Below are positions 1 to 64,000 of a stretch of DNA of 64,000 nucleotides, piece by piece; within the stretch, counting starts at the first letter, position 1; each line of letters starts with the position of its first letter. Made by a program: the position numbers and the translations under genes. Source of the DNA: Pseudobutyrivibrio ruminis AD2017 (GTDB lineage: Bacteria > Bacillota > Clostridia > Lachnospirales > Lachnospiraceae); contig NZ_AUJQ01000006.1 in the NCBI RefSeq assembly GCF_000424305.1, positions 124,001 through 188,000 on the forward strand, in the 5' to 3' direction. The notes beneath the pieces were generated by a model that was not told where the DNA came from, ran no database searches, and worked only from the letters and a program-made list of their open reading frames with translations.

Positions 1-164
1 GGAAGCTATCTGATCAGATTGAGGAAGTTGGCATTAGATGGAATGGATTTAAAAAAATGGGCTTGAATCCATGGCATGAACTTTTTTATGTATTAAAGCC
101 AATTATTGTATGGCTAGTCCCAAACAGATTAGCTTTTGCAATTAGAAATGGATATAAGTCTTAG
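1..164 (+). CDS. C-terminal end of a truncated cell-surface biosynthesis protein
   Basis: An open frame enters from the left edge (first full codon at base 3) and ends at a TAG at 162-164, giving about 53 residues. The tail is rich in aromatic and hydrophobic residues (WHELFYVLKPIIVWLVPNR) and ends in RNGYKS. That would suit the membrane-proximal C-terminus of a glycosyltransferase, but too little is left to assign a family. Its stop lies inside the ribosome binding site of the next gene (TAGGAG), so it is probably the preceding member of the same polysaccharide operon. Confidence 0.55.
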   Translation, partial: KLSDQIEEVGIRWNGFKKMGLNPWHELFYVLKPIIVWLVPNRLAFAIRNGYKS

Positions 165-175
165 GAGTTTTATGT

Positions 176-1588
176 GTGAAAAATGAAAAAGTAATAGAGT
201 ACGAAAAGCTTTATAAAGCTGTGCCACCCCTTGCAAGATTGTCCACTGATTTAAAAGTCGACAGTGAACAATTTGATGCTGAAGATGTGGTAGCTCAAAC
301 TGGTAGATATGTTTTTGCTCCAGTTTTAAACAGTTTTGTTTTGTACTTATTAGAAGATGCAATAAATAAAGGCGTTAAAACACTTTTCTTTTTAGCTAGA
401 GATGCATATTTTTACTATGTAATAGCTGAAAGATATGTTAAGCAGTTTAATCTTAATATTCAGTGTAAATATCTGTACGTTTCAAGATTATCTCTTAGAG
501 TTCCTTTGTATCACATGGATATTAACCAGGCCTTATCATACATTACTTTAAGCGGTGTGGATGTTACACCTGCAAAAGTAATTAATCGCTCAGGTTTGCC
601 TGAGGAGGATAAAAGCCAGTTTATAACGAAGATTGCTAAGTATCTAAATATAAAAGAAGACGAGCAAATACCGCGTAACAGATTGGGAGAGGTCAAATCT
701 CTTCTAAGTGACGACAAGGATTTTTGTCAGTTGCTGATTAATAAATCCAAGGAAGAGTTTTCATGTGCGTTAAAGTACTTGGAAGAATCAGGCTTTGGAG
801 CAAACGAAAAAATAGCAATCGTTGATAGCGGTTGGGTTGGTTCGATACAAAAGAGCTTAGGTGAGTTCCGTAAGTATCTGGGCCAGGCTGATGAGCTTGA
901 AGGGTATTACTATGGCCTTTATGAAATACCTGATAAAGCAGAAGAAAAATATTATCATTCATTCTTGTTTGGTCCAAGGTCAAAGCTGAAAAACAAAGTG
1001 CAGTTTAACAATTGCCTGTTTGAATGTATTTTTTCAGCACCTCATGGTATGACTTTGCGGTATATGAAGGATGAAAAGGTTACACCTGTTTTATCAACAA
1101 TTACCCAGGGCCAGATAGATTATTTGAACAAGATAGAAACAATTGTGGATAGATATCTTGATCAACTGTTTACATCTTGCAGTAGTTTTGAAGAAGCTTG
1201 TGGATTATTTGGAAATCCTACATCTAGAAAAGCTATTGAGAATGTTTTGTTTAGCTTTATGGCTAAACCATCATATGAAGAAGCAAAAGCTTTTGGCAGA
1301 ATGCATTTTTCAGATGATGTAATAGATTATAACAACGCCGTGTTAGCCAATAATCTTTCTGAAAAAGATTTAAATGAAAACCACTTTGTTAGAAGAGTTT
1401 TTATTGAATTAAAAGGAATGATTTTTGGAAAAAGGCACGTTGTAAATATATCAGGATGGTATGAAGGTTCAGTAATGCTGTATTCTAAACCATCCCATAT
1501 TAAATACCATTTATGGGCATACAAACACTATAAGTATTATTTGCAATATTGCAAAAGAAAACGTTGGATAAGAAAGCGAGAGATATGA
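176..1588 (+). CDS. Polysaccharide-cluster protein with the domain usually fused to HAD hydrolases (COG5610-like)
   Basis: The protein has 470 residues with a GTG start; TAGGAG at 162-167 is well spaced for it, and the nearby ATGs are out of frame. The N-terminal half contains KTLFFLARDAYFYYVIAERY and the middle IAIVDSGWVGSIQKSLGEF. Equivalent segments (LLFLSRDGDTL, ALLVDIGWAGSG) occur in the C-terminal half of the 706-residue protein at 13131-15251, which carries a HAD phosphatase domain in front. This protein is therefore the same domain without the HAD part. The family is common in capsule and exopolysaccharide clusters, but its biochemical role is not known to me. The last bases overlap the next gene as ATGA, so translation is probably coupled. 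Confidence 0.75.
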   Translation: MKNEKVIEYEKLYKAVPPLARLSTDLKVDSEQFDAEDVVAQTGRYVFAPVLNSFVLYLLEDAINKGVKTLFFLARDAYFYYVIAERYVKQFNLNIQCKYLYVSRLSLRVPLYHMDINQALSYITLSGVDVTPAKVINRSGLPEEDKSQFITKIAKYLNIKEDEQIPRNRLGEVKSLLSDDKDFCQLLINKSKEEFSCALKYLEESGFGANEKIAIVDSGWVGSIQKSLGEFRKYLGQADELEGYYYGLYEIPDKAEEKYYHSFLFGPRSKLKNKVQFNNCLFECIFSAPHGMTLRYMKDEKVTPVLSTITQGQIDYLNKIETIVDRYLDQLFTSCSSFEEACGLFGNPTSRKAIENVLFSFMAKPSYEEAKAFGRMHFSDDVIDYNNAVLANNLSEKDLNENHFVRRVFIELKGMIFGKRHVVNISGWYEGSVMLYSKPSHIKYHLWAYKHYKYYLQYCKRKRWIRKREI

Positions 1589-3207
1589 GAAGACATAATT
1601 TTAGAGGACTAGTTGCTACGCTAACAATACTATCCTGCTTAATGCTTAACAATCAATATGTATATGCTGCTGGAGGTGAAGTCAGCTTTGGTTCACTTGA
1701 ATACAGCGAACCAGAGGATTCAAAATTTCCTATTGGCGTTTACATCAGCACAACTGATACTAATCAGACTTATCATATTGAGTTGAAATATGATAAGAAC
1801 AGAATGAGCTACATCAAAGGTGGCGATTCTGAAGAAGATGGCATTATTACATTAGAAGGTAAGGGCTTATCTTCAAGAAGAAAGTATATGCTTTCTTTTG
1901 AAACAATATCAGGTGGTGAGGCATATCTGTCAGTTCAAAGTGGTTACACAACAGACGCAGATGGCTCAAACAAGCAGGATATAGATAAGTTACTCAACGT
2001 TAATATTTTTATAGAGGGTGAAGATACTGCCTTGGCATTGGAACAAGCAGAGGCAGAGCGAGAAGCGGCAGCGTTAGAAGAGACATCCAATGAGATTTCA
2101 CCGGTAACAGATGTAGTTGCAACACAAGATAGTGTTGAAGAAAGAGAAAGTGAAAATCCAGAAGATATGAAGTTAGAAACAAATTTACTTGAGAATGTTG
2201 AATCGACATTGCTTAATGATCCAGTAATGATTGGATTAACAGTTGGTTTGATAGTGGCGGTTATAGCGCTTATTGTAGCAGTTGTTCTGTTTATTGGCAG
2301 AAAGAAGAGACGCAAGAAGCGTGAAGCCATAAGAGTCGCTAGACGTAACCAGCATATTGCTGAAGCCTTAAAGGTTCAAGATTTAGATTCGGTGGAAGAG
2401 GTTGAAGAGGCCGAAGTTTCAACTGATCCAGAAACAGTCATTTCTGTTAAGAACGTGACTATGAAGTTTAAGGTGGCCACACAGAGTACATCAGGTATCA
2501 AGGATTATATTATTCAGTTCTTAAAGAGAAATATTTCCTACAGAGAATTTTATGCACTTGATAATGTTAGCTTTGATGTATCAAAGGGTGAGGTAGTAGG
2601 TATTATAGGAACCAATGGTTCTGGTAAGTCTACAATTCTTAAGATTGTTTCAGGAGCTTTAAGACCAACATCAGGTTCTGTTGAAGTTGATAGAAAAAAG
2701 GTTCAGCTTCTTACACTTGGTACAGGTTTTGATATGGAGCTTACAGGACGTGAGAATGTATATCTTAATGGTGCGATTATTGGATATTCAAAGAAATTCT
2801 TAGATGATCACTATGATGAGATCGTAGAGTTTGCAGAACTTCAGGATTTCATGGATGAAAAGGTAAAGAATTATTCAAGTGGTATGGTCAGCCGTCTTGG
2901 ATTCGCCATCGCAACAGCTGGTGACGCAGCAGAAATCCTCATCCTCGATGAGGTGCTTTCAGTAGGTGATGAGTTCTTTAGAAAGAAATCACTTAAGAGA
3001 GTTAAGGAAATGATACATGGCGGAAGCACTGTTCTTATGGTAAGCCACGGTATGGGTACTATTCGTGATAACTGCTCTAAGGTTGTATGGATTGAAAAGG
3101 GTAAGCTTAGAATGGTTGGAACACCTGATGTTGTGTGTAAGGCATATCAGCATATGCAAGAAGAAGGTGTGCCTGAGCCAATAAAAGCAGTGAGTGAGGT
3201 GTCGTAA
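1585..3207 (+). CDS. Polysaccharide ABC exporter ATPase (Wzt/TagH type) fused to a secreted domain and a transmembrane helix
   Basis: The chosen start is the ATG at 1585, which overlaps the previous stop as ATGA; an in-frame TTG at 1549 is less likely. Residues 1-29 form a signal peptide (basic start, hydrophobic core, ending VYAA). Residues about 30-140 form a beta-rich domain that looks cohesin-like (for example ELKYDKNRMSYI). An acidic linker follows, then one transmembrane helix at about 213-238 followed by RKKRRKKR. The C-terminal part (about 285-540) is an ABC ATPase with Walker A GTNGSGKST (about 342-350), signature YSSGM, Walker B ILILDEV and switch MVSHG. Predicted topology is domain outside and ATPase inside. 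Wzt proteins normally lack a membrane helix and carry any sugar-binding domain at the cytoplasmic C-terminus. It energises export through the two permeases that follow. Confidence 0.88.
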   Translation: MRRHNFRGLVATLTILSCLMLNNQYVYAAGGEVSFGSLEYSEPEDSKFPIGVYISTTDTNQTYHIELKYDKNRMSYIKGGDSEEDGIITLEGKGLSSRRKYMLSFETISGGEAYLSVQSGYTTDADGSNKQDIDKLLNVNIFIEGEDTALALEQAEAEREAAALEETSNEISPVTDVVATQDSVEERESENPEDMKLETNLLENVESTLLNDPVMIGLTVGLIVAVIALIVAVVLFIGRKKRRKKREAIRVARRNQHIAEALKVQDLDSVEEVEEAEVSTDPETVISVKNVTMKFKVATQSTSGIKDYIIQFLKRNISYREFYALDNVSFDVSKGEVVGIIGTNGSGKSTILKIVSGALRPTSGSVEVDRKKVQLLTLGTGFDMELTGRENVYLNGAIIGYSKKFLDDHYDEIVEFAELQDFMDEKVKNYSSGMVSRLGFAIATAGDAAEILILDEVLSVGDEFFRKKSLKRVKEMIHGGSTVLMVSHGMGTIRDNCSKVVWIEKGKLRMVGTPDVVCKAYQHMQEEGVPEPIKAVSEVS

Positions 3208-3968
3208 TGCAATATGGTATAAAACAATACATTTTTGTTATACGAGAACTCACGGCTAGAGAGATAAAGAGAAAGTATTCGAGATCGGTGCTTGGAATAT
3301 TGTGGTCGGTGTTACAACCAATGTTGTTTATGGTGGTCATGACTATGGTTTTTAGTGGATTTACTATGAAAAGTACTGACTATGCTGTTTACTATTTGAC
3401 TGGTTTTACATTATGGACAATGTTTAATGTTTCGACGACTACAGCGATGACAGTTTTTGAAGATAATAAAAATTTATTTCAGAAAACTAAAATACCTAGA
3501 GAAGTGTTTGTACTTTCTAGAGATTATACAGCATTAGTAAATTTAGGTTTTTCTACCATTGCTCTAGTAATTGTTTTGATTGTTGTTAGAGTTAAATTGA
3601 CTTGGACTGTAATTTTTTTCCCACTAGCAGTATTGTTGGAGTTAGCTTTTTCAATTGGAGTTTCATTTTTTCTAGCTTCAATTTATGTATTTTATAAGGA
3701 TATTCTTTTTATTTGGAGAAATATAATTGTGTTATTAATACATATGGTGGCTATTTTTTATCCTATAGAAAAATACCCGGCGTCAGTTCAAAAGATTACG
3801 TTATATAATCCTTTATTTATATATCCTGATGTTGCAAGAAAAAGCTTATTGTATGGAACATATGACTTGGTGCAAATAAAACTAATGACTATATGGGCAA
3901 TAGGTGTTCTTATCGTAGGATTAAGTGTTTTTAAATTATTAGAGAATAGTATTGTAAAAAAATTATGA
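3207..3968 (+). CDS. ABC-2 type polysaccharide exporter permease, first of two
   Basis: This is a 253-residue integral membrane protein with about six hydrophobic segments. It has the ABC-2/Wzm/TagG signature: an amphipathic start with REIKRKYSRSVLGILWSVL, and near the end the YPASVQKITLYNPLFIYPD segment. The start overlaps the ATPase stop (TAATG) and its own stop overlaps the next gene (ATGA), so ATPase and both permeases are translated as one unit. It would form the membrane channel that moves an undecaprenyl-linked glycan or teichoic-acid-like polymer outward. The gene is very AT-rich compared with the ATPase domain just upstream. Confidence 0.88.
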   Translation: MQYGIKQYIFVIRELTAREIKRKYSRSVLGILWSVLQPMLFMVVMTMVFSGFTMKSTDYAVYYLTGFTLWTMFNVSTTTAMTVFEDNKNLFQKTKIPREVFVLSRDYTALVNLGFSTIALVIVLIVVRVKLTWTVIFFPLAVLLELAFSIGVSFFLASIYVFYKDILFIWRNIIVLLIHMVAIFYPIEKYPASVQKITLYNPLFIYPDVARKSLLYGTYDLVQIKLMTIWAIGVLIVGLSVFKLLENSIVKKL

Positions 3969-4738
3969 GAAATATTGAAAAAATAAAACAGACATTGTTT
4001 GTTTTACAGCAAATAGGTTATCAAGAACAAAAGAAAAGAAATGCAGAAACTAGCCTAGGGTTTTTGTGGAATATACTAAATCCTCTTTTATATATGATAA
4101 TTCTTTCAACGTATTATATGAACGTAATTATACATGATATAGATAGATTTCCAGTGTTTGTTTTTACAGGAATTACTATTTATAACTATTATAATACTGC
4201 TACTAAAGGGGCTTTGAAATCTTTAGTTAATAATAAGAATTTATTAATCAAAACAAAACAACCAGTTGATATTTTTATTAAAAGTAAAATATATGAAGGG
4301 TTTAGAGAATTCTTATTTTCATCTATAGCGATTATTCCTATATTTATTGCTTTTAAGGTTAGGTTAACGTGGAGAGCATTGCTCGTTATTCCAATTTTGT
4401 TAATTACAACATTGATTATTTCGAGTATTGGAAAAATATTAGCAATTTGGTATGTGTACTTTGCTGATATTGATTATTTATATTCGGTACTAATGACAAT
4501 GCTGATTTTTGTTTCAGGTACATTTCTTCCTTTAGGAAGGTATCCAGCTTCAATTAAAACAGCGTTAACGTATAATCCAATATTTTTATCAATCTATTTA
4601 TATAGAAATAGTTTGTTATATGGTATTCCTTCGTATTGGACAGCATGGGTGAAATTTATAGTATGGGCCATTTTATTATTTATTTATTCAAATTGGCTGT
4701 TTGAAAAGAAAAGAGATGATTGTATTAACAGATTATGA
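3965..4738 (+). CDS. ABC-2 type polysaccharide exporter permease, second of two
   Basis: This 257-residue membrane protein is a divergent paralogue of the preceding gene. It shares the ETSLGFLWNILNPLLYMII start and the RYPASIKTALTYNPIF segment, but is otherwise very different. Wzm-type permeases usually act as homodimers from one gene. Two unlike, translationally coupled permeases next to one ATPase suggest a heterodimeric channel, which is an inference. The start ATG at 3965 overlaps the upstream stop, and the stop overlaps the following glycosyltransferase. Confidence 0.86.
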   Translation: MRNIEKIKQTLFVLQQIGYQEQKKRNAETSLGFLWNILNPLLYMIILSTYYMNVIIHDIDRFPVFVFTGITIYNYYNTATKGALKSLVNNKNLLIKTKQPVDIFIKSKIYEGFREFLFSSIAIIPIFIAFKVRLTWRALLVIPILLITTLIISSIGKILAIWYVYFADIDYLYSVLMTMLIFVSGTFLPLGRYPASIKTALTYNPIFLSIYLYRNSLLYGIPSYWTAWVKFIVWAILLFIYSNWLFEKKRDDCINRL

Positions 4739-5781
4739 TAAAAAAACGCGTTTTATTAGTAAGTTATGAGTTATCATGCACTGGTTCGCCCAAAGCAGTA
4801 TTGAATATGGCTAACGCATTTAGAGATTGTGGTTACTTTGTTGGAATATGGGCATTGAATGATGGACCTTATGCTTCTGAATTTGAGAAAGAAGGATATC
4901 AGGTTGAAATCATATCGTTTCCACGCGATGCCGGAGAATTATTAGATAAAAGAATAAGGTCATATGAGCTAGTTATTTGTCATACTATTTTCTGTGCAGA
5001 GTTTGCTTGTTATACACAGAGAATAAAGAAAACAGCGTTATATATACACGAGGCGGCGAATATTAGAAAGCTTATGAACAAATGTGGTATTGATAAGAAA
5101 TATTTGTTAGGTATCAGACACACTTTTTGTGTAAGCGATTATGCTAAAACACAAATATGTAATAATTACAACCTTAAAAATTTATATGTACTAAATAATT
5201 ATGTTAGTCAATATGACGTTGAGCAAGAACAAAAAGGGTCTCATGATACAATAAGACTTTGTCTATCAGGAACAGTAGAAGAAAGAAAAGGATTAGATAT
5301 TTTAGTCCAAGCGTTAAGTAATTATTTATATCATGATATTGAATTGCATGTTATAGGAGAAATTCCTGAGTGGTCTATGAAGTATGCTGAAAAATGGCTT
5401 GATAATGATTTTATTATTTATCATGGGGCAATATCTGATAGAGCAGAATTGATGAAGCTTTATAAATCTATGGATGTATTTGTTGTCGCGTCTAGAGATG
5501 AATCTTGTTCTCTTGTTGCGTTAGAGGCAGCTATGTTAAAAAAGGCTTTGATAGTAACTGAAAACACAGGGGCCAAATACATAGTTGATAATAAGGCGTG
5601 TATAGTAAAAACTAATGATGCGGATAGTCTTTCGAATGCTATAAAGATGTTTATAAAAAAGCCTAATATGATAGTGAATGAAGGCAAGGCAAATTATGAG
5701 AAGTACTTGAAATATGCATCTGAAAATAATTATAAAAAGAAATTAAAAAAATATATTAGAAAAATAATATTTTCATTTTAA
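4735..5781 (+). CDS. Glycosyltransferase family 4 (GT-B fold)
   Basis: The protein has 348 residues. The C-terminal half has the GT4 pattern: EERKGLDILVQAL, then MDVFVVASRDESCSLVALEAAM, where the glutamates of the ESCSLVALE segment match the EX7E nucleotide-sugar binding motif. The N-terminal half is a looser Rossmann-like domain beginning KKRVLLVSYELSCTGSPKAVL. It transfers a sugar from a nucleotide donor during glycan assembly on the cytoplasmic face; donor and acceptor cannot be told from sequence. The start overlaps the permease stop as ATGA. Confidence 0.85.
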   Translation: MIKKRVLLVSYELSCTGSPKAVLNMANAFRDCGYFVGIWALNDGPYASEFEKEGYQVEIISFPRDAGELLDKRIRSYELVICHTIFCAEFACYTQRIKKTALYIHEAANIRKLMNKCGIDKKYLLGIRHTFCVSDYAKTQICNNYNLKNLYVLNNYVSQYDVEQEQKGSHDTIRLCLSGTVEERKGLDILVQALSNYLYHDIELHVIGEIPEWSMKYAEKWLDNDFIIYHGAISDRAELMKLYKSMDVFVVASRDESCSLVALEAAMLKKALIVTENTGAKYIVDNKACIVKTNDADSLSNAIKMFIKKPNMIVNEGKANYEKYLKYASENNYKKKLKKYIRKIIFSF

Positions 5782-5797
5782 GGGAGGATATATAGAA

Positions 5798-6886
5798 ATG
5801 AATGAAAATGTAAAAATATCAATTGTAGTACCAGTATGTAATGTAGAGAGATACTTGGGAGAATGCTTAGATAGTATTTTAAATCAAACATTTAAGAATT
5901 TTGAGGCAATTTGTGTAAATGATGGATCTACAGATAATTCTTTAGATGTTCTTCGTAGTTATGAGAAAAAGGACAGTAGAATTAAAGTAATTACAAAACC
6001 AAATTCTGGCTATGGAAATACTATGAATGTTGGAATGGATGCAGCTCGTGGAGAATACATTTGTATTATCGAGTCAGATGATTATGTAGATGAACACATG
6101 TTAGAAAGACTGTTAGATACAGTTGAATTATATGATGCTGATATTGTTAAATCAGATCATTATATTTTCTCAACAAAAAATGGTAAAAATAAAAGTCAGT
6201 TCCAAGCTGTATGTCCACAGGAATATTACAATAGAGTGCTTAATGCATCAATATGTCCAGAAATTTTTACTTTTACTATGATGAATTGGACTGGTATTTA
6301 TAGAACATCATTCCTCAGAAATAACAATATTAGACATAATGAGACTCCAGGAGCAAGTTTCCAGGATAACGGATTTTGGTTCCAGGCAATATCGATGGCA
6401 AAAAAGGTAGTATTTATTAATGAGGCATTTTATTACTACAGACAGGATAATCCTAATTCATCTATAAATAGTAAGAAGAAAGTATTCTGTATTTGTGATG
6501 AATATAAATTTATGAAAGAGATATTAAATAGTCATAAGGAATTTGGAGAGGAAATCCATAAACGTTTCTTCGAGAAAAAACTATTTAACTATTTGAATTC
6601 TTATAATAGAGTTTCTAACGAGTATAAGCTTGAGTTTCTTGAACATATTAGTAAAGAGTTTGAAGATGATTTAAAGGATCCTTTACTACGTATAGAATCT
6701 CTTGACCCATGGATTTTTGCTCAGGTAAACAGAATAATTGATTCACCAAAGTTATTTATGATTGAGGATTGTTCTGTGAAATATAGAGAAGAATATAATA
6801 AAGTTCATAGTCAGTTAATAGCTATAAGAAATTCTAAAGAGTTTGAACGTGGCTTGAAAGTAAAAGAATTATTACATGTTAAATAG
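5798..6886 (+). CDS. Glycosyltransferase family 2 (GT-A fold)
   Basis: The protein has 362 residues. The N-terminus is the classic GT2 start (KISIVVPVCNVERYLGECLDSIL), followed by VNDGSTDNS and a DXD-like ESDD at about residues 92-95, which would bind the metal and nucleotide-sugar. A clear AGGGAGG lies upstream of the ATG. It is the first of two adjacent GT2 genes whose N-terminal domains resemble each other, so one may have arisen by duplication. Sugar specificity is unknown. Confidence 0.88.
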   Translation: MNENVKISIVVPVCNVERYLGECLDSILNQTFKNFEAICVNDGSTDNSLDVLRSYEKKDSRIKVITKPNSGYGNTMNVGMDAARGEYICIIESDDYVDEHMLERLLDTVELYDADIVKSDHYIFSTKNGKNKSQFQAVCPQEYYNRVLNASICPEIFTFTMMNWTGIYRTSFLRNNNIRHNETPGASFQDNGFWFQAISMAKKVVFINEAFYYYRQDNPNSSINSKKKVFCICDEYKFMKEILNSHKEFGEEIHKRFFEKKLFNYLNSYNRVSNEYKLEFLEHISKEFEDDLKDPLLRIESLDPWIFAQVNRIIDSPKLFMIEDCSVKYREEYNKVHSQLIAIRNSKEFERGLKVKELLHVK

Positions 6887-6939
6887 TTAAGAGTATACAG
6901 ATGGCTATAGATTTAATAAAAGAAAAGAAGGATAGTGAA

Positions 6940-8073
6940 ATGAATAATATGCAAAATGATAAAGAAAAAAGTAGACCTGTAATTTCCGTTATTGTTCCAG
7001 TATATAACGCAGAGAAATATATAAAGAAATGTTTGGAAACACTCATTTGTCAAACATATGATAATTTAGAGATTATTTGTGTCGATGATGGATCTACAGA
7101 CCATTCATTAGAGTTGCTAGAACTTTTTGCAAAGAAGGATTATAGAATAAAAATCTTTTCTCAGAAAAATGCAGGACCTGCAGCAGCAAGAAACTTAGCA
7201 TTGAAGAAGGCGACTGGAGATTACATAAGCTTTGTAGATGCTGATGATTTTCTTGAGTACAATGCCTATGAAATATTAGTAAATAAGCTTGAACAAGATG
7301 ATTCATGGGATTTGATTATTTTTGGCGGTAATGTAGTAGGTGAGGCAAATGATTATTTCACAAGTATTTTAACAACTTCATATTGTGAAAGAAGAAACAA
7401 TAGACAGGATGTTATTTTTAAAGAAAAAGCAGCAAAGCCATTTTTATGGTTGCATTTAATAAAGAAGTCAATCTTAACAAATCCTACTCCTCTTTATTTT
7501 GATGAGTCAATGGATTTAGGAGAAGATCAAATATTCCAGTTCCAATATGTTCCAAGAGCGAAAAATATTTTAGTAATTGAGGATAAATTATATAACTACA
7601 GGATTTCAAAGAATGCTTCATTAATGCAGTTATATAATCATAGAAGAATTACTAAAACAAAAATGCATTTTGAAATAGTAAAAAAGGTAGTCGAAAACTG
7701 GAAAGAATCTGGCTTATATGATTCATATAAAGATGAATTGTGGACTTGGGCGGTTAGCTTAATATATTGGACAATAATTGATTTCCCTGCTGAGTTTAAA
7801 AAGAAGTATGCACAGCAATTTATAGATTTACTCGAAAATAAATATAATGAGGGAGCATATATTGTTCTTGAGTATGAAATCGATCATTATATGGAGATGA
7901 AAGAGTGGGTTTTAAATGATTATTCTGAAGAAAAGGCTATGCTAGGAGTTGCTTCTAAAATAGAGAGAGAAAAATATGAAATAGAAGAAACAATTAGATC
8001 TAAGGCTTTCAAAGCAGGTAGAATGTTAACTCCAGTTGATCAAAGATTGGATTTAGATGCATTTGGCGCATAA
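6940..8073 (+). CDS. Glycosyltransferase family 2 (GT-A fold)
   Basis: From the ATG at 6940 the protein has 377 residues. That start is preferred because AAGAAGGA sits at 6925-6932, while the in-frame ATG at 6901 (390 residues) has no good ribosome binding site. Family features are PVISVIVPVYNAEKYI, VDDGSTDHS and the DXD-type DADDF. A C-terminal helical region of about 150 residues ends KAGRMLTPVDQRLDL. It belongs to the same run of glycan-assembly genes. Donor and acceptor are unknown. Confidence 0.87.
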   Translation: MNNMQNDKEKSRPVISVIVPVYNAEKYIKKCLETLICQTYDNLEIICVDDGSTDHSLELLELFAKKDYRIKIFSQKNAGPAAARNLALKKATGDYISFVDADDFLEYNAYEILVNKLEQDDSWDLIIFGGNVVGEANDYFTSILTTSYCERRNNRQDVIFKEKAAKPFLWLHLIKKSILTNPTPLYFDESMDLGEDQIFQFQYVPRAKNILVIEDKLYNYRISKNASLMQLYNHRRITKTKMHFEIVKKVVENWKESGLYDSYKDELWTWAVSLIYWTIIDFPAEFKKKYAQQFIDLLENKYNEGAYIVLEYEIDHYMEMKEWVLNDYSEEKAMLGVASKIEREKYEIEETIRSKAFKAGRMLTPVDQRLDLDAFGA

Positions 8074-8108
8074 TTACAGTAATAAAAAGGTTTATAGGTT
8101 AATAAAAT

Positions 8109-10346
8109 ATGAGTAATAAATCAGTTATAAATGTTGATAGGAGCAAATGTACTGGGTGTGGGGCCTGTGAAAATATCTGTCCTGTTGGAGCTATTACAAT
8201 GGAATATGATAATGATGGTTTCTTATATCCAACAGTTGGTGAAAATTGTATAGATTGTGGTAAATGTATGTCATCATGCCAGGCTGTTACACCACTTCAA
8301 TTTCATCCTGTACCAAAAAGCTATGCAGTAATGGCGGATGATGAAATCAGAAAGGTAAGTTCATCAGGTGGATTCTTTTCCATTATTGCTACATATGTTT
8401 TATCTCAAGGTGGAGTTGTATTTGGCGCTGTATATTCAGATGATTTTAAAAGCGTATACATTACAGAGGCAGAATCAATAGAACAATTGAATCCAATGCG
8501 AGGCTCGAAGTATGTATTCTGTGAGACAAAAGATTCATATAAGCGTGCAAAAAAAGCTTTGGATGCCGGACGTCTTGTTTTATATACGGGAACGCCATGT
8601 GAAATTGCTGGAATAAGATTGTTTCTAGGAAAAGAATACGAAAATTTATGGCTTGTAGATTTTATTTGTCATGCTGCTAATTCTGTAAAGGCATATAAAT
8701 CATGGTTAAATGAATTCACAGATGGAAGAGCAATTAAGAGGCTTGATTTTAGAGATAAGAACTTTTTTGGATGGTCAACTCCAGCTGTTGCATATTTAGA
8801 GGATGGAACAGTCGTAAAACAAAACTATAATGATTGCTTTTGGTATAAAGGATTCTTGGAAGGTGTAATTAATAGGGATAACTGTTCAACATGCCAGTTC
8901 GCTCGAGCAGAAAGAGTATCGGATTTTACAATGGGTGATGCATGGCAAGTTGGAAGAATTAATACTAACTTAAATGATGGTATAGGTACTTCTTTAATAC
9001 TTGTTAATTCTGAAAAAGCTAAGAAATTATATGATTTATTAAAGGACTCAATGAAACTTTCTGAAGAAATTCCATTAGAAGAAATAAGAAAGTATAATGG
9101 AAATTTAAATTGGCCACAGAAGCAAAGTCCAGCTCGTAAATTTTTCTTTTCACATCTTGATAAACACGGATATCACAAATCATTGTGGTATGGTCGTGGA
9201 ATGAGATGGGATTTTGGTTTAGTTGGATGGTGGTTTGCATCAAATTATGGTAGTGCATTAACATACTACGCTTTGGCTAAAACTTTAGAGAACATGGGTA
9301 AAGCACCTATTTTTATCCCTATTCCTAAACTTGATAATTCTCCATGGGATTCAGGAACTAAAGTTGTAGAAGATTTTATAGGACGATATTTTAGAATAGC
9401 TAGAAAAAGAGATGTCGAACATATGAAAGAGTATAATCATTTCTGCGATGGATTTATACTTGGTTCAGATCAGATGTGGACAGAAAGTACAACTAAGTTG
9501 GTTGGCTATTCATTTTTCTTAGACTTTGTAGATTTGGATAAGAAAAAAATAGCATGTGCACCTTCGTTTGGAGCGGGTAGATATACTGGAGACATTACTA
9601 TACGAAATACATCTAGAGATTATTTAAAACGATTCGATGCAGTTAGTGTTCGAGAAGAAAGCGGTGTTCAAATTTGCAAAGATATTTTTGGTATTGAAGC
9701 AAAGCAGATTATTGATCCTATTTTTTGGGCTGATATTGAGGAATTCGATAAATTGGCAGATTCTGTCAAGAACTACGATGTTCCTGACAAGTATATGTTA
9801 TGTTACATTTTAGATCCAGATGATAAAAAACTTGAAGTAGCTAAACAAATAGCTAAAGAACGTAATCTTGAAGTAGTTACAATTCCAGGAATGAGAGAAG
9901 TAGATGCTGTGAGGGCAAATTGGAATCTTGGGCGTATTTTAGAAAAAGTTTCTATAGAGGAATTTGTTTATTTAATAAAGAATTGTCAATTCTTGTTTAC
10001 TGATTCTCATCATGGTGTATGCATGGGAATAAAATATAATAAAAACTATATTGCTGTTGGTAATAAGTTAAGAGGAATTGATAGATTCTTTACTGTAGCT
10101 AATCTTTTGGGATTACAGGATCGTGTTATTACACTTGAGGCCGGTAAAAAAGTAGATGTTTCAGAGTTTATTGATATAGATTATGAATATACAAATAAAC
10201 TGATGGAAGAGAATGTTGCAACTGGTATAAAATGGTTGTCAGATGCAATTCAAAAGAATACTACATGCTCAGAGGAAACAGTATATACGTTGCTCAGAAG
10301 AATTGAAATGCTAGAACAAAAGCTTCATGAAATAGAAAATAAATAA
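8109..10346 (+). CDS. Fusion of 2x[4Fe-4S] ferredoxin, FrhB-like domain and polysaccharide pyruvyl transferase
   Basis: The protein has 745 residues. Residues about 8-60 carry two 4Fe-4S motifs (CTGCGACENICP and CIDCGKCMSSC). Residues about 70-360 match the coenzyme F420 hydrogenase beta subunit (FrhB) N- and C-terminal domains, with further conserved cysteines (CSTCQFARAERVSDFTMGD). From about residue 366 a polysaccharide pyruvyl transferase (CsaB/WcaK-like) domain begins with GWWFASNYGSALTYYAL and contains the GSDQMW and TDSHHG motifs. The first half is probably a redox module and the second modifies a sugar or polymer. The two halves are also known as separate neighbours in bacterial glycan clusters. 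What the redox half reduces is not known. Confidence 0.85.
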   Translation: MSNKSVINVDRSKCTGCGACENICPVGAITMEYDNDGFLYPTVGENCIDCGKCMSSCQAVTPLQFHPVPKSYAVMADDEIRKVSSSGGFFSIIATYVLSQGGVVFGAVYSDDFKSVYITEAESIEQLNPMRGSKYVFCETKDSYKRAKKALDAGRLVLYTGTPCEIAGIRLFLGKEYENLWLVDFICHAANSVKAYKSWLNEFTDGRAIKRLDFRDKNFFGWSTPAVAYLEDGTVVKQNYNDCFWYKGFLEGVINRDNCSTCQFARAERVSDFTMGDAWQVGRINTNLNDGIGTSLILVNSEKAKKLYDLLKDSMKLSEEIPLEEIRKYNGNLNWPQKQSPARKFFFSHLDKHGYHKSLWYGRGMRWDFGLVGWWFASNYGSALTYYALAKTLENMGKAPIFIPIPKLDNSPWDSGTKVVEDFIGRYFRIARKRDVEHMKEYNHFCDGFILGSDQMWTESTTKLVGYSFFLDFVDLDKKKIACAPSFGAGRYTGDITIRNTSRDYLKRFDAVSVREESGVQICKDIFGIEAKQIIDPIFWADIEEFDKLADSVKNYDVPDKYMLCYILDPDDKKLEVAKQIAKERNLEVVTIPGMREVDAVRANWNLGRILEKVSIEEFVYLIKNCQFLFTDSHHGVCMGIKYNKNYIAVGNKLRGIDRFFTVANLLGLQDRVITLEAGKKVDVSEFIDIDYEYTNKLMEENVATGIKWLSDAIQKNTTCSEETVYTLLRRIEMLEQKLHEIENK

Positions 10347-10359
10347 AAGTATAAATAGG

Positions 10360-11406
10360 ATGGTTTCTAAGGTGAATTCTTATTTGAAGTATGTAGCTGA
10401 CTTGATTTTAGAAAAAAGTCGTGGAAGAAAACTAGCATTGCGTTATAAGAATAGTAATTTTGAAAAGGCATTGTTTGAACAGACTGGATTAAAAGCTGGA
10501 ATCTATGTTACTAGAAATCCTGATAGGGTTGATGAAATGACGTTTTTGGATGATTATTTGGAAGGAAAATCAAATGAGTATTATTTGGTGATCCTTCCGG
10601 AACAACCATTTAATGATTGGGATAATAATCGATATATAAAAATGGGGTATCATCCAGAAAAAGATTTTTTATGGACAGCACATAAGCCAATTGAATTAGG
10701 CAAAGCTGGAAATTATACCGATTATTTCGGAAATAATGTTGAATGTTTATCAGACGTAAAAATGTCCATTACAGGCGGTAATAATAAAATTTATATAGGT
10801 AAAAATGTAAAAATGGCGCCAAATTTTAGTCTGAAAATAGGAAATAATACAAGTATTTATATAGGCGACAATGTAGTATTTAAACCTCTAAGTTACAGGA
10901 TGATGGACGATGTATCATTGAAAATCGGTTGTGGAACAAAGATAGAGGGAATGGTTATTTTTATTAACAACGAATCTATATTGAATATTGGTGAGAATAA
11001 TACAATTGCTACGGGTAGAATACATACAGGTCGTAATCAAACGATAACAATTGGTGATGATTGTATGTTTTCTTGGAATGTTGTGATTCTTGGCGCTGAT
11101 GGACATTTAATTTGGGATTTAAATGAAAAAAAGGCTTTGAATAATACTATAGAGCATACCGATTCGATAAATATTGAAAATCATGTTTGGCTAGGCGGAG
11201 AGTGTGCTATATTACCACATACTCACGTCGGTAAAGGATGTATTTTAGCATACAGAAGTATGATAAAAGGTGAATTTGAACCAAACTCATTAATTGTTGG
11301 TATGCCTGCAAGGGTATTAAAAACTGACGTTTCATGGACTAGGGAAAATGTTACTTACAATGATGAAGAGGACTTTAAGTATTTTGAAAAAATAGGTTTA
11401 GTATAA
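10360..11406 (+). CDS. Left-handed beta-helix acyltransferase (hexapeptide repeat family)
   Basis: The protein has 348 residues. From about residue 130 there are repeated hexapeptide-like turns rich in I/V and G (NNKIYIGKNVKMAPNF, TIGDDCMFSWNVVILGADGH) ending in VGMPARVLKTDVSW, typical of CysE/WbbJ-type O-acetyltransferases. The histidine in GADGH is a candidate catalytic residue. The N-terminal 120 residues are a family-specific extension I do not recognise. It would acetylate a sugar of the exported polymer. The stop of the preceding gene is 13 bases upstream. Confidence 0.8.
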   Translation: MVSKVNSYLKYVADLILEKSRGRKLALRYKNSNFEKALFEQTGLKAGIYVTRNPDRVDEMTFLDDYLEGKSNEYYLVILPEQPFNDWDNNRYIKMGYHPEKDFLWTAHKPIELGKAGNYTDYFGNNVECLSDVKMSITGGNNKIYIGKNVKMAPNFSLKIGNNTSIYIGDNVVFKPLSYRMMDDVSLKIGCGTKIEGMVIFINNESILNIGENNTIATGRIHTGRNQTITIGDDCMFSWNVVILGADGHLIWDLNEKKALNNTIEHTDSINIENHVWLGGECAILPHTHVGKGCILAYRSMIKGEFEPNSLIVGMPARVLKTDVSWTRENVTYNDEEDFKYFEKIGLV

Positions 11407-11505
11407 GAAATATGATTGGCATAAATAGTTTATTTAAGTTTTAAATAACATATAAAAATATTAAAGTGATTGCTAACAATATTTTGTATTAATAAGGAGA
11501 AAATT

Positions 11506-12618
11506 ATGTACGATTATTTAGTAGTTGGCTCAGGCCTTTTTGGAGCAGTATTCGCTCGTCAAGCAACAGATGCTGGTAAGAAGGTGCTTGTTATCGACAA
11601 GAGACCTAACATTGCTGGTAATATATACACAGAAAAGATTGAGGGTATCCACGTACACAAATATGGTGCCCATATCTTCCATACAAACATGAAGCATGTA
11701 TGGGATTATGTAACTAAGTTTGCAACATTCAATCGTTTTACTAACTCACCAGTTGCAAACTATAAAGGAGAGCTTTATTCACTTCCTTTTAACATGTATA
11801 CCTTCAATAAGATGTGGGGCGTGGTTACTCCAGAAGAAGCTGCTGCTAAGATTGAAGAGCAGAAGAAAGAAGCTGGTATCACAGAGCCAAAGAACCTTGA
11901 AGAGCAGGCTATTTCTCTTGTAGGTACAGATATCTATGAAAAGCTTATCAAGGGATACACACAAAAGCAGTGGGGACGTCCTTGTACAGAGCTTCCTGCG
12001 TTCATCATCAAGAGACTTCCAGTACGCCTTACATTTGATAACAACTACTTCAATGCGTTATATCAGGGTATTCCTGTTGGTGGTTACACAAAGATGGTTG
12101 AGAAGATGCTTGATGGCATCGAGGTTCGTCTCAACACAGACTACCTCGAGAACAAAGCAGAGCTTGATGCACTTGCAGACAAGGTTGTTTACACAGGTCC
12201 AATCGATGCATATTTTGATTTCAAGCTTGGTACTCTCGAGTATCGTTCAGTTAGATTTGAAAATGAAACACTTGATAAGCCAAACTTCCAGGGAAATGCA
12301 GCTGTAAACTATACAGATGCTGAGACTCCATGGACACGTATTATCGAGCACAAGTGGTTCGAGTTTGGTAAGGATGATGAAGGAAACGACATTCCTAAGA
12401 CTATTATCAGCCGTGAGTACAGTTCAGAGTGGAAGCCTGGTGACGAGCCATACTACCCTGTTAACGACGAAAAGAATGGAAAACTCTATGAGCAGTACAA
12501 GGAGTTAGCTGCAAAAGAAGATAAAGTTCTATTCGGCGGCCGTTTGGGTGAGTACAAGTATTACGATATGGATGCTGTAATTGATTCAGCATTGAAGTTT
12601 GCAGAGAAAGAACTATAA
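11506..12618 (+). CDS. glf: UDP-galactopyranose mutase
   Basis: The protein has 370 residues with its start at the ATG at 11506, behind AAGGAG; the frame stays open further upstream without support. The FAD-binding start is YDYLVVGSGLFGAVFARQ, then VIDKRPNIAGNIYTE and HKYGAHIFHT, all diagnostic of Glf. Later come the conserved QKQWG and ISREYSSEW segments. It interconverts UDP-galactopyranose and UDP-galactofuranose using reduced FAD, so the polymer made here probably contains galactofuranose. Codon usage (many AAG, CTT, GTT, ATC) resembles the butyrate genes and not the AT-rich glycosyltransferase neighbours. Confidence 0.95.
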   Translation: MYDYLVVGSGLFGAVFARQATDAGKKVLVIDKRPNIAGNIYTEKIEGIHVHKYGAHIFHTNMKHVWDYVTKFATFNRFTNSPVANYKGELYSLPFNMYTFNKMWGVVTPEEAAAKIEEQKKEAGITEPKNLEEQAISLVGTDIYEKLIKGYTQKQWGRPCTELPAFIIKRLPVRLTFDNNYFNALYQGIPVGGYTKMVEKMLDGIEVRLNTDYLENKAELDALADKVVYTGPIDAYFDFKLGTLEYRSVRFENETLDKPNFQGNAAVNYTDAETPWTRIIEHKWFEFGKDDEGNDIPKTIISREYSSEWKPGDEPYYPVNDEKNGKLYEQYKELAAKEDKVLFGGRLGEYKYYDMDAVIDSALKFAEKEL

Positions 12619-12682
12619 GAATGAATAACTGCAATATTAATGAAAGATTATTGCAAAGCTTTTAGCTTCTTATTTTTTATGA

Positions 12683-13084
12683 AGTCTCACTTTTTTTAGG
12701 TGCTGGAGAATTTCTGCGAGGCTTAGAGAACTGTTTATGTTACTTAGCAAACGAAATAATGGCATAGAACTTATAGAGACTATTTCAAATGATGCTGCAT
12801 TTTTAAAAATAGACAGAGAAACAGCAGAAATTATGGGCGAGTTTACTGACATTCGTTTGACAAAGAAGGACAAGGAGGGCCAGTATAATATGTGTAAAGC
12901 AGTTGAGGAAATAAAAGCAAAAAGCATAGCAGAAGGCATAGTTAAAGGCGAAACAAAAGGCACTCTTGATACATTGATTTCATTAGTTAGAGATGGATTA
13001 CTTGATATTGAAGAGGCAGCCAAAAGAGCAAATATGCAATTAAAAGATTTTGAAGAAAAAGTTAATTCTAACGACAATAATTAA
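12683..13084 (+). pseudogene. Remnant of an Rpn/PD-(D/E)XK-type transposase-like nuclease (C-terminal part)
   Basis: An open frame from 12683 (after a TGA at 12680) to a TAA at 13082 holds an ATG only at 12737, which would give 115 residues. The protein resembles the C-terminal third of Rpn-family recombination-promoting nucleases: a segment ending EIMGEFTDIRL, then EGQYNMCKAVEEIK, a charged G-x-x-x-G repeat (EGIVKGETKG), then LVRDGLLDIEEAAKRANM. The nuclease core, normally about 150-200 residues further upstream, is absent; glf occupies that position. No good ribosome binding site precedes the ATG. I read it as a decayed fragment, although a short expressed protein cannot be excluded. Confidence 0.6.
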
Positions 13085-13086
13085 TT

Positions 13087-13118
13087 AATATCTCCCACCA
13101 ATAGGTGGGAGATATTTT
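13087..13118 (+). terminator. Intrinsic terminator
   Basis: Thirteen-base arms AATATCTCCCACC and GGTGGGAGATATT pair perfectly around a four-base loop (AATA), followed by a short T run. It separates the nuclease remnant from the next gene. Confidence 0.75.
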
Positions 13119-13130
13119 AAAGGGAAAATA

Positions 13131-15251
13131 ATGAGATTATTAATATACAATATTTTGGTTAATAAGCATGCTGGTATAAGAAAAAGATATCATGCCCTGC
13201 ATGATAACACTACAGGTATAGTGAGAGCCTTATCTTGGTTTTATCTTCTTTGGTTAAATTTTGCATACTATGTGTTGTTCCTGCATTTTTTAGGTAAAGA
13301 CGATAAAAGCAAGTTGTATGAGTCCAAGAATGTCGAATATAAATCATCTGAAATGGAGCATTTCAAAAAAGAGTTTCCTGATGTTTCAGTTGATACATTT
13401 GTGGATAAACTTTCCAAATACGATGTAGTTTCTTTTGATATATTTGATACGCTAATTTTTAGACCATTCTCTGAACCAGGTGATTTATTCTTCCTAATTG
13501 GATGCAAATTAAACTATTTGGATTTTAGGAATTTAAGGGCGCGTGCCGAATATGAGGCCAGACTAATTCGAGCTGAAGGTCTTAAAAAACAAAAGAAAAA
13601 GATTGATTACGAAATCGATATTAACGACATATGGAATCGTATGCAAGACATTACAGGCCTTGATGCATCTAAAGGAATAGAAATCGAAGAAGAATTGGAA
13701 TACCAATTTTGCTATGCTAATCCATTTATGAAGGAAGTATTTACACGTCTTCAAAAAATAGGAAAGCGAATCATTATTACTTCTGATATGTATCTTACAA
13801 AGGATTTTCTTGTAAAGATGCTTGAGAAAAATGGATACAAGGATTACGAGAATATTTTTATATCTAATGAATATCATAAGAGTAAAAGCGATGGCTTGCT
13901 TTATGATGTTGTAAAGAAGAAAATGGGTGAAGATTGTTCATATATACATGTTGGCGACAACACTCACAGTGATATTAAAATGGCTAAAAAGCATGGTTTT
14001 AATACACTTTACTATCCTAACGTAAACAGAAATACACTGCTTTACAGAACCTATGATATGTCTCCAATCATTGGCGGTACATATAGAGGTGTTGTGAATA
14101 ACAGAATCTATTCAGGTATAGATTCAAAATCTACATCTATGGAATATGAGTATGGATATATTTATGGCGGTTTATTTGCGCTAGGTTACTGCCAACACAT
14201 ACATGAGTATGCGAAATTTCATAACATAGATAAGCTCCTTTTCTTGTCACGTGATGGTGATACACTTAAGCAAGTATACGAAATCATGTATCCTGATGAA
14301 GCAAATTCTGGCAAAACAGAATATGCTTATTGGTCTAGAAAAGCAGCTACAATTCTTACATTTGAGTTAGATAAGAATGATTATTTCAGAAGATTTTTAT
14401 ATCATAAGGTTAATCAGAACTATAAGATTTCAGAGATACTTTCATCAATGGAATTAAGTTCAATTTCTGATAAAGTTGAAGGCTATTCAGTAGCAGGTAA
14501 GAAAGTAGTTTTAATTGGTGATGAAGGTAAAAAAATAAAGCTTCACCGTGAGGATGAACTTACTACTAAAAACGTTGAAATCTTACGAATCTTTATCGAA
14601 GAAAATGCGTCTAGAATAGCTTCTTTATATCAGGATAGAGATAAGGCTGCTAGGCAGTATTATAAAAAGATGCTAGCAGGAGCAAATAAGGCTCTTCTTG
14701 TAGATATAGGTTGGGCAGGTAGTGGAGCCATAGCAATTCGCAGATTATGTCAGGAAAAATGGAATATTCCTTGTGAGATAATAGGAATGATTGCTGGTAC
14801 AAATACAGTACATAATGCTGAACCATATCAGACAGAAACATTTTTACAAACTGGCATCATGAATGCATACTTGTATTCGCAGAGTTTTAATCGTGATTTA
14901 TTGAAAAAACATGATCCGGCAAAGGACTATAATGTATTTTGGGAGCTGATTTTGGGCTCTCCAACAAGACAGTTTAAGGGCTTTAAAACTTTAGACAATG
15001 GCTCTGTAGGGTATGACTTTGGAAACTATGATGATAACCTTGAAGGAATACGAGAAACTCAAAGAGGTATCATAGAATTCTGTCAGGATTATATAAGTAT
15101 GTTTGGCTCACCTGTAGATGGCAATTATAAATATCTTTATAACATCAGCGGTAGAGATGCATACGCACCAATACTTGCAGCAGCTGGTAACAAAGAAAGA
15201 TATCTCAAAGCTATAAGAGACCGATTCAAATTAGAACCTAATGTAGTGTAG
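13131..15251 (+). CDS. HAD-superfamily hydrolase with C-terminal glycan-cluster domain (COG5610-like)
   Basis: The protein has 706 residues. A hydrophobic N-terminal segment (about 28-55) precedes a HAD domain: motif I DIFDTL with Asp103 and Asp106, motif II IIITSDMYL, and motif III/IV HVGDNTHSDI. From about residue 335 the C-terminal domain shares LLFLSRDGDTL and LLVDIGWAGSG with the protein at 176-1588. HAD proteins of this type sit in capsule and exopolysaccharide clusters and may be sugar-phosphate or glycan phosphatases, but the substrate is not known. It has its own terminators on both sides, so it is probably a single transcription unit. Confidence 0.85.
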   Translation: MRLLIYNILVNKHAGIRKRYHALHDNTTGIVRALSWFYLLWLNFAYYVLFLHFLGKDDKSKLYESKNVEYKSSEMEHFKKEFPDVSVDTFVDKLSKYDVVSFDIFDTLIFRPFSEPGDLFFLIGCKLNYLDFRNLRARAEYEARLIRAEGLKKQKKKIDYEIDINDIWNRMQDITGLDASKGIEIEEELEYQFCYANPFMKEVFTRLQKIGKRIIITSDMYLTKDFLVKMLEKNGYKDYENIFISNEYHKSKSDGLLYDVVKKKMGEDCSYIHVGDNTHSDIKMAKKHGFNTLYYPNVNRNTLLYRTYDMSPIIGGTYRGVVNNRIYSGIDSKSTSMEYEYGYIYGGLFALGYCQHIHEYAKFHNIDKLLFLSRDGDTLKQVYEIMYPDEANSGKTEYAYWSRKAATILTFELDKNDYFRRFLYHKVNQNYKISEILSSMELSSISDKVEGYSVAGKKVVLIGDEGKKIKLHREDELTTKNVEILRIFIEENASRIASLYQDRDKAARQYYKKMLAGANKALLVDIGWAGSGAIAIRRLCQEKWNIPCEIIGMIAGTNTVHNAEPYQTETFLQTGIMNAYLYSQSFNRDLLKKHDPAKDYNVFWELILGSPTRQFKGFKTLDNGSVGYDFGNYDDNLEGIRETQRGIIEFCQDYISMFGSPVDGNYKYLYNISGRDAYAPILAAAGNKERYLKAIRDRFKLEPNVV

Positions 15252-15256
15252 TATAT

Positions 15257-15289
15257 ACCACATGTCGCTTATGACATGTGGTTTTTTTT
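15257..15289 (+). terminator. Intrinsic terminator
   Basis: The arms ACCACATGTC and GACATGTGGT (10 bp) enclose a six-base loop and are followed by a run of seven T. It lies six bases after the stop of the HAD gene. Confidence 0.9.
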
Positions 15290-15428
15290 ATCCAAAATCC
15301 GCAACAATCAATTTTTTGAAATTTTTGTTAAATCTTTATTAACAGACAGTTAAACTTTTGTATAACCTCTGTGAAAACGCTTATTTTAGTTTTTACTAAT
15401 GATACTCTTTATATAAGGGGATTTGTAA

Positions 15429-15463
15429 TACCACCCCTCCCGATTTAAAAGGAGGACCTGGTA
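15429..15463 (+). promoter_or_regulatory. Hairpin sequestering the ribosome binding site
   Basis: TACCA (15429-15433) pairs with TGGTA (15459-15463), and CCTCC (15436-15440) pairs with the Shine-Dalgarno core GGAGG (15451-15455), with a ten-base loop and a small CC/ACC internal loop. The helix ends on the base before the ATG at 15464. As drawn it would hide the ribosome binding site, so translation may depend on temperature, a ligand, a protein or ongoing transcription. The pairing is seen in the sequence; the control is inferred. Confidence 0.55.
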
Positions 15464-16486
15464 ATGCGTAAGGGGTTATTTAACAAGAAAAATCTTTTTA
15501 TATTTCTAGTGGTATTTGTCGTTGTAGTTTCAGTGACAGGTATTGTTACTGTGGACAAATACCAGTATGAGTATATATACGATAAATTATTTCCAAAAGA
15601 AGAGGAATCACCAATTTATGAAGAAGAGGTTCCTCTTGCTGGTGAGCAGGTTTATAAATATTGTCCAACATGTATTGATGGTGCTGTATTCTATTGTTCC
15701 AATGAGGCAACACCTGGTAAAGTTATGGATGGCATTTGTTGCAATGGGCAAAGAGTTCTTGCTACAACAAAAGGTGATTGGGATTCAGTGCAGGTTTGCG
15801 ATCCATCTATTATATCTGGTGATTTTAGTTTTAATGGAAGTGCATACACATATTTAATGGCATATTTAGGCTGCGCTACATACGATTGCACCGCAAATGA
15901 AATAGGTTTTGCGGTATCCAATGATTTGGTAAATTGGGTGAAAACTGGAAGAGTTATATGGGCCACCAGAGATGGCTTCTGGGGTGTAGGTCAACCATCA
16001 TTGCTCAATTACAATGGGAACATTTTTCTATTTTACACCAGTGGCTCAGCATCACAAACGACAACATATGTTGAACAGCTTGATTGCTCAGATTTGAATA
16101 ATGTCGTTCACTTGGGAAAGAAACAAATTACTTGTAGATATGATTTCATTAGTAATGCTGATTTTGCCTATTTAGATGGAATGATTTATATGACCTGCGA
16201 TACACACCCATTTCCAGATGGACCACTGAATTTTATCTCAGCTGTCCAATCTGTATACAGTGCCGTTTGGGATGGTAGTCTAGAATCAATGGATAGGCTA
16301 AATTGGCAGATGATAGCAAGAGTTGGTGCTGAAACAACGGGGCATGAAAGAAATCATAATGGCTGTTTTGCAAGAGATGGTAGTGGACGATTATTGTACA
16401 GAATATTATTTGTAAGTACAGCAGATCCAATAGGAAGTTGGAGTGATAATCTATATACATATAGATTTACAACAGTTGGATTCTAA
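15464..16486 (+). CDS. Membrane-anchored beta-propeller protein, GH43/GH68-like fold
   Basis: The protein has 340 residues: a positively charged start and one N-terminal transmembrane helix (residues about 10-30, IFLVVFVVVVSVTGIV), then an extracellular part. CDPSIISGDF, a WGVGQPSLLN blade and repeated YNGNIFLFYTSGS-type strands look like a five-bladed propeller of the GH43/GH68 superfamily, with about nine cysteines. The usual Asp of the DPS motif is present, but I cannot place the general-acid Glu with confidence. It may therefore be a glycan-binding or levansucrase-like protein and not a proven glycosidase. It forms a single-gene unit between two terminators. Confidence 0.6.
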   Translation: MRKGLFNKKNLFIFLVVFVVVVSVTGIVTVDKYQYEYIYDKLFPKEEESPIYEEEVPLAGEQVYKYCPTCIDGAVFYCSNEATPGKVMDGICCNGQRVLATTKGDWDSVQVCDPSIISGDFSFNGSAYTYLMAYLGCATYDCTANEIGFAVSNDLVNWVKTGRVIWATRDGFWGVGQPSLLNYNGNIFLFYTSGSASQTTTYVEQLDCSDLNNVVHLGKKQITCRYDFISNADFAYLDGMIYMTCDTHPFPDGPLNFISAVQSVYSAVWDGSLESMDRLNWQMIARVGAETTGHERNHNGCFARDGSGRLLYRILFVSTADPIGSWSDNLYTYRFTTVGF

Positions 16487-16514
16487 AGGTTTAGTATTGA
16501 AATATTTATGTAGC

Positions 16515-16558
16515 TACGTCTGTATCGCTGGTAAAGCGATACAGACGTAGTCTTTTTA
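16515..16558 (+). terminator. Strong intrinsic terminator
   Basis: Sixteen-base arms starting CTACGTCTG and ending CAGACGTAG pair perfectly around GGTAA, followed by TCTTTTT. Confidence 0.92.
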
Positions 16559-16971
16559 TAATAATACCTATAGGAGATTAAACTCGATATAGGGAAATTG
16601 CGAATTTTATGCAAATTGTCACATTAAAAGACACAATTAGGAAACTGTCCTAGATAGAAGCGGTTTCCATTATAACGAAAAATCAAGGTTTTTTGATAAT
16701 TTTTTAACGAGCGGAGTTAGAGAATTGAATGATTATCCTCACAATATTCAGAAAAAACATCTTAACAGTAGGGCTATGACAAAAAATTGCAATTGAATTT
16801 CAGATATAAGTGTGTTAAAATTTTCACATCGGTGGGCGATTGAGGTCTTTTTTTTTGACAAGGTTCGTTAAAAAATTAACAGTTTAACAACCTTCAATTT
16901 GTAGAAAATGTACAAAGAGAAAGAAAATCAAATCGACCCAATAATCTATTTAATCAAAGGAGAAAGAAAAC
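16559..16971 (+). other. Long upstream control region of the butyrate operon
   Basis: This stretch of about 410 bases has no gene. It holds a -35-like TTGACA at 16855-16860 behind a run of T, two Rex-like palindromes (annotated separately) and an AAAGGAG ribosome binding site at about 16957-16963 for thl. A weak inverted repeat GGAAAC/GTTTCC lies near 16650-16672. I see no clear -10 box after TTGACA; TAACAG at 16-base spacing is the nearest. Confidence 0.5.
16865..16882. promoter_or_regulatory. Predicted Rex operator (NADH/NAD+ sensor)
   Basis: The 18-mer TCGTTAAAAAATTAACAG matches the clostridial Rex consensus TTGTTAA-N4-TTAACAA at all but two positions and lies just downstream of TTGACA. 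A weaker version, GTGTTAAAATTTTCACAT, lies at 16812-16829, 53 bases upstream or about five helical turns. Rex is known to control thl/crt/hbd/bcd/etf genes in clostridia, which fits the operon that follows. The assignment rests on the motif and context only. Confidence 0.65.
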
Positions 16972-18174
16972 ATGGGAAAAAAAGTAGTTATTGCTAGCGC
17001 ATGTAGAACAGCCATTGGTACAATGGGCGGTTCACTTAGCACAATTCCAGCACCAGAGCTTGGTGCAATCGTTATCAAGGAAGCAGTTAAGAGAGCTGGT
17101 ATCAAGCCAGAGGACGTTGAGCACGTATACATGGGATGCGTTATCCAGGCTGGATTAGGACAGAACGTTGCACGTCAGGCAGCTATCAAGGCTGGTCTTC
17201 CAAATGAGACAACAGCAGTTACTACAAACGTTGTTTGCGGTTCTGGTCTTAACTGTGTAAACCAGGCAGCTCAGATGATCATGTGTGGTGATGCTGATGT
17301 AGTTGTTGCTGGTGGTATGGAGAACATGTCACTTGCACCATTCGCACTTCCAAATGGTCGTTATGGTTACAGAATGACTTGGCCATCAAACAGCCAGGGC
17401 GCATTAGTAGATACAATGGTTAAGGATGCTCTTTGGGATGCATACAACGATTACCATATGATTAAGACAGCTGATAACGTAGCTGAGCAGTGGAAGCTTA
17501 CAAGAGAAGAACTTGATGAGTTCGCAGTTAACTCTCAGAACAAGGCTTGCAAGGCTATCGAAGCTGGCGCATTCAAGGACGAAATCGTTCCTGTAGAAAT
17601 CAAGAAGAAGAAAGAAACAGTTATCTTTGATACAGATGAAGGCCCAAGACCTGGTACAACAATGGAAGGTCTTGCTAAGCTTAAGGCTCTTTATCCAAAC
17701 GGAGTTGTTACAGCTGGTAACGCTTCAGGTATCAACGATGGTGCAGCTGCACTTGTTGTTATGTCTGAGGAGAAGGCTAAGGAACTTGGTGTTAAGCCAC
17801 TCGCTACATTCGTAGCTGGTGCACTTGGCGGATGTGCTCCTGAAATCATGGGTGTTGGTCCAGTTCCTGCAACAAAGAAGGCTCTTGCTAAGGCTGGTCT
17901 TACAATCGAAGATCTTGACGTTTACGAAGCAAACGAAGCATTCGCTGCTCAGTCAGTAGCAGTTGGTAAGGAGCTTGGCTTCGACCTTAACAAGCTTAAT
18001 CCAAACGGTGGTGCTATCGCACTTGGTCACCCAGTTGGAGCTTCAGGTGCTCGTATCCTTGTAACATTAATTTACGATATGATTCACAACCCAGAGTACA
18101 AGAAGGGTCTTGCTACTCTTTGCATCGGTGGCGGTATGGGTTGCGCAACAATCATCGAGAAGTACGAAGGCTAA
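16972..18174 (+). CDS. thlA: Acetyl-CoA C-acetyltransferase (thiolase)
   Basis: The protein has 400 residues, full length for a biosynthetic thiolase. The nucleophile is Cys89 in VVCGSGLNC, the histidine is in [11 protein letters not shown], and the second cysteine is in [10 protein letters not shown]. It condenses two acetyl-CoA to acetoacetyl-CoA, the first step of butyrate formation in the cytoplasm. A strong AAAGGAG precedes the ATG. Heavily biased codon use (AAG, GGT, CTT, ATC) points to high expression. hbd, bcd and etfBA follow downstream, but the crotonase gene expected in such clusters is missing. Confidence 0.96.
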
Positions 18175-18237
18175 TCGTTCGTTAAGACGATAAGCATACG
18201 TTTTAGAGTTTAATTATTCTATAAATTATAAATATTA

Positions 18238-18372
18238 AGTGAGTGACAATTTCTCAGTCTAGGCAAGCGCGAGCAGGAGGGCCCCATACCGAGTGAGGAG
18301 CTACTGCACCGGAGCGAAAGTATGGGAGATGGCCTGCGGGAGCATGTAAGAATAGAGGAATTGTCACGGACT
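18238..18372 (+). ncRNA. Rod-like structured element between thl and hbd (unknown RNA or dispersed repeat)
   Basis: GTGACAATTTCTC (18243-18255) pairs with GAGGAATTGTCAC (18355-18367) over 13 bp with one G-U, extended by AGT/ACT across a 2x2 internal loop. Inside, GCAGG pairs with CCTGC, and CCCATAC with GTATGGG, leaving a GC-rich tip of about 30 bases. The region is much more GC-rich than normal spacers here, has no open frame, and ends about ten bases before the hbd ribosome binding site. It could be a processed operon leader, a small RNA or a dispersed palindromic element. I cannot match it to a named family. Confidence 0.5.
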
Positions 18373-18394
18373 AAATTATTCAGGAGGAATAAAA

Positions 18395-19267
18395 ATGAAA
18401 GTAGGCGTAATTGGCGCTGGTACTATGGGCCAGGGTATTGCAAAGGCTTTTGCAATGGTAGACGGTTATGAAGTAGCACTCTGCGATATTAAGCAGGAGT
18501 GGGCAGAAGGTGGAAAGGACAAGATTGCTAAGGGTTATGCAAGACTTGTTGAAAAAGGCAAGATGGAGCAGGCTACAGTAGATGCTATCCTTGCTAAGAT
18601 TACACCAGGTCTTAAGGAAGACCTTTGTGCAGATTGCGACCTCATCGTTGAGGCAGCTTTCGAGAACATGGAAGTTAAGAAGACAACATTTGCAGAGCTT
18701 GACAAGATTGCAAAGGCTGACTGCATCTTTGCTTCTAACACATCATCTCTTTCAATCACAGAGATTGGTAACGGACTTACACGTCCAATGATCGGTATGC
18801 ACTTCTTCAACCCAGCTGACAGAATGAAGCTTGTTGAAGTTATCGCAGGTGTTAACACACCAGTTGAGACTGTAGAGAAGATTAAGAAGATTGCTGAGGA
18901 AATCGGTAAGACTCCTGTACAGGTTAACGAGGCTGCTGGTTTCGTAGTAAACCGTATCCTTATCCCAATGATTAACGAAGCTGCTTTCATCAAGATGGAA
19001 GGTGTTTCTGATATCGCTGGTATCGATGCTGCTATGAAGCTTGGTGCTAACCACCCAATGGGACCACTTGAGCTTGGTGATTTCATCGGTCTTGATATCT
19101 GCCTTGCAATCATGGACGTTCTTTACAACGAAACAGGCGACAGCAAGTATCGTGCTTGCCCACTTCTTCGTAAGATGGTACGTGGTGGTAACCTTGGTGT
19201 TAAGTCTGGTAAGGGATTCTACGTATACAACGCAGATCGTACTAAGACAGCAGTAGATGCTCAGTAA
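18395..19267 (+). CDS. hbd: 3-hydroxybutyryl-CoA dehydrogenase
   Basis: The protein has 290 residues. A Rossmann NAD(P)-binding GAGTMGQGIA lies at residues 7-16, NTSSLSITEI and the catalytic-histidine segment GMHFFNPADRMKLVEVI follow, and the C-terminal domain has NHPMGPLELGDFIGLD. It reduces acetoacetyl-CoA to 3-hydroxybutyryl-CoA. A CAGGAGG sits ahead of the ATG. Codon bias is the same as in thl. The next step, dehydration by crotonase, has no gene in this cluster. Confidence 0.96.
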   Translation: MKVGVIGAGTMGQGIAKAFAMVDGYEVALCDIKQEWAEGGKDKIAKGYARLVEKGKMEQATVDAILAKITPGLKEDLCADCDLIVEAAFENMEVKKTTFAELDKIAKADCIFASNTSSLSITEIGNGLTRPMIGMHFFNPADRMKLVEVIAGVNTPVETVEKIKKIAEEIGKTPVQVNEAAGFVVNRILIPMINEAAFIKMEGVSDIAGIDAAMKLGANHPMGPLELGDFIGLDICLAIMDVLYNETGDSKYRACPLLRKMVRGGNLGVKSGKGFYVYNADRTKTAVDAQ

Positions 19268-19291
19268 TAAAAATAAAAGGAGATTCAGATC

Positions 19292-20461
19292 ATGGATTTT
19301 ACATTAGATAAAAAGCATGAGATGGCTAGACAGTTATTCAGAGATTTCGCTCAGAATGAAGTAAAGCCAGTTGCTCAGGAAATTGATGAGACAGAAGTTT
19401 TCCCACGTGAGAACGTTGAGAAGATGATGAAGTACGGCTTCATGGGTATTCCAGTACCAAAGGAGTACGGCGGACAGGGATGTGATGTTCTTACATACAT
19501 CTTGTGCGTAGAGGAGCTTTCAAAGGTTTGCGGTACAACAGGTGTTATCGTTTCAGCACATACATCACTTTGCTGCGATCCTATTCTTACATATGGTACA
19601 GAAGAGCAGAAGCAGAAGTACTTAGTTCCACTTGCAAGTGGTAAGAAGCTTGGTGCATTCGCTCTTACAGAGCCAGGTGCTGGTACAGACGCTCAGGGCG
19701 CTCAGTGTAAGGCTGTTGAGGATGGAGATTCTTGGGTACTTAACGGTTCTAAGTGCTTCATCACAAATGGTAAGGAAGCTGACGTCTACATCGTTATCGC
19801 AGTTACAGATATCGTTGAAGATGCTAAGGGACGTAAGTCTAAGAAGTTCTCTGCATTCATCGTAGAGAAGGATACTCCTGGATTTACATTCGGTACAAAG
19901 GAGAAGAAGATGGGTATCCGTGCTTCTTCTACATACGAGCTTATCTTCCAGGATTGCCGTATTCCAAAGGAGAATCTCCTTGGTACAAGAGGTAAGGGCT
20001 TTGGTATCGCTATGCACACACTTGATGGTGGACGTATTGGTATCGCTGCTCAGGCTCTTGGTATTGGCGAAGGCTCAATCGACGCGACAATTGATTTTGT
20101 AAAGGAAAGAAAGCAGTTTGGTCGTCCAATCGCTGCATTCCAGAACACATCATTCCAGCTTGCTGATATGAAGGCTAGAATGGATGCTGCTAAGTACTTA
20201 GTTTACAAGGCTGCTTGCACAAAGGATCAGTATGCTGTTGATCACAAGACAAGCTACTCTGTAGAGGCTGCTGAGGCTAAGCTTTTCGCTGCTGAGGCTG
20301 CTATGGCAGTTACAACAAAGGCTGTTCAGCTTCACGGTGGTTACGGTTATACAAGAGAGTATGACGTAGAGCGTATGATGCGTGATGCAAAGATTACAGA
20401 GATTTATGAGGGAACATCTGAGGTTCAGAGAATGGTTATCTCTGGCTCAATGCTCAAGTAA
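19292..20461 (+). CDS. bcd: Butyryl-CoA dehydrogenase (short-chain acyl-CoA dehydrogenase)
   Basis: The protein has 389 residues. It has the FAD-binding ALTEPGAGTDAQG and ITNGKEADVYIV segments, and the catalytic glutamate in YEGTSEVQR (Glu373). It reduces crotonyl-CoA to butyryl-CoA. With the EtfB and EtfA encoded next, it should form the complex that couples this reduction to ferredoxin reduction (flavin-based electron bifurcation in clostridia). The gene starts 24 bases after hbd with AAAGGAG. Confidence 0.96.
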   Translation: MDFTLDKKHEMARQLFRDFAQNEVKPVAQEIDETEVFPRENVEKMMKYGFMGIPVPKEYGGQGCDVLTYILCVEELSKVCGTTGVIVSAHTSLCCDPILTYGTEEQKQKYLVPLASGKKLGAFALTEPGAGTDAQGAQCKAVEDGDSWVLNGSKCFITNGKEADVYIVIAVTDIVEDAKGRKSKKFSAFIVEKDTPGFTFGTKEKKMGIRASSTYELIFQDCRIPKENLLGTRGKGFGIAMHTLDGGRIGIAAQALGIGEGSIDATIDFVKERKQFGRPIAAFQNTSFQLADMKARMDAAKYLVYKAACTKDQYAVDHKTSYSVEAAEAKLFAAEAAMAVTTKAVQLHGGYGYTREYDVERMMRDAKITEIYEGTSEVQRMVISGSMLK

Positions 20462-20491
20462 GATTAGGATCATATAAAGGAGATTAAATAC

Positions 20492-21274
20492 ATGAATATC
20501 GTAGTATGTATTAAACAGGTTCCTGATACAAAGGGCGGCGTAAAGTTTAACCCAGATGGAACTCTTGATAGAGCAAGCATGCTTGCTATTATGAACCCTG
20601 ATGACAAGGCAGGTCTTGAGGCTGCTCTTCGTCTTAAGGATGAAACAGGCGCAAAGGTTACAGTTGTAACAATGGGTCTTCCAAAGGCTGATGATATGCT
20701 TCGCGAAGCTCTTGCAATGGGAGCTGATGAGGCAGTTCTTATCACAGATAGACGTCTTGGTGGTGCTGATACTTGGGCAACATCTTCAACAATCGCTGCA
20801 GGCCTTAAGAAGCTTGATTATGACCTTATCATCACAGGTCGTCAGGCTATCGATGGTGATACAGCACAGGTTGGTCCACAGATCGCTGAGCACCTTGGTC
20901 TTCCAGTTATCTCATACGCTGAGAAGATTCAGGTTGAAGGAAACAACGTTATCGTACAGCGTCAGTACGAGGATAGATATCACGAGATTAAGGCTCAGAT
21001 GCCTTGTCTTGTAACAGCTCTTGCAGAGCTTAACGAGCCACGTTATATGACTCCAGGCGGAATTTTCGATGCATTTGATAAGGAAGTAACAGTTTGGGGT
21101 AGAGATGATCTTACAGATCTTGATGATGCTAACATCGGTCTTGCTGGTTCTCCAACAAAGATTGCTAAGGCATCTGATAAGGTTCGTAAGGGAGCAGGCG
21201 AGAAGGTTGCTCTTGACCCTAAGGAGTCAGTTGATTATATCGTTGGCAAGCTTAAAGAAAAGCATGTAATTTAA
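20492..21274 (+). CDS. etfB: Electron transfer flavoprotein beta subunit
   Basis: The protein has 260 residues. It starts MNIVVCIKQVPDT, typical of EtfB, with TGRQAIDGDTAQVGPQIAE and the ETF beta signature region around VEGNNVIVQRQYEDRY. It accepts electrons from NADH and passes them via EtfA to Bcd and ferredoxin. AAAGGAG precedes the ATG, 30 bases after bcd. Confidence 0.96.
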   Translation: MNIVVCIKQVPDTKGGVKFNPDGTLDRASMLAIMNPDDKAGLEAALRLKDETGAKVTVVTMGLPKADDMLREALAMGADEAVLITDRRLGGADTWATSSTIAAGLKKLDYDLIITGRQAIDGDTAQVGPQIAEHLGLPVISYAEKIQVEGNNVIVQRQYEDRYHEIKAQMPCLVTALAELNEPRYMTPGGIFDAFDKEVTVWGRDDLTDLDDANIGLAGSPTKIAKASDKVRKGAGEKVALDPKESVDYIVGKLKEKHVI

Positions 21275-21292
21275 TAAGAGGAGGCAAACATA

Positions 21293-22336
21293 ATGTCATT
21301 AGAAGAATACAAGGGCGTAGCTATATTCGCTCAGCAGGTTGATAATAAACTTAGCTCAATTGCCTTCGAACTTATCGGTAAGGCACATGAGCTTGCAGCA
21401 GATTTAGGAACAGAGGTAACAGCAGTAGTACTTGGTTCAGGTATCGCTAACCTTGCAGATGAGCTTGGTGAGTACGGTGCAGACAAGGTAGTTGTTATTG
21501 ATAACAAGGAGCTTGAGACATATCGTACAGAGCCTTATGCACAGGCACTTGCTGCATACATTAATGAATACAAGCCAGAGATTATGCTCGTTGGTGCAAC
21601 AGCTATCGGTCGTGATCTTGGTCCTACAGTTTCAGCTAGAGTAGCAACAGGTCTTACAGCTGACTGTACATCACTTGAGATTGGTGATTTTCCACTTCAG
21701 CCACGCGAGGGTCAGGAGCAGAAGCATAATCAGCTTCTTATGACTCGTCCAGCATTCGGTGGTAACACAATCGCTACAATCGCATGCCCAGACAACCGTC
21801 CACAGATGGCTACAGTTCGTCCAGGTGTTATGCAAAAGCTTGAGAAGGTTGCTGGCCGTAAGGCAGAAGTTATCAACTTCAACCCAGAAATCAAGCCTAA
21901 CAACAGATTCGTTGAGATCCTTAACGTTGTAAAGAACGTTACTTCAACAGTAGATATCATGGATGCTAAGATCCTTGTATCTGGTGGTCGTGGAGTTGGT
22001 TCTGCAGAGAACTTCAAGCTTCTTGATGACCTCGCTGAGGTACTTGGTGGTACAGTATCTTGCTCACGTGCAGTTGTAGATGCTGGTTGGAAGCCAAAGG
22101 ATCTTCAGGTAGGTCAGACAGGTAAGACTGTTCGTCCTAATGTATATTTCGCAATCGGTATCTCTGGTGCTATCCAGCATACAGCAGGTATGGAAGAGTC
22201 TGACATCATCATTGCTATTAACAAGGATGAGACAGCTCCTATCTTTGACGTAGCTGACTACGGTATCGTTGGAGATCTTAACAAGATCCTTCCAGCTCTT
22301 ACAGAAGCTCTTAAGGCTGAGTTAGCTGCAAAATAA
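21293..22336 (+). CDS. etfA: Electron transfer flavoprotein alpha subunit
   Basis: The protein has 347 residues. An N-terminal AANH-like domain precedes the C-terminal FAD domain with VSGGRGVGSAENFKLLDDLAEVLGG, GWKPKDLQVGQTGKTV and AIGISGAIQHTAGM. It binds FAD and completes the EtfAB/Bcd complex. It is the last gene of the operon, 18 bases after etfB, and is followed by a terminator. Confidence 0.96.
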   Translation: MSLEEYKGVAIFAQQVDNKLSSIAFELIGKAHELAADLGTEVTAVVLGSGIANLADELGEYGADKVVVIDNKELETYRTEPYAQALAAYINEYKPEIMLVGATAIGRDLGPTVSARVATGLTADCTSLEIGDFPLQPREGQEQKHNQLLMTRPAFGGNTIATIACPDNRPQMATVRPGVMQKLEKVAGRKAEVINFNPEIKPNNRFVEILNVVKNVTSTVDIMDAKILVSGGRGVGSAENFKLLDDLAEVLGGTVSCSRAVVDAGWKPKDLQVGQTGKTVRPNVYFAIGISGAIQHTAGMEESDIIIAINKDETAPIFDVADYGIVGDLNKILPALTEALKAELAAK

Positions 22337-22401
22337 TTCAAGGACTACATTTAATCTTTTAAGATTAGATTTTTCCTATAATTTCTTTCTTTAATTTTAT
22401 T

Positions 22402-22427
22402 AAAGGCGAGTCTTCGGACTCGCCTTT
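22402..22427 (+). terminator. Terminator of the butyrate operon
   Basis: AAAGGCGAGTC and GACTCGCCTTT (11 bp) close on a TTCG tetraloop, a very stable hairpin. The T tract is short. Confidence 0.85.
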
Positions 22428-22439
22428 AGCTATATAAAG

Positions 22440-22448
22440 TGATACAAT
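22440..22448 (+). promoter_or_regulatory. Extended -10 promoter, possibly giving a leaderless transcript
   Basis: TGATACAAT fits the extended -10 (TGnTATAAT) at eight of nine positions. Only six bases separate it from the ATG at 22455, so transcription would begin at or next to the start codon. No Shine-Dalgarno sequence lies ahead of that ATG. Confidence 0.5.
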
Positions 22449-22454
22449 CAATCT

Positions 22455-23819
22455 ATGAATTCAAGTAAGAAAATCGATATGACCCATGGCCCACTTTTGG
22501 GCAAATTAATAATCTTTACCATTCCAATTATTTTATCAGGTGTCTTGCAGCTTTTGTTTAATGCAGCTGATGTAATTGTTGTGGGGCGTTTTGCTGGCGA
22601 GGCTTCCCTTGCAGCGGTTGGTTCCACTAATTCACTTATAAATCTCATGACCAATTTATTCATAGGTATGTCTGTAGGTGCCAATGTGTGCGCAGCTCAG
22701 TTTTACGGTGCAGGCCAGGAAAAGGATGTTAAGAAAACTGTGCATACAAGTGTGGCTTTTTCTATTATCTGTGGATTTGTTCTTATATTTATAGGTCTGT
22801 TTTTGGCTAAACCTATTTTGGAAATAATGGGTTCGCCAGAGGATGTTATTGGTCTTGCTACATTGTACGTGCGTTTATATTTTCTGGCTATGCCAGCAAT
22901 AATGCTTTACAACTTTTTGGCTGCCATTCTTAGGGCTGCCGGTGATACAACACATCCCCTTATATTTTTGACAGTTGCAGGTGTTGTTAATGTTATCCTT
23001 AACTTAATCCTTGTTATTGTATTCAATCTGGGTGTTGCAGGTGTTGCTATTGCTACCGTTACATCTAACTATATTTCCTGCGGCATGCTGATAGTATTCT
23101 TTACAAGGCAGGAGGATGCGCTAAAGCTTAATTTTAGCAAGATTAAAATAGATAGAAAGATATTAAATCGTATTATAAGAATTGGACTTCCAGCAGGAAT
23201 CCAAGGAACAGTGTTCTCACTATCAAACGTAGTTATTCAATCAGCAATTAATTCTTTCGGTACAGCTGTTATTGCAGGCTCATCTGCAGCATCAAGCATC
23301 GAAGGATTTGTATATGTATCCATGAATTCCGTATCTCAGACCTGCGTCACATTCGTAGGCCAGAACTATGGAGCGGGAGATGAAAAGAGAGTAAGAAAGG
23401 TAATATTTGAGTGCCTTGGGATTGTTACCGTTGTAGGATTAGTTCTTGGAAATCTTGCATATATATTCTCAGCACCATTACTTGGAATATACACAGATAG
23501 TGCCGATGCTATCGCAGCAGGAACACTTCGTCTGTTTTGGGTATGCTGCCCATATTTCCTATGTGGAATAATGGATTCATTAACAGGTGGTTTACGTGGA
23601 TTAGGTAAATCTACAGTTCCAATGATTGTATCATTGATAGGAGCCTGTGCCACAAGACTTATCTGGATTGCCACATACTTCCAGATTAATCGCACTCAAA
23701 ACGTATTATTCTTCTCTTACCCAGGAAGCTGGCTCCTAACCCTAACCGCCCACACCATCTGCCTGACATACGTATACCGTAGTTGGGTCAAACGTAAATC
23801 GTCTGAAGTACGTATATAA
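22455..23819 (+). CDS. MATE-family multidrug/metabolite exporter
   Basis: The protein has 454 residues with about twelve hydrophobic helices in two similar halves. It begins with MTHGPLLGKLIIFTIPIILSGVLQLLFNAADVIVVGRFAG, and IGLPAGIQGTVFSLSNVVIQ opens the second half; both are typical of MATE (MatE) transporters. It exports cationic drugs or metabolites using a Na+ or H+ gradient; the substrate is unknown. There is no ribosome binding site ahead of the first ATG. An internal ATG at 22479 (residue 9) also lacks a good one. Confidence 0.9.
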   Translation: MNSSKKIDMTHGPLLGKLIIFTIPIILSGVLQLLFNAADVIVVGRFAGEASLAAVGSTNSLINLMTNLFIGMSVGANVCAAQFYGAGQEKDVKKTVHTSVAFSIICGFVLIFIGLFLAKPILEIMGSPEDVIGLATLYVRLYFLAMPAIMLYNFLAAILRAAGDTTHPLIFLTVAGVVNVILNLILVIVFNLGVAGVAIATVTSNYISCGMLIVFFTRQEDALKLNFSKIKIDRKILNRIIRIGLPAGIQGTVFSLSNVVIQSAINSFGTAVIAGSSAASSIEGFVYVSMNSVSQTCVTFVGQNYGAGDEKRVRKVIFECLGIVTVVGLVLGNLAYIFSAPLLGIYTDSADAIAAGTLRLFWVCCPYFLCGIMDSLTGGLRGLGKSTVPMIVSLIGACATRLIWIATYFQINRTQNVLFFSYPGSWLLTLTAHTICLTYVYRSWVKRKSSEVRI

Positions 23820-23837
23820 GAAATATATGAATTTTTA

Positions 23838-23953
23838 GATGAGGCTGTAGTTAACAATAATAAATATTACTCAAGGAGCAATCCCGCGACGGAGTAATAT
23901 TTATTATTGTGAACGTAACAGCCGGACTACCGGCTAGCCATGTAACAGCCGGA
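23838..23953 (+). ncRNA. Long conserved-tip hairpin element, copy 1
   Basis: GGCTGT (23843-23848) pairs with ACAGCC (23918-23923). Inside, a perfect 19-bp helix (23854-23872 with 23892-23910) carries a 19-base tip reading AAGGAGCAATCCCGCGACG. Copy 2 at 39178-39265 has the same outer motifs and nearly the same tip, but its long helix differs by paired changes that keep pairing. In this copy GTAACAGCCGGA is repeated at 23942-23953 after a small GCCGG/CCGGC hairpin. It lies between the MATE gene and the GH2 gene. Function is unknown. Confidence 0.65.
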
Positions 23954-23987
23954 CCAGAGTTATGAAAATACTGAGGAGGGGACCAAA

Positions 23988-25742
23988 ATGTATTGGAAGG
24001 AAATGCTAGGAGCAATTGCTAAGCCTGATAAGAATGCCACACGCTACGAGCTTAGCACAGACTATAAGTATGAGGGACTGCAGGAATATCCACGCCCTCA
24101 ATTACAGCGCAAATCTTATATAAATATTAATGGTAAGTGGAACTACCGCATCATCAGCGGCAAAGGCGAGGTGGTTTCCCACGGTTTAATCGAAGTCCCA
24201 TTTTCTCCGGAAACCGCTTTGTCTGGAACAGACAGGCACACACTTCTTCCAGAAGAAACCCTTGAATATACAAAACATTTTGTTATCGACAAGGTAAGAA
24301 AGACAAAGCATCTGATTTTGCATTTCGGTGCTGTTGATCAGGTGGCTTACGTGTCGGTAAATGGAATAAACATTGGAATTCATGAAGGAGGATTTACATC
24401 CTTTTCTTTTGATATATCAGATTATGTAGTAGAAGGTGAAAACGAGCTAAAGGTAAGAGTTAGGGATTACACTGACAGGATTGGCTATGCCAGAGGAAAA
24501 CAGTCTTTGGACCCTTGTGGAATGTGGTATAGTGCTCAAAGTGGTATCTGGCAGACAGTATGGATGGAGTGGGTGCCTCAGGTTTATGTTTCAAACCTTA
24601 CCATGATTCCAAACATAGATGAGAACAATGTAAAAATAGAGCTAAAGGTGTCTGAGTTAAAAGGGCATGTGAATATATCATCCTCTAATCAGGATTTAAT
24701 AAAAGACTTTACCGTTGATAAAATCAAGGATGACAAGATTTATGTGACATTAAACCTGAAGGATTACAAGCTTTGGAGTCCAGAGGAGCCTAATCTGTAT
24801 TTTATTAATATTGAATATGGTAAGGATGTCTTTTCTACTTATTTTGCTATGAGAAAGTTTGGCGTAGGCAAGGATGAGGAAGGAATCCCAAGGCTTACAT
24901 TAAATAATAAGCCATATTTCATGAACGGGGTGTTAGACCAGGGATATTATCCAGAAAGCTTAATGACACCACCTTCAGATGCCGCAATGATAAATGATAT
25001 TGAAAGTATCAAGGGGCTTGGCTTTAATATGATTAGAAAGCATTGCAAAATAGAGCCTATGAGATGGTACTTCCATTGCGACAGAATCGGCATGATTGTT
25101 TGGCAGGACATTGTAAATGGCGGAACCAAGTACGATATGAACATGATTTGCAATATCCCAACTGTGGTCAGACCTTTCGGAAATACCAGGGATAAGAACC
25201 GTTTGTTCCTTAGATTTACAGGCAGAAACACTGCCAAATCAAAGGAAGTATGGTTTACAGAATGCGAAGAAACAATAAAGCAGCTTAGAAACGTTCCATG
25301 CATTGGACAGTGGTGTCTGTTTAACGAAGGCTGGGGACAGTTTGATGCTAAATCATGCTTAGAATTTGCCAAGAGATTTGATGAATCACGTCCTTTTGAT
25401 GCTGCAAGCGGCTGGTTCCATGAGGGCTGCGGTGATGTCTTCTCTGAGCATGTTTATTTTGAAGATTTAAAGGTTAAGATAACAGATAAGCCTTATGTCA
25501 TTTCAGAATTTGGTGGATTTTCTCTTAAAGTAGGTAATCATGTAAAACGAGATGCGGTGTATGGCTACAAGAAATATGAACACGCCAAGGATATGCAGGA
25601 TGCCTACGAGAAAATTATGGAAAAAATAAAGTCCCTCCAAAAAGAGGGACTAAGCGGGGCTGTTTATACACAGGCCACCGATATAGAAGACGAATTAAAT
25701 GGTCTTATGACTTACGATAGGAAGGTGCAAAAAATGTATTAA
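23988..25742 (+). CDS. Glycoside hydrolase family 2 (cytoplasmic beta-glycosidase)
   Basis: The protein has 584 residues and no signal peptide. A jelly-roll sugar-binding domain (about 35-200) is followed by an Ig-like domain and a TIM barrel. The acid/base Glu447 is in LFNEGWG and the nucleophile Glu507 in ISEFGG. GH2 covers beta-galactosidases, beta-glucuronidases and beta-mannosidases, and I cannot choose between them. The glucuronate pathway at 38.5-44.4 kb makes a glucuronidase-type activity worth testing. GGAGGGG precedes the ATG. Its 3' end overlaps the convergent ThrE gene by 38 bases. Confidence 0.85.
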   Translation: MYWKEMLGAIAKPDKNATRYELSTDYKYEGLQEYPRPQLQRKSYININGKWNYRIISGKGEVVSHGLIEVPFSPETALSGTDRHTLLPEETLEYTKHFVIDKVRKTKHLILHFGAVDQVAYVSVNGINIGIHEGGFTSFSFDISDYVVEGENELKVRVRDYTDRIGYARGKQSLDPCGMWYSAQSGIWQTVWMEWVPQVYVSNLTMIPNIDENNVKIELKVSELKGHVNISSSNQDLIKDFTVDKIKDDKIYVTLNLKDYKLWSPEEPNLYFINIEYGKDVFSTYFAMRKFGVGKDEEGIPRLTLNNKPYFMNGVLDQGYYPESLMTPPSDAAMINDIESIKGLGFNMIRKHCKIEPMRWYFHCDRIGMIVWQDIVNGGTKYDMNMICNIPTVVRPFGNTRDKNRLFLRFTGRNTAKSKEVWFTECEETIKQLRNVPCIGQWCLFNEGWGQFDAKSCLEFAKRFDESRPFDAASGWFHEGCGDVFSEHVYFEDLKVKITDKPYVISEFGGFSLKVGNHVKRDAVYGYKKYEHAKDMQDAYEKIMEKIKSLQKEGLSGAVYTQATDIEDELNGLMTYDRKVQKMY

Positions 25743-26163
25743 ACCAGCTTTGTGGGAATGCCATACCAAGGATGATTCCCATTACAATCGCACCGGCTGT
25801 CTTAAGTGTTGATAAGCCATAGGTAGCAAATTCTGCAACGTTATTTGTAATTAAATAATAAGAAGTGTAATAAATTCCGGCACCAGGTACTAGTGGGAAG
25901 ATTCCTGCGATAATGTAAATGGTGACGGGATTTTTGCGTTTAGCAGCAAGTATTCTTGAAAAAGTAGTAAGTAAGAATGAACCTACCACGTTACCAAGAG
26001 TTGGAGCTGATAAAACTGCTGAGATAAGTATGTAAAATATCCAGCCGATAGCCCCTGACAAACCACAATAAATAAGCTCTGATTTAGGAGCACTAAAAAC
26101 TATGGCAAAACAAAGTGTTGCTACCATAGCAACAATAAACTGAACAATGTAATCTAAAACCAT
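25705..26163 (-). CDS. Threonine/serine exporter, small membrane subunit (ThrE_2/DUF3815 type)
   Basis: The protein has 152 residues from the ATG at 26163, which overlaps the stop of the upstream gene (TAATG) and has GGAGG before it; the frame is open further upstream but inside that gene. Four or five hydrophobic helices and the GIFPLVPGAGIYYTSYYLITNN motif mark the short C-terminal half of ThrE-type exporters. It would pair with the gene upstream to export threonine and serine. Its last 38 bases are antisense to the end of the GH2 gene. Confidence 0.85.
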   Translation of the reverse strand: MVLDYIVQFIVAMVATLCFAIVFSAPKSELIYCGLSGAIGWIFYILISAVLSAPTLGNVVGSFLLTTFSRILAAKRKNPVTIYIIAGIFPLVPGAGIYYTSYYLITNNVAEFATYGLSTLKTAGAIVMGIILGMAFPQSWFNTFFAPSYRKS

Positions 26164-26933
26164 TATATGATTATACCTCCGATTTGAACTATTGAAATAA
26201 CAATACCTATTCCCACCGCTATGCAAAAGGCTGTAAGCAATGCATCGATAACTCGGATGGAACCTGACAGATAATCGCCATTAATGAAATCTCTAATACC
26301 ATTTGTAATAGGGATTCCAGGTACCAAAGGCATAATACTTCCTATTATAATTTTATCAAAATGAACTGGAAGCCCACTGATGTAGAAGAGTACTGCTACG
26401 ATAGCAATTACCATACTTCCAAGCACATTTGTTATTGTTTTGGAATGAGTAGTTCTCGATTCAAAATCCAAGAATAATTTAAGAACTGCTCCTACCACTA
26501 TGGCGCACAGCGCATCTAATATAGATCCGCCAAACATATACGAGAAGCCGCCGCAGCCAATTGCTGTTGCGATTACTAATACAGGTAAGCTGTATGATGG
26601 AATCTTTTTACATTCTTCTAATTCTTTCCATGCATCATCTAATTCTATTTCTTTAGCACAAAATCTTCTGCATAAAGAATTAAGAGCTGCGATTCTTGAT
26701 AAGTGCATTGGATACATCGGCACATGTCTTATCATCGAACTGCCATGTTCTGTTACTTCTTCGGCACTGGCGAAAATACCGTTACTTAAAACATAAACAT
26801 CACAGTCTGTGATATCGTATGCATTAAGAATGGCAAGAACGCTATCCTCTACTCTATATACTTCCGCTCCGTTTCGAAGTAAGATGTCTCCTAATTCAAC
26901 TGCGAAGGATAAGATTTTTTTTGTATTGCTCAT
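26163..26933 (-). CDS. Threonine/serine exporter, large subunit (ThrE N-terminal domain type)
   Basis: The protein has 256 residues. A cytoplasmic N-terminal domain (LGDILLRNGAEVYRVEDSV, then SLCRRFCAKEI) is followed by about five helices with IGSIMPLVPGIPITNGIRDFINGDYLSG, characteristic of ThrE proteins. Together with the overlapping downstream gene it makes a split version of the single-chain ThrE of actinobacteria. GAGGAA precedes the ATG at 26933. It is read divergently from mrp across the DnaA-box region. Confidence 0.88.
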   Translation of the reverse strand: MSNTKKILSFAVELGDILLRNGAEVYRVEDSVLAILNAYDITDCDVYVLSNGIFASAEEVTEHGSSMIRHVPMYPMHLSRIAALNSLCRRFCAKEIELDDAWKELEECKKIPSYSLPVLVIATAIGCGGFSYMFGGSILDALCAIVVGAVLKLFLDFESRTTHSKTITNVLGSMVIAIVAVLFYISGLPVHFDKIIIGSIMPLVPGIPITNGIRDFINGDYLSGSIRVIDALLTAFCIAVGIGIVISIVQIGGIII

Positions 26934-27018
26934 AACATTCCTCGTTTAAAAAATACTTCCTTTTGATTATCTATTATTCTGAAAAGATTTTCAATGAGAT
27001 TGTTAAGTTATTTACATT

Positions 27019-27228
27019 TGTGGATAACTTCTGTGGAAAATATGTTCGTTGAAATATGTCTCACTCAGTATTATAGTCCGAAAAATCCACATTTATAGGC
27101 AGAAATTAACAATATTATTGTGGATAAATGAGAGAGTGACAGAATTGACTGAAGTTATCCTCAACCAAAATTTTTAGGATGTGGATATTGTGGATAACTC
27201 ATATGGCTGGTTGATGCAGTTATCAACA
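27019..27228. promoter_or_regulatory. Cluster of DnaA boxes
   Basis: Three perfect DnaA boxes (TTATCCACA or its complement) lie at 27019-27027, 27119-27127 and 27189-27197. Four with one mismatch lie at 27032-27040 (TGTGGAAAA), 27155-27163 (TTATCCTCA), 27180-27188 (TGTGGATAT) and 27220-27228 (TTATCAACA). One with two mismatches is at 27083-27091. Boxes at 27180 and 27189 are adjacent and in the same direction. The spacer between the divergent thrE and mrp genes (26934-27337) holds nothing else obvious except the mrp promoter. It may bind DnaA to titrate it or to regulate the flanking genes. Confidence 0.7.
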
Positions 27229-27292
27229 ATCCCAAACTAATACATTTTTTAAGTAATGTATTGTAAATAAACCCGTACATATTTGGCAGATA

Positions 27293-27301
27293 TGATATAA
27301 T
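27293..27301 (+). promoter_or_regulatory. Extended -10 promoter of mrp
   Basis: TGATATAAT is a perfect extended -10. Transcription would start near 27308, about 30 bases before the ATG. No good -35 is visible. The DnaA-box cluster ends 65 bases upstream. Confidence 0.6.
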
Positions 27302-27337
27302 ATGACGGTTAGTATGATTGTAAACAGGAGGTCTAAA

Positions 27338-28198
27338 ATGGCAGAGAAAGATTCATGCGCTTCAGCAAGCACATGTAGCAGAGGCTCTTGCGAAGGCTGT
27401 CCTTCAAAGGCGGCAGCTGAAAAGGGTGTTAGAAATACAGCATTTTTAGAGGAGCCAAATAAAAACTCACATATCAAGCACGTTATCGGTGTAGTATCTG
27501 GTAAGGGTGGCGTTGGTAAGTCACTTGTAACTTCATCTTTAGCAGGCGTTATGGCACGTGCAGGATATAAGGTAGGAATTTTGGATGCAGATATCACTGG
27601 CCCATCTATCCCAAAGATGTTTGGTGTTCATGGTCCTGCAACAGGAAATGATGACGGAACATTCCCAGAGGTAGCAGAGGATGGAACAAAAATCATGTCC
27701 ATCAATCTCTTACTTGATGATGAGGAGTCACCAGTTGTATGGCGTGGTCCAGTTATCGCTGGTGTAGTTAAGCAGTTCTGGACAGATGTACAGTGGGGTG
27801 ACGTTGATTACTTATTCGTTGATATGCCACCTGGAACAGGTGATGTTCCACTTACATGCTTCCAGTCACTTCCAGTAGATGGAATCGTTATCGTAACAAG
27901 CCCACAGGAGCTTGTTCAGATGATCGTTAAGAAAGCATATAACATGGCAGATATGATGCACATCCCAGTTATCGGACTTGTAGAAAACTATTCATACATC
28001 GCTTGTCCTGATTGTGGAAAGAAAATCCAAATCTTTGGTGAGAGCCATGTAGATGAGGTAGCAGCTTCACTTAACATTCCAGTACTTGGCAAGATGCCAA
28101 TGGATAGAAGCTTCGCAACAGCAGCCGACGCAGGCCGCATCTACGACGTAGAAAATACCTACCTCGCATCTGCCAAGGAAATAATAGAGAAACTATAA
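27338..28198 (+). CDS. mrp: Mrp/NBP35-family iron-sulfur carrier ATPase
   Basis: The protein has 286 residues. The start is the ATG at 27338 behind CAGGAGG; the frame is open upstream but runs over the promoter. An N-terminal cysteine-rich stretch (CASASTCSRGSCEGC) precedes the deviant Walker A GVVSGKGGVGKS. DADITGPSIP and VDMPPGTGD are Mrp hallmarks, and CPDCGK is the C-terminal CXXC that binds a bridging 4Fe-4S cluster. It carries and delivers Fe-S clusters to apo-proteins in the cytoplasm, relevant to the many Fe-S enzymes of an anaerobe. The cyclophilin gene follows 12 bases later. Confidence 0.93.
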   Translation: MAEKDSCASASTCSRGSCEGCPSKAAAEKGVRNTAFLEEPNKNSHIKHVIGVVSGKGGVGKSLVTSSLAGVMARAGYKVGILDADITGPSIPKMFGVHGPATGNDDGTFPEVAEDGTKIMSINLLLDDEESPVVWRGPVIAGVVKQFWTDVQWGDVDYLFVDMPPGTGDVPLTCFQSLPVDGIVIVTSPQELVQMIVKKAYNMADMMHIPVIGLVENYSYIACPDCGKKIQIFGESHVDEVAASLNIPVLGKMPMDRSFATAADAGRIYDVENTYLASAKEIIEKL

Positions 28199-28210
28199 AA
28201 GGAGATTAAT

Positions 28211-28732
28211 ATGGCACAGAATCCAGTAGTTACAATTGAGATGGAAAATGGCGATATCATGAAGGCTGAGCTCTATCCTGAAATCGCTCCAAACACAGTA
28301 AACAACTTTATCAGCTTGATTAACCACAACTTCTATGATGGAGTAATCTTCCATAGAGTAATCAACGGCTTCATGCTTCAGGGTGGCGATCCAGACGGAA
28401 CAGGAATGGGTGGCCCAGGTTATTCTATCAAGGGTGAGTTCACAAGCAACGGCTTTAAGAACGACTTAAAGCATGAGCCAGGTGTACTTTCAATGGCTCG
28501 TACAATGCTTCCTAATTCAGCAGGAAGCCAGTTCTTCATCATGCACAAGACTAGCCCACATCTTGATGGAGATTACGCAGCATTCGGTAAGGTTATCGAA
28601 GGTATGGACGTAGTTAACAAGATTGCTGAGACAGCAACAGACTGGTCAGACAGACCTGTTGAAGAGCAGAAGATGAAGAAGGTTACAGTTGAGACTTTTG
28701 GTGTTGACTATCCAGAACCAGAGACAATGTAA
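28211..28732 (+). CDS. Peptidyl-prolyl cis-trans isomerase, cyclophilin type
   Basis: The protein has 173 residues, cytoplasmic, with no signal peptide. Cyclophilin landmarks are FHRVINGFMLQGGDPDGTG, the active-site arginine in FHRV, and NSAGSQFFIM. It speeds proline isomerisation during folding. It is preceded by AAAGGAG, follows mrp closely and probably shares its transcript. A terminator follows. Confidence 0.94.
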   Translation: MAQNPVVTIEMENGDIMKAELYPEIAPNTVNNFISLINHNFYDGVIFHRVINGFMLQGGDPDGTGMGGPGYSIKGEFTSNGFKNDLKHEPGVLSMARTMLPNSAGSQFFIMHKTSPHLDGDYAAFGKVIEGMDVVNKIAETATDWSDRPVEEQKMKKVTVETFGVDYPEPETM

Positions 28733-28770
28733 AAATTATCTTTACATGTTAAAGTATTTTTGTTATTATA

Positions 28771-28797
28771 ACGGCACGCTTTTGCGTGTCGTTTTTT
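28771..28797 (+). terminator. Intrinsic terminator
   Basis: ACGGCACGC pairs with GCGTGTCGT (one G-U) around TTTT and runs into six T. It ends the mrp-cyclophilin unit. Confidence 0.88.
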
Positions 28798-28815
28798 AAT
28801 CCATACAAATAATAT

Positions 28816-29562
28816 ATGCAAACAAATACATTTATATATTGTATTAGTCTATGGGCCATAGTTGAGATGGCCTCTTTATTGAATACCTTTTTTTCAGGTA
28901 AATCCATTAATTCCCAATTCGAAATAAAACGCTTATATTGCAACTTAATAACATTCCTTTTAAAGAAGGGCTGTGCTAAGGAAAAACTATTACATGACCT
29001 GTATTTCAGCGTCACTAATCGCAGATTAAAGAAAATATTGATAAGGGCGATTAAGCAGGGTGCTATAGAAAAACAGTTTTCCTACATTGAAAAACATATA
29101 GGCTGTGACACCGTAAAATTAATTCACGAATATATTTTTACTAGAGGAGGCAATTTAGCCAATTTAGAAAAAGAAGTGGTTGAAAAGCTAAGACTCATGG
29201 AGTTCTCCATGAAGGAAATGAAAAGGACTATGCTCAAAAACAAAATCCGATTGCTACTAAATAAAACAATATTCTTTCTGGCAAACATTGCTTTTGCTTA
29301 TTATCTGAAAAACGATTACAGCTTTTTAATATTTATCATTGTTAACACCATAGGGGTAATCTGGTTTATTGTGCTTGATTATGAAAGTGTAATAGCTGTT
29401 TTGGAATTTAGAGAAAGAAAGCTTGTGGAAGTGAAGGCCAAAAGAAAAAAGACCCTGGCTCCTGCAAATACAATAAAAAGATGCTTTAGTGCATTTGCCA
29501 GCCTGGGTCTTATAATCAATATTTCTATGGTTGCTGTTGGTTTTCTGATGCAGGCAATTTAA
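28816..29562 (+). CDS. Membrane protein of unknown function
   Basis: The protein has 248 residues. One hydrophobic segment lies at the N-terminus (about 5-25), a charged helical region at about 30-150, two helices near 155-190 and one at the C-terminus (about 225-247). The order (soluble helical bundle, paired helices, charged linker, final helix) faintly recalls the TadB/GspF domain of pilus assembly systems, but no clear motif supports it and no pilus genes are nearby. The ATG has no ribosome binding site; a -10-like TACAAA sits about six bases before it. The last 38 bases overlap the convergent CorC-type gene. Confidence 0.55.
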   Translation: MQTNTFIYCISLWAIVEMASLLNTFFSGKSINSQFEIKRLYCNLITFLLKKGCAKEKLLHDLYFSVTNRRLKKILIRAIKQGAIEKQFSYIEKHIGCDTVKLIHEYIFTRGGNLANLEKEVVEKLRLMEFSMKEMKRTMLKNKIRLLLNKTIFFLANIAFAYYLKNDYSFLIFIIVNTIGVIWFIVLDYESVIAVLEFRERKLVEVKAKRKKTLAPANTIKRCFSAFASLGLIINISMVAVGFLMQAI

Positions 29563-30799
29563 TGCGAAGCTTTGTGATACGCTTTTTCTCAACAGCAAGT
29601 ACTCTAATTATGGCACCATTTTCTGAAACGTAGGTTTCACCTGCGTTAGGGAAGTGGTCAAATGCGCCTACTATGTAGCCACCGATGGTGTCATAATCCT
29701 CACTGGTGAAACCAAGAGGGATGATATCACACAGGTCTTCTAGGTTCATGGAGCCTAGAACCTGATATTCCCTTTCGCTGATTTTGATGATTGGGTCTTC
29801 CTCGTCTTCATCATATTCATCGCGGATTTCACCAACAATTTCTTCAAGCAGGTCTTCCATAGTAATCATACCTGCCAAATCACCATATTCATCTAATACG
29901 ATAGAAACTGTAGCGGATTCCTCACGCATTTCATCAAATAAATCTGAAACGTTTTTCATTTCAAATGTGAAGTAAACATCTCTAATGTAATCACGTGCAT
30001 TGAAGTTTTCTGAAGGGATAAGTCCGAGGAAATCCTTCATATTAACAATACCGATAATGTTTTCAGAATCTGGTTCGCAGACAGGGATACGGGTGAACAT
30101 ATCCTCCTTGAAAACAGCTATTAAATCCTGATAGCTGATATCGGCATCTACCATTGTCATATCGATTCTAGGAATCATAACCTCCTTGGCACAGGCATCG
30201 GAGAAATCAAAAACCTTGTGAATCATGGTTCTTTCGTCACCTTCGATGGCGCCATTTTCATGGCTTACATCTATCATGGTACGAATTTCTTCTTCGGTGA
30301 TTGTTTCATCCTTGAAATCAGGGTCTATGCCAAACAGCCTGATAACTAGTCCTGAAAGAAAGTTTATTATAGAAATAACAGGTGTAAGCACCCACATAAG
30401 TGCTGCAATTACAGGAGCAAATAGTAAGCTTAGCTTTGTGGAATTAAGAGTAGCAAGAGACTTAGGTGTAATCTCACCGAAAATCAATATAAGCAGTGTA
30501 AGGATTCCAGTTGCGATACCGGCTCCAACGCTACCGAATATTTCAATCGCTAATGTGGTGGCAAGGGAAGATGCTGATAGGTTTACGATATTATTTCCTA
30601 TTAGTATTGCAGAAAGCATCTTTTTAGGACGGCCGACAACATTTAAAACACGTGCTGCCTTTTTGTCTCCATCATCGGCCATGGTTTTAAGCTTGATTTT
30701 GTTGACTGTGGTAAGAGCGGTTTCAGCGGAAGAAAAGAAAGCTGAAAGAGCTAGTAATAATACAAGAATAATAAATCTAATTAACAGGTGTGTGTCCAA
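29525..30799 (-). CDS. CNNM/CorC-family transporter (hemolysin C type, DUF21 plus CBS)
   Basis: The protein has 424 residues. The start is TTG at 30799 behind AGGAGAAGG. An N-terminal DUF21 domain with three or four helices (FFSSAETALTTVNKIKL; GNNIVNLSASSLAT) is followed by a CBS pair (MIPRIDMTMVDAD; GLVNMKDF-like and DEYGDLAGMITMEDLLEEIVGEI) and a C-terminal CorC_HlyC domain (YEVLGSMNL-type YQVLGSMNLEDL). Members export or sense Mg2+ or Co2+ at the membrane; older names call them hemolysins. The 3' end overlaps the preceding gene tail-to-tail. Confidence 0.9.
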   Translation of the reverse strand: MDTHLLIRFIILVLLLALSAFFSSAETALTTVNKIKLKTMADDGDKKAARVLNVVGRPKKMLSAILIGNNIVNLSASSLATTLAIEIFGSVGAGIATGILTLLILIFGEITPKSLATLNSTKLSLLFAPVIAALMWVLTPVISIINFLSGLVIRLFGIDPDFKDETITEEEIRTMIDVSHENGAIEGDERTMIHKVFDFSDACAKEVMIPRIDMTMVDADISYQDLIAVFKEDMFTRIPVCEPDSENIIGIVNMKDFLGLIPSENFNARDYIRDVYFTFEMKNVSDLFDEMREESATVSIVLDEYGDLAGMITMEDLLEEIVGEIRDEYDEDEEDPIIKISEREYQVLGSMNLEDLCDIIPLGFTSEDYDTIGGYIVGAFDHFPNAGETYVSENGAIIRVLAVEKKRITKLRIKLPASENQQQP

Positions 30800-30874
30800 T
30801 TAATCCTTCTCCTTTTATTCATGGTTTTTATTAGGAATTATTATATCATATTACTACACAAAGAAGGCTATCTT

Positions 30875-30883
30875 TGTTAAAAT
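30875..30883 (+). promoter_or_regulatory. Extended -10 promoter, possibly giving a leaderless transcript
   Basis: TGTTAAAAT fits the extended -10 and ends seven bases before the ATG at 30891. No Shine-Dalgarno sequence is present. The arrangement is the same as at the MATE gene (22440-22455). Confidence 0.45.
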
Positions 30884-30890
30884 GAAACCT

Positions 30891-31844
30891 ATGAGAAAAA
30901 GATTTATAACATTACTTTTAACATTAACTATGGCTACAGCATTGTTTGGCTGTGGTAAATATAATCAATCTGAGATAGATTTAAGAGATCAGGGAATACA
31001 GGCGCTTGATGCGGGCAATTATGATGATGCTATAGATTTATTCAATCAGGCTCTTGGAAAATCCATAGGCAAGGTCACAGATTTAGAAATTGACATTAAT
31101 TACTACAAGGCAGCAGCTCAGTTTAAGGCAGGTCAATTTAAGGAGGCGGCTAAAACCTACACCTATCTTATCAGATATGACAAGGACAATTACGAGGCAT
31201 ATTTCCTTCGCGGAAGCATTTATGCTGATGAAGGCGAGATAGGAGAGGCCATTACTGATTACGATTCAGCTGTTTCTATTGATCCTAAGAACTACATGCT
31301 ATACATTCAGATATACGATAACCTGAAAGCATTGGGCTATACAGATCAGGGGTTGGCTTATCTTAATGATGCACTTGAAATCAAGGATAAATCTGCTAAT
31401 GCTAAATACTATAAAGGTAGAATCTACTACATGTTAGGTCAGACATCGGAGGCTACCAGCAATTTACAGGCGGCAGTTGATAAGGATGTAATAGAAGCGA
31501 AGCTTTATCTGGCGAAGCTTTATCAGGATTCAGGAGACTATGACAAAGCGCAGGTACTGCTTAAGGAATATGCTGAATCTGACGAGGTTACCAGTGATGC
31601 AATGGCAGCACTTGGCGATATAGAAATGACAAATGGCAATTATGAAAATGCTTTAAGCTATTATGATGCTGGGTTGAGTCTTGATTCCATTGACAATATG
31701 CCAAACCTTTTAAAGGGAAAAGTTACAGCATTAGAAAAGCTGGATAGATACTCCGAAGCAAAAGAAGTCTTGACACAATATCTTGAGACTTACCCAGAAG
31801 ATGAGGATGCTGCAAAGGAGTTAACTTTCCTACAAACACGATAA
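30891..31844 (+). CDS. Tetratricopeptide-repeat lipoprotein
   Basis: The protein has 317 residues from the ATG at 30891; an in-frame ATG nine bases earlier overlaps the presumed -10 box. A lipoprotein signal peptide ends in LFGC (MRKRFITLL, hydrophobic core, lipobox Cys). Seven or eight TPR units follow, for example ALDAGNYDDAIDLFNQAL, YEAYFLRGSIYADEGEIGEAITDYDSA and NYENALSYYDAGLSLD. It is a membrane-tethered, outward-facing scaffold protein, partner unknown. Its terminator hairpin contains a perfect NrdR box that may serve the next gene. Confidence 0.85.
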   Translation: MRKRFITLLLTLTMATALFGCGKYNQSEIDLRDQGIQALDAGNYDDAIDLFNQALGKSIGKVTDLEIDINYYKAAAQFKAGQFKEAAKTYTYLIRYDKDNYEAYFLRGSIYADEGEIGEAITDYDSAVSIDPKNYMLYIQIYDNLKALGYTDQGLAYLNDALEIKDKSANAKYYKGRIYYMLGQTSEATSNLQAAVDKDVIEAKLYLAKLYQDSGDYDKAQVLLKEYAESDEVTSDAMAALGDIEMTNGNYENALSYYDAGLSLDSIDNMPNLLKGKVTALEKLDRYSEAKEVLTQYLETYPEDEDAAKELTFLQTR

Positions 31845-31851
31845 AATGTCT

Positions 31852-31885
31852 AAAAAGAGCACACTATATTTAGTGTGTTCTTTTT
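31852..31885 (+). terminator. Intrinsic terminator with an embedded NrdR box
   Basis: AAAAAGAGCACACTA pairs with TAGTGTGTTCTTTTT around TATT. The core ACACTATATTTAGTGT (31861-31876) is at the same time a full NrdR-box match. Confidence 0.85.
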
Positions 31886-31909
31886 GTGTCTAAATACTAA
31901 ATATTGTGT
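31861..31909. promoter_or_regulatory. NrdR box pair A
   Basis: Box 1, ACACTATATTTAGTGT (31861-31876), matches the NrdR consensus ACACWATATHTWGTGT fully. Box 2 (31894-31909, complement strand ACACAATATTTAGTAT) matches at 15 of 16. Start-to-start spacing is 33 bases, about three helical turns, as is usual for NrdR pairs. It lies about 240-290 bases before nrdD. Confidence 0.6.
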
Positions 31910-31979
31910 GTGTTGAAACACGATTCTACCTAGAAAATAATCAAATTAAAAACGTTATTTTAGGTAATTATGACGAAAA

Positions 31980-32027
31980 ACACTATATCTAGTTTTTCTC
32001 CATTGAATGCCACCCTATATTTTGATA
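31980..32027. promoter_or_regulatory. NrdR box pair B
   Basis: Box 3, ACACTATATCTAGTTT (31980-31995), matches the NrdR consensus at 15 of 16. Box 4, ACCCTATATTTTGATA (32012-32027), matches at 12 of 16. Spacing is 32 bases. A -10-like TATAAA at 32031-32036 follows directly, so bound NrdR would block the nrdD promoter when dATP is high. Confidence 0.68.
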
Positions 32028-32148
32028 ACATATAAACAAGTCGAAAGTACCTTAGATGAACGATAGATTTGGACAACAAAAGGTTTTAAAGGGGAGTCCT
32101 TTTTTGACACACTTAAGGATACTAGGGAAAGGAAATTGGTGAGTAGAA

Positions 32149-34530
32149 TTGTTTGATGTTGTAAAAAGAGATGGAAAAATCGCAGAGTTTAATTTAGGAA
32201 AAATCAATGACGCGATAGCTAAGGCTTTTGAAGCTACTGGCAAGGCTTACAATGACGATATTATTGGCTTATTATCGCTCAGAGTCTCAGCAGATTTTCA
32301 GTCAAAAATTAAGGAGGGCAAAATTTCAGTTGAGGACATCCAGGACTCAGTTGAAAATGTCTTAGAGCAAACTGGCTATACAGATGTAGCAAAGGCCTAC
32401 ATTTTATATAGAAAGCAGCGCGAAAAAATGCGTAACATGAAGTCTACAGTTCTTGATTACAAGAACGTTGTAGATAGCTATGTTAAGGTAGAGGACTGGC
32501 GTGTAAAGGAGAACTCTACAGTTACATATTCTGTAGGTGGACTTATCCTTTCAAATTCAGGCGCAATCACAGCTAATTACTGGCTTTCAGAAATCTATGA
32601 TGAGGAAATTGCACAGGCACACCGCAATGCTGATATCCACATCCATGATCTTTCTATGCTTACAGGCTATTGCGCAGGATGGTCACTTAAGCAGCTCATC
32701 CAGGAGGGCTTAGGCGGAATCACAGGTAAGATTACATCTGCTCCAGCAAAGCATTTGTCAGTACTTTGCAATCAGATGGTTAACTTCTTAGGTATCATGC
32801 AGAATGAATGGGCTGGCGCACAGGCTTTCTCATCATTTGATACATACCTTGCACCATTTGTTAAGACAGATAATCTTTCATACGAAGAGGTTAAAAAGTG
32901 CCTTGAGGCGTTTATATATGGTGTTAACACACCTTCACGTTGGGGAACACAGGCTCCATTTTCTAACATTACATTGGATTGGACAGTACCTAACGACTTG
33001 GCCGAGCTTCCAGCTATCGTTGGTGGCAAGGAGCAGGACTTCAAATATAAGGACTGCAAGAAGGAAATGGATATGGTCAACAAGGCATTCCTTGAGATTA
33101 TGATCGAAGGTGATGCTAATGGACGTGGATTCCAGTATCCAATTCCTACATATTCAATCACACGTGATTTTGATTGGTCTGATACAGAAAACAACAGATT
33201 ATTATTTGAAATGACATCTAAATATGGAACACCATATTTTAGCAACTATATTAACTCAGACATGGAGCCAAGCGATGTTCGTTCTATGTGCTGCCGTCTT
33301 CGTCTTGACCTTAGAGAGCTTCGTAAGAAGTCAGGGGGTTTCTTCGGTTCAGGCGAGAGTACCGGTTCAGTTGGTGTAGTTACAATCAATCTTCCTCGTA
33401 TTGCATACCAGGCAAAAGATGAGGCAGATTTCTACGCTAGATTAGACAAGCTTATGGATATCAGTGCACGTTCACTTAAGATTAAGCGTGGCGTTATCAC
33501 AAAGCTTCTTGAGGAAGGATTATATCCTTATACAAAAAGATATTTGGGAACCTTCAATAACCACTTCTCAACAATCGGTCTTATCGGTATGAACGAAGTA
33601 GGCCTTAACGCTAATTGGCTTCGTGCAGATATGACAGATAAGAGGGTTCAGCAGTTTGCAAAGGATGTTCTTAACCATATGCGTGAGCGTCTTTCTGATT
33701 ATCAGGAGATGTACGGTGACCTCTACAACCTTGAGGCTACACCAGCAGAATCTACAACATACCGTTTTGCAAAGCATGATAGAGAGCAGTTCCCAGATAT
33801 CATTACAGCTGGTAAGGAAGGTGATACACCATTCTATACAAACAGCTCACACATGCCAGTAGAATACACAACAGATATCTTTGATGCCCTTGAGGTTCAG
33901 GATGAGCTTCAGACACTTTACACATCAGGTACTGTATTCCATGCATTTATTGGTGAGAAGCTTCCTACATGGGAATCAGCAGCTAACCTTGTTAGAAAGA
34001 TTGCTGAAAACTACAAGCTTCCATATTACACACTTTCTCCTACATACTCAGTATGTAAGGAGCATGGCTACATTGCAGGTGAGCACTTTACATGTCCTCA
34101 CTGTGGCAAGCCAGCAGAGGTTTATAGCCGAATCACTGGTTACTATCGCCCAGTTCAGAACTGGAACGAAGGAAAGACTCAGGAGTTCAAGAACCGTAAG
34201 CTTTATGATATCGCAGGTTCTGTATGTCGTCGTGCAGGAGAAAAGCAGGCAGCTAAGGCCGCTCAGCCAGAAATCAATCTTCAGGTAGTTACAGAGGAGC
34301 CTACAACAGGTGTTAAATATCTCTTCACTACTAAGACATGTCCTAACTGCGCACGTGCAAAGGAAATATTAGAGGATGAAGATTACATCCTTGTAGATGC
34401 AGAGGAGCAGGTTGATTTAACTAAAAAGTATGGCGTTATGCAGGCACCAACACTTGTTGTAGTAAACGGAGATGATATTGAGCGTTATGCTAATGCAAGC
34501 AACATTCAAAGATATGTAGACGAAAACTAA
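32149..34530 (+). CDS. nrdD: Anaerobic (class III) ribonucleoside-triphosphate reductase with a C-terminal glutaredoxin-like domain
   Basis: The protein has 793 residues. The start is TTG at 32149 behind GGTGAG. An N-terminal ATP-cone (VVKRDGKIAEFNLGKI) gives allosteric control. The large barrel contains HIHDLSMLTGYCAGW. Near the C-terminus CPHCG may belong to the zinc site, and the glycyl radical site is in RITGYYRPVQNW. After about residue 715 there is an added redoxin domain with CPNC at 731-734 and the cis-proline segment QAPTLVVV, so the enzyme may carry its own reductant, as expected for redoxin-dependent NrdD enzymes and not formate-dependent ones. The activase gene nrdG is not adjacent and not seen in this window. 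Confidence 0.93.
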   Translation: MFDVVKRDGKIAEFNLGKINDAIAKAFEATGKAYNDDIIGLLSLRVSADFQSKIKEGKISVEDIQDSVENVLEQTGYTDVAKAYILYRKQREKMRNMKSTVLDYKNVVDSYVKVEDWRVKENSTVTYSVGGLILSNSGAITANYWLSEIYDEEIAQAHRNADIHIHDLSMLTGYCAGWSLKQLIQEGLGGITGKITSAPAKHLSVLCNQMVNFLGIMQNEWAGAQAFSSFDTYLAPFVKTDNLSYEEVKKCLEAFIYGVNTPSRWGTQAPFSNITLDWTVPNDLAELPAIVGGKEQDFKYKDCKKEMDMVNKAFLEIMIEGDANGRGFQYPIPTYSITRDFDWSDTENNRLLFEMTSKYGTPYFSNYINSDMEPSDVRSMCCRLRLDLRELRKKSGGFFGSGESTGSVGVVTINLPRIAYQAKDEADFYARLDKLMDISARSLKIKRGVITKLLEEGLYPYTKRYLGTFNNHFSTIGLIGMNEVGLNANWLRADMTDKRVQQFAKDVLNHMRERLSDYQEMYGDLYNLEATPAESTTYRFAKHDREQFPDIITAGKEGDTPFYTNSSHMPVEYTTDIFDALEVQDELQTLYTSGTVFHAFIGEKLPTWESAANLVRKIAENYKLPYYTLSPTYSVCKEHGYIAGEHFTCPHCGKPAEVYSRITGYYRPVQNWNEGKTQEFKNRKLYDIAGSVCRRAGEKQAAKAAQPEINLQVVTEEPTTGVKYLFTTKTCPNCARAKEILEDEDYILVDAEEQVDLTKKYGVMQAPTLVVVNGDDIERYANASNIQRYVDEN

Positions 34531-34543
34531 TTTGATTTTTAAG

Positions 34544-34575
34544 AGTGCTTTGGAATAAATCCAAAGCACTTTTTT
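34544..34575 (+). terminator. Intrinsic terminator
   Basis: AGTGCTTTGGA and TCCAAAGCACT (11 bp) close on five bases and are followed by six T. It ends nrdD. Confidence 0.92.
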
Positions 34576-34592
34576 AATAGAGGAGGCACACA

Positions 34593-36998
34593 ATGCAAAA
34601 ATGGTCTAGATTATTATATCAGCCAGCTCTGCCATTATATGGGGATAGGAGAGTGACAGGCTGTGATGAACATATTAGGATTTCAAGGAAAGCCGCGTCA
34701 GAGGGAATGGTTCTTCTTGAAAATGATGGAACACTTCCACTAGCTAAGGACAAGCCAGTGGCATTGTTTGGAAAAGGCAGCGTAGATTATGTAAAGGGCG
34801 GTGGAGGCTCAGGTGATGTACATTGTAAATACGTACATAGCCTGTATGATGGTCTTATGGCAAAGGGCGTTTCAGTGTACGAGCCACTTATTAGTTTTTA
34901 CAAGAATGATTTAAAACATCAGTATGAAAACGGCCGAGTTCCTGGAATGACTGCAGAGCCAGCAGTTTCAGATGAGCTATTAAATGGGGCTAAGGCATTC
35001 ACAGATACAGCTGTAATAGTTATCAACAGATTCTCAGGTGAAGGCTGGGATAGAAGTGATGTTGAATGTAACAACGAATACAATCCATGGGAGTCAGAAA
35101 CCTCTATGCCAAAGATAGCAGGCGAGATTTTCCCAGATGGAGATTTCTATCTTACAAAGGAAGAAAAGAAGCTTATTGATACTGTAAAAAGCAATTTCAA
35201 AAAGGTAATTGCAGTAGTTAACATTGGCGGTGTTATTGATTTAACATGGCTTAAGGAGGATGGAATAAATGCAGCCCTTTATATGGGACAGGCAGGCATG
35301 GAAGGCGGCGATGCAGCAGCTGATATTCTTCTTGGTGCAGTTAACCCATCAGGAAGATTAGTAGATACATTTGCAGGAAGCTTAGATGATTATCCTTCAA
35401 CTAAGGGCTTTCATGAGTCATTTGATTATGTAAATTACAACGAAGATATTTATGTTGGCTACAGATATTTCCTTACTATTCCAGAGGCTGAGAAGAAAAT
35501 CGTATATCCTTTCGGATACGGTCTTAGCTACACTAGCTTTGAAAGCAGTATAGTTTCAATGTCTTTATGTGATGATACCTTCTATTTCACAGTTAAGGTT
35601 ACAAACACAGGGGCAAAAGAAGGTAAGAATGTGGTACAGCTTTATTACAGTGCACCACAGGGTAAGCTTGGAAAGCCAGCAAGAGAGCTAGGAGCCTTTG
35701 CTAAATCTAAGTGCTTACAGCCAGGTGAAAGCCAGATACTTACACTTTCAGTTAGTAAATATCAGATGTCATCATATGATGATTTAGGAAAAGTGAAGGA
35801 AGCCAGCTACGTATTAGAGGCAGGTGAATATCGCTTCTGCCTTGGAAATGATTCTTTAGATGTTGCTAAGATAGATTTTGTTTGGAACAACGAAAAGGAT
35901 GAAATCATTAAAGAGCTTACACACAAGCTATTACCAGTAGAGCTTAAGGAGCGTATGAGCTCAAATGGTTCTTACGAAGCATTGCCACAGGGTAAGCATA
36001 AGGATATTAACAAAAGCGTTATCACAAAGATGGAGCCTGGTACAGAGGAAGGATTAACACCAGCGGTACGCTCACGTGAAAGCTATTGCCTGATTCATCC
36101 ATTTAAGGAAGGTGCTCACACTTTATCTGAGGTGGCAGAAGGTAAGATTACCTTAGATGAATTTGTGGAGCAGCTATCCTTAGATGATTTAATGCATCTT
36201 GTAGGTGGTCAGCCTAATACAGGTGTTGCCAATACATTTGGTTTTGGTAATCTTCCAGAATACGGCGTGCCTAGCGCTATGACAGCAGATGGTCCTGCTG
36301 GTGTTAGAATTGCACCAGAAACTGGCATACTTACAACAGCCTTCCCATGCGCTACACTTTTAGCCTGCACATGGAACGAACATCTTCTTATGCAGGTAGG
36401 AAAAGCAGGTGGTGAGGAGCTTAAGGAAAACAACCTTGCAGTTTGGCTTACACCAGCTATCAATATTCACCGTAATCCACTTTGCGGCAGAAACTTTGAA
36501 TATTATTCAGAGGACCCAATCGTGGCAGGTAAGCTTGCAGCAGCCCTTGTAAACGGAATTCAGAGTAATCATGTGGGCACCTCAGTAAAGCATTTTGCTT
36601 GCAACAATAAGGAAACTAACAGAAAGCACAGCGACTCAAGAGTATCAGAGCGTGCACTTCGTGAGATATATTTAAAGGCATTTGAAATTGTAGTTAAGGA
36701 AGCAAATCCTTACACAATCATGAGCGCCTACAATGCAATCAATGGTGAGCGTGCATCTGAAAGCTATGATCTTCTTACAGGAATCTTACGCGAAGAATGG
36801 GGCTATGAAGGCATGGTCACATCAGACTGGTGGACACGTGGCGAGCACTACAAGGAATCAAGCGCAGGCAACGACCTTAAGATGGGTAACGGCTACCCTG
36901 AGCGCCTTAAGGCTGCAGATGAAAAGGGTGCACTTGACCATGACCAGTTAAAGCTTAATGCAAAACGAATACTTAATACAATTTTGAAATTCGATTAA
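34593..36998 (+). CDS. Glycoside hydrolase family 3 with reversed domain order (beta-glucosidase type)
   Basis: The protein has 801 residues, cytoplasmic. Domain order is permuted. The alpha/beta sandwich domain usually at the C-terminus comes first (SEGMVLLENDGTLPLA, about 30-300), then a fibronectin-III-like domain (about 320-430), then a linker and the TIM barrel with DGPAGVR, NIHRNPLCGRNFEYYSEDP, VKHFACNN and the nucleophile Asp745 in VTSDWW. The same reversed order is known from Butyrivibrio fibrisolvens and Ruminococcus beta-glucosidases. It most likely hydrolyses cellobiose or other beta-linked oligosaccharides inside the cell. AGAGGAGG precedes the ATG. Confidence 0.9.
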   Translation: MQKWSRLLYQPALPLYGDRRVTGCDEHIRISRKAASEGMVLLENDGTLPLAKDKPVALFGKGSVDYVKGGGGSGDVHCKYVHSLYDGLMAKGVSVYEPLISFYKNDLKHQYENGRVPGMTAEPAVSDELLNGAKAFTDTAVIVINRFSGEGWDRSDVECNNEYNPWESETSMPKIAGEIFPDGDFYLTKEEKKLIDTVKSNFKKVIAVVNIGGVIDLTWLKEDGINAALYMGQAGMEGGDAAADILLGAVNPSGRLVDTFAGSLDDYPSTKGFHESFDYVNYNEDIYVGYRYFLTIPEAEKKIVYPFGYGLSYTSFESSIVSMSLCDDTFYFTVKVTNTGAKEGKNVVQLYYSAPQGKLGKPARELGAFAKSKCLQPGESQILTLSVSKYQMSSYDDLGKVKEASYVLEAGEYRFCLGNDSLDVAKIDFVWNNEKDEIIKELTHKLLPVELKERMSSNGSYEALPQGKHKDINKSVITKMEPGTEEGLTPAVRSRESYCLIHPFKEGAHTLSEVAEGKITLDEFVEQLSLDDLMHLVGGQPNTGVANTFGFGNLPEYGVPSAMTADGPAGVRIAPETGILTTAFPCATLLACTWNEHLLMQVGKAGGEELKENNLAVWLTPAINIHRNPLCGRNFEYYSEDPIVAGKLAAALVNGIQSNHVGTSVKHFACNNKETNRKHSDSRVSERALREIYLKAFEIVVKEANPYTIMSAYNAINGERASESYDLLTGILREEWGYEGMVTSDWWTRGEHYKESSAGNDLKMGNGYPERLKAADEKGALDHDQLKLNAKRILNTILKFD

Positions 36999-37054
36999 AA
37001 TTAATGAGTTTTTTGTGAGTTTGTTAAAAATGTATATTTACTCTTTTGCAAAAA

Positions 37055-37063
37055 TGATATAAT
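37055..37063 (+). promoter_or_regulatory. Extended -10 promoter
   Basis: TGATATAAT, a perfect extended -10 identical to that of mrp, lies 65 bases before the GTG of the next gene. Confidence 0.55.
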
Positions 37064-37127
37064 ATAAGCAAGTATGTCTAAAAGAAGGCTTATTTATAAT
37101 ATTATCAGATAATACAGAGGGGATACC

Positions 37128-37520
37128 GTGGGTAACAGATTTACGATAAATGGTCCTGACAAGGAAACTATTAATGCAGCCAAGGATGCTCAGAGAAAAT
37201 TAAAAGACGCAAACGTTACTATAATGGATATATACACCTTCCAGACTAAGGTTCTGAGTGGTGAGATAAGTGATGATAAGGGAATTGCGGAGCTTATTAT
37301 CAACAATTCAGTTTCTAATTATCACATTCACATTAATAGAAAATGTGTAACCAAATCCGATGGAACACTTATCACTTACGCTGGAATAATGAAGATGTAT
37401 AAGCCAGAGGAGCTTAAGATTAAATACACTAAGCGTCCAAAGAGAATGATGTCTGTTGCTCAGTTAAAACAGCTTCGTAAGGAACGAAACAAGGTTTCTA
37501 TATCAGGCACCAGGTTATAA
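37128..37520 (+). CDS. Small basic protein of unknown function
   Basis: The protein has 130 residues with a GTG start behind GAGGGGA and its own extended -10 promoter, so it is probably real. The first 50 residues are helical and charged (DKETINAAKDAQRKLKDANV), the middle has NYHIHINRKCV, and the C-terminal third is strongly basic (KIKYTKRPKRMMSVAQLKQLRKERNK), which would suit nucleic-acid binding. No signal peptide or membrane helix is seen. I do not recognise a family. It ends four bases from the end of the convergent araC-type gene. Confidence 0.6.
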   Translation: MGNRFTINGPDKETINAAKDAQRKLKDANVTIMDIYTFQTKVLSGEISDDKGIAELIINNSVSNYHIHINRKCVTKSDGTLITYAGIMKMYKPEELKIKYTKRPKRMMSVAQLKQLRKERNKVSISGTRL

Positions 37521-37524
37521 CCTA

Positions 37525-38403
37525 TCAGCTTTTATTTCTTAGTATTTCATCCTTATATTTTTTAGGAGATATACCATATTCTTTAACAAAAGCTCTATAA
37601 AAAACAGAATAGTCAGCGAAGCCATAGGCTTCTGCAACGATAGAAATATCCTGACCGCTAAGTATGGCGTCTCGGCACATGTCGAGGCGCTTTTTTGTTA
37701 TGTATTTGTGCAAAGGAATACCATTGGTTTCAGAAAAAACATGGGAGATATGGTATTTGCTAACGTGAAGCTTTTGCGCAATAAGCTCTAATGAAAGGGG
37801 CTCGTCTATGTGTGTTTCAATGTACTGAATGATGCTTTGGTACAAAGAATCGCTATCGGAATCAACAATGTTTGGATTAAGGTTTTCATATACAAGGCGG
37901 CTAACAGTGATAATAAAATCACTTACAGATAAAAGAATCTTGGCATCTTTGCCAAAACGATTAGAGTGAACTTCATCTATAAGAGTAAAGCCCTTTCCCT
38001 GGATAGTGTTAAATTCGATATCGGTAAATTTGTGAATGAAAAAGTTATCTCCAGTTGTTTTGTTTGGAAGGTAATTATAATCCTCTGAAACGCCGGAGAG
38101 TGTGTTAATGAAATCCTTTGTAACCCAGAATACAAATCTTCGATAAGCTATTTCTCCATCTAACAGCTGAGCGTAGTGAGGCAGAAAAGGAGGTATAACA
38201 ATAAGAGTGCCAGGTGTTGGCACAAATGATTTACCATCGATATGCATAATGATGTGCCCATCTATAAAAAAGTAAAACTCATAGTAATCATGAGTGTGGG
38301 CAGAAACAGTAGGGATTTTTTTGTCACTATAATAGTAAATCTCAAAATCCCTGGAAATCATATATTGTCTTGTACTAAATTCCGATTTTAAATTCTTTTT
38401 CAT
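37525..38403 (-). CDS. AraC-family transcriptional regulator
   Basis: The protein has 292 residues. The N-terminal half is a cupin-like sensor (HTHDYYEFYFFIDGHIIMHIDG, LIVIPPFLPH). The C-terminal 100 residues hold the two helix-turn-helix units (LSLELIAQKLHVSKYHISHVFSETNG; ISIVAEAYGFADYSVFYRAFVKEYGISPKKYK). It is divergent from kdgA, so it very likely controls the glucuronate operon. The shared spacer 38404-38526 contains the palindrome GCAAAAATTGC near 38426, a possible operator. Confidence 0.88.
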   Translation of the reverse strand: MKKNLKSEFSTRQYMISRDFEIYYYSDKKIPTVSAHTHDYYEFYFFIDGHIIMHIDGKSFVPTPGTLIVIPPFLPHYAQLLDGEIAYRRFVFWVTKDFINTLSGVSEDYNYLPNKTTGDNFFIHKFTDIEFNTIQGKGFTLIDEVHSNRFGKDAKILLSVSDFIITVSRLVYENLNPNIVDSDSDSLYQSIIQYIETHIDEPLSLELIAQKLHVSKYHISHVFSETNGIPLHKYITKKRLDMCRDAILSGQDISIVAEAYGFADYSVFYRAFVKEYGISPKKYKDEILRNKS

Positions 38404-38526
38404 GTAAGTAAATTATCATACAATCGCAAAAATTGCAATGTAAGAAGCAAGGGTGACAATGGGAGAAATGGGGGGCCTAATGTATGATGTTATCATCAAA
38501 ATGGTTTTTGCAAGGAGATAGGAAAA

Positions 38527-39168
38527 ATGTACGAAGAGATAAAAGAAAAATTCGAAAAAATTGGTATTATACCAGTTGTTGTTCTTGAGGATGCAAAGGA
38601 TGCAAAGGCTCTTGGTGAGGCTTTGATGAAAGGGGGACTTCCTGCAGCAGAGGTAACATTTAGAACTGATGCAGCAGAGGAATCTATTAGAATTTTGTCA
38701 ACAGAGTTCCCTGATATGTTAGTTGGAGCTGGAACAGTTCTAACATGTGAGCAGGTGGATAGAGCTATGGCTGCTGGCGCAAAATTTATCGTTGCACCAG
38801 GCTTCAATCCTAAGGTTGTAAACTATTGTATTGAAAAAGGATATCCAGTATGCCCAGGTGTTCAGACACCAGGCGAGATGGAGCAGGCTATGGATCTTGG
38901 ACTTGATTTTGTAAAGTTCTTCCCAGCTGAGCCAGCAGGCGGCCTTCCAATGATTAAGGCTGTTGCAGCACCATACACAAAGCTTAATTTCATGCCAACA
39001 GGTGGAATTAATAAGGAAAATGTACGCGATTACCTTAAGTGCAATCGCATCGTAGCCTGCGGCGGCACCTGGATGGTCAAAGGCGACATGATTGCAAGCG
39101 GTGACTTCGAAAAAATCGAGACCCTAACCCACGAGGCCGCCGATATCGTAAAGGAAATTAGAGCATAA
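38527..39168 (+). CDS. kdgA: 2-keto-3-deoxy-6-phosphogluconate aldolase
   Basis: The protein has 213 residues. Class I KDPG aldolase features are EVTFRTDAAEESI with the conserved Arg, GAGTVLTCEQVDRA, the Schiff-base lysine in DFVKFFPAEPAGG, and FMPTGGINKENV. It splits KDPG to pyruvate and glyceraldehyde-3-phosphate, the last step of the pathway encoded by this operon. AAGGAG precedes the ATG. Confidence 0.94.
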   Translation: MYEEIKEKFEKIGIIPVVVLEDAKDAKALGEALMKGGLPAAEVTFRTDAAEESIRILSTEFPDMLVGAGTVLTCEQVDRAMAAGAKFIVAPGFNPKVVNYCIEKGYPVCPGVQTPGEMEQAMDLGLDFVKFFPAEPAGGLPMIKAVAAPYTKLNFMPTGGINKENVRDYLKCNRIVACGGTWMVKGDMIASGDFEKIETLTHEAADIVKEIRA

Positions 39169-39177
39169 TATTATTTA

Positions 39178-39265
39178 GATGAGGCTGTAGTAGACAATGA
39201 TTGTATTACAAAAGGAGCCAATCTCGCGACGTTGTAATACAATCATTGTCTGCGTAACAGCCGGA
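39178..39265 (+). ncRNA. Long conserved-tip hairpin element, copy 2
   Basis: GGCTGT (39183-39188) pairs with ACAGCC (39257-39262). A perfect 20-bp helix (39192-39211 with 39232-39251) carries the tip AAGGAGCCAATCTCGCGACG. Compared with copy 1 (23838), the flanks GATGAGGCTGTAG and CGTAACAGCCGGA are identical, the tip differs by one insertion and one C/T change, and the helix shows about five paired substitutions plus a paired deletion. It sits between kdgA and uxuA, inside the operon, and ends 17 bases before the uxuA ATG. Confidence 0.65.
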
Positions 39266-39282
39266 TTTGGAGGAGTAGATAG

Positions 39283-40350
39283 ATGGAAATGACACTTAGA
39301 TGGTACGGCAAGGATTTCGACACCGTAACACTTGAGCAGATTAGACAGATACCGGGAGTGCACGGTGTAATCACTACACTGTATGACACAAAGCCAGGTG
39401 AGGTATGGAGCCGTGAGCGCATCCATGCCATGAAGGCTGAAGTAGAGGCTGCAGGCCTTAAGGTCGCTGGAATTGAAAGCGTAAATGTTCATGAAGATAT
39501 CAAGCTTGGCAAGCCAAGCCGTGATGAGCTTATTGATAATTATATTGAGACTTTAAAGAATCTTGGCGAGGAAGATATTCATCTTGTTTGCTATAACTTT
39601 ATGCCAGTATTTGACTGGACCAGAACAGAGCTTGCAAGAAAAAGACCTGATGGTTCTACAGTTCTTGCATACACTCAGGAGGCAGTAGATGCACTTGTTC
39701 CTGAGAAGATGTTTGAATCTATTTCTGGTGATACAAATGGTTCTGTAATGCCAGGCTGGGAGCCAGACAGACTTGCTCATGTTAAGGAGCTTTTCGAGGA
39801 ATATAAGGATATTACTGATGAGGATTTATTTGAGAATCTCAAATATTTCTTAGAGAGAATAATGCCTGTTTGTGACCAGTACGACATTAACATGGCTATT
39901 CATCCAGATGATCCAGCATGGCCTGTATTTGGTTTGCCTCGTATCATCATCAACAAGGAAAATATCCATAGAATGATGAAGATGGTAGATAACCCACACA
40001 ACGGTGTTACCTTCTGCTCAGGTTCTTATGGAACAAATCTAGAAAACGATTTGCCAGATATGATTAGAAGCTTAAAGGGACGTATTCATTTTGCACATGT
40101 TAGAAATCTTAAGTTCAATTCACCTACAGATTTCGAGGAGGCTGCTCATCTTTCTTCAGACGGAAGCTTCGATATGTATGAAATCGTAAAGGCACTTTAT
40201 GATATAGGCTTCACAGGCCCAATCCGCCCAGACCACGGAAGAATGATTTGGGGAGAAAAGGCTATGCCAGGATATGGACTCTACGACAGAGCCCTCGGCG
40301 CTGCCTACATCAACGGACTTTGGGAAGCTATAGAAAAGAGCAACAAATAG
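39283..40350 (+). CDS. uxuA: Mannonate dehydratase
   Basis: The protein has 355 residues. It starts MEMTLRWYGKDFDTVTLEQIRQIPGVHGVIT, typical of UxuA. Later come HPDDPAWPVFGLPRII, CSGSYGTNLENDLP, HFAHVRNLKF and the C-terminal IRPDHGRMIWGE, which hold the metal-binding His, Cys and Asp residues. It dehydrates D-mannonate to 2-keto-3-deoxygluconate. GGAGGAG precedes the ATG, immediately after the hairpin element. Confidence 0.95.
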   Translation: MEMTLRWYGKDFDTVTLEQIRQIPGVHGVITTLYDTKPGEVWSRERIHAMKAEVEAAGLKVAGIESVNVHEDIKLGKPSRDELIDNYIETLKNLGEEDIHLVCYNFMPVFDWTRTELARKRPDGSTVLAYTQEAVDALVPEKMFESISGDTNGSVMPGWEPDRLAHVKELFEEYKDITDEDLFENLKYFLERIMPVCDQYDINMAIHPDDPAWPVFGLPRIIINKENIHRMMKMVDNPHNGVTFCSGSYGTNLENDLPDMIRSLKGRIHFAHVRNLKFNSPTDFEEAAHLSSDGSFDMYEIVKALYDIGFTGPIRPDHGRMIWGEKAMPGYGLYDRALGAAYINGLWEAIEKSNK

Positions 40351-40397
40351 GCTTCCCCCACTGGGGGAAGCTGTCAGCGTAGCTGACTGATGAGGGT
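40351..40397 (+). repeat. REP-like double palindrome
   Basis: GCTTCCCC-CACTG-GGGGAAGC is followed directly by GTCAGC-GTA-GCTGAC and then TGATGAGGG. This two-hairpin unit, starting right at the uxuA stop, resembles short palindromic repeats that I recall as common between genes in gut Firmicutes. Only one copy is in this window. It may modestly reduce read-through or stabilise the upstream message. Confidence 0.6.
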
Positions 40398-40416
40398 AAA
40401 AAAGAGGAGATTTATT

Positions 40417-41913
40417 ATGGTATTAAACAATGAAGGCATAAAGGATAGAGCTGCATGGGAGTCAAAAGGCTATAAGCTTCCAGATTATGATAGACAAAAG
40501 GTTATCGCAAATACGAAGAAGAACCCAACATGGATTCACTTTGGAGCAGGAAATATTTTCAGAGCCTTTCAGGCTAATGTGGTAGACAAGCTTTTAGATG
40601 AAGGTGTACTTGATACTGGTTTAATTGTTGCAGAAGGCTATGACTATGAAATCATTGAAAAGTACAACAGACCATGTGATGACCTAAGCATTCTTGCCAC
40701 ATTAAAGGCTGATGGAACAGTTGAGAAAAAGGTTGTTGGTTCTATTGCAGAATCTTGCATCTTAGATGAAGAAAACGAAAAGGAAATCGAAAGATTAAGA
40801 GAGATTTTCAGAGCTCCATCTCTTCAGATGGTAAGCTTTACAATCACAGAAAAGGGATATAAGACAAAGGCTTATATGTCAAAGGTTGTAGGCCTTATAT
40901 TAGAAAGATTTAAAGCAGGCGCACTTCCTATTTCCATCGTAAGTATGGATAACTGCTCTCACAATGGTGACAAGCTAAAGGAAGCTGTTATAGAGCTTGC
41001 AAAGGAATGGTTTAAGGAAGGTAAGTGTGAGGCAGATTTCATCGCTTATTTGGAAAACCCAAAGTGCGTTGCATTCCCACTTACAATGATAGATAAAATC
41101 ACACCACGTCCTGATGATACTGTTAAGCAGATGTTGATTGAGGATGGAGTAGAAGGTGCAGAGCCTATCGTAACCAGCAAGAATACATATGTTGCAAACT
41201 TCGTAAATGCGGAGGAAACAGAGTATTTAGTTATTGAAGATTTATTCCCTAACGGACGCCCTGAATTAGAGAAGGGAGGTATCGTATTTACGGATAGAAT
41301 CACAGTTGATAAGACTGAAAAGATGAAGGTTTGCACCTGCCTCAACCCACTTCACACAGCACTTGCTATTTATGGATGCCTTCTTGGTTACAAGACAATC
41401 CATGATGAAATGGAGGACAGGGCATTAAAGAAAATGGTAACGATACTTGGTAAGGAAGAGGGAATGAAGACTGTTGTAAATCCTGGTGTTATCAAGCCAA
41501 ACGATTTCCTTGATGCAGTTCTTACAAAGCGTCTTCCAAACCCATTTATGCCAGATACACCACAGCGTATTGCCTGTGATACATCTCAGAAGCTTCCAAT
41601 CAGATTTGGTGAAACAATTAAGGCATACCGTGCTAATTCTTCACTTGGAACAGAAAAGCTTAACATCATTCCTTTGGTTCTTGCTGGATATTTAAGATAT
41701 CTTGAGGGAGTGGATGATGAAGGAAATGCTTTTGAGCAGAGTCCAGACCCATTACTTGATGAGTTAAAGAAGCTTCCTGCAAAGGATGTGCTTAAGAGGA
41801 CAGATGTTTTTGGGGTAGATTTATACGAGGATACATTAGCAGCCAGAGTACTTGAAATATACGTAAGACTTCAGGGAAAGGGCAACATCAGAAAGGAACT
41901 TAACAATCTATGA
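40417..41913 (+). CDS. uxuB: Fructuronate reductase (D-mannonate oxidoreductase)
   Basis: The protein has 498 residues. The start is the ATG at 40417 behind AGAGGAG; the frame extends a little upstream into the palindromic repeat. It is a long-chain mannitol dehydrogenase family protein with WIHFGAGNIFRAFQANVVD as the NAD-binding start, ISIVSMDNCSHNGDKL, and KMKVCTCLNPLHTALAIYGCLLG with the catalytic-region Asn and His. It reduces D-fructuronate to D-mannonate with NADH. Its stop overlaps uxaC. Confidence 0.93.
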   Translation: MVLNNEGIKDRAAWESKGYKLPDYDRQKVIANTKKNPTWIHFGAGNIFRAFQANVVDKLLDEGVLDTGLIVAEGYDYEIIEKYNRPCDDLSILATLKADGTVEKKVVGSIAESCILDEENEKEIERLREIFRAPSLQMVSFTITEKGYKTKAYMSKVVGLILERFKAGALPISIVSMDNCSHNGDKLKEAVIELAKEWFKEGKCEADFIAYLENPKCVAFPLTMIDKITPRPDDTVKQMLIEDGVEGAEPIVTSKNTYVANFVNAEETEYLVIEDLFPNGRPELEKGGIVFTDRITVDKTEKMKVCTCLNPLHTALAIYGCLLGYKTIHDEMEDRALKKMVTILGKEEGMKTVVNPGVIKPNDFLDAVLTKRLPNPFMPDTPQRIACDTSQKLPIRFGETIKAYRANSSLGTEKLNIIPLVLAGYLRYLEGVDDEGNAFEQSPDPLLDELKKLPAKDVLKRTDVFGVDLYEDTLAARVLEIYVRLQGKGNIRKELNNL

Positions 41914-43310
41914 TGGCATTTATGGACAAAGATTTTTTGTTAACCTGCGATACAGCTAAAACTCTTTTCAAAGAGGTAGAAAAAGCTCCAATTATTGATT
42001 TCCACAATCATTTGAATCCTAGGGAAATCTATGAAGATAAATGCTTTGATAATATTGCTGATGTTTGGCTTGGTGGCGACCATTACAAATGGCGCGCCAT
42101 GCGAGCTAATGGAATTTCAGAAAAGCTTATTACGGGAGACGGGGCTCCATTTGAAAAATTTGTGGCATGGGCGGACACAGTTCAAAACCTTATCGGAAAC
42201 CCTTTGTATCATTGGACACATTTAGAACTTCAGCGCTACTTTGGTATTACAACACCTTTAAATCCTGACACTGCAAAGGAAATTTGGGACAAATGTAATG
42301 CCTTACTTAGAACAAAGGAGTATTCTGTTCGAAACCTCCTAAAAATGCAAAACGTGTCTGTCCTATGTACCACAGATGACCCTGCAGATAGTTTAGAGTG
42401 GCACAAGAAAATAAGAGAAGACGGCTTTGAAATAAAGGTGCTTCCAAGTTTTCGACCAGAGAAGGCTATGGGCATTGAAAAGCCTGAATTTGCCACATAC
42501 ATTGAAAAGCTTGGTGGTGCAGCAGGACTTCAGATAACAGATGTTGAATCTCTTATCACAGCACTAAAGAACAGACTTAAGTTTTTCTTGGAAAATGGAT
42601 GTCGAGTATCAGACCACAGCTTAGAAGGTCTTTTCTACGTAAAAGCAACAGAAAAGGAAGCTAATGACATCTTCAAAAAAGGCTTGGCTGGTGCTGATCT
42701 TAGCGAAGAGGAAATAGCTAAATTCAAAGGCTATATTCTTACTGAGCTTGGCAAGGAATATAACAAGGTTGGAATTGTTATGCAGCTTCACATAGGTGCA
42801 ATCAGAAACAATTCAAAGCGTTTCTACAATCTCCTGGGAGCTGACACAGGCTTTGATGCCATGGCAGATTTTGCATACGCTCCACAGCTTGCAGCACTTT
42901 TATCTGCAATGGATGAAACAGCTGAACTGCCAAAGACAATATTATATTGCCTAAATCCAAAGGATACAGAAATGCTTGCAGTAATGGCATCTACCTTCTG
43001 CAGCAATGAAGAGGGTATTAAAGGAAAGGTACAGCTTGGAGCAGCATGGTGGTTCTGCGACCACAAAAACGGAATGGAGCGCCAGATTGAAGCAATGTCA
43101 GATGCTGGATTAATCTCTACATCTGTAGGAATGCTTACAGATTCCCGCAGCTTTTTATCATTCCCAAGACACGAGCTTTATCGCCGAATCCTATGCAACA
43201 AAATAGGCACTTGGGTAGAGGCAGGTGAATACCCTAACGATTTATCGTATTTACGAAGTATGACAAAGCGTATATGCGGAGAAAACGCATTAGAATATTT
43301 TAATATGTAA
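41910..43310 (+). CDS. uxaC: Glucuronate isomerase
   Basis: The protein has 466 residues. UxaC signatures are PIIDFHNHLNPREIYEDK (metal-binding HNH), WADTVQNLIGNPLYHWTHLELQRYFG, CTTDDPADSL, HIGAIRNNSKRFYNLLG and LTDSRSFLSFPRHELYRRILC. It isomerises D-glucuronate to D-fructuronate (or galacturonate to tagaturonate), the entry step. The start overlaps the uxuB stop (ATGA), with AAGGAA upstream. Confidence 0.95.
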   Translation: MMAFMDKDFLLTCDTAKTLFKEVEKAPIIDFHNHLNPREIYEDKCFDNIADVWLGGDHYKWRAMRANGISEKLITGDGAPFEKFVAWADTVQNLIGNPLYHWTHLELQRYFGITTPLNPDTAKEIWDKCNALLRTKEYSVRNLLKMQNVSVLCTTDDPADSLEWHKKIREDGFEIKVLPSFRPEKAMGIEKPEFATYIEKLGGAAGLQITDVESLITALKNRLKFFLENGCRVSDHSLEGLFYVKATEKEANDIFKKGLAGADLSEEEIAKFKGYILTELGKEYNKVGIVMQLHIGAIRNNSKRFYNLLGADTGFDAMADFAYAPQLAALLSAMDETAELPKTILYCLNPKDTEMLAVMASTFCSNEEGIKGKVQLGAAWWFCDHKNGMERQIEAMSDAGLISTSVGMLTDSRSFLSFPRHELYRRILCNKIGTWVEAGEYPNDLSYLRSMTKRICGENALEYFNM

Positions 43311-43322
43311 TTTAGGAGAAAT

Positions 43323-44423
43323 ATGATGGACTTGAATTTAAGAAAAAAAGAAGAATGTAAATTTGACGCAGTTTCACTTGGAGAGGTAATGCTTCGATTT
43401 GATCCAGGCGAAGGCCGTATCCGTACAGCCAGAGAGTTTAAGGTATGGGAAGGCGGCGGAGAGTACAATGTTATCCGTGGACTTCGCAGATGCTTTGGCA
43501 TGAACACAGCTGTAATTACAAGCTTTGCTGATAATGAGGTTGGTCATTTAGTAGAGGATTTCATTCTTCAGGGTGGCGTAGATACATCTTTAATCAACTG
43601 GAAGAAGACAGATGGTATCGGAAGAGAATGCCGTAATGGTCTCAACTTTGTAGAAAGAGGCTTTGGTATCAGAGGCGCTCTCAGCTGCTCAGACAGAGCA
43701 AACACAGCAATTTCTCAGGCAACAGCTGAGGACTTTGATTTTGACTATATCTTTGGTGAACTAGGTGTAAGATGGTTCCATACAGGTGGAATTTATGCAG
43801 CACTTTCAGAGAAGTCAGCTGAAACAGTAGTAAAGGCTATCAAGACAGCTAAGAAATATGGCACAATCGTATCATACGACCTCAACTACCGTGCATCTAT
43901 GTGGTCTGCTATCGGTGGACTTGCAAAGGCTCAGGAAGTTAACAAGGAAATCGCTAAGTACGTAGATGTTATGATTGGAAACGAAGAGGACTTCACAGCT
44001 TGCCTTGGCTTTGAGATTGAAGGCAATGACGAAAACCTTAAGGAGCTTAACATCGAAGGCTACAAGAAGATGATTGATGAAGCTGCAAAGGTTTATCCTA
44101 ACTTCAAGGTTGTAGCTACAACACTTCGTACAGTTAAGACAGCCACAGTTAACGACTGGTCTGCACTTTGCTGGGCCGATGGCCAAATCCACAAGGCAAA
44201 GGATTACAACGGTCTTGAAATTCTTGACCGTGTTGGTGGTGGTGATTCCTTCGCATCAGGCCTCGTATACGGCCTCATGACAACAGGCGACGCAGCAAAG
44301 GCCGTAGAATACGGCACAGCCCACGGCGCCCTCGCCATGACAACACCTGGCGACACAACAATGGCTACTTGCAAAGAAGTCGAAGCCATCATGGGTGGCG
44401 CCGGCGCCCGCGTAAAACGCTAA
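43323..44423 (+). CDS. kdgK: 2-dehydro-3-deoxygluconokinase (PfkB family)
   Basis: The protein has 366 residues. The PfkB/ribokinase fold is shown by GEVMLRFDPGEGRIRTAREFKVWEGGGEYNVIRGL near the N-terminus and the C-terminal ATP/anion-hole signature DRVGGGDSFASGLVYGL with its catalytic Asp. It phosphorylates KDG to KDPG, the substrate of KdgA at the head of the operon. It is somewhat longer than classic KdgK (about 310-340 residues), with an insertion in the middle. AGGAGA precedes the ATG. Confidence 0.92.
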   Translation: MMDLNLRKKEECKFDAVSLGEVMLRFDPGEGRIRTAREFKVWEGGGEYNVIRGLRRCFGMNTAVITSFADNEVGHLVEDFILQGGVDTSLINWKKTDGIGRECRNGLNFVERGFGIRGALSCSDRANTAISQATAEDFDFDYIFGELGVRWFHTGGIYAALSEKSAETVVKAIKTAKKYGTIVSYDLNYRASMWSAIGGLAKAQEVNKEIAKYVDVMIGNEEDFTACLGFEIEGNDENLKELNIEGYKKMIDEAAKVYPNFKVVATTLRTVKTATVNDWSALCWADGQIHKAKDYNGLEILDRVGGGDSFASGLVYGLMTTGDAAKAVEYGTAHGALAMTTPGDTTMATCKEVEAIMGGAGARVKR

Positions 44424-44440
44424 TTGTGGGTTAAAAGTAT

Positions 44441-44490
44441 ATTAGCATATGTATGCAGGGAGGGCCTACACCCTGCATCCACATGCTAAT
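44441..44490. terminator. Bidirectional terminator
   Basis: ATTAGCAT (44441-44448) pairs with ATGCTAAT (44483-44490), and ATGCAGGG with CCCTGCAT inside. The palindrome sits exactly between the convergent kdgK and diguanylate cyclase genes. T tracts are poor, so efficiency is uncertain. Confidence 0.6.
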
Positions 44491-46139
44491 TACATAGTGA
44501 CCTGGTTTTTGCCGCGGGTCTTGGAGGTGTAGAGGTTGTCGTCGGCGATTTTGACTACGTCGACGGGTTCGCTTCCTGTGGCACAGCCAAGACTTACGGT
44601 GATGGTTAGGTTGGTGTCGAAATCCCAGGCTTGGATTTCCATGTAGTATCTTATGTGCTCTGCGATGTTTTCTATTTGCAACAGGGCATTTTTTTCCACC
44701 AGGATGGTGAATTCTTCACCGCCGTATCGGTACGCTTTAACATCTGGTGAGGCTTCCTTTAGTAGAATCATTCCAAGTCGTTTTAAAACTAAATCTCCAG
44801 TAGGATGGCCGTAGGTGTCGTTTACCCGTTTGAAATCATCTATGTCTATCATGATGATTCCGTAAGGGACTTTGGATTTTTTAACCCTTGTAATGTTATG
44901 GTTGAATACCGCTCTATTGTATAGGCCGGTAAGGGAATCGTATCTTGAATTAAGTATAGGCACAAATAGAAGTATGATTACGATTATACCTAAAATGCAG
45001 GCAGATATAATTAATGAGCGGCGTTTGTTGGTAAGCTGCCTGTTAAAATAATTGTTTTCCAGTTCCAGCTTTGAATCCTGTACAATGTCATTTATCACAT
45101 GGGCGTAGGTTAGGTTTTGCTGGTTGAATAGTGTAACGTATAGTTGATTCGATATGAAGTTTAATTCCTTTTGAATAGCTTCATTTCTGGTTGGGTATTC
45201 CCTTTGAACCTTAAGGATAGTGTATAGTTCAGCTTTTTCGTAGTTATTTTCCTCGCATAATACCATAAATTCCCGTAGGTAATCTATTACAGCCTGTTCC
45301 TTGGCGTCGTTATCCATGTTGACATTGTTTGAGTATTCCTTGATGTTTTCTGCACACAGATAGTAACATTTGGCCTGATAGTATGGAATGATGAAATCTC
45401 TAAGACATATCTTTCTGTAAATATCTAATTCAAATAGATATGAGTTATCCCACTTGTCCAGCTTTTCCTTGGCCTTTGGAAGACGACCGGTTTCTTCGTA
45501 TATTCGTGCCAGCCAAACGTCATTCATGGCGGAATAGCTTTCATAATAGACTGTATCAGGAATGGTATCTAATATTTTCTGGGAAGTGTTGATATCAGTT
45601 TCAGCTTCATTGTAGTCATATTTCATAAAATGCATTATGCCAGACATTCTGTAGGCATAGCTTTTAATTTGTAGGTTTTCAATGTCTTCGATAGGCTTGA
45701 TTGACTCAGCTTTTTTTAGCATTTCTTCGGCATAATCAAATGCATAGTTGTTTAGATAGAAGTTGGCAAGATCCAGATAGATATTTACAGTTTTATCGTC
45801 CTGACTGTCTTTAAGAAAATAAAGAGCGTAACCTAAGTATTTGTAATACGAAATGGAATCCCCTTTTTGAAGGTAAATAAGACTTGCTCGTTCACAAAGA
45901 CGCCCGGCATCATTGTTGTAAAGATGCTTGTTTTTTATCATGTCATTTATAGTGGCAAGCTGTTCGTCCATTGTACTCCAGTTTTCAGCTAAGTCGTGAG
46001 AAATTATTTCTTCAGCCTTAGTATGGTTAGCTACCTTCTCAAAATGAACAAGCACATGAAAACCAGACTGCAAAACGGCTAATGCAGCTACGATAATGAT
46101 AAATGCAGTTGTGATCTTTCTTAGCAGATTATTTTGCAT
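44490..46139 (-). CDS. Membrane diguanylate cyclase with an extracytoplasmic TPR-like sensor
   Basis: The protein has 549 residues. An N-terminal helix (about 10-30) is followed by about 330 residues of helical TPR-like repeats (DLANFYLNNYAFDYAEEMLKKAESI), a second helix (about 375-395, LIISACILGIIVIILLFVPIL) and a C-terminal GGDEF domain starting RYDSLTGLYNRAVFN. The active loop reads YGGEEF, a functional GG(D/E)EF, so it should make cyclic di-GMP. No RxxD inhibitory site is obvious. The repeats probably sense a partner protein or peptide outside the membrane. It is convergent with kdgK. Confidence 0.88.
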   Translation of the reverse strand: MQNNLLRKITTAFIIIVAALAVLQSGFHVLVHFEKVANHTKAEEIISHDLAENWSTMDEQLATINDMIKNKHLYNNDAGRLCERASLIYLQKGDSISYYKYLGYALYFLKDSQDDKTVNIYLDLANFYLNNYAFDYAEEMLKKAESIKPIEDIENLQIKSYAYRMSGIMHFMKYDYNEAETDINTSQKILDTIPDTVYYESYSAMNDVWLARIYEETGRLPKAKEKLDKWDNSYLFELDIYRKICLRDFIIPYYQAKCYYLCAENIKEYSNNVNMDNDAKEQAVIDYLREFMVLCEENNYEKAELYTILKVQREYPTRNEAIQKELNFISNQLYVTLFNQQNLTYAHVINDIVQDSKLELENNYFNRQLTNKRRSLIISACILGIIVIILLFVPILNSRYDSLTGLYNRAVFNHNITRVKKSKVPYGIIMIDIDDFKRVNDTYGHPTGDLVLKRLGMILLKEASPDVKAYRYGGEEFTILVEKNALLQIENIAEHIRYYMEIQAWDFDTNLTITVSLGCATGSEPVDVVKIADDNLYTSKTRGKNQVTM

Positions 46140-46307
46140 AGAATCTCAACGTCCTGGATATAATTTTAGTCATAATCGACTACACTACATATTATCTTAA
46201 AAATATGAAAAAACTGTATACATTAAGCTAGTCTGAAAGTATTTTAGAATGTGTTAAAATTGTGAAAACGATTAAGTGAAGTTCATCAATTGTTCACAGT
46301 TTTCGCA

Positions 46308-46336
46308 TAGACAAACACTGTAAATGATACTATTAT
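46308..46336 (+). promoter_or_regulatory. Sigma-70 type promoter for the small protein
   Basis: TAGACA (46308-46313) and TATTAT (46331-46336) are exactly 17 bases apart. Transcription would start near 46343 and give a leader of about 70 bases before the 49-residue gene. Confidence 0.6.
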
Positions 46337-46411
46337 AAAGAAGTTCATTGGGTTGCTGATGCAGTAACACAGTGGGAGAAAATATATCACACCACGGGGA
46401 GGCATGAAAAA

Positions 46412-46561
46412 ATGGCGATAGGTGAAATTATTACATGCACAGGTCCAGAGGATTTGTTTAGGAGAGCAGAGGACCTGCAGCACAAGGGAGTAAAAACAGT
46501 ATTTATTGCAAGAAATACTCTTCAGGTCGTTGGAGTTATGCAAGAGAAAAAGGCGAGTTAA
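46412..46561 (+). CDS. Small protein of 49 residues, unknown function
   Basis: The frame starts ATGGCGATAGGTG behind GGGGAGG (spacing nine bases) and reads MAIGEIITCTGPEDLFRRA, then a helix with LQHKGVKTVFIARNT and LQVVGVMQEKK before TAA. It has its own 17-base-spaced promoter and a strong terminator directly after, so it is very likely an independent expressed gene. The predicted pattern is beta-helix-beta, with no membrane segment or signal peptide and one cysteine. I do not recognise the family. It lies between two cyclic di-GMP genes read in opposite directions. Confidence 0.7.
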   Translation: MAIGEIITCTGPEDLFRRAEDLQHKGVKTVFIARNTLQVVGVMQEKKAS

Positions 46562-46580
46562 GAACTTTTTTGAGGGGAGC

Positions 46581-46610
46581 AAGAGATAGGTTAGCCTATC
46601 TCTTTTTTTT
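46581..46610 (+). terminator. Intrinsic terminator
   Basis: AGAGATAGG pairs with CCTATCTCT around TTAG and runs into seven or more T. It closes the small-protein unit. Confidence 0.92.
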
Positions 46611-46699
46611 CTTATTTTAGACACAATTGTATAGTAAAATCACAGATAATGGTCAAGGTCCGGAATGGGGGTATTTATCACCGGAAAATGGGGGTTAAA

Positions 46700-48436
46700 A
46701 TGAGAGAAGAATACTACAATACCCTAATGGGTGGAGTAATTCCTACAGGGTTGCCGGGAGGCTTTTTCATATATGAGGCTGGGGAAAAAGAACAGATTAT
46801 CTTTGCCGAGCCTAATATTGTAAAGCTTTTTGGCTGCGAATCTTATGCCGAATTTATTGATTATATCGGGGGAACCTTCAAAGGTATGGTTCATCCAGAT
46901 GATTTGCATAAGATTGAAAATCAGATTGAGGCTCAGACTATCTACGCCGAACAACGCCATGACTATGTCCGTTACCGCATTGTTACCAAAAAGGGTGATA
47001 TAAGATATGTTGAAGATTTTGGACACCTTCTCCATTCTACAGCTGGTAAAAGCTATTATTATGTTTTCATAGTGGATGTTGACCAAAACGAATATATTAA
47101 TTCAAACAGAAATTCTTATGCTGAGGCCGAAGCTCTGGCATCTAACAGAGAGACTGATGAGCTTACAGGCTTATTTACTATGGCATTTTTTTATAATAAG
47201 GTTCAGATTCTTCTATCTCAGCCAGACATTCGAAGACAGGATGTTTCCTTCGTTCATTTTGATATCCCTAACTTTAAACTGTATAACGAACGCCATGGCT
47301 TTAAGATGGGTGATGAGCTGTTAATTGATTTGGGAAGAACTATCAAGGATATATTTTTAGGTGCTACAGTAGCCAGATTCTCAGATGACCACTTTGTTGT
47401 ATTCACAACCCAGCCAAAGGCCGAGGTGGTAGAGTGCGTTGAAGAAGTATATAGAACTATGCTTCTTAATGAGGATGTTAATAAAAAAATAAAGGTTAAG
47501 GCTGGAATTTATTACATGGATGACCAGCGCGCAGAGGTAGGATTAGCCTGCGACCATGCTCGTTTAGCCTGCAATAGTATAAAGAGTAGACATGATGTTT
47601 ATTACTGCATTTATGATGATATTATTCGCGATAGCCTAAGACGTCAGCAGTTTGTAGTTGATAATATTGATGATGCTATTGCAAATGATTATATCAAGGT
47701 ATTTTATCAGCCTATCATCAGAGTTAAAACAGGTGAGATATGTGGCTATGAAGCTTTGGTTAGATGGGTGGACCCAGAGGATGGAATGCTTCCTCCAGGA
47801 TACTTTATCGAGACCTTAGAGCATTTCCATCTTATTCATTTTGTTGATGAATTTGTAGTTAAAAAGGTATGTCAGGATTACAGAAGATTGTATGAGGAAG
47901 GAGAGGCGCTTGTGCCATTTTCTGTTAATATTTCTAGGCTTGATTTTGAAGTATGTGATGTATATAAGATGCTATCAGATTACTGTGAAATCTATGATGT
48001 GCCTTCAAATATGATTGACGTGGAAATCACAGAAAGTGCTTTTTCTGATAATACTGGTTTAATAATGAATTCCTGCAAGAAGCTTCGTGAAGCAGGACAT
48101 GAAATTTGGATTGATGATTTTGGTAGTGGATACTCATCTTTAACTACCTTGGCAGATTACGAATTTGATGTTCTAAAACTTGATATGGTTTTTCTTAGAA
48201 GTATTGACAAAAATCCGAAGACACGAACGTTAATGAGTTATATAATAAAGACTGCGAATGAAATGGGACTATCACCTTTATGTGAAGGTGTTGAGACTGA
48301 GGAGCACTATCAATTCCTACGTGAAGTAGGATGCGAAAGAGCACAGGGATTTTTCTTTGGAAAGCCAATGCCACTCGAAGAGCTGTTGGATACCATGTAT
48401 AACAAAGGCATGGAGTGGGAAAGGGGCTCTGTATAA
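46700..48436 (+). CDS. PAS-GGDEF-EAL protein, cyclic di-GMP phosphodiesterase with degenerate GGDEF
   Basis: From the ATG at 46700 (GGGGG upstream) the protein has 578 residues; in-frame ATGs at 46649 and 46688 are possible but have weaker sites. A PAS-like domain (about 25-140, with YRIVTKKGDIRYVEDFGH) is followed by a GGDEF domain whose active loop reads SDDHF, so it is unlikely to make cyclic di-GMP and may bind GTP instead. The EAL domain is intact: YEALVRW, EITESAF, DDFGSGYSS, KLDMVFLR and CEGVET. It should degrade cyclic di-GMP in the cytoplasm. It heads a three-gene run with the HD-GYP-like protein and the hybrid kinase. Confidence 0.88.
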   Translation: MREEYYNTLMGGVIPTGLPGGFFIYEAGEKEQIIFAEPNIVKLFGCESYAEFIDYIGGTFKGMVHPDDLHKIENQIEAQTIYAEQRHDYVRYRIVTKKGDIRYVEDFGHLLHSTAGKSYYYVFIVDVDQNEYINSNRNSYAEAEALASNRETDELTGLFTMAFFYNKVQILLSQPDIRRQDVSFVHFDIPNFKLYNERHGFKMGDELLIDLGRTIKDIFLGATVARFSDDHFVVFTTQPKAEVVECVEEVYRTMLLNEDVNKKIKVKAGIYYMDDQRAEVGLACDHARLACNSIKSRHDVYYCIYDDIIRDSLRRQQFVVDNIDDAIANDYIKVFYQPIIRVKTGEICGYEALVRWVDPEDGMLPPGYFIETLEHFHLIHFVDEFVVKKVCQDYRRLYEEGEALVPFSVNISRLDFEVCDVYKMLSDYCEIYDVPSNMIDVEITESAFSDNTGLIMNSCKKLREAGHEIWIDDFGSGYSSLTTLADYEFDVLKLDMVFLRSIDKNPKTRTLMSYIIKTANEMGLSPLCEGVETEEHYQFLREVGCERAQGFFFGKPMPLEELLDTMYNKGMEWERGSV

Positions 48437-48458
48437 TTATGTTTTAGGGGACGTTTAA

Positions 48459-49799
48459 ATGGATGCATTAGTTCAGATGCAAGGTTTGGTGAAGAGGATA
48501 TTCGTTATCCTTGGAACTATTTTAATAATTATTTTAATAGCATTTATCTTTCATGTTATACAGACGAATTCGTTTAATAGCATGGATAGAGAAGTAACTG
48601 CTGAATCTGTAACTATGGAGGTTACTACGGATATTCATCCAAGAGGACTGGTTACAGATGCATGGGAAAAGAATGATGCATTTCCTGATAAGGTCATTAA
48701 TGCCAAAATTTATGAGGCAACCATAACTAACAATTCAAAATGTCTATTAACAGACTGGCGTCTTCGAATTAACATCAAGGAAGACTGCTATCTTAATAAT
48801 GCATGGAATGGTGTAATCGAGGTCCATCAATTTTCAGATAAGGAAAAGGTTCAGGTTTTGGACCTTAGAAACTATGATGTTGAAGATATTAATCTTGATT
48901 ATTACCTTGCCGGGCAGGATCTTTTAATCCCTCTTAAAAAAGGGGATTATATCGTTTATTATCCTGATGATTCTCCATCTTCAGCCGAATTACCACTTAA
49001 GTCTACAAAGGATTATTCTGGTCAGGCCAATATTGGTATAATCATGTACAGCTTATCTGGCGATGTAGATTTATCTGATTTCGAGATGATATATCATATT
49101 CATAAATCTTATTTTGCAGGTCTTTCTGGCAAGATATATTTATTCTTATTGCCTTCATGGATTGGTCTAATGGCAGTAGGTGGCATTATTGCCTGGATTA
49201 TTCTTGGCTTTGAAGGTCAGCTGATTGTTCAAAAGCATATGTTAGATGACACCTTCAATCTGTGCGCTATAGTTGCAGATGCTAAGGATTACTATCACAG
49301 AGACCACTCTAAAAATGTTGCAAAAATCTCAAAACAAATAGCAGAGCAAATGGGAATGGATAAAAACGATTGTGAAGCTATATATTATTCTGCGCTCTTG
49401 CATAATATCGGAAATTATGCAGTTCCAGAAAAAATCCTTAGCAAAGCTACCAAGCTGAATGATGAGGAAAGAAAGATAGTTCATATGCATACAGTAAAGG
49501 GAGCGTATTTACTTGAAGAGGTTAAAACTATTCCACACGCTGCGGAGGCTGCTATGTTTCATCATGAGAGATATGATGGCAAGGGCTACCCAGTTGGAAA
49601 AAAGGGAGAGGATATTCCTCTTATTGCCAGAATAATTGCCGTAGCTGATGCTTACGACAATATGAACAGAGAAAAAATGTATAGAAAGAAATATACAAAA
49701 GAAGAGATAATCGAGGAATTTAAAAAGAATTCAGGAACACAGTTTGACCCCAATATAGTTGATGTGTTTCTTAGAATTATTGATGGAATAGAGGAATAG
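48459..49799 (+). CDS. Membrane HD-GYP-like protein with a carbohydrate-binding-like ectodomain
   Basis: The protein has 446 residues. An N-terminal helix (about 12-35) precedes an external domain of about 170 residues with ATITNNSKCLLTDWRLRI and a nearby AWNGVIEV, a pattern resembling cellulose-binding CBM2 modules. A second helix (about 225-250) leads to an HD-GYP-type domain containing HHERYDGKGYP (His368, His369). The HD dyad itself reads LLHNIGN (His315-Asn316), with the usual Asp replaced, so cyclic di-GMP hydrolysis is doubtful. It could be a sensor that binds rather than cuts. It ends one base before the hybrid kinase. Confidence 0.82.
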   Translation: MDALVQMQGLVKRIFVILGTILIIILIAFIFHVIQTNSFNSMDREVTAESVTMEVTTDIHPRGLVTDAWEKNDAFPDKVINAKIYEATITNNSKCLLTDWRLRINIKEDCYLNNAWNGVIEVHQFSDKEKVQVLDLRNYDVEDINLDYYLAGQDLLIPLKKGDYIVYYPDDSPSSAELPLKSTKDYSGQANIGIIMYSLSGDVDLSDFEMIYHIHKSYFAGLSGKIYLFLLPSWIGLMAVGGIIAWIILGFEGQLIVQKHMLDDTFNLCAIVADAKDYYHRDHSKNVAKISKQIAEQMGMDKNDCEAIYYSALLHNIGNYAVPEKILSKATKLNDEERKIVHMHTVKGAYLLEEVKTIPHAAEAAMFHHERYDGKGYPVGKKGEDIPLIARIIAVADAYDNMNREKMYRKKYTKEEIIEEFKKNSGTQFDPNIVDVFLRIIDGIEE

Positions 49800-49800
49800 C

Positions 49801-52800
49801 ATGTCTTTAAAACTTTCTGAGCATGATATTAATTTATTAATATGCGGAACGATTTTTAATTTAATAGGTAGAACATTTGCTGGCCTTACTGGATTTCCAG
49901 GTTTACTTAACGTTACTGGAACTATGTATGCAGCTTATTTTGGTGGACCGGCTGTAGGTGCGTTTGTGGCTATTATTAGTAGTGCTATTTCTTCTATATT
50001 TGTTCATAGGGATTTATATGGAATTTTTGTTGAGTTTATATTTGCTTTATTAGTAGCATTTTCAGCTCGAAAAAATAAATACATATCTAGATTCTTTTCT
50101 GTTCTTAGTCTAGCTATGACATTAGGTATTGCCAGAGCAATTCCGATGACAGTTGTTAATGTAAACTTCTTTGAAGGCAAAACGGGACTGTTTTTGCCAG
50201 ATGCCACTATAGATTTTCTTAATGTTTTGGGAACGCCATTTCTTTTTAGATCATTCATGGGAACATTCTATTATTGTTTTACAGACACATTAATAGGTCT
50301 ATTACTAATATTCTTTGTTAGATTGTCAGTCAAGCAGTATACAAAAAGAAAAAATGCCATGAGATTGAAGAAGGCTTTAGGTAAGAAAGCAACCTTAGGT
50401 TTGCTGCTTGCTTGTACTCTTGCTCTGCCTTCAATCAATGTAAAGGCCGAGGATATAGGACACGAGAACTATGTTGCCAAGGTATATAACAATGAAAATG
50501 GTTTGGTAGGAGGCTGTGCAAACGACATAGTCCAAACTTCTGACGGTAGCATGTGGGTAGGTACCTATGGTGGACTATATAGATTTAACGGCAAAGATTT
50601 CCAGCTGCTTAATATCTTTAATTCTGTGAGATCAGTTCAATGTCTTCACGTAGATGAATCTGATAGATTGTGGGTAGGTACAAATGGTTCAGGTATAACT
50701 GTTTTGGACGATATGCTAAATGCTTACATCTTTGATGAAAGCAACGGACTTATGTCTAATACCGTTCACAAAATGGTAGAGGATACTGAACATCGAGTTT
50801 ACGTTGCCACAACAAATGGAGTAGCTGTTGTTCATTATGAAGACGGTAAAGTTGTAGTTGATAAAGAATATCCTGAAATAGGTAATGTAGAAAGTATTTC
50901 TAGTAATGCCGGTAAAGTTGTAGCGGTTAATATGAAGGGACAGATAGCAGTATATAGCCCTTCAGATGCCGAGCCTGTTTCTTTTATAAAAGAAGGGGCG
51001 ACCTGTGCAACCATGGGAAATGATGGTGCATTATATGTTGGAACAGATTATGAAACTATCTGCAAGTATCGTTTAAGTGATGGAAATTATGTACTTGAAA
51101 AGGAAGTTGCAGCAGAAGGTTTGATTTACATGCATAGCATACATTTTACAGATAGTGGCTATGCATATATAACATCTGATTCTGGAATTGGAACCATGGA
51201 TGTAAAGATGAACGTAACATTCTTTAATCCAGGTGGTTTTGATAGTGCGGTAGAAGTTGTATACGAGGATTACCAGGGAAATATTTGGTTTACATCCTAC
51301 AGAAGAGGATTGCTGTGTCTTAGCAAATCCAGTTTTATAGATTTGTTTAGCTTGTCTGGTGTTGCCCCATCGGTAGTTAATGCTATACATCAAATTGGCA
51401 ACAAATTATACGTAGGAACAGATGATGGGCTAGTTATAATAGATAAAAATAAAATGGTAAGCATCGAAAATGATGTTACTGAATTTTATAAGAATTCAAG
51501 AGTCCGAAGTATGACTGAGGACGCCGATGGAAATCTTATTATTTTAGGTTACGGCAAGGATTTGATGGCTGTTTCAAAAACAGGAGAATTATTCCCTTAT
51601 CTATCAGAGGGGGAATTTGTGGATAGGCGTCCAAGATTCGTATATACCATGGCCAGTGGTGAGGTTGTCATTTCGGCAGAGAGCGGTTTGCATTTTATAA
51701 AAAATAGAAGGCTAGAATGCACCATGGAGCTTTCCAAGGAACTTAGTCCAGACCAGATTCTGAATGTTTATGAGATGGATGATGGCTCTCTTCTTGCAGG
51801 AAGTGATGGGGATGGTTTAGAGATAATTAAGAACCACACTGTAACAGGAACTATTACTAAAAAGGATGGACTTTGCTCCAATGTAATCCTTAGAGTAGTA
51901 GACGACAAGCAATCTGATGGCATATTTGTTATGACAGGCAGTGGCTTTTGCTATGTATCCAAGGATTTTGAAATCACTGAGATAAATAATATTCCTTTTT
52001 ATAATAATTACGATATGTATCAGGCTCAAGATGGCACCATATTTATTATGGGTGGAGCCGGAATATATGTAATCAGATATGATGCAATGATGTCAGGTGC
52101 CACTGCGGAAGCATGGGATTTATTAGATATTAAATCAGGCTTGCCAGGAAATCTTACCAGCAATGCATGGAATGCAGTTGATGATGATGGCATCATTTAT
52201 CTATGCGGTAGTACAGGTGTATATAGACTTAATATTAACAACTATTCTATGAATGTTAGCAATTATAAGTCTAAGATTACTGGTATCACCTTAGATAATA
52301 AATATGTGACTATAACCAGCAACAATGAAATAGTTATTCCAAAGGGAGTTAAGAAAGTAGGAATTAATGTAGAGCTTAACAATTTCACTCCTACTGACCC
52401 TTATGTTAGATATTATCTGTATGGTGTAGACCAGGCCAAAACTAAAGTGCTATCCAGTGGACTTGGTACTATTTCATATTTCAATCTGCCACATGGACAG
52501 TATGACTTCCATATAGAAGTATTAGATGAAAATAATAGAATAATGAACGAGAAGGTTTATTCCATCATAAAAGAAAAGGAAATATACGAGACCACAGCTT
52601 TTAGAGTATATTTCTATTCAGTATTGGTGGCTATTATTCTTGTCATAGCTGCTTCTGCTATTAATGGTGCAGTTTACATGCTTACAAAACGTCAAAGTGC
52701 CGAGCATGAACTTATAGTTAGAAAGCTTCAGGATGAAAAGACTCAGGCTCTTGAGAAAGCCCTTCATATGGAGGAAGAGGCAAACAAGATGAAGTCTGAA

Positions 52801-54594
52801 TTTTTAGCAAATATGTCTCATGAAATCAGAACCCCTATCAATGCAATCATTGGTATGGGCACCATGATTACAAGAGAATCCAAAGAGCAATCTACTAAGA
52901 GGTATGCAAGAGATATTAGAAATGCTAGTAAGACCTTGCTTGCTCTTATCAATGATATTTTGGACTTCTCAAAGATTGAGTCAGGTAACTTAGAGCTTGT
53001 TATGGGCGAATACGACTTGGGCGTTCTTGTTAACGATTTGGTTAACATGATACAGCCAAAGGCCGATGACAAGAAGTTAGATTTCATTGTTAATGTTGAT
53101 GAAAACATTCCTAAGATGCTATATGGTGATGATGTTAGAATAGAACAAATCATCATTAACATCCTTAACAATGCTGTTAAATACACTAATCAGGGTTCTG
53201 TCACCTTCAATATGGGCTATGAACAGGTTTCAGAAGACCAGATAGAGCTTAAGGTTAGTATCACAGATACAGGTATCGGTATTAAGGAAGCGGATATTGA
53301 AAAGCTATTCTCTCCATATCAGCGTTTTGATGAACAGCGTAACAAGAAGGTAGAGGGTACTGGACTTGGTATGAGTATTACCAAGAGCCTTCTTGAAAAG
53401 ATGAATAGTGTCCTTAACGTAACCAGCGTTTATGGTAAGGGCTCAACATTCGCTTTCACAATACTTCAGTCTGTTTGCGGAGAAGGCGTTATTGGCAACT
53501 TCAAAGAAAACAATGATTTTGGCGACAGAGAAAGCGAAATTGAAAAGTTCCATGCTAAGGAAGCTATCATCCTTGTTGTTGATGATGTGGAAATGAACCT
53601 TATCGTTGCAAAGAACCTGCTTAAGAGAATTCAGGTACAGATAGATACAGCATCATCTGGTACAGAAGCAATCGAAATGGCCAAGAATCGTAAATACGAT
53701 ATTATCTTTATGGATGCAATGATGCCAGGTCTTAGCGGTGAGGAATCTATGCAGCGCATCAGACAGGAGTGCAAGATAAATTGGGAAACACCAATCATCG
53801 TACTTACTGCAAATGCTATAAAGGGTGCCAGAGAAGAATACATTGAAGCAGGCTTTGATGATTATCTTTCTAAACCAATTGATGGTATCCAGTTTGAAGA
53901 CATTATTGAAAAATATCTACCTGAGGGCAAGATTGAACCTGTTACTGAGGGTACAGCCTTTACTGTGGACGAAGAGCAGAAGAAGGGTACTATTGAAGAT
54001 GTCTTCAGAAAAGAGCTATTCATGGAAGTGGATAAGGGTATTGAAGCCAGCGGAGACGAGGACACATATCTTATCGTTTGCCGAAGCTTCTATGATACAG
54101 CTTTAGAGAAGATAAAGCTTATCAAGGAATACTTTGAAACAAAGGACGTGAAAAACTATACCATTCAGGTTCATGCCCTAAAGTCATCTGCAAGACTTAT
54201 CGGTGCAACGGATTTATCTGAAAAGGCCTATAAGCTTGAAATGGCAGGCAAAGAAAATGATATGGATTACATCAGTGCCAATACAGAGGAGATTCTGTTC
54301 ATCTACAAATATCTATATGATAGAATGAACAGCTTCTACAGTGCGGTTGAAGAGAAGGCTAAAGAAGAGACTGTAGCTGAAGACAATCGTGAGCCAATAT
54401 CTGAAAGCGATTTAGAGGATGCATTTTCTGCTCTAAAGGAGCTTTCACAGCAAATGGATTACGATGGTGCTAAATCTGTATTAGACATGCTATCTGAATA
54501 TAAGCTACCAGACGAATCGGTGTCAAAGGTGGATGAATTAAACAAAGCCTTAAAGAACTATGACTGGGATGCAGTGGAGGCTGTATTAGGGTAA
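49801..54594 (+). CDS. Giant hybrid two-component kinase: membrane domain, propeller, HisKA, HATPase, REC, HPt
   Basis: The protein has 1597 residues. Residues 1-190 form five or six helices resembling an ECF-transporter S component, followed by a signal-like helix ending INVKA (about 200-218). A two-component-regulator propeller (about 220-780, repeats such as DGSMWVGTYGGLYRFNG) and a Y_Y_Y domain lie outside, followed by a helix at about 935-960. The kinase core has His1007 in MSHEIRTPINA, then an ATPase domain (GTGLGMSI), a receiver with Asp1305 in FMDAMMPG, and an HPt domain with His1458 in HALKSSA. Such Reg_prop hybrid kinases sense oligosaccharides in Bacteroidetes; here the ligand is unknown. 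There is no DNA-binding domain, so another protein must be the output. Confidence 0.9.
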   Translation: MSLKLSEHDINLLICGTIFNLIGRTFAGLTGFPGLLNVTGTMYAAYFGGPAVGAFVAIISSAISSIFVHRDLYGIFVEFIFALLVAFSARKNKYISRFFSVLSLAMTLGIARAIPMTVVNVNFFEGKTGLFLPDATIDFLNVLGTPFLFRSFMGTFYYCFTDTLIGLLLIFFVRLSVKQYTKRKNAMRLKKALGKKATLGLLLACTLALPSINVKAEDIGHENYVAKVYNNENGLVGGCANDIVQTSDGSMWVGTYGGLYRFNGKDFQLLNIFNSVRSVQCLHVDESDRLWVGTNGSGITVLDDMLNAYIFDESNGLMSNTVHKMVEDTEHRVYVATTNGVAVVHYEDGKVVVDKEYPEIGNVESISSNAGKVVAVNMKGQIAVYSPSDAEPVSFIKEGATCATMGNDGALYVGTDYETICKYRLSDGNYVLEKEVAAEGLIYMHSIHFTDSGYAYITSDSGIGTMDVKMNVTFFNPGGFDSAVEVVYEDYQGNIWFTSYRRGLLCLSKSSFIDLFSLSGVAPSVVNAIHQIGNKLYVGTDDGLVIIDKNKMVSIENDVTEFYKNSRVRSMTEDADGNLIILGYGKDLMAVSKTGELFPYLSEGEFVDRRPRFVYTMASGEVVISAESGLHFIKNRRLECTMELSKELSPDQILNVYEMDDGSLLAGSDGDGLEIIKNHTVTGTITKKDGLCSNVILRVVDDKQSDGIFVMTGSGFCYVSKDFEITEINNIPFYNNYDMYQAQDGTIFIMGGAGIYVIRYDAMMSGATAEAWDLLDIKSGLPGNLTSNAWNAVDDDGIIYLCGSTGVYRLNINNYSMNVSNYKSKITGITLDNKYVTITSNNEIVIPKGVKKVGINVELNNFTPTDPYVRYYLYGVDQAKTKVLSSGLGTISYFNLPHGQYDFHIEVLDENNRIMNEKVYSIIKEKEIYETTAFRVYFYSVLVAIILVIAASAINGAVYMLTKRQSAEHELIVRKLQDEKTQALEKALHMEEEANKMKSEFLANMSHEIRTPINAIIGMGTMITRESKEQSTKRYARDIRNASKTLLALINDILDFSKIESGNLELVMGEYDLGVLVNDLVNMIQPKADDKKLDFIVNVDENIPKMLYGDDVRIEQIIINILNNAVKYTNQGSVTFNMGYEQVSEDQIELKVSITDTGIGIKEADIEKLFSPYQRFDEQRNKKVEGTGLGMSITKSLLEKMNSVLNVTSVYGKGSTFAFTILQSVCGEGVIGNFKENNDFGDRESEIEKFHAKEAIILVVDDVEMNLIVAKNLLKRIQVQIDTASSGTEAIEMAKNRKYDIIFMDAMMPGLSGEESMQRIRQECKINWETPIIVLTANAIKGAREEYIEAGFDDYLSKPIDGIQFEDIIEKYLPEGKIEPVTEGTAFTVDEEQKKGTIEDVFRKELFMEVDKGIEASGDEDTYLIVCRSFYDTALEKIKLIKEYFETKDVKNYTIQVHALKSSARLIGATDLSEKAYKLEMAGKENDMDYISANTEEILFIYKYLYDRMNSFYSAVEEKAKEETVAEDNREPISESDLEDAFSALKELSQQMDYDGAKSVLDMLSEYKLPDESVSKVDELNKALKNYDWDAVEAVLG

Positions 54595-54604
54595 AGATAA
54601 TTAT

Positions 54605-54644
54605 AAATACAAGTAGGTTCGCATTGACCTACTTGTATTTTTTT
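54605..54644 (+). terminator. Intrinsic terminator
   Basis: AAATACAAGTAGGT pairs perfectly with ACCTACTTGTATTT around eight bases, followed by seven T. It ends the signalling operon. Confidence 0.92.
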
Positions 54645-54681
54645 GCTATTATCCTACTAAAAGGGTAGGTAAAAGGGGCTA

Positions 54682-55503
54682 ATGGATAAAAATATATTAG
54701 AAAAATACGATAAATTAAAGGATTACCTTAGGGGGCTAGGCAGTGTTGCCGTGGCCTTTTCTAGTGGGGTAGATTCTACCTTTCTTTTGTATGCGGCAGT
54801 AGATGCTTTAGGTGAGGCGGCCTTGGCTGTGACAGCTGTATCTTATTTGTTTCCAGTTAGAGAAAAAAATGAATCAGAGGATTTTTGTAAAAAGCTTGGG
54901 GTGAAGCAGATACAGCTTCAAGTGGATGAACTGAGCGTTGAAGGCTTTGCAGCTAACCCTAAAGATAGATGCTATATTTGCAAGAAGGATTTGTTTTCAA
55001 AGATTATTGCGGTATCTAAGGACAATGGAGTAGACTATGTGGTAGAAGGCTCCAATCTGGATGACGAAGGAGATTATCGTCCAGGACTAAAGGCTATAGC
55101 AGAGCTTCAGGTGAAAAGTCCTCTTAGAGAGATAGGCTTCACTAAGGCTGAAATTCGTGCTCTTTCAAAAGAGTTTGGTCTTGCTACAGCAGACAAGCCA
55201 TCCTTTGCATGTCTTGCCAGCAGATTTCCTTATGGTGAAACTATATCTGCAGACAAGCTTGTCATGGTGGATAAGGGAGAGCAACTTCTTTTGGATGAAG
55301 GCTTTAGACAGTTTAGAGTAAGAATCCATGGAGATAATCTGGCCAGGATTGAGCTTTTACCAGAGGATATAAATAGAATGCTTGATGAGGAGATTCGAAA
55401 TCGTATATACGATAATTTTAAAGCCTTTGGCTTTACCTATGTATCGCTTGATTTAAAGGGATATCGCATGGGCAGTATGAATGAAGTATTAAAAAATAAA
55501 TAG
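54682..55503 (+). CDS. larE: ATP-dependent sacrificial sulfur transferase
   Basis: The protein has 273 residues. The PP-loop SSGVDSTFLLYA lies near the N-terminus, CYICKK at about residues 97-102, and KPSFACLASRFPYG contains Cys177, equivalent to the sulfur-donating Cys176 of Lactobacillus plantarum LarE. It adenylates and sulfurates a pyridinium precursor during synthesis of the nickel-pincer cofactor of lactate racemase, giving up its own cysteine sulfur. larA, larB and larC are not in this window. The family also includes enzymes used for other nickel-pincer proteins. Confidence 0.9.
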   Translation: MDKNILEKYDKLKDYLRGLGSVAVAFSSGVDSTFLLYAAVDALGEAALAVTAVSYLFPVREKNESEDFCKKLGVKQIQLQVDELSVEGFAANPKDRCYICKKDLFSKIIAVSKDNGVDYVVEGSNLDDEGDYRPGLKAIAELQVKSPLREIGFTKAEIRALSKEFGLATADKPSFACLASRFPYGETISADKLVMVDKGEQLLLDEGFRQFRVRIHGDNLARIELLPEDINRMLDEEIRNRIYDNFKAFGFTYVSLDLKGYRMGSMNEVLKNK

Positions 55504-55511
55504 AGGTAAAG

Positions 55512-56246
55512 ATGTTAAATCAGTTTTCTAGAACAGAGCTTCTTCTAGGTCATAGCGCCATGGAAGAGTTAAAAAATAAAAAAGTAGCCATATTTGGAAT
55601 TGGCGGTGTAGGGGGCTACGTGTGTGAGGCCCTGGTTAGAAGTGGCGTGGGTCATTTTGAAATCATCGATAATGATGATGTTAGTCTTACAAATATCAAT
55701 CGTCAAATCATAGCTACACATTCCACAGTAGGCAGGCTAAAGGTTGATGTTATGAAGGAGCGTATGCTTGATATTAACCCTGAGGTGGATGTGGTAGCAC
55801 GCCAGTGCTTTTATCTTCCAGATAATGCAGATGAGTTTGATTTTACCAGCTATGATTATGTTGTAGATGCAGTGGATACTGTAACAGCAAAGCTTTCTAT
55901 TATCTGCAGATGTAAGGAACTGGGAGTTCCTGTTATAAGCAGCATGGGAACTGGTAACAAATTAAATCCAGCAGCCTTTGAAATTGCAGATATTTATGAT
56001 ACAACCATGTGTCCTTTGGCAAAGGTTATGCGAAAGGAACTGAAAAAAAGAGATATTGATTCGCTTAAGGTGGTTTATTCCAAGGAAAAGCCAGTGGAAC
56101 AGGCTTCGGATGTAACAGAGGTAGAAGAGCCTTCAGCTGGCAGACGTTCTATTCCTGGTTCTACAGCTTTTTGTCCACCCGTGGCAGGGCTTATTCTTGC
56201 CAGCGAAGTGATAAAGGATTTAACAGGCACATTTTCACGAGACTAG
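55512..56246 (+). CDS. tcdA: ThiF/TcdA-family tRNA threonylcarbamoyladenosine dehydratase
   Basis: The protein has 244 residues. It starts NQFSRTELLLGHSAMEELKNKKVAIFGIGGVGGYVCEALVRSGV, with the ATP-binding GxGGVGG, DNDDVSLTNINRQ and DAVDTVTAKL motifs of the CsdL/TcdA group, and ends PPVAGLILASEVIKDLTG. It activates threonylcarbamoyladenosine 37 in tRNA with ATP to form the cyclic ct6A. It starts eight bases after larE and is probably co-transcribed. Confidence 0.88.
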   Translation: MLNQFSRTELLLGHSAMEELKNKKVAIFGIGGVGGYVCEALVRSGVGHFEIIDNDDVSLTNINRQIIATHSTVGRLKVDVMKERMLDINPEVDVVARQCFYLPDNADEFDFTSYDYVVDAVDTVTAKLSIICRCKELGVPVISSMGTGNKLNPAAFEIADIYDTTMCPLAKVMRKELKKRDIDSLKVVYSKEKPVEQASDVTEVEEPSAGRRSIPGSTAFCPPVAGLILASEVIKDLTGTFSRD

Positions 56247-56258
56247 AGGGAGACTAAT

Positions 56259-57200
56259 ATGACAATTCAACAAGTGCTATATGCTCTTACTATTGAAGAG
56301 TATGGTTCGATGAACAAGGCAGCTGAAAAGCTTTATATAGTTCAGCCTACACTTACAAGCGCTATCCAGGAATTGGAAAACGAAATTGGAATTACAATAT
56401 TTATGCGTACCAATAAGGGTGTTATTGTTACACCTGAGGGGGCAGAATTTTTAGATGATATTAGAGGGTTTTATCGACAGTACGATATTGTAATGCAAAA
56501 GTATAAAGATGAGGGAACCTACAAAAGAAAGTTTGGTGTTTCCACACAGCACTATACCTTTGCTGTTCGCGCATTTGTCGATACTGCAAAAGAATATGAT
56601 ATGAATCAGTTTGATTTTGCTTTGCGAGAAACTACAACTCATAGCATTATCAAGGATGTAAGTAATCTTAAAAGTGAAATCGGAATTTTGTATATAAGCG
56701 ATTATAATCGCAAGGCTCTGACTAAGCTTTTTAACGAGCATGCGGTGGAGTTTCATTCGCTGATTAAGTGTAGAGCCTTCGTATATTTGTGGCACGAGCA
56801 TCCACTTGCAAAACAGGAATCCATCGGCTTTGAGGATTTGAAGAATTACCCTTGTATGTATTTCGAGCAGGGAGATAACAGTGAATATTTAGCAGAGGAG
56901 ATTCTTAGTGAAAACATCTATCCTCAGACCATCCGTGTTACAGATCGTTCTACAATGCTTAATCTGGTAAAAGCCATGAACGGTTATACACTTTGCTCAG
57001 GAATCGTGTGGGGCGATTACAACGGTGACGGTTATATCGTTGTGCCTTACAGAGAGGACGAGGAAAATCCAAATAGTATTATGGAAATCGGCTACATTAC
57101 AAAGAAGAATGCTGTAATGAGTAAAATCGGAGTCAGATATCTGGAAGAAATAGATAAGGCTTTGGCACAGATAGATAAATCAGTAATTTACGAAGATTAA
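56259..57200 (+). CDS. LysR-family transcriptional regulator
   Basis: The protein has 313 residues. An N-terminal winged helix-turn-helix (EYGSMNKAAEKLYIVQPTLTSAIQELENEIGITIFMRTNKGVIVTPEGAEFL) is followed by a periplasmic-binding-like effector domain. It lies 12 bases after tcdA and 12 bases before the S66 peptidase, in the same direction, so it may regulate this small operon. The effector is unknown. A ribosome binding site GAGGGAG is present. Confidence 0.92.
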   Translation: MTIQQVLYALTIEEYGSMNKAAEKLYIVQPTLTSAIQELENEIGITIFMRTNKGVIVTPEGAEFLDDIRGFYRQYDIVMQKYKDEGTYKRKFGVSTQHYTFAVRAFVDTAKEYDMNQFDFALRETTTHSIIKDVSNLKSEIGILYISDYNRKALTKLFNEHAVEFHSLIKCRAFVYLWHEHPLAKQESIGFEDLKNYPCMYFEQGDNSEYLAEEILSENIYPQTIRVTDRSTMLNLVKAMNGYTLCSGIVWGDYNGDGYIVVPYREDEENPNSIMEIGYITKKNAVMSKIGVRYLEEIDKALAQIDKSVIYED

Positions 57201-57212
57201 TAGGGAGATGTC

Positions 57213-58250
57213 ATGAGATATCCAGATTATTTAAAAGAGGATGGTACAATTGGATTGGTTGCACCATCCTTTGGTTGTACCTTTGAACCATATAAAAGTT
57301 GCATGGACGCAGCCATAAAACGTTTTGAAAAAATGGGCTATAAAATAGTGGAAGGCCCAAACTGTAGAAGAGATGATGGTGTCGGCATCAGCTCCACTCC
57401 AGAAAACTGTGGCCATGAGCTTACAGATTATTACTGCAGTGGGGATAACGATGTTTTGATTTCCTGCGGTGGTGGAGAACTCATGTGTGAAACACTTGAT
57501 TATGTGGATTTTGATGCGGTCAAAAAAGCTAATCCAAAGTGGTACATGGGTTATTCTGACAACACTAATTTTACATTCCTACTTAATACAATCTGTGACA
57601 CAGCTTCAATCTATGGTCCATCTATTGGTGCTTTTGGAATGAGAGAGCTTCATCCAGCTTTGGAAGATGCCATAAAGGCTTTTACAGGAAAGCTGGATAA
57701 GGTGTCAGGCTATGATAAGTTTGAGCTTGAATCTTTAAAGGATGAGGAGCATCCATTTGCTTCTTATAATCTTACTGAGAAAAAAGAGCTAAGGCTTTTT
57801 ATGGGTGACAATGAGATGAATCGTCTTCCTGAATTCAGCGGAAGAATAACTGGTGGATGTCTTGATTGTCTGGCTAATTTAGTAGGAACAAAATATGACA
57901 ATGTAAAAGCCTTCAATGAAAAATACAAGGATGAGGGCATCGTCTGGTTCCTGGAGGCCTGTGACCTTAATGTTATGTCTATAAGACGAGCTATCTGGAA
58001 TCTAGATAGAGCAGGCTGGTTCAAATACACTAAGGGCTTTATTATCGGAAGACCTCTTGCAGGATGGAAGCAGGAGATGATGGGTCTTGACCAGTACAAT
58101 GCAGCAACAGGTATCCTTGGCAAATATAATGTGCCAATAGTAATGGATGCTGATGTGGGACATCTTCCACCTGCAATGCCTATTATTTCGGGAGCCAAGG
58201 CAGATGTTAGCTGCGATGGTAGTAATGTAACACTTTTGTACAAAATGTAG
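57213..58250 (+). CDS. S66-family peptidase (LD-carboxypeptidase / MccF-like)
   Basis: The protein has 345 residues, cytoplasmic. S66 landmarks are IGLVAPSFG near the start, the nucleophile Ser115 in MGYSDNTNF, the Glu in WFLEACDLN and the His in DADVGHLPPAMPIISGA. Members are muropeptide LD-carboxypeptidases in peptidoglycan recycling or MccF enzymes giving immunity to microcin C-type antibiotics; sequence alone does not separate them. It follows the LysR gene closely, and no terminator is obvious after it. Confidence 0.88.
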   Translation: MRYPDYLKEDGTIGLVAPSFGCTFEPYKSCMDAAIKRFEKMGYKIVEGPNCRRDDGVGISSTPENCGHELTDYYCSGDNDVLISCGGGELMCETLDYVDFDAVKKANPKWYMGYSDNTNFTFLLNTICDTASIYGPSIGAFGMRELHPALEDAIKAFTGKLDKVSGYDKFELESLKDEEHPFASYNLTEKKELRLFMGDNEMNRLPEFSGRITGGCLDCLANLVGTKYDNVKAFNEKYKDEGIVWFLEACDLNVMSIRRAIWNLDRAGWFKYTKGFIIGRPLAGWKQEMMGLDQYNAATGILGKYNVPIVMDADVGHLPPAMPIISGAKADVSCDGSNVTLLYKM

Positions 58251-58336
58251 ATTTTATTTTAAAAGAAAGTAGATTTTTTTACGAAAACTCGAACGAAAAA
58301 CTTAATAAGAAATCCTATTTACTCAAAAATATCACT

Positions 58337-58431
58337 GGACTAATATCTAAACTAGAACCGTTGTATTGCTACGGATTGGGGCTTGTAGCACTACAGCATA
58401 ATCTAGCAATGGACATTAGTCCAAATTTTTT
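58337..58431 (+). promoter_or_regulatory. Structured leader with terminator-like end (candidate riboswitch)
   Basis: GGACTAAT (58337-58344) pairs with ATTAGTCC (58415-58422), followed by AAA and six T. Nested inside are CTAGA/TCTAG (58352-58356 with 58402-58406), CCGT/ACGG (58358-58361 with 58371-58374) and GCTTGTAG/CTACAGC (58381-58388 with 58391-58397). The ribosome binding site GGGGGAA begins three bases after the T run. A closing helix leading into a T run just before the ribosome binding site is how many riboswitches and attenuators are built. It does not match a class I can name. The rest of 58251-58336 is AT-rich, without clear signals. Confidence 0.45.
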
Positions 58432-58445
58432 ATGGGGGAATAGTG

Positions 58446-61400
58446 ATGATGCAAAAAGAGAACTTTAAACGTCTCTTGGCAGCAGCTCTTGCACTTTCAA
58501 TGACCTGGTCGGGTGGATTACCTGGCTCAGGTCTTTCTTTAGTGCAAGCAACTGAAGTCGACGAGATGGATGTAGAGGAATCTACAGAAGAAAAGCAAGA
58601 CGTCACAACAGACGACGAAGAAGTTCCTGAGTCTACTGAAACCTCTGAGGATGCAGCTGAAGAAGAGGGTGAAGCTGCAAAAGATGCTGAAACTGATGTT
58701 GAATCAGAAGAAGAGGAAGAAGATGTAGAGGAAGAAGAGGATCTTCTAAAGGAGAAGAAGCTTTTAGAAGAAAAGAAAGAAGAGGAAGAGTCAGAAGAAT
58801 TAAAGCTTATTGCTAACTTCGATTTCGAAAATCTATCTGACAATGACGATATTACAGGCGGTGGCGCAAAGGCTACAGGTACATATAGTGTAGTTGACAG
58901 CTACGGAGAAAGTGGAAAGGCTATTTCGCTTTCTGACAGCAAAAAGCAGTTTTTAAATGTTACCAAAGAAAATGGTGACAGCCTGCTTAAAGGATGTAAA
59001 TCAGTTTCATTGTCATTTGATGCCAATGTTGGAAGAACTGGTACAGATTGGTTATTCTATGCAGCCCCAAACACAAATCCACAGTCTTCGCCTGAATATT
59101 ATTTAGGTGTAGCCAACATCGCCTCAAAGCTTACCATTGAGCATTTCAAAAATGGTAGAAACGGTGCAACTACAAATACACCACTGGCAATAAACACATG
59201 GGTGCATGTAGATGTTGTTTATTCACAGGATGAAACTATCGTTTATGTGGATGGAGAAAAGAAATCTTCATTCTCATCTGATAACAAGCTTGAAGATATC
59301 TTAGGAGAAACTCCAATTACTTATATTGGTAAAGCTAATTGGGGTTCTGGAGAATACTGCAGAGCATATCTTGATAACTACAAGATTTATCAGGGCAAGC
59401 TGACAGACTCAGATGTGGCAGACCTTTATCAGGCTTTCTTAGATAAAAAGGTTGGTCAGGCAACAGCTGTTGATTTTTCACTTAATATGGGATATGTAAC
59501 AGAGGATATCAAGCTTCCTTCAGAATATGATGGCAAGAAAATTACTTGGACCTCTAGCGATGAGGCGGCCTTGACAAATGATGGTAAGGTCACAAGAGGA
59601 AGTAAGAATAAAGAGGTAACTCTTACAGCTACAATCGATGGAGAGGATAAGGATTTCAAGGTTGTAGTTTTAAGTGAAGGCGAGGATGTTGTTACCTATG
59701 TCAGCAACAATCCAGCTGTTGGACAGGATGGCGGTATGAAGATTGCTGCTGGAAAGTCTGGTAGCTTTACAGCTCTTCACAAGAATCAGCCTATTATGTA
59801 CACTGGGCTGGGTAGTAAGGCATATCAAAGCCCAGTTGTACTTAGAGCAGCAGATGGAAAGAGCTTTTACATGGTTGCAGCAGATGGACCTTCAGGAAAT
59901 CTGATTGTATATGAAACCAAGAATTTAATTAATTACAGCAACGAAAGATTAATTGAGACTGGTTCATCAGCATCTAATATAAAGGATATCGATGCCGTTT
60001 ATGATATGACAGATGAGCGCTACGAAATTTATCTTAAGACAAATGACGGAGCTTACCTTGTTACATCAAAGGATATGGTTAACTTTGACAAGGCAATCTT
60101 AATTGAAGGCTACGATTTTTCAGAGGTTAAGAATGCCACATCAGATGCGGTAACAGCTAATAAGCTAGGCCTTACAAAGGATGAATATGATGTTGTTGTA
60201 GAAAAGTTTACAAACCCATACAACACATCTCTTTCAACAATAAAGAATGAGGATATTAAGGTTGATGCCATGACCTCAGAGGAAGAATTCAGAGAGCTCC
60301 TTGATAAGTATATTTCAAAGAATACAGTTAAGGCTGAATATTCTGATGGAACAAAGAAGGAATACTCTCTTAGATTCACAGAGGATAGCATTGAAAATGT
60401 TGACCTTGAGCTTCCTGGCACCTACACACTTGAAGGTGTGATTGGCGGTTCTGGAAACTTTACAGACGCAGCTGACCCACTTGTTCCTGAAAGAGCAGAT
60501 CCATACGTTGTTTATAACAAGGACGATGGATACTACTATTTCACAGCATCTTACCCAATGGTAGGAAGCGGAGACAAGGATGGTTACGACAGAATCATTC
60601 TTAGAAGAGCAAAGACAATTGCAGGCCTTGCAAACGCTGAGGAGGTTGCAGTTTGGGATGAGAACACATCAAAATCTCTTGGCAGATTTATCTGGGCACC
60701 GGAGATGCATAAGATTGGCGACAGTTGGTATTTAGTTGCAACAGCAGGTCTTAACACAGGCAATGGCACCACATTTAACATCAGACCATTCATGATTAAG
60801 TTTGAAGGAAATCCTAAGAAGGACAGCATGTTAGATGCTGACAAATGGGGTCAGCCAGAGCTGGTTAAGCCGGTTAGCGGTGACAATGTATTAAATGCAA
60901 TGTCACTTGATATGACATATTTTGAGGCAGATGGAAAGCACTATCTCATTTGGGCTGACGAGACAAAGAATTCTCAGAACCCAGATGGACTTAGCTACTT
61001 ATTCATCGCAAGCATAGACCCTGAAAATCCTACACAGCTTACAAGCAAGGCAAAGCTTCTTACAAAGCCAGAATTTGCTTGGGAGCTTGTTAGATATAAA
61101 GTAAACGAAGGACCTGGAGTATTCAAAAAGGATGGAAAGGTTTACATGACCTTCTCTGCATCAGGTACAGGTTCTGAATACTGCGTAGGTCTTATGTATG
61201 CAGATGAAAATGCAGATTTGCTAGATATAAGCAATTGGACAAAGCTTCCATATCCAATCCTTACAAGCTCTGACTTTGATGATGAGGTTTCAGGTCCTGG
61301 TCACAACTCATTTACCTATGATGAGAATGGAAATCTTGTAATTGTATATCATGCAAGAGAATCAAAGACACATGCCACTCATTCAGGTGACCCACTTTAC

Positions 61401-64000
61401 GATCCATGCAGAAATGCTTATGTAAAGACAGTTCTATTTGATGAGGATGGACTTCCAATCTTTAATCTTAGTGATACAGATTTCATCAAGGATGGAGATA
61501 AGTTCAAGGTAAATGTTGTAGTTGAAGGTGAAGAAATAAAGGCTGAGCCAGTTCTTCAGTATGACTTTAACGATGGTCTTACAAAGAACGCCATCAAGGA
61601 TGCATCTGGAAATGGCAACGATGGTAAGGTTGTAAAGGGACAGGTAGTAGAAGACAAGGATTACGGCAAGGTTCTTTACTTAGACGGTGACACATCAGTT
61701 GGTGGTCACAATGCTTATCTTGAATTCCCTAAGGGATTCTTTGATGGCAGAGACAAGATGACTATTTCCTTCGATGTTAACGAGGTTACACGTACAGGAA
61801 ATTACTTTACATTTACAACAGGACAGGATAACAGCAAGTATCTATTCTACAAAGCAATGCCAACAGCTGAAAAGCTTGCTATTACAAAAGAAAGCAGTGG
61901 CGGCGAAAAGAAGGTTGAGGCATCAGCTAAATATCCAAACACATCAAGAACCTGGATCAACATCACCATCGTAATGGATGGAAACAAGATGTCACTTTAC
62001 AGAGATGGCAAGCTTATCGGTGTTAACAAAAACACAGGTGTTAAAATTTCTGATTTAGGAGAGGATTTGTTAGGTTACCTTGGCAAGTCATTCTACTCAG
62101 GAGATGCTTATTTCAGAGGATATTTTGACAACGTAAAGGTATACGAAAGAGCCTACAAGGCAGATGATGTTGCACGCCTTTACACAGCAGGTAAGGTTGC
62201 ACGCTTACAGGAAATCGGTGATGTTGAATATGTAGCAAACAATTACGTGATTCCTGATATGAACAAAATCAAGGGTAACATTTCCCTTCCAGATGAGATT
62301 AATGGAGTATCTGTTTCATGGTCATCATCTGATGAAAAAGTAATCAGCACAAAGGTAAAGGCAAATAAGGGTTATGACAGCACACCAGCAGGCGTTGTAA
62401 CAAGACAGTCTGAGGACACAAAGGTAACTCTTACAGCAACCTTTAAGAAGAATGATGTATCAGTAACAAAGGCTTACGATTGTACAGTTGTTGCTGCACC
62501 AAAGGCTGTTGATGAATATGTAGGATATCTATTCGTTCATTTCACAGGAACAGAAGGGGCAGCTACAGATGAGCAGGTTTACTTCTCAGTTTCAAAGGAT
62601 GGATTTAACTGGGAGGATTTGAACAACAACAATCCAATCATCGAAAGCACAATCGGTGAAAGTGGACTTAGAGACATGTACATCGCTCGTACTCCAGAGG
62701 GAGACAAGTTCTACATGATTTCTACTGACCTTAGCATCTACCATAACAGAGACTGGGGTCAGGCAGGTAGCAACGGTAGCCATAGCATCGTTGTTTGGGA
62801 ATCAAACGATTTAGTTCACTGGTCTAAGCCATGGCTTGCAGAAATTGCTCCAGAAAACGCTGGCTGCACATGGGCACCAGAATTTGTTTATGATGATGTG
62901 ACAGGTGAATATGTTGTTTATTGGTCTGCAACAAGATTAGAGGTAGACGAGAACGAGAAGATTACTCAGGATTATGAGAACCACGCAATCTACTATGCAA
63001 AGACTCGTGACTTTGTTCATTTCACAGAACCACAGCTTTATCACGAGGGCGGAAGAGATGCCAGTGAAAAGATTATCAAGGTAATCGATTCAACAATGAT
63101 TAAGGGCAACGATGGCAAGTACTATCGTTACACAAAGAATGAGTCAAACGGCTCAATCAAGATTGACGTTGCTGACAACGTACTTGGTCAGTTTACAGAT
63201 ATTAATTCTAAGTTCTTAGATAAGACCTTGCCTGGTAAGGTTGGTGCAGTAGAAGGACCTATCATCTTCAAGTTAAATGAGAAGAATGAAGAAGGTAAGG
63301 ATCAGTGGTGCCTGCTCATCGATAGATTTGCTAGAGGACAGGGCTACTATCCAGTAGTAACTACTGATTTGGCATCAGGTGATTTTGAATTCGTATCTGA
63401 TGATAAGCTCGGTTCATACAACAAGATTAAATATCGTCATGGTTACGTAATGCCAATTACAGCTGATGAGTATTCAGCTCTTACAGGCAGTGACTGGAAT
63501 GATTTTGAGGATGCCGAGGAAGTTACATTAGAAAAGAGTAAATCAGGCAACCCAATGCTTGGCTTTGATGAAAATGGTGATGTGCTTTACGGTGGTGACC
63601 CATCTATCTTAGTTGATGGTGATACAGTATATGCATATGTTGGCCACGACACATCTACAAATGAAAGCTATAAGATGCCTGATTGGAGATGCTATTCTTC
63701 AAAGGATATGAAGAATTGGAAGTATGAGGGCGAATATCTTAACGATTCTGACATCAGCTGGGTACAGGATAAGAACAGTGCATGGGCTGGTCAGGTGGTT
63801 AAGTACGGCGACAAGTATTACTTCTACTATTGCTCAGAGGCAAAGAGCAGCTACGGCGGTGGCAAGTGCATCGGTGTTGCAGTATCTGATTCACCAACAG
63901 GTGGATTTAAGGATATTGGACATCCACTTGTTAAGAACATTGATACCTACAATGGTGTATCTACTTGGGAAGACATCGACCCAACCTTCTGGATTGAGAA
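58446..64000 (+). CDS. Very large secreted GH43-type multi-propeller arabinan/xylan-degrading enzyme (3' end beyond window)
   Basis: More than 1850 residues are present, open to the right edge, with no stop at any frame checkpoint I tested. A signal peptide ends near LVQA (about residue 35), then a very acidic low-complexity linker (about 36-120). Next come a LamG domain (about 125-330), an Ig-like domain (about 335-415), a partial propeller, then a GH43 propeller (about 675-1010; ERADPYVVYN base Asp, VNEGPGVF acid Glu). A second LamG (about 1035-1255), a second Ig-like domain, a GH43-like propeller (about 1358-1665) and a further GH43 start (from about 1713, GGDPSILVDGD) follow. Family members cut arabinan, arabinoxylan or related side chains outside the cell. 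Wall anchoring cannot be judged because the C-terminus is missing. Confidence 0.85.
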   Translation, partial: MMQKENFKRLLAAALALSMTWSGGLPGSGLSLVQATEVDEMDVEESTEEKQDVTTDDEEVPESTETSEDAAEEEGEAAKDAETDVESEEEEEDVEEEEDLLKEKKLLEEKKEEEESEELKLIANFDFENLSDNDDITGGGAKATGTYSVVDSYGESGKAISLSDSKKQFLNVTKENGDSLLKGCKSVSLSFDANVGRTGTDWLFYAAPNTNPQSSPEYYLGVANIASKLTIEHFKNGRNGATTNTPLAINTWVHVDVVYSQDETIVYVDGEKKSSFSSDNKLEDILGETPITYIGKANWGSGEYCRAYLDNYKIYQGKLTDSDVADLYQAFLDKKVGQATAVDFSLNMGYVTEDIKLPSEYDGKKITWTSSDEAALTNDGKVTRGSKNKEVTLTATIDGEDKDFKVVVLSEGEDVVTYVSNNPAVGQDGGMKIAAGKSGSFTALHKNQPIMYTGLGSKAYQSPVVLRAADGKSFYMVAADGPSGNLIVYETKNLINYSNERLIETGSSASNIKDIDAVYDMTDERYEIYLKTNDGAYLVTSKDMVNFDKAILIEGYDFSEVKNATSDAVTANKLGLTKDEYDVVVEKFTNPYNTSLSTIKNEDIKVDAMTSEEEFRELLDKYISKNTVKAEYSDGTKKEYSLRFTEDSIENVDLELPGTYTLEGVIGGSGNFTDAADPLVPERADPYVVYNKDDGYYYFTASYPMVGSGDKDGYDRIILRRAKTIAGLANAEEVAVWDENTSKSLGRFIWAPEMHKIGDSWYLVATAGLNTGNGTTFNIRPFMIKFEGNPKKDSMLDADKWGQPELVKPVSGDNVLNAMSLDMTYFEADGKHYLIWADETKNSQNPDGLSYLFIASIDPENPTQLTSKAKLLTKPEFAWELVRYKVNEGPGVFKKDGKVYMTFSASGTGSEYCVGLMYADENADLLDISNWTKLPYPILTSSDFDDEVSGPGHNSFTYDENGNLVIVYHARESKTHATHSGDPLYDPCRNAYVKTVLFDEDGLPIFNLSDTDFIKDGDKFKVNVVVEGEEIKAEPVLQYDFNDGLTKNAIKDASGNGNDGKVVKGQVVEDKDYGKVLYLDGDTSVGGHNAYLEFPKGFFDGRDKMTISFDVNEVTRTGNYFTFTTGQDNSKYLFYKAMPTAEKLAITKESSGGEKKVEASAKYPNTSRTWINITIVMDGNKMSLYRDGKLIGVNKNTGVKISDLGEDLLGYLGKSFYSGDAYFRGYFDNVKVYERAYKADDVARLYTAGKVARLQEIGDVEYVANNYVIPDMNKIKGNISLPDEINGVSVSWSSSDEKVISTKVKANKGYDSTPAGVVTRQSEDTKVTLTATFKKNDVSVTKAYDCTVVAAPKAVDEYVGYLFVHFTGTEGAATDEQVYFSVSKDGFNWEDLNNNNPIIESTIGESGLRDMYIARTPEGDKFYMISTDLSIYHNRDWGQAGSNGSHSIVVWESNDLVHWSKPWLAEIAPENAGCTWAPEFVYDDVTGEYVVYWSATRLEVDENEKITQDYENHAIYYAKTRDFVHFTEPQLYHEGGRDASEKIIKVIDSTMIKGNDGKYYRYTKNESNGSIKIDVADNVLGQFTDINSKFLDKTLPGKVGAVEGPIIFKLNEKNEEGKDQWCLLIDRFARGQGYYPVVTTDLASGDFEFVSDDKLGSYNKIKYRHGYVMPITADEYSALTGSDWNDFEDAEEVTLEKSKSGNPMLGFDENGDVLYGGDPSILVDGDTVYAYVGHDTSTNESYKMPDWRCYSSKDMKNWKYEGEYLNDSDISWVQDKNSAWAGQVVKYGDKYYFYYCSEAKSSYGGGKCIGVAVSDSPTGGFKDIGHPLVKNIDTYNGVSTWEDIDPTFWIE

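Follow-up and report, generated by a model that had tools for sequence, protein, structure and literature searches.

The window, the whole 64,000-nucleotide stretch of the Pseudobutyrivibrio ruminis AD2017 genome analysed here, contains two long hairpin elements, at 23838-23926 (copy 1) and 39178-39265 (copy 2), both of which had been picked out in an initial annotation as members of a new-looking hairpin family preceding sugar-catabolism genes. The downstream genes are of that kind, encoding a GH2 hydrolase and UxuA, and copy 2 sits between a KDPG/KHG aldolase gene and uxuA; the link to a pathway, however, is accidental, and other copies of the family adjoin genes of many kinds. As had also been noted, the feet GATGAGGCTGTAG and CGTAACAGCCGGA are identical between copies 1 and 2, and GTAACAGCCGGA recurs downstream of copy 1. 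The parts of the two elements are as follows.

23838..23926, plus strand: copy 1, whole hairpin element (model R1 match 23836-23930, 90.9 bits)
23843..23848, plus strand: copy 1, 5′ side of the outer helix P1, GGCTGT (from the fold; P1 covaries among copies)
23849..23849, plus strand: copy 1, A of the conserved A/GUR internal loop (from the fold; the 3′ side, GTA, is 23915-23917)
23850..23872, plus strand: copy 1, 5′ arm of the long helix P2, with invariant CAA (from the fold, covariation and pair comparison)
23873..23891, plus strand: copy 1, structured tip AAGGAGCAATCCCGCGACG, with AA and GA...GA around a 2-bp helix and loop (from the fold and mark counts)
23892..23914, plus strand: copy 1, 3′ arm of the long helix P2, with invariant TTG (from the fold, covariation and pair comparison)
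23918..23923, plus strand: copy 1, 3′ side of the outer helix P1, ACAGCC (from the fold)
23942..23953, plus strand: extra 3′ foot GTAACAGCCGGA after copy 1 (from the sequence; similar 3′-half repeats in L079, L083 and L097)
39178..39265, plus strand: copy 2, whole hairpin element (model R1 match 39176-39269, 91.6 bits)
39191..39211, plus strand: copy 2, 5′ arm of P2 (from the fold and pair comparison)
39212..39231, plus strand: copy 2, structured tip AAGGAGCCAATCTCGCGACG (from the fold)
39232..39252, plus strand: copy 2, 3′ arm of P2 (from the fold and pair comparison)

A scan of the window with model R1 returned copies 1 and 2 as the sole matches at E up to 10. Copy 1 folds at -37.9 kcal/mol (z -8.4) and copy 2 at -44.7 kcal/mol (z -9.7), with 0 of 200 shuffles equalling the value in either case; in both folds the tip is itself structured rather than a plain loop, and a GGA within it may be CsrA-like. 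When the two stems are compared pair by pair, 13 pairs are identical, 7 are changed on both sides, 1 is changed on one side, and 1 is a paired insertion or deletion. The paired substitution first described is real, as is the single paired deletion, but the number of doubly changed pairs exceeds the "about five" originally given, and the stem is not perfect, being interrupted near the base by a conserved A/GUA internal loop and, in copy 1, by an A.G mismatch. The extra GTAACAGCCGGA is read, from its sequence, as a probable remnant of a 3′ half-element; tandem repeats of the 3′ half or of the 3′ foot alone, like that of copy 1, were also observed in L079, L083, L097, and L172:433-700.

A covariance-model search of related genomes, as the initial annotation had advised, revealed many more copies, all in Pseudobutyrivibrio. 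The first model was built from 61 distinct copies and the second from 119 aligned copies; in the window's genome (G000), the second gave 66 matches, corresponding to 65 places once 1 match on the opposite strand of the same place was excluded, 64 of them full-length, with an element length of about 97 nt (about 100 bases). The two outcomes that had been set against such a family, namely a lack of further covarying copies and near-identical copies with target-site duplications, were not encountered: the copies are many and diverse, and no clear duplication was seen. Of the 29 Pseudobutyrivibrio genomes, 28 carry the element when searched with the first model at E up to 0.05, at between at least 2 and at least 123 matches per carrier (144 candidates per genome being scored), and the one genome without a match, G020, is 83% complete. 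The exact tip is present in 16 of the 29 genomes of the genus and in 0 of 116 other genomes of the family and order. Under filters stricter than those of the 29-genome scan, and in two samples that may overlap, the second model found nothing in 297 of 299 sampled genomes of the family and in 288 of 295 of the order, the matching remainder being in each case all Pseudobutyrivibrio. A scan of public genomes for the tip returned 56 stretches, 50 from records named Pseudobutyrivibrio, P. ruminis DSM 9787 and P. xylanivorans DSM 14809 among them, or Butyrivibrio fibrisolvens 16/4, and the other 6 stemless chance matches; among 67 tip matches, 6 that were stemless and from other taxa (L102, L115, L120, L127, L135, L145) were excluded. 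A viral collection gave 0 matches, and plasmid and phage records also 0; the family as found so far is confined to the genus Pseudobutyrivibrio. The earlier failure to recognise a riboswitch or ribozyme is matched by 0 Rfam families at gathering cut-offs in the window and 0 in 8 loci with varied copies, the only sub-threshold matches being to long-hairpin models, mostly microRNAs. Readings as a kink-turn, ribozyme, or riboswitch, weighed on consensus features alone, were dropped on the same absence of an Rfam match at cut-off. Among the papers listed by full-text searches of open-licence literature, none described the family.

From the outside inwards, the unit comprises a variable outer helix P1, an internal loop, a P2 helix of about 22 bp, an AA on the 5′ side, and a GA...GA tip. 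Its asymmetric marks were counted over 64 own-genome copies, a 49-nt deleted copy being left out. The internal loop, in which a 5′ A stands opposite a 3′ GU(A/G), is found in 62 of them; the CAA:UUG block, four pairs into P2, appears as CAA/TTG in all 64; and the GA-helix-GA tip is present in 61, against 5.7 expected from shuffles. The small tip helix itself covaries (GAC/GUC 22, AGC/GCU 15, GC/GC 12, AAC/GUU 4, and others). The tip had been described as conserved, and the AAGGAGCAATCCCGCGACG/AAGGAGCCAATCTCGCGACG type, with the loop CAAUCUC or close to it, does recur, but it is merely one among several types, others having AUUCUUA or UUUCUAU; constant across them is the GA...GA enclosing the covarying mini-helix. 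At the 5′ foot, GTAG occurs in 54 of the 64 copies. This foot is base-paired, and the G, T, and last G of GTAG pair with 3′-side bases and covary with them, the variants being GTAA with T, CTAG, TCAG, and CCAG.

In an alignment of the 61 distinct copies made without fitting to the structure, 90.1% of 1661 cells are paired and double changes are seen in 23 of 28 pairs. The covariation score reaches 0.525; shuffles give 0.168 +/- 0.009, none of 500 attaining that score, and slid pairings give 0.184 at most. Copies at orthologous sites are not independent, and these figures therefore overstate the number of events. The proposal of a hairpin family under compensatory stem change is thereby borne out, and the asymmetric marks are retained as paired substitutions alter the helices. 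One strand of the element is favoured, since G.T pairs far exceed A.C: 152 versus 13 in the model-fitted alignment of 119 copies, and 54 versus 7 over 21 of the 28 pairs in the unfitted alignment, the other 7 being omitted for a register that differs between size classes. In 62 of 65 copies, the sense RNA also gives the better fold of the two strands.

The elements are also one-sided with respect to genes. According to a simple ORF caller rather than annotation, by which some contexts may be mis-set (C4:68626 is doubtful), the 65 own-genome copies comprise 47 in sense between co-directional genes (++), 14 in convergent gaps (+-), 4 in antisense (--), and 0 in divergent gaps; the corresponding figures for the 61-copy set, orthologues included, are 49, 6, and 5, with 1 copy at a contig end. 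Of the intergenic bases in a 400-kb sample, 10.2% fall in divergent gaps, where none of the 65 copies lies (p = 0.0016), and 6.2% in convergent gaps, which hold 14 of the 65. Among single copies between co-directional genes, with three inverted pairs dropped, 44 of 45 are in sense. Of the 4 antisense copies, three adjoin a sense partner, the antisense member always lying upstream; the inverted pairs of G000 are C1:349322/349429, C3:273268/273385, and C7:73343/73497, in each of which the sense copy is next to the gene.

Leading strand could be assigned by local GC skew for 46 of the 65 copies. Co-directional sense copies run with the fork in 27 cases and against it in 1 (C1:30658, which follows a lagging-strand gene), and the 4 antisense co-directional copies all run against it. 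Copies in convergent gaps run 8 with and 6 against the fork, and the fork hence does not set orientation. Element orientation follows transcription, with the weight of this conclusion lying on few informative copies, mostly the 14 convergent ones. The 47 ++ copies are closely fitted between genes, with a median of 29 nt from the upstream stop to the unit and 17 nt from the unit to the next start. A TTTTT run stands directly behind the element in 10 of the 65 copies, 8 of them convergent, and in these T-run copies (for example, L003 and C3:88119) P1 forms a long terminator stem; other copies are placed between a stop codon and the next start.

Computation across related species shows whole copies gained, lost, swapped, and inverted. 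At the uxuA junction occupied by copy 2, 7 of 23 genomes have a family copy, 1 a remnant with P2 deleted, 2 an unrelated repeat, and 13 nothing; G000 and G025 carry the same copy, and the five other genomes carry different ones. In G023, with flanks 94/98% identical, the element is absent and the stop and start overlap (TAATG), an overlap found at 8 of the 13 empty junctions; at filled junctions, a GGAGG-like ribosome-binding site comes after the unit. At a second site, G000 and strain OR37 (flanks 97.6/96.2% identical) have different P1, P2, and tip, and G009 is empty. At the convergent locus C3:88119, compared with 'between 0' rows and L403 set aside as having flanks that are not side by side, the core is inverted within the same terminator stem in G006 (L379 versus L378), while G027 has a different copy and G023 (flanks 96-97% identical) an ordinary GC-rich terminator. 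The copy before a gene that we take to be gpsA-like is common to G000, G003, G006, G009, and G018 and is missing at the L105 site. Several genomes of the genus are without the element at a given site, with no evident harm. Given this turnover, the family is mobile or undergoes rapid exchange, and is not only a fixed structured RNA. Homologous exchange among copies could account for replacement, but not for entry into an empty junction.

Several further observations were made at these loci. In L077 and L086, which come from two genomes, two hairpins stand in tandem before a gene beginning MQLSNS, with a period of about 98 bases, and G000 has one. A second repeat, GGCAAGCGCGAGCAAGAGGGCCCC, has one match in the window (18262-18285, 1 mismatch), is present at 15 of the 407 loci retrieved, with overlapping ones tallied separately, often near hairpins, and occupies the uxuA junction of G014 and G018. 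The idea, prompted by L003 and L004, that the element inserts into the loops of existing hairpins was rejected, as empty sites are also without the outer helix and the terminator of a 96-97% similar relative at C3:88119 is unrelated. A 478-aa gene beside L007 and L044, suspected from shared flanks of being mobile, lies to one side of the element at orthologous places.

Copies 1 and 2 are probably members of a genus-specific, interspersed, REP-like hairpin family that is selected as sense-strand RNA. A boundary or processing hairpin is favoured by the sense bias, the proximity to stop and start codons, the use as terminators, and the constant asymmetric marks. Counting against the reading are the 4 antisense copies among the 65 and the sites in the genus that lack the element with no evident harm. 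Within a transcript, the hairpin would mark a 3′ end or an intercistronic boundary, acting either as an intrinsic terminator stem or in the gap from a stop codon to the following start, and its fixed asymmetric marks would be read by an RNA-binding protein or nuclease, which would stabilise or cut the mRNA there. The unit is best called REP-like, though two features of the REP/RAYT system, the unpaired tag and the transposase, are not seen, and it has features at the RNA level that form no part of the definition of REPs.

Comparison with known repeat systems draws on published accounts, PMC8040213 also among them. The resemblance to GTAG REPs and BIMEs extends to short interspersed extragenic palindromes in dozens of copies, a 5′-foot GTAG in most, fixed stem mismatch marks, inverted pairs, and both co-directional and convergent placement; E. 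coli REPs pair GTAG with a conserved mid-stem mismatch, which is recognised by the enzyme (PMC8266576), and REPs are described as sitting between unidirectional and convergent ORFs (PMC3733652). A GTAG-tagged REP family without an RNA role, whose hairpins fold as single-stranded DNA and are mobilised by a RAYT (Y1 HUH transposase), is nevertheless unlikely, even if the G.T excess over A.C would also be expected from folded single-stranded DNA of the sense strand. Y1 transposases (PF01797, RAYT type included) are found in 10 of the 29 genomes but not in G000, with its 64 full copies, and model R2 finds no element within 18 Y1 loci. The foot of the family is paired and covarying, whereas the GTAG of REPs is an unpaired tag; the elements are strongly sense-biased relative to genes; and the unit, at about 97 nt with a P2 of about 22 bp plus P1 and a tip helix, is larger than REPs, for which stems of 5-13 bp are listed (PMC3733652). 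Reverse transcriptases (PF00078) occur in 15 of the 29 genomes and not in G000, and attC/integron, IS200/IS605, and group II intron ends were rejected as candidates, with no supporting gene in G000 (PF01797, PF00078). At L297 and L302 (G009 and G028), a 206-aa Y1 transposase-like ORF overlaps the start of an ATPase ORF that we take to be ComM-like, with no hairpin element near it.

It is unlikely that the family is a passive, MITE-like palindrome, with its paired changes due to template-switch correction of the arms rather than to structural selection, an explanation that deserves slightly less credence than a RAYT-moved family. Template-switch correction of quasi-palindromes can generate paired changes without selection, and presence, absence, and replacement between close relatives, the inverted core inside the same terminator stem in G006, and the tandem and half copies are all in keeping with it. 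Arm correction should, however, erase asymmetry, and the A/GUR loop, AA/G, and GA...GA marks persist; the G.T excess and the sense bias are unexpected on this account; and, as far as the diverged flanks allow, no clear target-site duplication is seen at the uxuA junction or another empty site. Correia and ERIC are reported to be transcribed MITEs that alter mRNA, Correia being cleaved by RNase III (PMC10969869, PMC3049150), and, by analogy, such mobile palindromes acting once transcribed would offer a plausible functional model for the hairpin family. The family differs from them in its whole-stem covariation around fixed internal motifs and in that no terminal inverted repeat or target-site duplication was recognised.

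BOX, RUP, and SPRITE of Streptococcus pneumoniae are, like this family, intergenic repeats of genus-level range that form strong RNA secondary structure, SPRITE resembling terminators and the pneumococcal repeats being enriched between convergent genes, but the sequence and architecture of the present family are unlike any shown in the parts of that account drawn on here (PMC3049150). The pneumococcal repeats lie on the leading strand in 60.8-63.3% of cases, in step with coding bias (PMC3049150), as against the 44 of 45 single co-directional copies in sense in the Pseudobutyrivibrio family. Some copies do resemble intrinsic terminators in having a long P1 stem and a T run, but only 10 of 65 copies have TTTTT shortly after them, and the majority are flanked by co-directional genes. 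Neither P2 nor the conserved tip is part of an ordinary terminator, such as the plain one of G023 at the C3:88119 site.

A bolder scheme, to which we would give only slight credence, is that of a selfish or domesticated RNA element spreading via its own sense transcript. Such an element would enter stop/start junctions and gene ends in the transcribed direction only, would install a hairpin there (as a terminator, or together with a new ribosome-binding site), and would be recognised throughout the genus by a single dedicated RNA-binding protein through A/GUR, CAA:UUG, and GA...GA. Regulation in cis of particular genes, by a riboswitch, ribozyme, or protein leader, would suit structured sense RNA near start codons but is highly improbable given dozens of copies per genome beside unrelated genes, copies at terminators and where convergent genes end, the absence of the element from orthologous positions of sister species, and the lack of an Rfam match at gathering cut-offs.

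The annotation of these genomes omits a family present in 28 of the 29 species examined. Interspersed palindromes have mostly been treated as DNA, and a genus-wide role at the RNA level would here be directly testable, with many natural experiments provided by operon junctions at which close relatives have the copy, lack it, or have another.
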